Shown: positions 1 through 32,442 of the stretch, piece after piece
Position numbering within the stretch: the stretch's first letter is position 1
How the letters are laid out: each line of letters opens with the position of its first letter
Source: an uncultured Bacteroidales bacterium
GTDB lineage: Bacteria > Bacteroidota > Bacteroidia > Bacteroidales > Paludibacteraceae
Reading direction: 5' to 3'
DNA length: 32,442 nucleotides
Assembly (NCBI GenBank): GCA_944321155.1
Contig: CALUKG010000014.1
Coordinates: 1 to 32,442, forward strand
Translations under genes and position numbers: made by a program
Notes under the pieces: model-generated
The model's input: the letters and a program-made list of their open reading frames with translations, nothing else
What the model was told of the DNA's origin: nothing
Database searches by the model: none

Positions 1-37
1 GCATATAAAGTGATTGCATCCTATCCGCTTTATATGC
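1..37. repeat. Inverted repeat at window edge
   Basis: A perfect 10-bp inverted repeat, GCATATAAAG (1-10) and CTTTATATGC (28-37), is separated by 17 nt. It could be a hairpin or the end of an element that continues outside the window. There is no T-run directly after either arm, so it is not a convincing terminator. No gene can be assigned to bases 1-73. Confidence 0.35.
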
Positions 38-73
38 CATCTTGCTTTTGGGGGACATTTACTGAATATCCCT

Positions 74-108
74 AAAAAGGGAATGTCCTCACGGATAGTT
101 CCCTTTTT
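74..108 (-). terminator. Probable rho-independent terminator, possibly bidirectional
   Basis: AAAAAGGGAA (74-83) and TTCCCTTTTT (99-108) form a perfect 10-bp stem with a 15-nt loop. Because the arms are A- and T-tipped, the hairpin is followed by a T-run on both strands. It lies 20 nt past the stop of the minus-strand gene ending at 129, which it probably terminates. Confidence 0.6.
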
Positions 109-128
109 ATCTTTTAGGCATGAATTAA

Positions 129-632
129 TCATTCTTTTGCAATTCTCCGAAATTCAGCATTAGCCATACACATATTAGGACTAACCATAAATTCAATAAA
201 GCAGAAGTAATTGTACTTATCCGTTTGCCGTATAAAGAATAATTCATTTCCTCTGCTCTTTTCTTCATCCATGATATAACCTGCCGTTTGGTACTCATTT
301 ACCAAATATCGGGCATTTAAGTAGCGAACGCCACCTATCGAGACTTTCTCAACGCACCTTCCTGTATTATTCGTTTGAATCTTACAAGTTATCCAGCTGT
401 CTCCAAAGCCTACAATGAGATTTACAAGACTTTCTTCATCATACCCCAGAGAAATAAGCTCATCTGACGTAAGCACCCTAAAACCACGATTTGTGATATT
501 ATTCTCAGCCGATGATTTATTGAGCGTGAATAACTTTTCGGCAAACTTCGGAATAGGCTCTTCAATGACCTGAGAGAAAGCCACGATGTTAATACTGAAG
601 ATTAACATTAAGAAACAAAACACTTTTTTCAC
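129..632 (-). CDS. Secreted protein of unknown function
   Basis: This 167-residue protein is not one I recognise. Residues 1-20 look like a Sec signal peptide: MKK, a hydrophobic stretch, then AFS before Gln21. The mature protein should therefore be exported to the periplasm. The remainder is mixed polar and aromatic with no transmembrane segment, and contains three scattered cysteines (about residues 83, 93 and 154). The start codon is GTG at 630-632. It is preferred because it places the signal peptide exactly at the N-terminus, and no in-frame ATG precedes it. The gene stands alone: a terminator-like hairpin follows it, and an approximately 250-nt leader containing a nested inverted repeat precedes it. 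It could be a small binding or stress protein, but nothing in the sequence shows this. Confidence 0.6.
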   Translation of the reverse strand: MKKVFCFLMLIFSINIVAFSQVIEEPIPKFAEKLFTLNKSSAENNITNRGFRVLTSDELISLGYDEESLVNLIVGFGDSWITCKIQTNNTGRCVEKVSIGGVRYLNARYLVNEYQTAGYIMDEEKSRGNELFFIRQTDKYNYFCFIEFMVSPNMCMANAEFRRIAKE

Positions 633-735
633 AATGGCGAATTTTACAAGAATAACTCTGAGACAGCCATTCGGAGTTAATTAACAATGTTATAATTTAA
701 AGAAAGTGGACTGCCATCCTCACACTCTTGTAGGT

Positions 736-828
736 ATCGCCAAACACCCGGATATGCGCACGGATAGGTAGCCCACCGTATATGAGCTGTCTCCGTACCT
801 CGCATATCCTTTAATGAGAATTGGCGAT
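736..828 (-). other. Nested inverted-repeat element, possible structured RNA
   Basis: On the plus strand ATCGCCAA (736-743) pairs with TTGGCGAT (821-828). Inside it GGATATGCG (750-758) pairs with CGCATATCC (801-809). The apical part adds ACGGA (760-764) with TCCGT (792-796), or alternatively AGGTA (766-770) with TACCT (796-800). A TATCTTTG -7 element on the minus strand at 889-896 would start a transcript that includes this whole fold. It could be a small RNA, a structured 5' leader for the gene at 129-632, or a degenerate palindromic repeat. A 66-codon reading frame (720-920, minus) covers it but begins upstream of the putative promoter. Apart from this element, 633-949 contains only an imperfect direct repeat, with GGCGA-TTT-ACAAGAA at 636-652 and 823-838. 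Confidence 0.4.
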
Positions 829-888
829 TTCACAAGAAGTGAGGCACTTTCCTTATTATATTCCAAAACTTTGTCCCGAAAGACAATG

Positions 889-896
889 CAAAGATA
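889..896 (-). promoter_or_regulatory. Bacteroidetes -7 element
   Basis: Read on the minus strand this is TATCTTTG followed by C, a consensus TAnnTTTG box. No TTG is visible 19-20 nt upstream, so only half of the usual promoter is supported. It would drive the hairpin element at 736-828 and possibly the secreted-protein gene at 129-632. Confidence 0.4.
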
Positions 897-949
897 GTGA
901 GAAAATTCGTATTTCTGCATAGATATATTTAGTTTAAGCTGTTTTAAAG

Positions 950-1054
950 ATGAAAGAAGTTATCGTTACATGTTCATATTGCAGAACTAAAAACCACTTT
1001 TATCCTCCAAAAACTACTGAGATTCCTGATATTCAATGCATCAGCTGTGAATAA
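950..1054 (+). CDS. Small zinc-ribbon-like protein, 34 residues
   Basis: This short ORF runs from ATG at 950 to TAA at 1052-1054. It has two CxxC knuckles, CSYC at residues 8-11 and CISC at 30-33. They are separated by 18 residues containing FYPP, and the last coding residue is Glu34. This is the layout of a minimal zinc ribbon, such as phage Com-type or rubredoxin-like knuckles. Such proteins often bind nucleic acid or act as adaptors, but function cannot be read here. No consensus promoter or Shine-Dalgarno site is evident. Its last 22 bases overlap, on the opposite strand, the end of the frameshifted gene at 1033-1412. The regular placement of four cysteines is the only support. Confidence 0.4.
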   Translation: MKEVIVTCSYCRTKNHFYPPKTTEIPDIQCISCE

Positions 1055-1412
1055 TTATTCTTCCTATGATTTACAGCTATCTGATTCCCATCAATCGAGT
1101 AATGAGAAGGAAGACCAAATGAAGTACCGTCATAATATTGAAGAAGTTGAGTAACATATTCATTTAGTTCTTCTTTCCCTGCAAATTCCTCTTCGAAGAA
1201 ATTTGTTATCTCATTGTATCCATGTAGTTGTATTGATTTTTTATAATCCTTTTGTCCCTATAATCGGGATTAGCTTTCATTCTACTCCGTATCGCAATAT
1301 CATTGAATAGCTTACGAATACAAAGAATACCTAAACTTTCACCAAGTTTTGGAGACTTCTCCATAAATCGTCCTTTCAGAAGGTAAAGACGTAATGAATA
1401 TGAGAATAACAT
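1033..1412 (-). pseudogene. Frameshifted gene of unknown function
   Basis: Two minus-strand reading frames join into one plausible protein. Frame A starts at ATG 1412 (or at the internal MEKSPK about 16 codons later) and reads through KANPDYRDKRIIK. It then hits a stop at 1206-1208. Frame B is open from the same place and encodes EITNFFEEEFAGKEELNEY, then a region ending LPSHYSIDGNQIAV and NYSQLMH, with stop TGA at 1033-1035. The frames meet at a run of six T (plus strand, 1237-1242). One added base there would give a single product of about 126 residues. The cause could be a real mutation, a sequencing slip or ribosomal slippage, since A AAA AAT is in slippery register. I do not recognise the family. 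The protein looks soluble, and the second half is acidic. Confidence 0.45.
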
Positions 1413-1510
1413 CAGTCATTATAAATCAGACAAGCCTATTTGGGGTATTGTCGTAAATACTCACCTAACATTTAATGTCTTCCCATGTAAAATCAGAGAT
1501 GCAAGAAATA

Positions 1511-1568
1511 TGTTGACTGCCATGGTAATAAACAAAGAGTCTATTAGGAGGAACCATAGCAGTCAACA
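1511..1568. repeat. 16-bp inverted repeat downstream of the efflux operon
   Basis: TGTTGACTGCCATGGT (1511-1526) and ACCATAGCAGTCAACA (1553-1568) form a 16-bp stem with one mismatch, which is a G-T wobble in RNA. The loop is 26 nt. It lies about 135-190 nt past the stop of the outer-membrane factor gene and could stabilise or end that transcript, but no T-run follows. It could also be a small repeat element. The remaining non-coding stretch from 1413 to 1701 shows nothing else I can assign. Confidence 0.35.
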
Positions 1569-1701
1569 AACACAAATTAACTTTGTGAAGCAAAAAACAG
1601 ACCTATTGTGCAACACAAACAACCAAACACATTTACTACTCGGAAGCACACTAGTCAGTCTGTACCATAACACCATCCCTTTAGTTTATAAGAACAGAGA
1701 A

Positions 1702-3093
1702 TCATTGAATCCCACCTCCCAAAGCGTGATAAAGATTTACAACCCCTTGTATCTCATTGAAACGATCTTGTACTTCAGTCAGTTCTGCCTGCAAAAGATT
1801 CTGCTGGGCAATAAGCACTTCCAAATAATTGGTTGTACCATATTCCATGAGCAGCTCTGTGTCGTTCAAGGCAGAACGCAAAGATTGAATCTGCTGTTTG
1901 TCAAGAACCAGACGCTGCTGTGCCGTTTGCCATTGTGACAATGCATCATTGACCTCGACACCCGCATCAAGTATAGATTGCTGGAACAGCAAAAGCGCTT
2001 CTTCCTGCTGTGCCTTGCTGATTTTCAAACGCGCCATATTGGTGCCTCTGTTGAACAAAGGCTGTACCAGCGAAGCTACTGCATTCAGCAACCAACCACC
2101 AGGATTAACAATGACTCCGCCTCCACTATTGGTCCATCCAGCCAATCCACTGAGCGAGATTGACGGGTAGAAAGCCGAATATGCCTCGTTCGTTGCATAA
2201 AAGGCCTGCGCCAAGGCCCATTCCGCCTGCTGAACATCGGGACGATTGCGCAACAACTGTAAAGGAACTCCTGTAGAAATCTGAGCATCAAATACTTGTT
2301 CAGCTAATGAAGTGCGCATAATAGGTCCCGGTACATCTCCTAAAAGTGCACACAAAGAATTTTCAAGAGTTTGAATCTGCTGTTTCAATGTTAAAACAGA
2401 TGCCTCAACATTCAACTTATTCGCCTTTGCTTGTGCAATAGCCACTTGGTCAACAGTACCATATTCCTTCAGCATTTCAAGCGTATTCACATAGTCTGAC
2501 CAATTTTCAAGCGTTTGTTCGCTTACCCTCAATTGTTCGTCCAACATCAACAAAGAATAATAGCTATTGGCAATCGTTGCTATCAGTTGCGTGCGTACCG
2601 CTTGTGAATAAGCCTGCGTTTGCATGAGAGCAGCCTTTGCCCCTTTTTGTGCATTACGCAACTTGCCAAACAGGTCAATCTCCCAACTTGCCGAAGCAGC
2701 CAACGAATAAGTCATCGATGGCTCTACCCCATTGAATGAAGAAATTGCACCATCTGGTGTAAAAGACACGGAAGGCAAATAAGCCAATTTGGAAGCCGTC
2801 AATGTAGCTTCAGCCTCCTGTACCTTCAAATAGGCCACCCTTACATCCGTATTATTATCCAAACCTCTCTGAATCAAGCCTTGCAGCAGAGAATCCGTAA
2901 AAAGAACCTTCCAAGAAATTGAAGCCATGGAAGTAGAATCATCCGATAGAACCGGTTGACGGAAAATACTGTCACTCACCTGCACATCGGGGCGTTTATA
3001 CGAACTATAGATACGGCATCCGGCCAACAGCGGCATCAGTAACAAAAGGGCCAATATGTATTTTATCATTGATTTCATAAACAACATCTTCAT
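1702..3093 (-). CDS. RND efflux outer-membrane factor, TolC/OprM (NodT) family lipoprotein
   Basis: This 463-residue protein has the usual length of NodT-type outer-membrane factors. The N-terminus has a hydrophobic leader ending in the lipobox LAGC with Cys at residue 26. YKRPDV follows shortly after, as in OprM-type proteins. Two tandem outer-membrane-efflux repeats follow, rich in Ala/Gln/Leu helices, with the family hallmark RPDVQQAEWALAQAFYATN around residues 283-301. It forms the trimeric channel-tunnel of the pump encoded upstream. Its ATG overlaps the RND permease stop as ATGA (3090-3093), so the two are translationally coupled. In-frame ATGs at residues 6 and 9 could be the real start of the lipoprotein signal. 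Substrate cannot be deduced. Confidence 0.92.
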   Translation of the reverse strand: MKMLFMKSMIKYILALLLLMPLLAGCRIYSSYKRPDVQVSDSIFRQPVLSDDSTSMASISWKVLFTDSLLQGLIQRGLDNNTDVRVAYLKVQEAEATLTASKLAYLPSVSFTPDGAISSFNGVEPSMTYSLAASASWEIDLFGKLRNAQKGAKAALMQTQAYSQAVRTQLIATIANSYYSLLMLDEQLRVSEQTLENWSDYVNTLEMLKEYGTVDQVAIAQAKANKLNVEASVLTLKQQIQTLENSLCALLGDVPGPIMRTSLAEQVFDAQISTGVPLQLLRNRPDVQQAEWALAQAFYATNEAYSAFYPSISLSGLAGWTNSGGGVIVNPGGWLLNAVASLVQPLFNRGTNMARLKISKAQQEEALLLFQQSILDAGVEVNDALSQWQTAQQRLVLDKQQIQSLRSALNDTELLMEYGTTNYLEVLIAQQNLLQAELTEVQDRFNEIQGVVNLYHALGGGIQ

Positions 3094-6000
3094 CGCTTGT
3101 TCAACAAAGTCAAATCACGTTTAGGCATTACGCGCTCCTGTATTGTCTGGAACACTATGAACCAAACCGGCACCACAAACAATAAGGCAATTGTACCGAT
3201 AAGCATACCTCCCACTGTGCCCACACCCAAAGATATATTACCATTGGCACCTACACCTGTAGCAAACATCATTGGCAGCAGACCAAAAATCATGGTCAAG
3301 GATGTCATCAAAATAGGACGCAAACGCACCTTGGCTGCCGACATGGCAGCTTGGGCTATGCTCATGCCTTGCTTACGGCGCTCTGAAGCATATTCCGTCA
3401 AGAGGATGGCCGTTTTTGCCAACAGACCAATCAACATGATAAGTCCTGTCTGCATGTATATATTGTTTTCCAAGCCGAATATCTGGGCAAACAGGAAGCT
3501 ACCAGCCAATCCAAATGGCACAGAAAGAATCACTGCCAAAGGAATAAATATACTTTCATACAAGGCACAAAGAATCAGATAGATGAACACCACGCAAATG
3601 ATAAAGACCAGTGTTGCCGTATTTTCCGTTTCCGCCTCTTCGCGCGACATACCTCCAAACTCAAAACCATAACCGGCAGGAAGCACCTCACTTGCCACCT
3701 CACGTATAGCCTGAATAGCCTGACCGGAACTATAACCTTGTGCCGGCACACCATTGATGGCAATAGCCGAGAACAGGTTGAAGCGCGTGAGCGATTCAGC
3801 TCCATAGATACGTGTCAGCTTCAGGTATTGCCCAACTGGCGACATCTCTCCATCAGCATTGCGCACAAACATATTATTGAGCGACTCCGTGTTAAGACGG
3901 AACTCTGGCGCCGCCTGCACCATCACCCTATATAACTTGGAGAAACGGTTCATGTTGGAGGAATAACTACCACCGATATATCCAGAAAGAACACTCAGCA
4001 CATCAGCCGGAGAAACTCCATTCCGCTTACACAACGCAGCATCGACTTCCACCAGATATTGCGGATATTTCGTATCGAAAGATGTATAGGCTCTGGAAAT
4101 TTCAGGCCGTTCGTTCAAAGCCTCCACCATATTGTTCGTATAAGTCAGCAAGTCTTCTATGTTACCACCTTTCTGATCCTGCACATAGAGCTGGAATCCG
4201 TTACTAACACCATAGCCAGGAATCATCGGTTGGGCAAATGCCTGTATCTTAGCCCCTTTGATATGGTCAGTATATTGATAAATCTTTTCGATAATGGTAT
4301 TGACTTCATGTTCCTTGCCTTCACGTTCATCCCAAGGTTTGAGTCTGATGATATATTGTCCATTGGAGGAACCTTGTCCGTTGATAATACTATTTCCCGT
4401 AAGTTTGGAATAGATAAGTATCTCATCAATTCGTTTAATTGCCACTTCCACCTCATCCATGACTGTCTGCGTTTCATGCAAACTGCTTCCCGGAGGGGTC
4501 TGTACATTCATGAAAATGGTTCCCATATCCTCTTCCGGCACAAGACCTGTCTTAGTGGTTCTCATCAACAGAAACAAACCTACACAAGCCAATACCGTAA
4601 AGGCCACTCCCAACCAACGGCGTTTCATAAAGAAAAAGACACCCACTTTGTATTTGTTGACCAAACGATGGAATGCCACATCAAAAGCCACATGGAAACG
4701 GGACGAGAAAGACATCTTTCCATTACTGTCTGCACCTTGGTGGGGCGTCATGATGAGTGCACACAAGGCAGGGCTGAGCGTCAAAGCATTCAGCGCAGAA
4801 ATGGCCACTGCAACCGCCATTGTGAGTCCGAACTGCGTATAGAAAGTCCCCGTCGTACCACCAATGAAACACACGGGAATAAACACTGCCATGAAAACAA
4901 AGGTAGTAGAAATAAGCGCAGAAGTAATATTTCCCATGGCATCAATGGTGGCCAAATAAGGAGATTTGTATCCTTCATCAAATTTTGCCTGTACCGCCTC
5001 AACCACTACGATAGCATCATCGACAACCGTACCAATGACCAGCACCAAAGCAAAAAGCGTAAGCATGTTCAAGCTGAATCCTACAGCATAGAGGAAAGCA
5101 AAGGTACCTATAAGACTCACAATAATGGAAATGGCAGGAATAAACGTTGAGCGCATACTCTGCAAGAACACATATACCACCAGAACCACCAAAAGTATAG
5201 CTTCCAACAATGTTTTCACTACGTTTTTGATGGATGCGTCCAAGAAATCCTTTGAGCTCATCAAGTCAACGATTTCTACCCCCTTCGGAAGCGTCGGCTT
5301 GATAGCCTCCACCTCCTTATCGATCAACTTGATGATTTCATTGGCATTTGAACCAGAAGTCTGGGCAATCATACAGCTTGTTCCCGGCAAGCCATTTACT
5401 TCACCAATATACATATAACTAACCTCTCCCAGTTCAATCTTGGCCACATCCTTCAAACGTAGTACTTCACCTCCAGGGAGCGAGCGTATGACCAGATTTT
5501 CATAATCAACTTCTTCCTCATAGCGTCCCCTATACTTCAGTACGTATTCAAAAGTGTTCTCTGAGTTAGCGCCCAACGTTCCTGTAGGCGCCTCTATATT
5601 TTGTTCAGCCAAAACTGTAGAAATATCACTTGGTACAAGTCCATATTCCGCCATTTTATGCGGATCGAGCCATATACGCAAAGAATAATCACCCCCGAAA
5701 ACATTAATCTCACCAATACCAGGAATACGCGAGAGACGCGGCTCAATATTGATTTTCATGTAGTTGGTGAGAAATGCCTTGTCAAACGAGCCGTCAGGAC
5801 TATAAATTGCCAATGACTTAATGTTACTCGTCTGCCTTTTGCGCACTGTAATACCGGTCTTTGTCACCTCTGCCGGCAAAAGCCCCTGTGCCGTTGCTAT
5901 ACGGTTTTGTACATTGACCATCGCCATATCAGGGTCTGTGCCTTGCCGGAAATAGACCGTTATACTAGCTGACCCCGTATTGGTTGCCGTAGAGGTCATA

Positions 6001-6233
6001 TAAGCCATATTTTCCACACCATTGATAGCTTCTTCCAACGGCACTACCACACTTTTCATCACCGTTTCCGCATTGGCACCCGTATAAGTAGCTGAAACCC
6101 TAACGGTAGGCGGAGCAATCTCGGGAAACTGTTCTACAGGCAATTGTGTCAATCCAATCAAGCCTATGATGAGAATAATAACAGAAATTACCCCCGCAAA
6201 AATGGGTCTGTCTATAAATGTCTTTATCGTCAT
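3090..6233 (-). CDS. RND multidrug efflux permease, AcrB/HAE1 family
   Basis: This 1047-residue inner-membrane transporter has full family length. The N-terminus reads FIDRPIFAGVISVIILIIG, as in AcrB. The proton-relay acidic pair is present as VDDAIVVVEA (Asp405-Asp406) in TM4. The TM10 lysine is Lys940 in LLAKTAILLTEYA, at AcrB numbering. The porter-domain signature GLVPEEDMGT is present. It should export hydrophobic or amphiphilic compounds from the periplasm using proton motive force. It is encoded between the membrane-fusion protein (6-nt gap) and the outer-membrane factor (4-nt overlap), giving a complete tripartite operon. A large antisense reading frame at 4059-5150 is a shadow. Confidence 0.96.
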   Translation of the reverse strand: MTIKTFIDRPIFAGVISVIILIIGLIGLTQLPVEQFPEIAPPTVRVSATYTGANAETVMKSVVVPLEEAINGVENMAYMTSTATNTGSASITVYFRQGTDPDMAMVNVQNRIATAQGLLPAEVTKTGITVRKRQTSNIKSLAIYSPDGSFDKAFLTNYMKINIEPRLSRIPGIGEINVFGGDYSLRIWLDPHKMAEYGLVPSDISTVLAEQNIEAPTGTLGANSENTFEYVLKYRGRYEEEVDYENLVIRSLPGGEVLRLKDVAKIELGEVSYMYIGEVNGLPGTSCMIAQTSGSNANEIIKLIDKEVEAIKPTLPKGVEIVDLMSSKDFLDASIKNVVKTLLEAILLVVLVVYVFLQSMRSTFIPAISIIVSLIGTFAFLYAVGFSLNMLTLFALVLVIGTVVDDAIVVVEAVQAKFDEGYKSPYLATIDAMGNITSALISTTFVFMAVFIPVCFIGGTTGTFYTQFGLTMAVAVAISALNALTLSPALCALIMTPHQGADSNGKMSFSSRFHVAFDVAFHRLVNKYKVGVFFFMKRRWLGVAFTVLACVGLFLLMRTTKTGLVPEEDMGTIFMNVQTPPGSSLHETQTVMDEVEVAIKRIDEILIYSKLTGNSIINGQGSSNGQYIIRLKPWDEREGKEHEVNTIIEKIYQYTDHIKGAKIQAFAQPMIPGYGVSNGFQLYVQDQKGGNIEDLLTYTNNMVEALNERPEISRAYTSFDTKYPQYLVEVDAALCKRNGVSPADVLSVLSGYIGGSYSSNMNRFSKLYRVMVQAAPEFRLNTESLNNMFVRNADGEMSPVGQYLKLTRIYGAESLTRFNLFSAIAINGVPAQGYSSGQAIQAIREVASEVLPAGYGFEFGGMSREEAETENTATLVFIICVVFIYLILCALYESIFIPLAVILSVPFGLAGSFLFAQIFGLENNIYMQTGLIMLIGLLAKTAILLTEYASERRKQGMSIAQAAMSAAKVRLRPILMTSLTMIFGLLPMMFATGVGANGNISLGVGTVGGMLIGTIALLFVVPVWFIVFQTIQERVMPKRDLTLLNKR

Positions 6234-6239
6234 TGTCTC

Positions 6240-7334
6240 TTACTCCTGATTCGTTCTTACCCAAACACTATCTCTCAACAATCCAGCCCCTTCGGCTATC
6301 AAGGTATCGCCTATTTCCAATCCGGATTCCACAATGTAATCCTGACCATTATTCAGCTTGAAGACCTCAATTTCAGTAGATTGTGTATAACCGCCTATCA
6401 CTTTATAGACAAAGGTCTTGTTCTGAATTTCATACGTGGCTTCTTGCGGAATGATGATTACACCTTGACGATTGGTTGGTAAAATAACCGTACCATGTCC
6501 TCCATTTCTGAGCCATCCGTCAGGATTAGGAAAAACTGCCCTCAACACCACAGCACCCGTTGAAGCATCAACCGTTCCACTAATTGCATCAATGTGCCCT
6601 TTGTGCGGATAAACCTTTCCATTGCTAAGTTTGAATTCAACTGACGGCATTTCCTTCAAAGCCTTTTCCAGCGAGCCATACAATTGCATTAAATCAAGAA
6701 TCTGTGTTTCCGTGAGCGAAAAATAAGCGTAAATCTCACTATCATCAGCCACAGACACCAATGGCTCTGTAATCGTACTGCTCACCAAAGCCCCCGCCCT
6801 ATATGGAATCATGCTGGCCACACCATCGACCGGACTTTTAATCTCCGTATAAGACAAATCATTGCGTGCATTTATTTCCTGCGCCTTTGCTTGCGCCAAT
6901 TCAGCCTCTGCTTCCGCCAAGGAATTGAGTGCCGTCTGTAAATCAAAAAGCGAAACCACTTTTCTGTCATACAAAGCCTGCTTGCTCTCTGCTGTGAGTT
7001 TCACCGTTTCCAATTTGGCTTGTGCAGTCTTCACATTGGCCACAGCCGTTTCCAATGCTGCCTTATAAGGCACTTGGTCTATAACAAAGAGCAACTGTCC
7101 CCTTTTTACATGCGCTCCTTCGTTAATGCAAATGTCCGTAATGACTCCGCTCACTTGAGGCCTTATGTCCACATATTGTTTTCCGGCTATATTTGCTGTA
7201 TAATTAGAGTAGAGCACACAACTGGAAGTATCAATTACCAATGTGTTGTAATAGGATGCCTGTTTTTGCTGGTCAGCATTCTGGCATGCCACCAGCAACA
7301 CACAAGCACATAATGTTCCAATCAGTCTTTTCAT
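6240..7334 (-). CDS. RND efflux membrane-fusion (periplasmic adaptor) lipoprotein
   Basis: This 364-residue adaptor begins with a lipoprotein signal (lipobox LVAC, Cys17). It shows the HlyD/AcrA order of domains. A biotinyl-lipoyl half motif comes first (IRPQVSGVITDICINEGAHV, then KRGQLLFVID). An alpha-helical hairpin rich in Ala/Lys/Glu follows (about residues 85-145). The second lipoyl half is IKSPVDGVAS, and a beta-barrel with DASTGAVVLRAVFPNPDGWL comes last. It bridges the permease and the outer-membrane channel. As first gene of the operon it sits directly downstream of a TAGCTTTG promoter and of the direct-repeat operator shared with the divergent sensor kinase. Regulation by that two-component system is therefore likely, though inferred. 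Confidence 0.93.
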   Translation of the reverse strand: MKRLIGTLCACVLLVACQNADQQKQASYYNTLVIDTSSCVLYSNYTANIAGKQYVDIRPQVSGVITDICINEGAHVKRGQLLFVIDQVPYKAALETAVANVKTAQAKLETVKLTAESKQALYDRKVVSLFDLQTALNSLAEAEAELAQAKAQEINARNDLSYTEIKSPVDGVASMIPYRAGALVSSTITEPLVSVADDSEIYAYFSLTETQILDLMQLYGSLEKALKEMPSVEFKLSNGKVYPHKGHIDAISGTVDASTGAVVLRAVFPNPDGWLRNGGHGTVILPTNRQGVIIIPQEATYEIQNKTFVYKVIGGYTQSTEIEVFKLNNGQDYIVESGLEIGDTLIAEGAGLLRDSVWVRTNQE

Positions 7335-7357
7335 ACCTATTGCATATCATTTTTGTG

Positions 7358-7388
7358 CAAAGCTATGTAAAATGCGATTGCGTCCCAA
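7358..7388 (-). promoter_or_regulatory. Promoter of the efflux operon
   Basis: On the minus strand TTG (7388-7386), 20 nt, then TAGCTTTG (7365-7358) matches the Bacteroidetes TTTG-N19/20-TAnnTTTG pattern. The box ends 23 nt before the adaptor start codon. The direct-repeat operator begins only 2-3 bp upstream of the -33 element, an activator-like position. Confidence 0.65.
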
Positions 7389-7390
7389 CG

Positions 7391-7426
7391 AAGTGTTGAC
7401 CAACGACAGAAAAGCGTTGACCAATG
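7391..7426. promoter_or_regulatory. Direct-repeat operator, probable LytTR-regulator binding site
   Basis: AAGTGTTGACCAACG (7391-7405) and AAGCGTTGACCAATG (7412-7426) match at 13 of 15 positions, with a period of exactly 21 bp (two helical turns). LytTR-domain regulators generally bind pairs of direct repeats spaced like this. The site lies between the divergent efflux and sensor-kinase promoters, next to the efflux -33 element. Assignment to the neighbouring regulator is inference. Confidence 0.6.
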
Positions 7427-7440
7427 CAAAACACATTTTA

Positions 7441-7470
7441 TTGTCAAAACACTTTTATCCATTATTTTTG
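7441..7470 (+). promoter_or_regulatory. Promoter of the sensor kinase operon
   Basis: TTG (7441-7443), 19 nt, TATTTTTG (7463-7470) fits the Bacteroidetes consensus. The kinase ATG is at 7475, only 4 nt after the box, so transcription from here would give a leaderless or nearly leaderless mRNA. Confidence 0.55.
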
Positions 7471-7474
7471 CATT

Positions 7475-8476
7475 ATGAAACAGAAGCAAATTGCTTTATA
7501 TATTGATCTGCTTTTTTGCCTTGTCATCCTTCCGATAGTAATTACATTGGTTCCGGTTGAGAAATGGATTATACACCACACGGCATTTATGATAGCACTG
7601 ATTGTCTATCTGTACAGCCTATATGCAATATACCGGATAAGCAATTTACCTTCCCTTTTCATGCAGAAAAAATATGTAAAGGCTGTTCTGATTATTGTCT
7701 GTCTGTTGCTTGTTACGGAACTGATGAGCCAATATCCATTGCCGGAGGCACCATCTGCCAAAATATATGAAGCCCGAAAACATTTGCGCATGCAAACTGT
7801 ATGGTTTTTCTTTTTGGTAGTAACGGGCTTTACACTTGCCATTGAACTGGTATTCGAGTTGTTCAAACAGATATTGCAAAAACACGAAATAGAAGCTGAG
7901 AAAAACAAGGCTGAACTAGCTCTCTACAAATCACAGATTGACCCGCACTTCCTATTTAATACACTGAACTCCCTATATGGTTTGGTCATTAGCCATTCCG
8001 AACATACGGAATCAGCCTTCATTAAGTTTTCCGATATTCTGAAATACATGTACAGTCAAGCTGACTCAGATACAATCGACATCAAAAACGAGATAAGCTA
8101 CATACAACAATATGTTGACTTACAGAAACTCCGATTGAACCACCATACCCAAGTGCAAATAAGCAGCTCTGTAGAAGACGAATATATACAGATTGCGCCA
8201 ATGATACTTATCACCTTCATTGAAAATGCGTTCAAATATGGTACTTCTTCTGATGAAGACTGTCAGATAGACATCCGCCTAAATGAATCAGGCGGCATTG
8301 TTCACTTTGAAGTCAAAAACGATATTATGCGCAAGCGCAAAGAGCATACACCGGCTGTGGGTATTGCCAACTGCAAGAAACGGCTTGAACTACTCTATCC
8401 GGACAAACATCATCTGAGTACGAGCAACAAAGGACAGCAATTCATTGTTACATTGACTTTAGACTTACGTCCATGA
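7475..8476 (+). CDS. LytS/YpdA-type sensor histidine kinase
   Basis: This 333-residue membrane kinase has about four N-terminal transmembrane helices (roughly residues 8-26, 36-54, 67-83 and 107-128), which probably sense a membrane or envelope signal. A short coiled linker follows, then the His_kinase (PF06580-type) box SQIDPHFLFNTLNSLYGL with phospho-acceptor His158. The ATPase N-box is IENAFKYG (Asn251), and the C-terminal box is AVGIANCKKRLELLYP. The start at ATG 7475 is chosen over an in-frame ATG at 7424, because the latter lies upstream of the promoter and inside the operator. The stop overlaps the response-regulator start as ATGA (8473-8476), so the two are coupled. Its partner is broken, so signalling through this pair is probably lost in this genome. 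Confidence 0.9.
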   Translation: MKQKQIALYIDLLFCLVILPIVITLVPVEKWIIHHTAFMIALIVYLYSLYAIYRISNLPSLFMQKKYVKAVLIIVCLLLVTELMSQYPLPEAPSAKIYEARKHLRMQTVWFFFLVVTGFTLAIELVFELFKQILQKHEIEAEKNKAELALYKSQIDPHFLFNTLNSLYGLVISHSEHTESAFIKFSDILKYMYSQADSDTIDIKNEISYIQQYVDLQKLRLNHHTQVQISSSVEDEYIQIAPMILITFIENAFKYGTSSDEDCQIDIRLNESGGIVHFEVKNDIMRKRKEHTPAVGIANCKKRLELLYPDKHHLSTSNKGQQFIVTLTLDLRP

Positions 8477-9350
8477 ACATACGCAGTATAGCCATAGATG
8501 ACGAACCAATTGCATTGAGCATTATCAATAATTTCTGCAACAGGAAAGGATGCATCAACTTATCCACCTATTGCGAACCACGCATCGGTTTGGAGGCCAT
8601 AGAACGGGAAAAACCTGATTTGGTTTTTCTTGACATAGAAATGAACAGCATAAGCGGTTTGGATTTAGCCAAACGTTTGCCCAAGGAATGTGCACTGATA
8701 TTTACCACGGCCCATGCACAGTTTGCGTTGGAAGGATTTAACCTCAACGCAATAGACTATCTGCACAAGCCATTCTCATACGAGCGATTTGAACAGGCTG
8801 TGGAAAAAGCACTCCGTTATCTGCAACCCAAAGAAACAGGCAACGATGCTTTAGTAGTCAAGCAAGAATATAACAATGTCATTATTCCACTCAATGACAT
8901 TCTGTATCTGGAGGCAATGGAAAACTACACGAAGATATATCGCCTAAGCGGCAACTATATACTTTCGCGGACCAATTTAACCCAAATCGGTCATTAGAGG
9001 CTGATTATTTGTGGTCTTGATTGTAATGCGCTGATAAACAATGATTTAAAATCTCATTTTTCTAATGACCGCCATTAGAAAATCAAGATTACAATATATT
9101 CATTTTCAATGCCTTACAATCAAGACCACGAAAATTGGATATTCTAACGACCGATTTGGGTTTAAAAAGTCTGCAACAGGCACTGCCTACAGAAAGTTTT
9201 ATACGGATACACAAGTCATTTATTGTTCCCATCAGCAAAATAAGCAGTTATCGGAATAACCAACTGCTCTTAAACAACAATACAGCATTACCTATAGGAA
9301 GGACGTATCTGAATGCCGTATTGCAAATTATCAGACAAAAGGCTACATAA
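8473..9350 (+). pseudogene. LytTR-family response regulator, interrupted by a MITE
   Basis: The N-terminal receiver domain is intact: IDDEP at residues 8-12, phospho-acceptor Asp54 in LVFLDIEM, the Thr of FTTAHA, and Lys of HKPF. A LytTR DNA-binding domain starts near residue 125 (IIPLNDILYLEAMENYTKIY). The frame stops at TAG 8995-8997 inside an inserted element. The rest of the LytTR domain resumes after it in another frame (LKSLQQALPTESFIRIHKSF to the stop at 9350). Removing the 182-bp element and one TTA copy (185 bp) restores one uninterrupted 230-residue regulator reading RTNLKSLQQAL. The residual product would have a receiver but only the start of the DNA-binding domain. The 3' end overlaps the convergent cardiolipin synthase gene by 8 bp. 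Confidence 0.92.
8980..9161. mobile_element. 182-bp MITE-like element with bipartite terminal inverted repeats
   Basis: The ends are ACCCAAATCGGTCATTAGA (8980-8998) and TCTAACGACCGATTTGGGT (9143-9161), 18 of 19 complementary. A second, perfect inverted pair lies inside: GTGGTCTTGATTGTAA (9011-9026) and TTACAATCAAGACCAC (9114-9129). The centre, TCTAATGACCGCCATTAGA (9061-9079), carries the inner part of the terminal repeat in both orientations. Flanking TTA (8977-8979 and 9162-9164) is a 3-bp target duplication. There is no transposase, so mobility would have to come from an autonomous relative elsewhere. Ends in AC with a short duplication recall IS982-family elements, known in Bacteroides, but that assignment is from memory. 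The element introduces a stop and a frame change in the response regulator. Confidence 0.85.
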
Positions 9351-10773
9351 GAGGCACAAACAAACGTGCAAATGATTCTTTCAAACGTGCCCAACGGGAA
9401 CGTTTCTCCCATTGTGAAAGTGTCAGTTCATAACTACTCTCAAGGTCATGCCAAAAGTACTGCTTGAGCAATTGAGCTGTATCCGTATCGTAGATAAAGG
9501 CATTCAATTCAAAATTCTGATTACTGCTACGTTCATCTAAATTGGCAGAACCAACACTTGAAATCATATCATCAATGACCACACACTTGCTGTGCAGGAA
9601 ATTACCTGTATAGAAATAGACCCTGACACCCGCTTCCAACAAACGTGTAATATAAGTTTTTGTGGCAGCTGCACTCAAGGGTGAATCGGATTTCTCGGGC
9701 ACCAACAAACGAACGTCTATACCACTAAGCGCTGCCGTACAAACAGCAGAAGTAACCACTTCAGGCGGCATGAAATAGGGCGTGTGCATGTAAACATACT
9801 TGGTGGCTGTCATAATGGCCTGGCTCAGTCCACACATGATATTGGGCCAGTCACTATCGGGTCCACTCGCTACAAACTGAACAAGATTATCCTCATAATA
9901 AGGCATTTCGGGATAATATTTCGGATCGACAATGAGCTTGCGGTCAACAAAGAACCAATCAATGAGAAAATTAGACTGCAAACCATGAACAGCAGACCCC
10001 TCAATACGAACAAAGGTATCACGCCATTTCCCTAACTTATTACCCACAAGATAACGGTCAGCAATGTTCAAGCCACCAGTAAAGCCGATTTTTCCATCCA
10101 CCACCACCACTTTCCTATGATTGCGGTAATTGATTTTGATACGTGCCCAACGGAAACGCACCGGCAGAAAAGAGCGTACATAGACCCCCGCATCACGCAA
10201 AGACTGAATATAGGATTTTGGCAAACGCCAACTTCCCAGATAATCATAAATCATTCTGACACGAACCCCCTGTTTGGCCTTCTTGATAAGCAATTCGCGC
10301 AAGGCATTCGATATTTTATCGTCTTCAAAAATAAAGAATTCGATGTGGATATGCTGTTGTGCATTTTCTATGGCATGAAAAAGAGCATTGAAAGTAGAAG
10401 GGCCGTCAACATACAATTCCATCTTATTGCCCGGATAGACCGGTGCCTCGCCTATCCTCATCAACAATTTGATAAGATTCTTTTGCTGTTGCGTCAGAAT
10501 GTGCGTATCCACTTTTGAGATGTCGCATTCGGGAATGGGCCTGTCCTTAATCTTACGTATACTCTTGCGCGAAATAATTTTCTGCTTGCGAAAATCACGC
10601 CCGACAAAAAAATAAAGGATAATGCCCAAAACAGGAAGCATGACAAGCACCGTGACCCATGCGAGTGATTTTATCGGCTCACGATTATCCAACAAAATAA
10701 CGACGATTATCGATATAATGGTAAAGATATATATGGCCGAAAATGTCCACGAAAGGATAGTAATAACATTCAT
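9343..10773 (-). CDS. cls: Cardiolipin synthase, phospholipase D superfamily
   Basis: This 476-residue enzyme joins two phosphatidylglycerol molecules into cardiolipin and glycerol at the inner membrane. Two N-terminal transmembrane helices (about residues 6-28 and 37-57, the PLDc_N region) come first. The two HKD motifs follow: HRKVVVVD (His219, Lys221, Asp226) followed by GFTGG, and HSKCVVID (His394, Lys396, Asp401) followed by GSANLDERS. Length and order match bacterial ClsA-type proteins. It lies 18 nt downstream of ribD and is probably cotranscribed with it. Its 3' end overlaps the broken response regulator by 8 bp on the opposite strand. Confidence 0.94.
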   Translation of the reverse strand: MNVITILSWTFSAIYIFTIISIIVVILLDNREPIKSLAWVTVLVMLPVLGIILYFFVGRDFRKQKIISRKSIRKIKDRPIPECDISKVDTHILTQQQKNLIKLLMRIGEAPVYPGNKMELYVDGPSTFNALFHAIENAQQHIHIEFFIFEDDKISNALRELLIKKAKQGVRVRMIYDYLGSWRLPKSYIQSLRDAGVYVRSFLPVRFRWARIKINYRNHRKVVVVDGKIGFTGGLNIADRYLVGNKLGKWRDTFVRIEGSAVHGLQSNFLIDWFFVDRKLIVDPKYYPEMPYYEDNLVQFVASGPDSDWPNIMCGLSQAIMTATKYVYMHTPYFMPPEVVTSAVCTAALSGIDVRLLVPEKSDSPLSAAATKTYITRLLEAGVRVYFYTGNFLHSKCVVIDDMISSVGSANLDERSSNQNFELNAFIYDTDTAQLLKQYFWHDLESSYELTLSQWEKRSRWARLKESFARLFVPLM

Positions 10774-10791
10774 GCTTCAAACCTATTGGAT

Positions 10792-11835
10792 TTACTTATT
10801 ATAATAGTAACGTACAGCATGCCCATCATAAAACTCCTCCTTGTCAGGCAACAAGGATATGCGAGGGGCTTCCACTCCATCGCCTAAATTCCGAGGAGAG
10901 GTCTCGACATGCATTTCGTCCCACAATCCTATCTGCAGCAGCGAATTAAGCAGGCAGGTTCCCCCTTCCACAATCAGTGAGTGAATCTTGCGTCGGAACA
11001 ATTCATCAAGCATCTGTTGCCATGCATTACCCGCAAAATCAATCTGACAAAGCTCTGCCGAAGTTTCAAAAGGATAAGCCGTCTTTTCCGTAAATACCAA
11101 TGTTGGAGCAATAGGTTGCAGCAGTTTGGAATCGGCTGGCAAGCGCAATTGCTTGTCAATGACTACGCGTAAGGGATTGTTGCCGCTCCAGCGTGTTGTG
11201 CGCAAAGAAGGATTGTCAAGGAGGGCCGTACGTGTGCCCACCATGATAGCCATATTTTCCGCACGCATCTGGTGTACGAGTTGCTTGGTGATGGTGTTGG
11301 AAATGACCGCAACAGACTCTGCAGATGACTGGCGACAGGCATCTATCTTGAAGTCGGCCGTTTGTGCCCACTTGAGAATAATGTAAGGACGTTTTTTCTC
11401 ATGATAGCAGATAAAGCGTTTGTTGAGTTGCCGGCATTGCTGTTCCAAGACACCGACTGTAACTTCTATCCCTGCCTCGCGGAGCATCTGAATGCCTCTT
11501 CCTGCCACTTGCGGATTTGGGTCTTTCATGCCAATAACCACACGGAGAATGCGTTTCTTTATTATCAATTCCGCACAAGGAGGTGTTTTTCCGTAATGCG
11601 AACAAGGCTCCAGTGAAACATAAAGCGTGGATTGCTCTAGCAAATGCTCATCTTTTACACTGGCAATGGCGTTCGGTTCCGCATGTGCCTGTCCGCATTT
11701 GCAATGATAACCCTCACCTATAATTTCCCCATTGTGAACAATCACTGCTCCCACCATTGGATTGGGCGCCACATCACGCACACCATTTTTGGCCAACTGG
11801 AGACAACGCCCCATGTATAATTCATCAATACCCAT
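10792..11835 (-). CDS. ribD: Bifunctional riboflavin deaminase/reductase RibD
   Basis: This 347-residue enzyme carries out two early riboflavin steps: deamination of diaminohydroxyphosphoribosylaminopyrimidine, then reduction of the ribosyl chain. The N-terminal zinc cytidine-deaminase-like domain has HAEPNAI (His51, Glu53) and PCSHYGKTPPC (Cys78, Cys87), with APNPMVGAVIV upstream. The C-terminal reductase domain (about 145-347) contains PYIILKWAQT, SLRTTRW and the late EGGTCLLNSLL segment. A TAACTTTG -7 box lies 24 nt upstream of the ATG. The other rib genes are not in the window, so this is an isolated pathway gene, with cardiolipin synthase downstream. Confidence 0.95.
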   Translation of the reverse strand: MGIDELYMGRCLQLAKNGVRDVAPNPMVGAVIVHNGEIIGEGYHCKCGQAHAEPNAIASVKDEHLLEQSTLYVSLEPCSHYGKTPPCAELIIKKRILRVVIGMKDPNPQVAGRGIQMLREAGIEVTVGVLEQQCRQLNKRFICYHEKKRPYIILKWAQTADFKIDACRQSSAESVAVISNTITKQLVHQMRAENMAIMVGTRTALLDNPSLRTTRWSGNNPLRVVIDKQLRLPADSKLLQPIAPTLVFTEKTAYPFETSAELCQIDFAGNAWQQMLDELFRRKIHSLIVEGGTCLLNSLLQIGLWDEMHVETSPRNLGDGVEAPRISLLPDKEEFYDGHAVRYYYNK

Positions 11836-11858
11836 TGTCGTCGGATTTAGAATTGGGA

Positions 11859-11866
11859 CAAAGTTA
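11859..11866 (-). promoter_or_regulatory. -7 element of the ribD promoter
   Basis: On the minus strand TAACTTTG matches TAnnTTTG and lies 23 nt before the ribD ATG. No TTG at the expected distance is evident, so the -33 half is weak or absent. It is placed between the terminator of the upstream operon and ribD, as expected. Confidence 0.5.
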
Positions 11867-11900
11867 CATTTTTATTGGGAGACTACCATGCATTGGCGTA

Positions 11901-11940
11901 TAAATAAAAACAGAGAGCGTCCCTTAACAGGAACGCCCTC
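11901..11940 (-). terminator. Rho-independent terminator of the MarR operon
   Basis: On the minus strand GAGGGCGTTCC, a 6-nt loop and GGGACGCTCTC form an 11-bp stem with two wobble pairs, followed by TGTTTTTATTTA. It begins 17 nt after the MarR stop codon and separates that operon from ribD. Confidence 0.75.
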
Positions 11941-11957
11941 CGTATCCTACACTATGT

Positions 11958-12329
11958 TTAAGTTGGACATGCGCCTATTTGCTCGAAAGCACGTTGCAAT
12001 GGCAAATCGAGTGGAATTTCAGCCGTTTCAATCTGTTTAATTTTGTTTCGCCCCTTGAGCGACAACTCAAAACACATCTGCCGTTTGTCTGCTTTGCAAA
12101 GAATCCGGTTTATCAAGCCTTTTTCCTCAACCGACTTAATGACCTTTGAGGTGTTTGACGAAGTCAATCCAAGCTGTTCCGCGATTTGTCCCGCGGTGGA
12201 AGTGCCATGCTGCTGAAGGCAACACAAGAGCATTCCCTCGTTTAGTGACAGTTGATGGTGGTCCATAAAATCCGCCTCAAAATGCGCTATGGCACGATAA
12301 AGCTCACGTATCTTACAAAGCTGTTTCAT
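11958..12329 (-). CDS. MarR-family transcriptional regulator
   Basis: This 123-residue winged-helix regulator has GQIAEQLGLTSSNTSKVIKS (about 47-66), the helix-turn-helix, then EEKGLINRILCKADKRQMCF, the beta wing ending in MarR-type DKRQ. Flanking helices should form the dimer interface. Six cysteines (5, 36, 37, 78, 86 and 121) are many for this size and allow redox sensing, which is inference. The ATG at 12329 is preferred over a TTG two codons upstream. It is the last gene of an operon with a ferredoxin and a thioredoxin. It probably controls that operon through the 17-bp inverted repeat at 13044-13093, a typical MarR autoregulation layout. Confidence 0.88.
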   Translation of the reverse strand: MKQLCKIRELYRAIAHFEADFMDHHQLSLNEGMLLCCLQQHGTSTAGQIAEQLGLTSSNTSKVIKSVEEKGLINRILCKADKRQMCFELSLKGRNKIKQIETAEIPLDLPLQRAFEQIGACPT

Positions 12330-12338
12330 AAGCAACCA

Positions 12339-12530
12339 TTATTCATTCCAATAACCAACTGCCTGCTTGGGGCAATGCGTTGAACAATATCCACACTCGA
12401 TACATGTATCTGCATCAATTTGAGGTAGTCCAAAACCATTTTGCGATATGGCTTCCACCGGACATGCGGCAACAAGCGGACATTTATGGTTCTGTGGGCA
12501 TAAGGCTGGATTTACACTCAACATAGGCAT
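12339..12530 (-). CDS. Small 4Fe-4S ferredoxin
   Basis: This 63-residue cytosolic electron carrier has a canonical C-terminal motif CIECGYCSTHCP (Cys43, 46, 49, 53). The N-terminal motif is unusual: CPQNHKCPLVAACP (Cys11, 17, 23), spaced C-x5-C-x5-C instead of CxxCxxC. There are seven cysteines in all. In the usual ligand exchange, Cys23 would complete the cluster held by 43/46/49. The other cluster would have three cysteine ligands (11, 17, 53), so it may be a 3Fe-4S or labile cluster, or absent. The gene starts 1 nt after the thioredoxin stop and ends 9 nt before the MarR ATG, so all three are one operon. Confidence 0.88.
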   Translation of the reverse strand: MPMLSVNPALCPQNHKCPLVAACPVEAISQNGFGLPQIDADTCIECGYCSTHCPKQAVGYWNE

Positions 12531-12531
12531 T

Positions 12532-13005
12532 TTATTTTAACAAGATGTTGTCAATAGCTTGCTTGAAAGAAGATTTTGGCATGGCTCCCGTCACCACCTG
12601 TGGCTGTCCATTGAGCGGCACAAAAAGAATCGTAGGAATGCTCCGGATTCCAAATGCAGCAGCCAATTCCTGTTCATTCTCCGTATTGATTTTATAGACA
12701 TAAATTTTATCACCGTATTCTGCCGCCAATTCTTCCAGTATAGGTGCAACCATTTTACAGGGGCCACACCAAGAGGCATAAAAATCAATTATTGCCGGTT
12801 TGTCACCCAAATATTTCCATTCAGTAGGATTTGCTTCATAGTTAACAACTTTTGCAAGGAATTCTTGCTTGTTTAATTCGATCGGTTTCATAGTTTGTGT
12901 CGTTTTATCTGTTTTATTATTATCCGTTTGTTTTTGTCCGTTGTCTGTTGCGCAGGCAGTAAAAGCCAATAGCATGACGACCGATAGAAAGAATGCTTTT
13001 TTCAT
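12532..13005 (-). CDS. Exported thioredoxin-fold lipoprotein
   Basis: This 157-residue thioredoxin has an N-terminal signal of lipoprotein type (MKKAFFLSVVMLLAFTAC, acceptor Cys18). A polar Asp/Lys/Thr linker to about residue 40 precedes the thioredoxin fold. The active site is WCGPC (79-83) in FYASWCGPCKMVAPIL, and the cis-proline is Pro124 in SIPT. It should act on thiols in the periplasm, anchored to a membrane. The start at ATG 13005 is chosen because it begins the signal peptide, although the frame stays open to 13062 across the promoter. It is first in the Trx-ferredoxin-MarR operon, directly under the operator-overlapped promoter. Confidence 0.92.
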   Translation of the reverse strand: MKKAFFLSVVMLLAFTACATDNGQKQTDNNKTDKTTQTMKPIELNKQEFLAKVVNYEANPTEWKYLGDKPAIIDFYASWCGPCKMVAPILEELAAEYGDKIYVYKINTENEQELAAAFGIRSIPTILFVPLNGQPQVVTGAMPKSSFKQAIDNILLK

Positions 13006-13038
13006 ACTTACCAAGTTAATTGTTTGTTGTTGACAATG

Positions 13039-13070
13039 CAAAAGTAGAAATATTTTCCACAAGAAACAAA
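13039..13070 (-). promoter_or_regulatory. Promoter of the thioredoxin-ferredoxin-MarR operon
   Basis: On the minus strand TTTG (13070-13067), 20 nt, TACTTTTG (13046-13039) is a full consensus match. The left arm of the 17-bp inverted repeat overlaps the -7 box and the -33 box lies in the spacer. A bound regulator would therefore block RNA polymerase. Confidence 0.75.
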
Positions 13071-13093
13071 TTTCCAGTGGAAAATATTTCTAC
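13044..13093. promoter_or_regulatory. Perfect 17-bp inverted repeat, probable MarR operator
   Basis: GTAGAAATATTTTCCAC (13044-13060) and GTGGAAAATATTTCTAC (13077-13093) are perfect reverse complements separated by 16 nt. A further near-palindrome, TTTCCAGTGGAAA (13071-13083), supplies an extra half-site, so the block has three TTTCCA-like half-sites. It straddles the operon promoter whose last gene encodes a MarR protein. Binding by that protein is inferred. Confidence 0.75.
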
Positions 13094-13152
13094 AAAACAG
13101 ATAAATCTACTGCAAATAATTAAGCCACTGATAGTTACAAATGTGTTAAATT

Positions 13153-13166
13153 ATGCAATTTTGCAT
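13153..13166 (-). terminator. Weak hairpin after the outer-membrane protein gene
   Basis: ATGCAATTTTGCAT forms a 6-bp stem with a 2-nt loop, 20 nt past the stop of the minus-strand gene ending at 13186. On that strand it is followed by AATTTAAC, so the T-run is poor. It may be a weak terminator. Confidence 0.3.
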
Positions 13167-13185
13167 ATTTAGTCATGCTCTTCCA

Positions 13186-13677
13186 TTAAAATCGGTAGGC
13201 ACATCCTAAGCCAAAGTTATTGGAATCTGCCCCAAAACCAAACCTACAACTATTATCAGTATAAAAGAAACCTGCTGTACCTAACTTAAGATAAACATCA
13301 AAATGCTCATGAGGTGTGAAACGGATGTATGGGCTTACACTCGCTTCGGAAGCCACCAACACATCGGAAAATGAAAAACCAAGCGTTGTGCGCAAATCAA
13401 ACGCTATGATATCATTGCTCCAAAATGTGTAACGGAAGAAGGGTGCAATAACACCCGCGCCCGTAGAATAATTATTATGGGCAGCAACAGAAAAACCGAC
13501 CTGACCACCTACGGCACATTTTTCATTGAATTCGTAACCAAACTCAGGCAACAAGGTAAATGTGAAAAGTTCCGGTTTTGTGTCGTACCACATGGCGACA
13601 TTACCGCCCAAAAACCAACGGGCATGAGCAGGAAGTGATAGCAATGCCAACAAGGCAAAAAGAATGACTTTTTTCAT
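13186..13677 (-). CDS. Small outer-membrane beta-barrel protein
   Basis: This 163-residue protein has a clear Sec signal peptide (MKKVILFALLALLSLPAHA, cleavage before Arg20). Alternating amphipathic strands ending in aromatic residues follow (WFLGGNVAMWY, FSVAAHNNYS, FRYTFWSND). It ends in Phe (GLGCAYRF), the usual signal for outer-membrane assembly. The pattern resembles the OmpW/OmpX-like eight-stranded barrels common in Bacteroidetes. Ligand and role are unknown. The ATG at 13677 is chosen over an upstream in-frame codon at 13749, because the promoter lies between them and the signal peptide starts here. It is monocistronic. Confidence 0.82.
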   Translation of the reverse strand: MKKVILFALLALLSLPAHARWFLGGNVAMWYDTKPELFTFTLLPEFGYEFNEKCAVGGQVGFSVAAHNNYSTGAGVIAPFFRYTFWSNDIIAFDLRTTLGFSFSDVLVASEASVSPYIRFTPHEHFDVYLKLGTAGFFYTDNSCRFGFGADSNNFGLGCAYRF

Positions 13678-13703
13678 AGTAGTATTTTTATATGTGACGC
13701 GAA

Positions 13704-13733
13704 CAAAGATAAGCAAAAGCGAAACAAATGCAA
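13704..13733 (-). promoter_or_regulatory. Promoter of the outer-membrane protein gene
   Basis: On the minus strand TTG (13733-13731), 19 nt, TATCTTTG (13711-13704) is a consensus match. The box ends 26 nt upstream of the ATG at 13677. Confidence 0.65.
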
Positions 13734-13987
13734 TGAAAATCCATAACAATTACGCATAAAAAGAGAATGCTCTCAAAAAGCAATAGCGATTCTGACATAA
13801 TGCTACTAAAATCCCTCTAATGATAACATGGCAGAATGATAGAATTGCTGCATGGTCTCATGGCGGAGGCTGCCGATTTTGTCATGGGAAACACCCTCTC
13901 ATTCAGCTGACACTTTGCTTGAAAACACATTTTTTTGCTTACAATATGCGCACATTGAGAAACCTTCATTAGGGCGGGAGGAGCATG
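13734..13987. other. Intergenic region without a supported gene
   Basis: The divergent gap between the outer-membrane protein gene and guaA runs from 13678 to 14066 and holds both promoters. Between them I see no coding frame with credible composition, no strong hairpin and no recognisable element. An 88-codon plus-strand frame (13852-14118) crosses the guaA promoter and start, and is rejected. Confidence 0.5.
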
Positions 13988-14018
13988 TTGTACGATTTGG
14001 CAAAAAACCGTATCTTTG
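13988..14018 (+). promoter_or_regulatory. Promoter of guaA
   Basis: TTG (13988-13990), 20 nt, TATCTTTG (14011-14018) is a consensus match, 48 nt upstream of the guaA ATG at 14067. It argues against the longer in-frame start at 14016, which lies within this box. Confidence 0.7.
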
Positions 14019-14066
14019 CGATGTTTTAAACAGGCATTTTTTAGTCACCAAAACAATAGTTCTTAT

Positions 14067-15587
14067 ATGCAAGAAAAGATTATTATCCTTGACTTTGGGT
14101 CACAAACCACCCAACTAATAGGACGTCGTTTGCGGGAGCTGAATGAGTACTGCGAGATTCTTCCCTATAACAAGTTTCCAGAAGACACAACGGGAATTAA
14201 GGGCGTAATACTTTCAGGTAGCCCTTATTCTGTATATGACCCATCTGCCTTCAAAGTGGATTTGTCCACATTGCGTGGGAAATGGCCTTTATTGGGTATT
14301 TGCTATGGTGCACAATACATCGCCTACTGTGGTGGAGGTAGTGTAGAGCCGGCTGTTGCACGCGAATATGGCCGCGCTAATCTGGAAACCATTGACCAAG
14401 ATGATGCACTGTTTAAAGGTATCAATGCAGGCTCACAAATATGGATGTCACATGGCGACACAATCACCCAACTGCCTCAAGGATTCAAAATCATAGCAAG
14501 TACCAATGATGTCCCTGTTGCAGCCTACAAGATTGAAGGCGAAGACACTTGGGGAGTACAGTTCCATCCGGAAGTGTTCCATAGTCTGGACGGCATCTTG
14601 CTGCTGGATAATTTTCTTCAAATATGCCACTGCAAAAAAGACTGGTCACCAGCATCATTCATCGAAAGCACCATTACAAGCCTTCGTGAGCAATTAGGCA
14701 ACGACAAAGTGGTTCTCGGACTTTCTGGAGGTGTAGACTCTTCCGTTGCCGCTGTATTGCTGAACAAAGCTATTGGAAAAAACCTTACCTGCATTTTCGT
14801 TGACCACGGCCTGCTACGTAAAAACGAATTTGAAAAGGTAATGGAAGATTATGAACATCTAGGGCTGAATGTAATCGGTGTACGTGCACATGAAAAATTT
14901 TACAGCGAACTGGCAGGTGTAACTGACCCAGAAAAGAAACGTAAAATTATTGGCAAAGGTTTCATCGATGTTTTTGATGAAGAAGCCCGCAAGATAAAGG
15001 ATGTCAAATGGCTGGCACAAGGAACCATCTATCCTGACTGCATTGAGTCATTGTCCATTACAGGAACCACCATCAAGTCGCACCACAATGTGGGTGGCCT
15101 GCCAGAGAAAATGAATTTGAAATTGTGCGAACCTCTTCGTTTGCTTTTCAAAGACGAAGTAAGAAAAGTGGGACGCGAATTGGGTATGATGGGGCACCTA
15201 ATCAAACGCCAACCATTCCCCGGACCTGGATTGGCCGTTCGTATTCTCGGTGATATCACCCCAGAGAAAGTAAGAATTCTGCAAGATGCAGACGACATAT
15301 TCATCAGTGCATTACGCGAGTGGAATTTGTATGATAAAGTATGGCAAGCAGGCGTAATTTTATTGCCGGTACAATCGGTTGGCGTAATGGGCGATGAACG
15401 CACTTACGAAAACGCCGTTGCACTTCGTGCCGTAACTTCTACTGACGCCATGACTGCTGACTGGGCACAATTGCCATACGATTTCTTGGCAAAAGTGTCC
15501 AACGACATTATCAACAAGGTCAAAGGTGTCAACCGCGTTGTGTATGACATCAGTTCTAAGCCACCAGCAACTATTGAATGGGAATAA
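14067..15587 (+). CDS. guaA: GMP synthase (glutamine-hydrolysing)
   Basis: This 506-residue enzyme converts XMP, glutamine and ATP to GMP in the cytosol. The class I glutaminase domain has nucleophile Cys79 in GICYGAQ and the His167/Glu169 pair in QFHPE. The ATP-pyrophosphatase domain has the P-loop SGGVDSS from residue 220, then [11 protein letters not shown] and [10 protein letters not shown]. The C-terminal dimerisation part includes [13 protein letters not shown], ending TIEWE as usual. The start at ATG 14067 gives the standard N-terminus (IIILDFGSQ within 10 residues). It has its own promoter, and a terminator hairpin follows the stop. Confidence 0.98.
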
Positions 15588-15611
15588 GCGTCAAGCAACA
15601 AACATTATAGA

Positions 15612-15646
15612 GGTCGGATAGGATATCCCATCCGACCCTCATTTTC
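15612..15646 (+). terminator. Rho-independent terminator of guaA
   Basis: GGTCGGATAGGA (15612-15623), a 2-nt loop and TCCCATCCGACC (15626-15637) form a 12-bp stem with one mismatch, followed by CTCATTTTCT. It begins 25 nt after the guaA stop. Confidence 0.75.
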
Positions 15647-15671
15647 TAAATTGGTCTCTTAATTGAAAAAC

Positions 15672-16451
15672 ATGAAAGCAATTACCTTTAACAGCGTAGT
15701 CCCCATGCGAACAGAAGCTAGCGAACAGGCAGAAATGTGTTCACAGATTCTGTTTGCAGAAACAATGACTATATTAGAAAGCACAGAAAAATGGTGTAAG
15801 GTACGTTTGGATTCTGACAATTATGAAGGTTGGGTTGACCGGAAAATGATATCTACCTTACCTGATGACGCATGTGAGGCAATAATAAATGCACCTAAAG
15901 CAAGTATCGCCCTTCCTGTTGTATTGGCAATAAGCAAAGCCAACCAGACATCCATACTATTGACTGGAGGTACACGCATTCCCCATTACAAAGATGGAGA
16001 ATTTGAGCTGCTGGGTGTTCACTTTCAGATTGACCCAAGCGCCATATTGCCTGCAGGAACCAGTTTCTCCAAAGAAAATGTATTGAATGTTGCCCGCTTT
16101 TTCTTAAACACACCCTATTTATGGGGAGGAAGAAATGCTTTGGGAATAGACTGCTCCGGTTTCACCCAAATGATGTACAGAATATTCGGTATACAACTAC
16201 CCCGCGATGCATCTGAGCAAGTAAAAATAGGAGAAACTGTCGATTTTCTTACGGAGGCACAAACAGGCGACTTGGCCTTCTTTGAAAACAAAGACCATAA
16301 AATAATACACGTTGGCATGCTGATGGACAATGAAAGTATTATGCATGCATCTGGTAGAGTAAAAATAAATCGCATCGACGCAACCGGTATCGTCTCAGAA
16401 GAAGACGGACAACACACTCACCAATTGCGTATCATCAAACGCATCATTTAG
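15672..16451 (+). CDS. NlpC/P60 (C40) peptidase with SH3-like domain
   Basis: This 259-residue protein resembles gamma-D-glutamyl-L-diamino-acid endopeptidases (YkfC/dipeptidyl-peptidase VI type), which cleave murein stem peptides. An N-terminal SH3-like region (about 1-65, with WCKVRL and YEGWVDRKM) precedes a second barrel-like part. The catalytic domain follows, with Cys161 in GIDCSGFTQMMYR, His213 in IIHVGML and His225 in MHASGR. YLWGGRN sits before the nucleophile, as is typical. No signal peptide is visible from the ATG at 15672 or from a TTG three codons earlier, so it is probably cytosolic and used in murein-peptide recycling. priA starts 13 nt downstream, suggesting cotranscription. 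Confidence 0.88.
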   Translation: MKAITFNSVVPMRTEASEQAEMCSQILFAETMTILESTEKWCKVRLDSDNYEGWVDRKMISTLPDDACEAIINAPKASIALPVVLAISKANQTSILLTGGTRIPHYKDGEFELLGVHFQIDPSAILPAGTSFSKENVLNVARFFLNTPYLWGGRNALGIDCSGFTQMMYRIFGIQLPRDASEQVKIGETVDFLTEAQTGDLAFFENKDHKIIHVGMLMDNESIMHASGRVKINRIDATGIVSEEDGQHTHQLRIIKRII

Positions 16452-16464
16452 TCTTTTCACCTAC

Positions 16465-18915
16465 ATGTTCGCCGAAATAATACTACCATTTGCCATTTCT
16501 GGCACTTTTACATACAAGTTGCCAGACAAAGCTATACCGGTTCAAGCCGGAATGAGAGTTATTGTTCCATTCGGCGAACGGAAATTCTATACCGGCATTA
16601 TCTACAAGTTGACAGAAACACCTCCAAAAGGATTCAAAATCAAGGAATTGACTGAAATAATCGATGAATATCCAATTATAACCCCCACACAATTTACTAT
16701 ATGGGAATGGATGGCTGATTATTATCAAGTAAGCCTTGGAGAAATATATAAAGCAGCTGTACCTGCAGGCTTAAAGATTGAAAGTGAAACAAAGGTTATA
16801 CTGCTGGAAGACTTTGAAGCCAAAGTGAAACTTACTGCCAACCAACTACGCATCATCAGCCTGCTTGAAGATGGGAAACCACATAACGTACAAGCGATTG
16901 CCAAACAATTGGGTACCAGTCAACTGCTTCCTACGCTTTATAAACTGGTAGATATAGGGGCAATCCTATTGAGCGAAGGCGTTGAATCGTCTTACCGCCC
17001 CAAAATGGAAACCTACGTCAGTCTGAACACGCGCATTGAAAACCAAGAACAACTGCAAAAGATTTTCAACAAGTTGGCAAGGTCACCTCAGCAGACCAAA
17101 CTGCTCATGCAATACCTATCGCTCTCTAACTATTTACAAACCGGTCAGGCTATAGGAGTAAGAAAAAAGGAATTGCTTTCTTTGAGCGGTATATCATCAG
17201 CAATATACAAAGAGTTGGAAAAGAAAGATATATTATATTCATACCAACAGCAGACAGACCGCATCAAAAAAACAGAGGGTATCATTGAGAAGCCTAAAGA
17301 GTTGAACGAGACGCAACAAAAGGCTATCCAAAGCATTCATTGCGAATGGGAGAAAAAAGATATTGTGCTTTTACATGGTGTTACCTCTAGCGGAAAGACA
17401 GAAGTATATATCCATTTGATTGAGGAGCAATTGGCACAAGGGAAACAGGTTCTTTATTTGGTTCCCGAAATTGCATTGACCACACAATTGACCAATAGGC
17501 TGCAAACTGTTTTCGGTCATAAATTAGGCGTTTATCACTCCAGATTTTCTGATGCAGAACGTGTTGAGATATATAATGACCTTTTACATGAAAAGAGTTA
17601 TGAGGTTGTGCTAGGAGTGCGCTCATCCATCTTCCTACCTTTCAGCCGTTTAGGACTTATTATCGTTGACGAGGAACATGAAACCTCCTACAAACAGCAA
17701 GACCCAGTTCCACGCTACCATGCCCGCAACATGGCTATCGTTCTCGGAAAAATCCATCATTGCAAGACCTTGTTGGGAACAGCCACTCCGTCAATCGAAA
17801 CCTATTACAATGCGACAAACGGCAAATATGGTTTAGTGGAAATGACCAACCGATACAAAGACATACAAATGCCTATCATTTCTGTCGTTGACATGAAGGA
17901 AGCTGTAAGAAAGAAGGAAATAACAGAAGACTTCTCCGATGTATTAGTCTCAAAAATACAAACTGCTCTGGAGAGAAAAGAGCAGGTCATTATCTTCCAG
18001 AACAGACGAGGTTATGCCCCATTCATGCAATGCAAAGAATGTGGACACGTACCGCACTGCCCTAATTGTGACGTCAGTCTTACGTTACACAAGAAGCAAG
18101 GCCTCATGATATGCCATTATTGCGGCTATACAAGAAACATATACAAAAACTGCCCCAAGTGCCATTCAGCACTCATCAATGACATTGGTTTGGGTACAGA
18201 GAAAATAGAGGAAGAAGTTGAAAAGCTTTTTCCATCAGCCAGAGTATCTCGTATGGACTTTGATACGACCCGTTCGAAAAATGCCTACAGACAAATTATA
18301 GACGATTTTTCTGAACATAAAGTTGATATTCTGATAGGTACCCAAATGATAAGCAAAGGGCTAAGCTTTGATGATGTAAGTCTGGTGGCCGTGTTAAATG
18401 CAGACAACCTGCTAAATGCTGCTGATTTCAGAGCACATGAACGCGCTTACCAATTATTGGAACAAGTTAGTGGACGGGCAGGACGCATGCATAAACAAGG
18501 AGAGGTTGTACTACAGACCCGTAATCCGGACAATCCCATTATCCGCTTTGTAGAGAAACACGATTATGCAGCAATGTATGAAACGCAACTGAACGAACGT
18601 TCTCTTTTCCATTATCCTCCCTTCTACAGGGTTATCCTTCTGTCCGTGAAACACCGTGATGCCCACACAGCCAATGGTGCAGGCAATACACTTGCGGGAA
18701 TTCTGCAACAAATATTCGGGAAACGTTGCTCAGACGCAATCCCGCCTATTATTCCTCGCGTGCAGAACATATTTATCCGACAAATAATCCTAAAAATAGA
18801 AGCCACTGCTTCTGCCACGAAAGCCAAACAACTTATACAATCAGCCATTAACCAGCTGCACAGCATTCATGCGTACAAGAATGTACCTGTCATTATTGAC
18901 GTTGATCCGATGTAG
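16465..18915 (+). CDS. priA: Primosomal replication-restart helicase PriA
   Basis: This 816-residue 3'-5' superfamily 2 helicase recognises stalled forks and reloads the replisome. The N-terminal 3'-DNA-binding domain (about 1-100) contains GTFTYKLP and MRVIVPFG. A winged-helix region follows, then the helicase core with Walker A GVTSSGKT (305-312) and motif II DEEH (402-405). The zinc-binding insert begins at Cys523 (CKECGHVPHCPNC, CHYCGY, CPKC). Late motifs include GTQMISKGLSFDDVSLV and QVSGRAGR. It is longer than the E. coli enzyme because of the interdomain region. Its 3' end overlaps the convergent glycosyltransferase gene by 23 bp, with no visible terminator between them. Confidence 0.97.
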   Translation: MFAEIILPFAISGTFTYKLPDKAIPVQAGMRVIVPFGERKFYTGIIYKLTETPPKGFKIKELTEIIDEYPIITPTQFTIWEWMADYYQVSLGEIYKAAVPAGLKIESETKVILLEDFEAKVKLTANQLRIISLLEDGKPHNVQAIAKQLGTSQLLPTLYKLVDIGAILLSEGVESSYRPKMETYVSLNTRIENQEQLQKIFNKLARSPQQTKLLMQYLSLSNYLQTGQAIGVRKKELLSLSGISSAIYKELEKKDILYSYQQQTDRIKKTEGIIEKPKELNETQQKAIQSIHCEWEKKDIVLLHGVTSSGKTEVYIHLIEEQLAQGKQVLYLVPEIALTTQLTNRLQTVFGHKLGVYHSRFSDAERVEIYNDLLHEKSYEVVLGVRSSIFLPFSRLGLIIVDEEHETSYKQQDPVPRYHARNMAIVLGKIHHCKTLLGTATPSIETYYNATNGKYGLVEMTNRYKDIQMPIISVVDMKEAVRKKEITEDFSDVLVSKIQTALERKEQVIIFQNRRGYAPFMQCKECGHVPHCPNCDVSLTLHKKQGLMICHYCGYTRNIYKNCPKCHSALINDIGLGTEKIEEEVEKLFPSARVSRMDFDTTRSKNAYRQIIDDFSEHKVDILIGTQMISKGLSFDDVSLVAVLNADNLLNAADFRAHERAYQLLEQVSGRAGRMHKQGEVVLQTRNPDNPIIRFVEKHDYAAMYETQLNERSLFHYPPFYRVILLSVKHRDAHTANGAGNTLAGILQQIFGKRCSDAIPPIIPRVQNIFIRQIILKIEATASATKAKQLIQSAINQLHSIHAYKNVPVIIDVDPM

Positions 18916-20857
18916 GAATATTCTCCGCAATACAACGTGCATTTATCTCCTTACGCTCCTTATCAAAAAACCATCCCCACTTATTGAAATAGCGACAACA
19001 ACTGATTATATGAATGCCCAATAGCTTCCAGCTTTTATAGGATCCTCTCATGTGTTCATGTACAACTGTCACCTTAGGATAAAATACCGTTTTATAATGT
19101 TGATGAAGGCGTCTGGCAAGATCAACATCCTCCATATACAAGAAGAACCTCTCATCAAATAACCCAACTTGTCTCATTGCACTAGTCCGTAGCAACATAA
19201 AACATCCTGAAACATTTGGGACATTCATCTGATAATTATAGGTACTTTTATGCATTTCGAAATATTCCATCCGTTTCTTCATCCACCTTTTAGGAAGAAA
19301 TCTTCGTCCAAACAAATCCATAGGCGTGGGCAATAATTTGCACAAATATTGTATATCTCCATTCGGATAAAATATTTTAGGCATGAGAGAAGCCACATCC
19401 TTATATTTTTCAAGATACTCCATCAATTCTGTTAAAATAAAAGGTTCAAACATTACATCTGGATTTAACACCAGGTGATAGGGTACTTTATCTTCAATCG
19501 TTTTGCGTAAAGCTATGTTGTGTGCTTTACCAAATCCTAGATTGTGATTATTACATATATACTTTACAGATGGCAAATTTGAAAGGCCATGCAAAGGAAA
19601 CTCAGAATTATCGATTATAAAAATATCTTTTACTATTTCTGAATTACGTAATAAATTAATCAGTGTACAAATCTTTTCCATCGACACATTGTATACAACG
19701 ATCGATATGTTCATTTGTACCTTCTTTATGGTTCTTGGATGTACCAAATCTGGAAAAACACCTCTATATTCTTCCAAAATTATAGCATCGGAAAATCTTT
19801 TTTGAATAAATAAACGCCCATACTGCCCCATCTGTTTCCGTTGCTCATATGGCATTCTCAAGAAATAATCTATTGTTTCAGACAAACTCTCAACATTCCT
19901 TGGTTTACACAAAAGGCCTGATTTCTCATGAACAACCACATCTCTACACCCAGGTACATCTGTCGTAATAATAGGTCGCTCCACAGAAGAAGCCTCTAGA
20001 AGTACTCTAGAAATCCCCTCTCTATACGATGGCAGTACAATACAAGATGCATTCTTTATATATGAAGATATATCATTTGTCACACCCAAATAACGTATCA
20101 ATCCTTCACTTTCCCAGCTCTCAATATCAGCTCTCTTTATCCCTCTTACATTAGCTTCATCCAACTCTCCTAGAATAGCAAAAGTAACATTCTTCCACTT
20201 ACTCTTAATAATTCTTGCAGCTTTTACATATTCTTCTATTCCCTTGTCTTTTATCACTCTACCAATGAAAAGGAAATTTGTCGATGTATCAGAAGGATAA
20301 GGTAATGGCGGATACATATCCATATCTATCCCCTCTCCATTTAAAATCTTTGATATTTGCCTATCCAATATCCCTAAATCAAGAAAGAGTTGACGGTCAT
20401 CTTGATTCAAAAACCACACCTCATTACTATAACGTAGCGCCTTCCTATATAAGTTTGTTACAAAACGGTTCAATATACCTTTATGTAAAAAAGTATACCC
20501 AAGTCCTGTAATAACAGATATATGCCTAATATGATTCAAATGTGCCGCAATTGCCCCGAAAATAATCGGTTTTATTGTATAATGAAAGATAAAATCAAAC
20601 TTTTCTTTCTTGTAAAGTTTATACAAACTCCACGTATATTTCAAATCACTAAAAGGATTCGTCCCTTTACAATCCATGACAATGGGAATAAAACGAATAC
20701 GATGTTTCCGATAAACATCCTCTAGTGTATCCAAAGGAGCAACAACAATTATATCATATCCAAACAAAATCATGTTTTTCAGAAGATTAATTCTGAAATT
20801 AAGCATCGTTTTGGCACTATTTCCTACAAATGCGATTTTAGGTCTTTTTTCCATCAT
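18893..20857 (-). CDS. Fused bifunctional glycosyltransferase, GT4 plus GT2
   Basis: This 654-residue cytosolic protein has two catalytic units. Residues 1 to about 375 are a GT4 (GT-B) enzyme, with FVGNSAKTMLNFR at the start, donor-site segments FLFIGRVIKDKGIEEYV and PSYREGISRVLLEA, and a HEKSGLL tail motif. It resembles PglA/CapM-like transferases that extend undecaprenyl-linked sugars. After a linker (HPRTIKKVQ) a GT2 (GT-A) enzyme begins at Met382 (MNISIVVYNVS). It has HNLGFGKAHN, LNPDV (Asp467), GCFMLLR and the ED of FLYMEDVDLARR, like rhamnosyltransferases. The join reads as if a former stop codon had been lost. It is last in the glycan operon; its ATG overlaps the preceding stop as TAATG. 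Sugar specificity is unknown. Confidence 0.88.
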   Translation of the reverse strand: MMEKRPKIAFVGNSAKTMLNFRINLLKNMILFGYDIIVVAPLDTLEDVYRKHRIRFIPIVMDCKGTNPFSDLKYTWSLYKLYKKEKFDFIFHYTIKPIIFGAIAAHLNHIRHISVITGLGYTFLHKGILNRFVTNLYRKALRYSNEVWFLNQDDRQLFLDLGILDRQISKILNGEGIDMDMYPPLPYPSDTSTNFLFIGRVIKDKGIEEYVKAARIIKSKWKNVTFAILGELDEANVRGIKRADIESWESEGLIRYLGVTNDISSYIKNASCIVLPSYREGISRVLLEASSVERPIITTDVPGCRDVVVHEKSGLLCKPRNVESLSETIDYFLRMPYEQRKQMGQYGRLFIQKRFSDAIILEEYRGVFPDLVHPRTIKKVQMNISIVVYNVSMEKICTLINLLRNSEIVKDIFIIDNSEFPLHGLSNLPSVKYICNNHNLGFGKAHNIALRKTIEDKVPYHLVLNPDVMFEPFILTELMEYLEKYKDVASLMPKIFYPNGDIQYLCKLLPTPMDLFGRRFLPKRWMKKRMEYFEMHKSTYNYQMNVPNVSGCFMLLRTSAMRQVGLFDERFFLYMEDVDLARRLHQHYKTVFYPKVTVVHEHMRGSYKSWKLLGIHIISCCRYFNKWGWFFDKERKEINARCIAENIPTSDQRQ

Positions 20858-21981
20858 TACTTTGCAAATAGAAGTTCTATTTCAGATGCCGCCTTCTTCC
20901 AACTGAAAAGTCTCAAACGTAACCGTCCCTTTTGTGACAAATCAGCAGAAATCTCTTTCTCATGGCGGATAAAATGTAATATCGTTTCTGCTATGTCAGT
21001 CACACTATAAGGATCAAAATATAAAGCAGCATCTCCAGCAACCTCCGGTAAAGAAGTTTGTTTTGACACCAATAAAGGAACATTATTATAAAACGCTTCA
21101 AGAACAGGAATACCAAATCCTTCTGATAAAGAAGGAAAAATAAAAGCACATGAATTGGCAAACAATGCATTCAACTCTTCTTCTTCAACCCAACCAGGAA
21201 AATATACAATGCTTCTATTTTTATTTATCTCGTTGACTATTTCTTGTTGTTTTTCTGTCAAATGGCTGATATTTCCAGCTAACATAAATCCATAATATTC
21301 GGGCAATTTGTCTTTTATCAGATTTATTGCCAATAATAACCGATACAGATTCTTATGACCTCTAGCACTTCCTACATACAACATATATGTAGAAAAAGGA
21401 AGGTCCTTTTTTCTCTCTACAACTATGTTATCTTGCAGATGCTCACATCCTTCATATATGACTGTAATTTTATCCGAGCATGTATTGGGATGCCAATACA
21501 ATATTTCCTTTTTAGTATATTGTGATACAGCAATCACATGGTCTGCTTTTCTCACTCCCATTTTTACAACCCAATGCAAATATAACCGTTTCAGAAAAGC
21601 CATTCTTCCTAGTTGAGATGGGAAACGCTCATAAATCAGATCATGTACCGTATAAACAGATGGAGTACTTGCAAAAACAGGAAACTGATTGGAAGGTGCA
21701 AACATCATATCAAATTCTGTCTTATGTTTCCTAAGATACCCAAAAAACTGCCAATCCCTTTTCGGTCCGATAGGAGCCATATCAACAAATTCCACTTTTA
21801 TACCTTTCTTTTTAAACTCTTCCACATATTTTATTGGGCATTGAGCTGGACGTACTAATATGGTATAATAATTTTTGCTGGTATCAAAAAATCTGACTAC
21901 ATTAATAATATAACGCGACAAACCATCCATCTTATCAGAAATGGTTGTTCCATCAATTAATATTCGTTTTTTTCTATCCAT
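20857..21981 (-). CDS. Glycosyltransferase family 4
   Basis: This 374-residue GT-B enzyme has an N-terminal acceptor domain (RILIDGTTISDKMDGLSRYI, APSNQFPVF, YTVHDLIYERFP). The C-terminal donor domain shows LYVGSARGHKNLYRLL and the E-x7-E motif SEGFGIPVLEAF, followed by DAALYFDPYS. This pattern matches mannosyl- or rhamnosyl-type GT4 enzymes of O-antigen loci. It should add a sugar to the lipid-linked repeat unit on the cytosolic face. Its ATG starts directly after the stop codon of the GT2 gene upstream (no gap), and it shares one base with the fused glycosyltransferase start, so translation is coupled throughout. Confidence 0.9.
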   Translation of the reverse strand: MDRKKRILIDGTTISDKMDGLSRYIINVVRFFDTSKNYYTILVRPAQCPIKYVEEFKKKGIKVEFVDMAPIGPKRDWQFFGYLRKHKTEFDMMFAPSNQFPVFASTPSVYTVHDLIYERFPSQLGRMAFLKRLYLHWVVKMGVRKADHVIAVSQYTKKEILYWHPNTCSDKITVIYEGCEHLQDNIVVERKKDLPFSTYMLYVGSARGHKNLYRLLLAINLIKDKLPEYYGFMLAGNISHLTEKQQEIVNEINKNRSIVYFPGWVEEEELNALFANSCAFIFPSLSEGFGIPVLEAFYNNVPLLVSKQTSLPEVAGDAALYFDPYSVTDIAETILHFIRHEKEISADLSQKGRLRLRLFSWKKAASEIELLFAK

Positions 21982-22908
21982 TCAACCTTTCAAAGTCATA
22001 TTATGAAATTTCCGGAGCAGCATTTTCAGCACTAACAACCAGACTGAGTTAAACAATTGAAATCTCTCCTTTATTACAACATAAAACCGCTTAACATAAT
22101 TATCATATGGCAGTCTCAGAAATATGGCCATTGTCCTTCTGTCATCAAAACCCATCATAGTTCCATGATGATTTAAAAAAGCTCTTACTCCCTTATAATG
22201 ATTCTCATCCACGACTGGCACATGCCTATTTCTATATGCCCATACCATTTTCTTAAACATACTACCAGGCGCAGCACCAGTCACATTGTTATCATGCTGT
22301 CTATAATACATCAACGGCCGATCTATATATGTTACTTCACCATACACCAATGCAGACAATATCAAAACATGATCATGCATAGCATAATGATCTAATGGTT
22401 CCAACATGATTGCACGCAATACAGCATTAAACATCGCAGCCGCACCCTGTATACCAGTATTCAAGAATAATAGTTTCTTTAAATTATCCGGATAGGTCAA
22501 CGTATTCCTTTCTGAGAACACTCCCCTTTCTGGATTCCATAAATATGCATTTGAATATACAGCTTGGGCAACACTGTTATTTCTTTCTTTAATAGCATCA
22601 TACATCATCTGTACTTTATCCACACACCATATATCATCTTGATCACAAAACATTACGTACTCAGCTTGAGAATAAGCCAATAAATGCATGAAATTTTTAG
22701 CAACTCCCAAATGTACTATTCCATCATCTATTATCCTAATGCGTTGGTCCTGACATGCATATTCCATCAAAATCTCCATCGTTTTGTCACACGAACCATC
22801 ATCATGGACTATCAAATTCCATCCTTGGAAACTTTGCTGAATAATTGATTCCACCTGTTCCCGAATAAAATCCTCACCATTATATGTGGCCATTAAGATA
22901 TCTATCAT
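21982..22908 (-). CDS. Glycosyltransferase family 2
   Basis: This 308-residue GT-A enzyme has DILMATYNGEDFIREQVESI at the N-terminus, VHDDGSCDKT (Asp36-Asp37), and the metal-binding CDQDDIW (Asp89 to Asp92). The downstream acceptor part includes LNTGIQGAAAMFNAVL, MHDHVLIL and MYYRQHDNNVTG, typical of alpha-rhamnosyl- or galactosyltransferase-like O-antigen enzymes. No transmembrane segment is evident. It overlaps the polymerase stop as ATGA (22905-22908) and abuts the next GT4 gene. Donor and acceptor sugars are not determinable. Confidence 0.9.
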   Translation of the reverse strand: MIDILMATYNGEDFIREQVESIIQQSFQGWNLIVHDDGSCDKTMEILMEYACQDQRIRIIDDGIVHLGVAKNFMHLLAYSQAEYVMFCDQDDIWCVDKVQMMYDAIKERNNSVAQAVYSNAYLWNPERGVFSERNTLTYPDNLKKLLFLNTGIQGAAAMFNAVLRAIMLEPLDHYAMHDHVLILSALVYGEVTYIDRPLMYYRQHDNNVTGAAPGSMFKKMVWAYRNRHVPVVDENHYKGVRAFLNHHGTMMGFDDRRTMAIFLRLPYDNYVKRFYVVIKERFQLFNSVWLLVLKMLLRKFHNMTLKG

Positions 22909-24101
22909 TGTAACACTTTCTTTTCAAACAAATGGTATTTGGTAATAATGAAAGGTATTAGAGCAAAAAACAAATACTGAAGATTTTGTGACAGAATAGT
23001 AAAAAAGGTATCTCCAGCAAACTGCATAACCAATGTTCCACTCCATAAAGCATAAACAGTCAAAGCACAATATGATTTTAAACCCATCATCATAAAAAGA
23101 ACTCCAAATACTATACCTAAGAATACGGCACCCAGTGCTACACCCCACAACCCAAAATCTTTATAAAACGGATATAAAACCGTATATGTATTGGTATGAT
23201 ATTTTTTGTTATCTATTTTCACCTGAACAAACGGTAATATCGGATCTACAAAATTCTCTGAATGCCCTAATTTCGATTTAACAGCATAATACAAACGAAA
23301 AACATTCTCTCCTTCTTGTTCCGAGGTATTGGGCTGTACATATTGGTCAAATGCTTTCATACTTGAAGCAACATACAACGTAACAAATTCCTTGTAATTA
23401 GTATAAGCACCTCTCATCTTCTGTATTCCAACAAAAGCACCAGCTAAAAGCACAATACCTATGATAAAGAACTTCATTTTTACCCGTTTCTGATACAAAA
23501 GTACAATAGCTGTTGCAAGAAAAAAAATCAGAAAATTTGATTTTCCCATAGAAATAAAGGCGTAAAAAAGATTCATTATAGCCAACAAAACCACACGCCA
23601 TTTATTTTTCTTTGACCACACACACAGCTCCATTACATAACTGACTAACCAAAATACAACAAAAAAATTAGCAGTCCTCCCGACCTTACTATTGGCTTCC
23701 ACGCTTACATTAGCATCTCTCAACGCATTAAACGGACTAGCAGTACTTCCCTGAATAATCAAATATACATCATAAACCAACAGTGGTAAGGTACATAAAG
23801 ATAGATAGAAATAAATATCTCTTGCTGGCTGGCTTGGCATCAGGTCCACAAAGAATGGCTTGATTTTAATTGATTGGACTGCCAATGCCAGCAAAGAAAA
23901 GCAGGAAACCCAAACGGCCATTGCTGTACAAAATTTACTACTTAATGTCTGAGGCGTCGGATCCACCATCAAATAACAGCATATACATACGAACCACAAC
24001 CCTGACACAAGAACAGCCGGAGCTAACAAAAACTCTTTTGAGCACAAATACCCCAAAAGCAAAAAGAATCCACACAATATACAAAGCAAAGGCAATGTCA
24101 T
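22905..24101 (-). CDS. wzy: O-antigen/oligosaccharide repeat-unit polymerase (Wzy type)
   Basis: This 398-residue membrane protein has about 10-12 transmembrane helices and a periplasmic loop (roughly residues 245-310) before the last helices. That loop carries the motif NTYTVLYPFYKDFGLWGVALG, as in the Bacteroidetes oligosaccharide repeat-unit polymerases. It should join lipid-linked repeat units at the periplasmic face. It overlaps the flippase stop and the GT2 start by ATGA junctions on both sides. The call rests on topology, the motif and the neighbouring flippase and transferases, since Wzy proteins share little sequence. Confidence 0.82.
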   Translation of the reverse strand: MTLPLLCILCGFFLLLGYLCSKEFLLAPAVLVSGLWFVCICCYLMVDPTPQTLSSKFCTAMAVWVSCFSLLALAVQSIKIKPFFVDLMPSQPARDIYFYLSLCTLPLLVYDVYLIIQGSTASPFNALRDANVSVEANSKVGRTANFFVVFWLVSYVMELCVWSKKNKWRVVLLAIMNLFYAFISMGKSNFLIFFLATAIVLLYQKRVKMKFFIIGIVLLAGAFVGIQKMRGAYTNYKEFVTLYVASSMKAFDQYVQPNTSEQEGENVFRLYYAVKSKLGHSENFVDPILPFVQVKIDNKKYHTNTYTVLYPFYKDFGLWGVALGAVFLGIVFGVLFMMMGLKSYCALTVYALWSGTLVMQFAGDTFFTILSQNLQYLFFALIPFIITKYHLFEKKVLQ

Positions 24102-25336
24102 CGGTTAAAATATATACCCATCATTACCAAACAAACAAAACTTTCTACTATTAACACTGCCACAGCAGTTCCAAGTACGCCATACAATGGAATAGCAATA
24201 CACATAATCACCAAAGCCAATAATGCGGCCCACACATATACATTCCTGAAATAACGTTTCTCCCTGTCATCACCCAAAGCCAACAAGCCCAACTGACCAG
24301 CTATACCACCCAAAGCCATCAACAACGGTAACATACTCATAATCTGAAATAGATTTTCTGAATCTTTATAATCCGCACCTAAAAATAAACATAAATACTC
24401 TGCACCAAACAAGAACACACACCCTACAATCAACATAATAACAGTCATTAATACCAACAGTCCACGAATTAACTTATAAGCCTGAGATTTGTTAGTTATC
24501 GACATATAAGACAAACGTGGAAAAAAAGCCTGAACTATGGGCACCAAAAACAAATAAGCTACGCTTCTAATCAGTTTCTCAACAGCAGTATAACGTCCCA
24601 CATCACTAGCTCCAACAAAATAAGCCAATACAACAACAAACATCATCGTATAAACAGTTGTAGACGCCTGCGACAAAAAAACTGGAAAACTATTTTTCAG
24701 CATCTGTTTTACCTCAATTAGCGTTACCTTTGTAAAACTTTTTACATATTTCTCTCGAATAATAACCAGAAATCCAAGCAATGAGGCAATTATATATACA
24801 ACAGATAGCAAGAGTGCCGCAAGCAGAAAATGACTTGGCCCATGTACTAATACAAATGTCATTGGGAGTATCAATAATTTCGATCCTGCATTAACAATTG
24901 ATATCAAACGGATTTTCCCCAACCCCTGAAACAGCCACACAAAAGAAAATGCATGAGCTATCACCATCCCAGACATAATTAACAAAACATATCTATAAGA
25001 TTCATACGCTGGCACACAAAAGGCCAGAAACAGCAAAAGAATCATACATATCAAAAGCAAAAAGCCTTTTGCATACAATGTTGTCCAAAAGATCTTTGTC
25101 AAAGCCTCTTTATCATTCTTATGTAAAGCAACCTCTTTTGTCGCCGTAAAATTAAATCCGAAATCCACTACTATCATCAAATATTGGCATACCGCCGTTG
25201 CAAAACCGATATAGCCAAATTTCTCTGCGCCCAGCACAACCATTAAGTACGGCCAAACCAGCAAAGGCATCACATAGTTTAGTCCTTGCAGCGCAATAAG
25301 CCATAGCGTATCATGCAGCTCACGCTTATACTTCAT
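24098..25336 (-). CDS. wzx: Polysaccharide repeat-unit flippase (Wzx, MATE/MVF-like)
   Basis: This 412-residue transporter has about 12 transmembrane helices. Its N-terminus is typical of Wzx/RfbX: LWLIALQGLNYVMPLLVWPY, then GAEKFGYIGFATAVCQY and VDFGFNFTATKEVA. It should flip undecaprenyl-diphosphate-linked repeat units to the periplasm. The ATG at 25336 is chosen, although the frame is open to a TTG at 25357. This start lies 11 nt inside the 3' end of the thiamine-binding-protein gene (25326-25336 shared), so the glycan operon appears to be read through from that gene. Repeat units need an initiating sugar-phosphate transferase, which is not in this window. Confidence 0.92.
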   Translation of the reverse strand: MKYKRELHDTLWLIALQGLNYVMPLLVWPYLMVVLGAEKFGYIGFATAVCQYLMIVVDFGFNFTATKEVALHKNDKEALTKIFWTTLYAKGFLLLICMILLLFLAFCVPAYESYRYVLLIMSGMVIAHAFSFVWLFQGLGKIRLISIVNAGSKLLILPMTFVLVHGPSHFLLAALLLSVVYIIASLLGFLVIIREKYVKSFTKVTLIEVKQMLKNSFPVFLSQASTTVYTMMFVVVLAYFVGASDVGRYTAVEKLIRSVAYLFLVPIVQAFFPRLSYMSITNKSQAYKLIRGLLVLMTVIMLIVGCVFLFGAEYLCLFLGADYKDSENLFQIMSMLPLLMALGGIAGQLGLLALGDDREKRYFRNVYVWAALLALVIMCIAIPLYGVLGTAVAVLIVESFVCLVMMGIYFNR

Positions 25337-25631
25337 ATTTGCCCACCTTGCTCTCAATGGTTACATCTTCTTCACACGATGTCTGGATTTTTACATTTGT
25401 AATCACATTGGCTGCACCAGCCTCATAGCACGCTTCCTGTGCCATACGCAAAGCATTAATTACCTCTTCATAGGTTCCTTCTACAACAGTCTCAAAAGGA
25501 CATACCATACATGGCAAACCAGTACTCTTAATGGCTGCTATTGCCGCATCCACAATTGTATAAGGATGAACAGAACTATCTTTAGGTGTAGGCAAAACCT
25601 GAATAGCCGCATTCACTTGTTTTTCTAACAT
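25326..25631 (-). CDS. Thiamine-binding protein, MTH1187/YkoF-like family
   Basis: This 101-residue protein matches the small ferredoxin-fold family (formerly DUF77). It has NAAIQVLPTPKDS at the start, YTIVDAAIAAIKSTGLP, then FETVVEGTYEEVINALRMAQ, and a C-terminal strand NVKIQTS. Family members bind thiamine or related pyrimidines, but their physiological role is uncertain, and no thiamine gene is nearby here. Three cysteines lie in the second half. The ATG at 25631 is preceded by a 79-nt AT-rich stretch without a consensus TAnnTTTG box. It is the first gene before the polysaccharide cassette and overlaps wzx by 11 nt. Confidence 0.85.
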   Translation of the reverse strand: MLEKQVNAAIQVLPTPKDSSVHPYTIVDAAIAAIKSTGLPCMVCPFETVVEGTYEEVINALRMAQEACYEAGAANVITNVKIQTSCEEDVTIESKVGKYEV

Positions 25632-25710
25632 AACCGCTCTTTGTATTATAATCTATAATAAATAATAACGAACACCTTATCAAAAAATTGCTTCTAGAAA
25701 AAGAAAGACA

Positions 25711-25743
25711 CAAAAAAACGAAGGTCTGAAATTCAAACCTTCG
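25711..25743 (-). terminator. Rho-independent terminator of rpsP
   Basis: On the minus strand CGAAGGTTTGA, a 3-nt loop and TCAGACCTTCG form an 11-bp stem with one wobble pair, followed directly by TTTTTTTG. It starts 25 nt after the rpsP stop and insulates it from the genes downstream. Confidence 0.88.
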
Positions 25744-25768
25744 CTCAATACTTTTTTCGCAAAAAAAA

Positions 25769-26320
25769 TTACGCTTCTGCTGGAGCTTCCTCTGATGCAG
25801 AAGCTTCTTCTGCTGGAGCTTCCAATTCTGCTTTTGCAGCGGCAGCCTTAGCTTCCAGCTCGGCAGCTTTCTTCTTGGCCAATTCTTCTGCTTTTGCCTT
25901 GTTTTGTGCTTGTTCCACTTCCAAACGAGCTTTTGCAGCAGCAACTTTTTCTGCAGCTAATTGCTCACGAGTCTTGGTCAAAGCATTTTCTTTTTCAGCT
26001 TTCCATGCAGCAAAGCGTTTTTCTGCTTCTGCTTCACTAAATGCGCCTTTCTTTACACCACCCATCAAATGTTTCATCAACAAAACACCTTCTCTTGAGA
26101 GGATATTACGGGTTGTGTCTGTTGGTTGTGCACCCACGCCTAACCAATACATGGCACGGTCAAAATTCAATTGAACAGTTGCAGGGTTAGTGTTAGGGTT
26201 ATAAGAACCAATACGTTCGATAAATTTGCCATCACGTGGCGCGCGGCTGTCAGCTACAACTATGTGATAATAAGCATAGGATTTGCGGCCATGACGAGCC
26301 AATCTGATTTTTACTGCCAT
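25769..26320 (-). CDS. rpsP: 30S ribosomal protein S16 with long C-terminal tail
   Basis: This 183-residue protein begins with the conserved S16 core (about 1-85): [40 protein letters not shown] and the GAQPTDT segment. The core is followed by a tail of about 100 residues of Ala/Glu/Lys, predicted as a charged helix or coiled coil and ending [10 protein letters not shown]16 is an assembly protein of the small subunit body. The E. coli protein is only about 80 residues long. Long tails occur in Bacteroidetes, but their function is not known to me. It has its own promoter and a strong terminator, so it is probably transcribed alone. Confidence 0.96.
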
Positions 26321-26353
26321 TTTGTAAAATATTTAAATTAGTACTATCGAAAT

Positions 26354-26406
26354 GCTCTTACTCGAAGAGCGGGTGCAAAGGTAGCAATTTCTATTCAATC
26401 CGCAAA
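26354..26406 (-). promoter_or_regulatory. rpsP promoter and leader hairpin
   Basis: On the minus strand TTTG (26406-26403), 19 nt, TACCTTTG (26383-26376) is a consensus promoter placed inside the 3' end of the DUF1294 gene. Downstream, in the expected 5' leader, GCTCTT (26370-26365) and AAGAGC (26359-26354) form a 6-bp hairpin with a 5-nt loop. This could be a regulatory leader, which is not shown. Confidence 0.6.
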
Positions 26407-26709
26407 ATGCAACCACGCATCCAAAACATTTATTTTACACCACTTTAGACACATGACCAACATAATCATCCATAGCAACCAAAGCAGCCAACTGACCACA
26501 TAATATGCCGGTTTGCTACATTTATGCCTTATCACATACATCAAAGGCATCATTAAGAATGCCCCTCCCATCATTTCACACATATGCAACGTTCGCTCCG
26601 GCACACGCTTTCTACCTTTAATTGACAACAATTTGTCAACAGAGAACAATATTCCTCCGACAAGATTGATGGCTGTCAGATAGCCTATCGCCAATATCTC
26701 TAATCCCAT
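26395..26709 (-). CDS. DUF1294 small membrane protein
   Basis: This 104-residue protein has about three transmembrane segments (roughly 5-23, 46-60 and 70-91). The family signature around residues 24-61 reads [19 protein letters not shown], followed by GGAFLMM, then RHK. The function of DUF1294 proteins is unknown. The start overlaps the trmD stop by 10 nt, and the gene ends within the rpsP promoter region. It is therefore probably the last gene of the hemD-rnpA-yidD-trmD transcript. Confidence 0.85.
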
Positions 26710-27383
26710 TCATCCAGCAAATGAGGGCGCAACATACGGGTTCGCTCCAAAGCCTGTTCATGCTCCCAAGCTTCAATCTTAGCCTGATGCCCAGACAACA
26801 ATATGTCTGGCACTTTCCAACCTTTATATTCAACAGGACGCGTATAGACCGGGGGTGCAAGTAAATTGTCTTGAAATGAATCAGACAAAGCCGACATTTC
26901 GTCTCCAATAGCCCCCGGCAACAAACGCACGATAGCATCTGTCATGATAGCAGCAGGCAATTCTCCACCAGTCAACACATAATCCCCTATGGTTATCTCT
27001 CGTGTAATCAGATGCTCTCTCACCCTATGGTCCACTCCTTTATAATGTCCACACAATATGATAAGATTTTCTGCTAAAGAATAATTATTAGCCATTTTCT
27101 GCGTAAATGGCTCACCATCTGGCGAGGTATAAATTACCTCGTCATAATTTCGTTCGCGTTTCAATGCAGTGATTGCCCTATCAATAGGTTCAATTTGCAA
27201 TACCATACCAGCACCAAATCCAAAAGAGTAATCATCAACCCTTCTGTGTTTGTCTTCACTATAATCCCGCAGATTATGCACTACGACTTCAACCAAGCCC
27301 TTGTCACGGGCACGTTTTACTATCGAATGATTCAACGGACTCTCCAACAACTCAGGAACTGCAGTAATAATATCTATTCGCAT
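26700..27383 (-). CDS. trmD: tRNA (guanine-N1-)-methyltransferase TrmD
   Basis: This 227-residue SPOUT enzyme methylates G37 of tRNAs using S-adenosylmethionine, which prevents +1 frameshifting. The N-terminus is [19 protein letters not shown], then [15 protein letters not shown] and GFGAGMVL. The trefoil-knot SAM site is [10 protein letters not shown] (111-120) and [12 protein letters not shown] (133-144), and LLPGAIGD completes the knot. The late [12 protein letters not shown] motif is present. It lies 34 nt downstream of yidD, and its stop overlaps DUF1294. In many bacteria trmD sits close to rpsP, as it does here. Confidence 0.97.
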
Positions 27384-27417
27384 ACTTTTCTATAAATTAC
27401 ATTTCAATCGGAGGAAC

Positions 27418-27648
27418 TCAAGGAACAGGGTCATAGCCACTTCCACCCCATGGATGGCACCGCAGAATACGCTTTATGCCCAGCCATCCTCCTTTCAGCA
27501 CCCCATACTTCATAACCGCCTCCACCATATAGGCAGAACAAGTCGGTGTATAACGGCATGTGGGAGGAAACAATGGTGAAATACACCAACGATAAAAATA
27601 TACCGGCAACAGCACCACTCGACGGATAGCTATTTGAATTCGGTTCAT
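27418..27648 (-). CDS. yidD: Membrane protein insertion efficiency factor YidD
   Basis: This 76-residue peripheral membrane protein matches YidD closely: [20 protein letters not shown] (20-39), then [20 protein letters not shown]. Members assist YidC-dependent insertion of inner-membrane proteins. The amphipathic N-terminal helix is positively charged. The ATG overlaps the rnpA stop as ATGA (27645-27648), the classic rnpA-yidD coupling, although the usual rpmH partner is not here. Confidence 0.95.
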
Positions 27649-28031
27649 GCTTGTTCTCGAACTTCCATTATCTGTTTACACAATTTTCGCATGGATTTTA
27701 TCATAGCCTTCTCAATAACAGCATAAGGCAACTCTTCACGGGCAATATAAGAGTAGCAGATACGAGCCTTTACATCTTCCGGCAAATCATTTAGTTGTTT
27801 TTGATGCAACCTATAAGCCTCACGCATACGACGTTTCAAGGTATTACGCCATACGGCCCGCTTGAACAAGCGTTTGGCCACAGAAAACATCACCCGATTA
27901 TTTTCATCCCCACTGCACATATAGACGACACGAAGCGGATAACACACAAAAGAGTTACCATTAGCAAACAACTCTTTCACCGCATTCTCACCTTTCAAAC
28001 GTTTCGATTTGCTTAAACCCAATTCAGACAT
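27645..28031 (-). CDS. rnpA: Ribonuclease P protein component
   Basis: This 128-residue basic protein helps the RNase P RNA cleave tRNA precursors. It has [20 protein letters not shown] at the start, then [20 protein letters not shown] with the conserved RN of the RNR motif region, and RRMREAYRL. Length and charge fit the family. It lies between hemD (93 nt upstream) and yidD (4-nt overlap). The 93-nt gap shows no promoter that I can support. Confidence 0.95.
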
Positions 28032-28124
28032 AGGCCATTTAAATCCAAAAAAGCAACCCCAAAAGTAAGGAAAAAATCCGAACTCCCGAGATTGCTCACA
28101 AATCCTTCAATTACAGAAACTCTA

Positions 28125-28883
28125 TTATTTCCGCACTCTTTTATGATTCTCTTTCAAATAAGCATCAATAGCCATTGTCATGGATGGATATTCAGGGGAA
28201 GGCACTTCAATATCCAAACGCAATCCCGCATCTTTGGCTGCTCGCGCTGTTGTTGCACCCAAACAACCAATAACAGTCTCGCCCTGCTCAAAATTAGGAA
28301 AGTTTTTCATCAAGGCCGCAATTCCTGCCGGACTGAAAAACACCAACATATCATAATCAAAAGGCTCTGACTCGCTAAAATCGTTGCTTACAGTCTTATA
28401 CATTACAGCTTTATCAATCTGTATTTTTTTCGCGCGGAACATCTCCATCAAATCATCATTATGAACATCCGAAACGACAATCAGATATTTTTCATCCAAA
28501 TGTTTTGTCATTGTCGGTATCAAATCCGGCATCTTACCCGTCGGGCCAAAAAATACTTTACGCTTTCTATACTGAATATATTTTTGTAGATAAAGTGCAA
28601 CCGATTCAGATACACAGAAATATTTCATCGTCTCAGGAACCGTGATACGCAACTCTTCACACAAACGGAAAAAATGGTCAATACCATGTCGCGCATTAAA
28701 AACAATGGCTGTATGGTCTAAAATTGACACCTTTTGTTTACGGAATTCTTTTGAATCCATCGGTTCAACCTTAATAAACGGCCGGAAATCTATCTTGACA
28801 TTATATTTCGCCATAATATCATAATAGGGAGATTTCTCCGACGTAGGTTTGGGCTGAGACACCAAAATTTTCTTGACTTTCAA
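28125..28883 (-). CDS. hemD: Uroporphyrinogen-III synthase (HemD)
   Basis: This enzyme of about 252 residues cyclises hydroxymethylbilane to uroporphyrinogen III in the heme/corrinoid pathway. It matches the Bacteroidetes form: KKILVSQPKPTSEKSPYYD, then KIDFRPFIKV, KVSILDHTAIVFNARHGIDH, and the second Rossmann-like domain with FDYDMLVFFSPAGIAAL. No in-frame ATG exists near the N-terminus. I chose TTG at 28881-28883, giving (M)KVKKILVSQ, which fits the homologues I recall (MKIKK). The frame extends to another TTG at 28916, which would overlap DUF4271 by 14 nt. A consensus promoter lies upstream within DUF4271. Confidence 0.9.
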   Translation of the reverse strand: MKVKKILVSQPKPTSEKSPYYDIMAKYNVKIDFRPFIKVEPMDSKEFRKQKVSILDHTAIVFNARHGIDHFFRLCEELRITVPETMKYFCVSESVALYLQKYIQYRKRKVFFGPTGKMPDLIPTMTKHLDEKYLIVVSDVHNDDLMEMFRAKKIQIDKAVMYKTVSNDFSESEPFDYDMLVFFSPAGIAALMKNFPNFEQGETVIGCLGATTARAAKDAGLRLDIEVPSPEYPSMTMAIDAYLKENHKRVRK

Positions 28884-28902
28884 AACCTTATATTTTTTAT
28901 TG

Positions 28903-29571
28903 TTAGACAGATACAACTATTTTTTCCAATAAAAAAAACAGTCCCCAAAATGGTATAATTTCGAGGGTGCAAAGGTACAGCAATATATAAAAACTCGCAA
29001 CCATTTTATGGAAAAAAAGTTGAAAAATATCTACCAGCAACAAGATTACAACTGCAAATAGTAACAAACCCAGCAATATCAGGGGATAGATAGCATATGT
29101 ATCAGGCAATAAAATATTGGCAAGACAAAGAGGGAGACCCATCATAGATACAAACAACAGCAACTGCCAATAAGTACGCAAATATGTAACAAAAATCTGC
29201 ATCCCGAAAAAAACATAGCCCAGCAAAAGCAGCATCAGATATTTTACCGCGAAAAACAGACTCACACAACACAACAATTTCAAATAGGTCAAATAAGAGA
29301 AAGTATTATCCAAACCATACAACAACAAATAGCTACACAAGCTCCACGTGCATACCACAAAAATCAACTGACTCACTACGGCACGTATATCCACACGGCT
29401 CTGGTCATCAAACAAGTTGCTTCTATCATCCTCTTTCCCCAAACGAAACAGCACATCTATGCTATAAGGCTGCACCATAAATGAAAAAGACAATAGCAGA
29501 AAAAGGAATGCCAGCAATATTGGGAGCCAACTTTCCGTAAGCGGTGATGATGACAAAACAATCTCTTCCAT
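28903..29571 (-). CDS. DUF4271 membrane protein
   Basis: This 222-residue integral membrane protein has about six hydrophobic helices. It is recognised as DUF4271 mainly by its position just before hemD, as is usual in Bacteroidales, and by its topology. PFWGLFFLLEK near the end fits the family. Function is unknown. It starts 17 nt after the LOG-family gene, probably in one transcript, while its own 3' end contains the hemD promoter. Confidence 0.72.
   Translation of the reverse strand: MEEIVLSSSPLTESWLPILLAFLFLLLSFSFMVQPYSIDVLFRLGKEDDRSNLFDDQSRVDIRAVVSQLIFVVCTWSLCSYLLLYGLDNTFSYLTYLKLLCCVSLFFAVKYLMLLLLGYVFFGMQIFVTYLRTYWQLLLFVSMMGLPLCLANILLPDTYAIYPLILLGLLLFAVVILLLVDIFQLFFHKMVASFYILLYLCTLEIIPFWGLFFLLEKIVVSV
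28970..29000 (-). promoter_or_regulatory. Promoter of hemD-rnpA-yidD-trmD
   Basis: On the minus strand TTG (29000-28998), 20 nt, TACCTTTG (28977-28970) matches the consensus. It is internal to DUF4271, about 87 nt before the proposed hemD TTG start. Confidence 0.6.
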
Positions 29572-29588
29572 TCCAATTCTGTTTTGAC

Positions 29589-30182
29589 CTAGATGGCGGC
29601 TATTTTCCGCACGGAACTATCCCATGCCGGCATTTCCACTAACGCATCCGCCAGTCCACTTGTTTCCGTACAAACCTTCCACATATTTTTATGCACCTCT
29701 CTCATAAAATGGTCATCTACCATCTGACTTAACCATGCAAGCAGTTCATTATAACAACCAGCCACATTCATAATTACAATAGGTTTTGTTATCAAACCTA
29801 ACTGTTTCCATGTAAGTGTTTCCAACAATTCCTCGGCAGTACCAATACCACCAGGAAAAGCAACAACTGCATCCGACATATCACACATCATTTGCTTACG
29901 CTCATGCATAGTGTTTGTAATAAGCAACTGACTCAGACCTTCATGATGCCATCCCGCCTCTACCATAAAACGTGGTATCACCCCCGTTACCTTTCCTCCT
30001 GCAGCCAACACACTATCTGCCAAAGCGCCCATCAGCCCAACATTTCCTGCCCCATAAATCAACTCAATGCCATGCTGTGCCAGCCAAGCACCCAAACGTT
30101 TCACTTCTACAAACAATTGGGTATTAACCTGCGAACTTGATCCACAAAACACGCAAATACGCCTGATATTCTTTATCTCCAT
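29589..30182 (-). CDS. LOG-family nucleotide 5'-monophosphate phosphoribohydrolase
   Basis: This 197-residue Rossmann-fold enzyme has VFCGSSSQVN at the start, then YGAGNVGLMGALADSVL, MHERK (92-96) and PGGIGTAEE (110-118). These are the LOG (lonely guy, TIGR00730) motifs. Members hydrolyse cytokinin ribotides or AMP-like nucleotides to base and ribose 5-phosphate. In gut bacteria the physiological substrate is uncertain. It has its own TTG-N20-TATCTTTG promoter and leads a short operon with DUF4271 17 nt downstream. Confidence 0.92.
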   Translation of the reverse strand: MEIKNIRRICVFCGSSSQVNTQLFVEVKRLGAWLAQHGIELIYGAGNVGLMGALADSVLAAGGKVTGVIPRFMVEAGWHHEGLSQLLITNTMHERKQMMCDMSDAVVAFPGGIGTAEELLETLTWKQLGLITKPIVIMNVAGCYNELLAWLSQMVDDHFMREVHKNMWKVCTETSGLADALVEMPAWDSSVRKIAAI

Positions 30183-30204
30183 ACTTTCTACCTATTATGC
30201 TGTG

Positions 30205-30235
30205 CAAAGATAATACAATTACGGCAAAGCATCAA
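30205..30235 (-). promoter_or_regulatory. Promoter of the LOG-family gene
   Basis: On the minus strand TTG (30235-30233), 20 nt, TATCTTTG (30212-30205) matches the consensus. The box ends 22 nt before the ATG. Confidence 0.7.
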
Positions 30236-30263
30236 TCATAATGCAGGGATTAGATAAACAATA

Positions 30264-30300
30264 AAAAAAGAGTCCAGTATATTACACCAGACTCTTTTTT
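30264..30300 (-). terminator. Rho-independent terminator of the decarboxylase operon
   Basis: AAAAAAGAGTC (30264-30274) and GACTCTTTTTT (30290-30300) form a perfect 11-bp stem with a 15-nt loop and T-runs on both strands. It starts 20 nt past the beta-subunit stop on the minus strand. Confidence 0.85.
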
Positions 30301-30320
30301 GACTAATAATAATTTATATT

Positions 30321-31658
30321 TTATCCTAGCATACTCATCAAGATACCAGCAGCTACAGCAGAACCGATCACACCTGCTACGTTTGGACCCATAGCATGCA
30401 TCAACAGGAAGTTACCTGGATCTGCTTCCTGGCCAACGGTTTGGGATACACGCGCTGCCATTGGAACAGCAGATACACCTGCAGAACCGATAAGCGGATT
30501 GATTTTTTCTTTTGAGAAGACGTTCATCAATTTAGCCAACAAAACGCCGCCCGCCGTTCCTAAACCGAAGGCCAAGATACCTATACACAGAATAGCAAGT
30601 GTCTTGAGGTTCAGGAAGGCGTCTGCCGTTGCAGTTGCACCAACTGATATACCCAACATTATAGTTGTGATATTCATCAACTCATTTTGAACTGTCTTGC
30701 TCAAACGTTCTACTACACCACATTCACGCATTAAGTTACCCAACATCAAGCAACCAATCAGAGGAGCTGCAGATGGCAACATCAGCGAAACAATCATGGT
30801 AACCAAAATTGGGAAAATCACTTTTTCCTTTTTTGATACAGAACGCAATTGTTTCATACGTATTTCACGTTCAGCCTTAGTTGTAAGAGCACGCATAATT
30901 GGCGGCTGAATTACTGGAACCAATGCCATATAAGAATATGCCGCTACAGCAATCGGACCAAGCAAATCTGGAGCCAATCGAGTTGTAAGGAAGATGGCAG
31001 TAGGGCCATCAGCACCACCTATAATACCGATTGAAGCTGCTTCGTTTGGCATGAATCCCAAAGCAATGGCCCCAAGATAGGTAGCAAAAATGCCCAACTG
31101 AGCTGCTGCACCAAGCAACAAACTTTTCGGATTAGCCAACAGAGGACCGAAGTCAGTCATCGCACCTACACCGATAAAGATAATACACGGATAAATGCCC
31201 AATTTAACACCGAGATACAAGTAGTCAATCAAACCAGCCCCTTTGGCAAACTCTTCCCAATGAACATGTCCACCCGCAAACAATTCAGGTGTATAAAGAC
31301 CAGCTCCAGGAAGGTTGGTCAATAACATACCAAATGCAATAGGCAATAACAACAATGGCTCGAACTGCTTCACAATAGCAAGGTAAAACAATACGCACGC
31401 TATTACTAACATGACGAGAATTCGCCAGTTTTCTGCAATCAGAGCAAATCCCGTACTGTTTACAAAGTCTGTAAGACTCTCGGAAATGTTCAATTGAGGC
31501 TCAATATATTCATCTGATTCTACACCATTACATGCATTGGCGCAAGCAGTCTGCTCTGTCTGTACTTCTGCGGTTGAATCTTCCGCCCATACAGTTCCTG
31601 CCATCAATGCACTAGCAGCAAAGGTGAGAACGAAACATAATAATCGTAGTGCTTTCAT
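30321..31658 (-). CDS. oadB: Na+-translocating decarboxylase beta subunit (OadB/MmdB family)
   Basis: This 445-residue inner-membrane protein decarboxylates carboxybiotin and pumps sodium ions out. Conserved family segments are [10 protein letters not shown] (214-223, carrying the essential Asp), [12 protein letters not shown] (about 166-177) and [17 protein letters not shown] (387-403). At least nine transmembrane helices are seen. The N-terminus is unusual: a signal-peptide-like segment (1-25, ending VWA) leads into an acidic stretch of about 50 residues with Cys39 and Cys43 before the first core helix. The partner carboxyltransferase is outside the window. In Bacteroidales these genes usually form methylmalonyl-CoA decarboxylase, so oxaloacetate as substrate is less likely. 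It starts 11 nt after the biotin carrier gene, behind AAAGGG. Confidence 0.93.
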
Positions 31659-31669
31659 TTTTTACCCTT

Positions 31670-32398
31670 TTATTCAATATCTACCAATACATCATCTTGC
31701 ATTACATTCTTGCCCACTTCAACATGAACAGCTTTAATGGTGCAATCGCGTTCAGCCATAATGCTGTTTTCCATCTTCATAGATTCCATGGTCAACAGCA
31801 CATCACCACGTTTAACAGCCTGGCCTGGTGTTACCAAGACTTTCATAATGCTTCCAGGAAGCGGAGCCTTGATACTTTCTGCCGATGCCTTTGGTGCTGG
31901 TTTTGCTACCGGTTGGGCAACAGGTTGCGAAACCGGAGCTGCTGCGGGTTGAGCAACAGTCTGAACCGATTCACTACCTTCTATCTCAATAAGCAAATCA
32001 TCCTGCATTACAGATTTACCTACGCTTACATGAATAGCTTTAACTACACCATCATATTCTGTCATAATGTTATTTTCCATCTTCATGGATTCCATCGTCA
32101 TAAGCACATCTCCACGTTTTACTTTCTGACCAACCTCAACAAGCACCTTCATGATGCTTCCTGGAAGAGGAGACTTAATACTTATTGCCTTTGTCGCTGT
32201 GGTTAGAGCACTTGCAACTGTTGGTGTTGCCACTTTACCGGCCTGCTTACGCAATGGCACATTGATTGTTTTCTTTTCACGTGCAATTTCAACAGTGAAA
32301 GGTGTGCCGTTAACTTCTATTTCGGCAACGTCTTGGTCTACGTCGTTAACGACTACATCGTATTTGCTACCATTAATGGTAAATTGGTATTTTTTCAT
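31670..32398 (-). CDS. Biotin carrier protein with two tandem biotinyl domains
   Basis: This 242-residue cytosolic protein carries CO2 from the carboxyltransferase to the membrane beta subunit. An N-terminal Bacteroidetes-type region (1-72, KYQFTINGSKYDVVV) precedes biotinyl domain 1 (73-140). A Pro/Ala/Gln/Val-rich linker (141-174) and biotinyl domain 2 (175-242) follow. Both domains have TMESMKMEN with biotin-acceptor lysines Lys106 and Lys208, and about 51 of 68 residues are identical between them. Residues 1-140 alone equal a normal single-domain carrier, so the second domain looks like a C-terminal duplication. The motif has Ser where Ala is usual (EAMKM). The gene precedes oadB by 11 nt, and its promoter lies outside the window. 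Confidence 0.94.
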   Translation of the reverse strand: MKKYQFTINGSKYDVVVNDVDQDVAEIEVNGTPFTVEIAREKKTINVPLRKQAGKVATPTVASALTTATKAISIKSPLPGSIMKVLVEVGQKVKRGDVLMTMESMKMENNIMTEYDGVVKAIHVSVGKSVMQDDLLIEIEGSESVQTVAQPAAAPVSQPVAQPVAKPAPKASAESIKAPLPGSIMKVLVTPGQAVKRGDVLLTMESMKMENSIMAERDCTIKAVHVEVGKNVMQDDVLVDIE

Positions 32399-32442
32399 GA
32401 GTTGATTTATCTGACTAAATTGTTAATTCCGTAAATTTTTGA

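Follow-up and report, generated by a model that had tools for sequence, protein, structure and literature searches.

A biotin carrier with two biotinyl domains at a sodium-pump decarboxylase locus of Paludibacteraceae

Lipoyl domains have served for the study of swinging-arm multiplicity, and biotin carriers are as a rule portrayed as having one arm. The carrier gene considered here, from an uncultured Paludibacteraceae bacterium, encodes two biotinyl domains in one chain, which raises the questions of whether the second arm is genuine, how old it is and how it might be used. The stretch of DNA analysed (the window) is the whole of contig C14 of genome G000, 32442 bases in length. We found that the two-arm form is real, old and common in Paludibacteraceae. 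We consider it likely that the protein is the gamma subunit of a Na+-translocating methylmalonyl-CoA decarboxylase, that its two biotinylated arms act redundantly and in parallel, and that the arrangement is an old, mostly vertically inherited trait.

Architecture and operon setting of the carrier

The carrier ORF (242 aa) occupies positions 31670–32398 of the minus strand, stop codon included, and its product resembles the MmdC/GcdC gamma subunit of Na+-translocating acyl-CoA decarboxylases. A β-rich predicted anchor at approximately residues 1–46 (32261–32398), common to single-domain carriers, precedes biotinyl domain 1 (approximately residues 74–141; 31974–32179; PF00364 match at 74–139), a Pro/Ala-rich inter-arm linker (approximately residues 142–174; 31877–31973) and biotinyl domain 2 (approximately residues 175–242; 31673–31876), all on the minus strand. 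Pfam Biotin_lipoyl (PF00364) matches the protein in two stretches with a total E value of 1e-33, and each domain is further supported by its AlphaFold2 model and by dN << dS. The biotin sites, Lys106 (codon 32081–32083) and Lys208 (codon 31775–31777), each lie within the motif ESMKMEN. The linker is predicted to be disordered from its composition and pLDDT, and 44% of its 34 residues are Ala or Pro. The ORF, the double PF00364 match and the linker composition thus bear out what the first-pass annotation had read from the DNA, two biotin sites joined by a Pro/Ala linker. From residue 1 onward the carrier aligns with single-domain carriers as well as with two-domain ones, and both lysines are invariant, within two complete ESMKMEN biotinyl domains, in 13/13 aligned two-domain orthologues.

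AlphaFold2, run on six sequences, gave two confident biotinyl barrels (pLDDT approximately 85–88 for domain 1 and 88–90 for domain 2) separated by disordered linkers, with pLDDT mostly below 50 in the inter-arm linker. The N-terminal β region was poorly predicted (pLDDT approximately 56), and its strands at residues 3–37 are of low confidence. Foldseek matches of the model are biotin carriers, such as that of P. horikoshii (5gu8), which aligns across 67 columns with an rmsd of 0.7.

As first annotated, the carrier lies directly upstream of oadB. The next gene (30321–31658, minus strand) encodes the carboxybiotin decarboxylase/Na+ pump beta subunit (TIGR01109, E = 1.7e-161; PF03977, E = 9.5e-166), and this neighbourhood is syntenic in relatives. 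Beyond the carrier start codon the contig continues for 44 bases only (32399–32442), and mmdA and oadG, which stand upstream of the carrier in relatives, are missing from the G000 assembly. Its sole MmdA-like gene is a 55% paralogue on contig C19 with its own adjacent single-domain carrier of 112 aa. Almost all two-domain relatives whose sequence extends far enough have the order mce-mmdA-oadG-carrier-oadB, G002 among them; in this order mce encodes an epimerase and the other products carry Carboxyl_trans (MmdA), OAD_gamma (OadG) and OAD_beta (OadB) domains. Single-domain relatives retain the same operon. Since this gene order is what a Na+-translocating methylmalonyl-CoA decarboxylase should have, we infer that enzyme here; methylmalonyl-CoA is the probable substrate, given the neighbouring epimerase and MmdA-type carboxyltransferase of relatives. 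With oadB as the only partner gene in the window, it is the relatives that place the carrier in one operon with alpha and delta subunits.

A strict rule that two arms occur only with an adjacent oadB was rejected on one exception: in G022 a two-domain carrier sits beside mmdA without adjacent oadG or oadB, and an oadB lies on another contig. In G128 (L134:2789-11146, minus strand) two complete decarboxylase gene sets follow each other head to tail; the carrier of one has two arms and that of the other has one, and the OadBs of the sets are of two different types.

No RNA families were found in the window. Among its other genes, named by eye, are one for a ribosomal protein S16-like product of 183 aa with a long Ala/Glu/Lys-rich C-terminal extension (25769–26320, minus strand), an RND efflux-like set of adaptor, pump and outer-membrane factor (1702–7334, minus strand) and, adjoining that set, a LytTR-type sensor kinase and regulator (7424–8997, plus strand).

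Distribution and age of the second domain

We surveyed 200 Paludibacteraceae genomes, 140 of which contained a carrier match at E ≤ 1e-18. The two-domain form is present in 56 of these 140 (approximately 40%) and in 15 of the 33 sampled genera, and was confirmed at loci L172 and L173; three genera (g2, g8 and g22) hold both single- and two-domain carriers. Outside the family we found three multi-domain carriers among 295 genomes across Bacteroidales, and the other listed carriers appear to have one domain. The three are a two-domain carrier of 248 aa in G405, one of 226 aa in G321, and a three-domain carrier of 364 aa in G392 (L243:4662-5753, plus strand, on G392:C1), with lysines K111, K220 and K330. 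The last of these has near-identical domains (85–89% DNA identity) and comes from a genome assembled as one contig of 4.3 Mb; its congeners G291 and G477 have one-domain carriers. The usual Bacteroidales carrier had been put at a single domain and 140–145 residues, and we find it single-domain at about 138–150 aa; a two-arm carrier is indeed unusual for the order. Its standing as an exception, which a two-domain majority among relatives would contradict, depends on rank: in the window's own genus each of the three genomes sampled has two domains, and the form is in the minority in the family and rare in the order (approximately 1%).

The two domains of the window carrier are 74% identical in protein over 66-residue windows, close to the figure of about 75% given at the outset, and 70.7% identical in DNA, with pS = 0.74; synonymous sites between the copies are thus near saturation. 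Because of these values the duplication cannot be called recent. The first-pass description of it as fairly recent has to be given up, since synonymous sites are near saturation and the duplication is shared across genera, by a relative with a 90%-identical carrier (G002) and by two-fifths of the matched family genomes. A false duplication introduced by assembly or annotation might have been suspected of a gene at a contig end whose upstream partners are missing. The present data refute it, and we give it practically no credence: the copies differ at nearly a third of DNA positions, and the same structure recurs in G002 and in dozens of independent assemblies. Between G000 and G002, domain 1 shows 26 synonymous changes to 1 non-synonymous, and domain 2 shows 13.7 to 2.3. 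Both domains are under strong purifying selection.

Built on only 66 columns, the tree of 134 domains has weak deep support and leaves most deep forks unresolved. In many clades first and second domains cluster mainly by position across species. In the window's genus the two fall near each other (SH-aLRT 82), for which reason that genus may have undergone gene conversion or an older duplication of its own. OadB sequences form two strongly separated types, and two-domain carriers go mostly with type A, the type found in the window. The single-domain carriers of genus g22 also belong to OadB type A. In AU tests, joining their domains to first domains was rejected (p = 0.0006) and joining them to second domains was not (p = 0.285), so these carriers most likely reflect a secondary loss of domain 1. 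With the other OadB type, a two-domain carrier is seen in G093 and also in G012, where the oadB gene is truncated; the copies are 83–89% identical in protein. In this OadB type the two-domain carriers, L165/L171 among them, lie within a group of single-domain ones, a position that marks a separate gain of the second domain, and the three-domain carrier of G392 is another, its congeners being single-domain. Two-arm carriers arose at least twice in Paludibacteraceae. A single origin of all multi-domain carriers was considered and rejected as the simplest reading, given the nesting of L165/L171 and the single-domain congeners of G392. At L162 (G001, of the window's genus) OadB and the carrier domains cluster with their counterparts in genus g15 and apart from those of G000/G002, which suggests that the operon was transferred between members of the family.

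Copy number is labile, as gains and losses inside genera and the one three-domain case show, and with single-domain relatives keeping an identical operon this could be taken to mean that in-frame repeat recombination adds and removes domains in a nearly neutral fashion, a second arm being tolerated without benefit. We think this unlikely. A useless copy is expected to decay or be deleted, whereas the two-domain lineages are old, with near-saturated synonymous sites, strong purifying selection on both domains and both lysine motifs invariant in all aligned orthologues.

Proposed working of two arms and its significance

In the reading that we favour, the carrier would work in the succinate-to-propionate pathway, as part of the Na+-translocating methylmalonyl-CoA decarboxylase. 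The N-terminal region would anchor it to the complex, and the two flexibly tethered biotinyl domains would each be biotinylated by the cell's biotin ligase (G000 has one gene of the BPL/LplA/LipB, biotin/lipoate-ligase, family). At the MmdA active sites the arms would pick up the carboxyl group of (S)-methylmalonyl-CoA and pass it on to OadB, which would use the decarboxylation of carboxybiotin to drive Na+ export. Biotinylation of both lysines and parallel use of the arms are thus part of the proposal. Redundant, parallel arms are favoured because the tandem lipoyl arms of pyruvate dehydrogenase E2 in E. coli are described as redundant and independent (PMC8421416). The first-pass suggestion that two arms could raise throughput is plausible. 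The second arm is not essential, since many relatives manage with a single arm and one arm has been lost in some lineages. The two-arm form would have been kept mostly vertically in much of Paludibacteraceae, lost in some lineages and regained in others.

The arms might instead divide the labour, one being specialised for OadB or MmdA or working with another enzyme, for example an acyl-CoA carboxylase. The composition of the two domains does differ at a few columns (for example +9 and +29 relative to the lysine), and their positional identity is kept in several clades. No column fully separates first from second domains, however, and the surroundings of the lysine are identical, which disfavours strict specialisation. 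The other MmdA-like enzyme of G000 has its own carrier beside it on C19, the carrier gene of relatives lies inside one decarboxylase operon, and the rest of that operon persists in genus g22 where one domain was lost. We regard a division of labour as very improbable, and the initial suggestion that one arm could serve another enzyme finds no support.

There is a further reading of the pattern, which we advance tentatively and hold to be somewhat doubtful: in membrane Na+-pump decarboxylases arm number may be adaptive and may have come under selection repeatedly, making it a biotin counterpart of lipoyl-arm multiplicity in 2-oxoacid dehydrogenases. It is prompted by the independent evolution of two- and three-arm forms, at least twice among Paludibacteraceae carriers, once in a different Bacteroidales family, where the form is a triple, and also in OadA. 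Carriers with one, two or three arms form a natural series that shares the same operon, and some of them occur together in a genus or side by side in a single genome (G128). This series allows a direct question, namely whether arm number limits flux through the decarboxylation-driven Na+ pump, an energy-conserving step of propionate-forming anaerobes.

Comparison with known systems

The window carrier shares with the MmdC/GcdC gamma subunits (NF047903, PRK06549) a predicted N-terminal anchor region, an Ala/Pro-rich linker, a biotinyl domain with its lysine in MKM, and a gene beside that for the beta subunit; known members have one biotinyl domain where it has two. It scores 138 bits against NF047903, the MmdC equivalog model, below the cut-off of 200 bits. 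We therefore claim homology and a gamma-subunit role, and do not claim the equivalog name. Domain, fold and enzyme class are already known, and the multi-arm gamma subunit appears to be the new part: a limited literature search found no reports of two- or three-domain gamma subunits, its sole mention of tandem biotinyl domains concerning OadA of Geobacter bemidjiensis (Gbem_1454), which has two biotin attachment domains and was noted as unlike sodium-pump homologues in this respect (PMC2996986).

Like the carrier, the two-domain OadA proteins of Geobacter, Treponema (L061) and G311 belong to a biotin-dependent decarboxylase and have their biotinyl domains in tandem. Theirs are fused to an HMGL/PYC_OADA carboxyltransferase, whereas those of the window form a separate carrier chain. 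The Treponema protein (L061:4582-6642, plus strand) is OadA-like with two C-terminal biotinyl domains, and the gene directly downstream has an OadB-like C-terminus. Similar loci occur in other Spirochaetales sequences (L041, L052, L068, L081, L082, L090, L094, L095 and L099), and we interpret the group as convergent tandem arms in the alpha subunit. The G311 protein (L249:2514-4661, minus strand) is an OadA/PycB-like product of 716 aa from Bacteroidales with two biotinyl domains.

Two further systems bear on the parallel-arm model. In pyruvate dehydrogenase E2 the same swinging-arm fold is repeated with flexible linkers, and the copies are 73% identical in E. coli; those arms carry lipoate and belong to the catalytic core chain, whereas the window carrier would bear biotin and belong to a membrane Na+ pump. 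In GcdC the N-terminal part is taken as an anchor and the Ala/Pro linker as flexible, with the biotinyl domain moving between GcdA and GcdB (PMC7145394; see also PMC8473912). The Gcd complex of C. symbiosum contains two different carriers, GcdC1 and GcdC2, in an arrangement of 4 GcdA : 2 GcdB : C1 : C2 : 2 GcdD (PMC7145394). That complex gains its second arm by a second gene, and a two-arm carrier would match its arm number with one chain.
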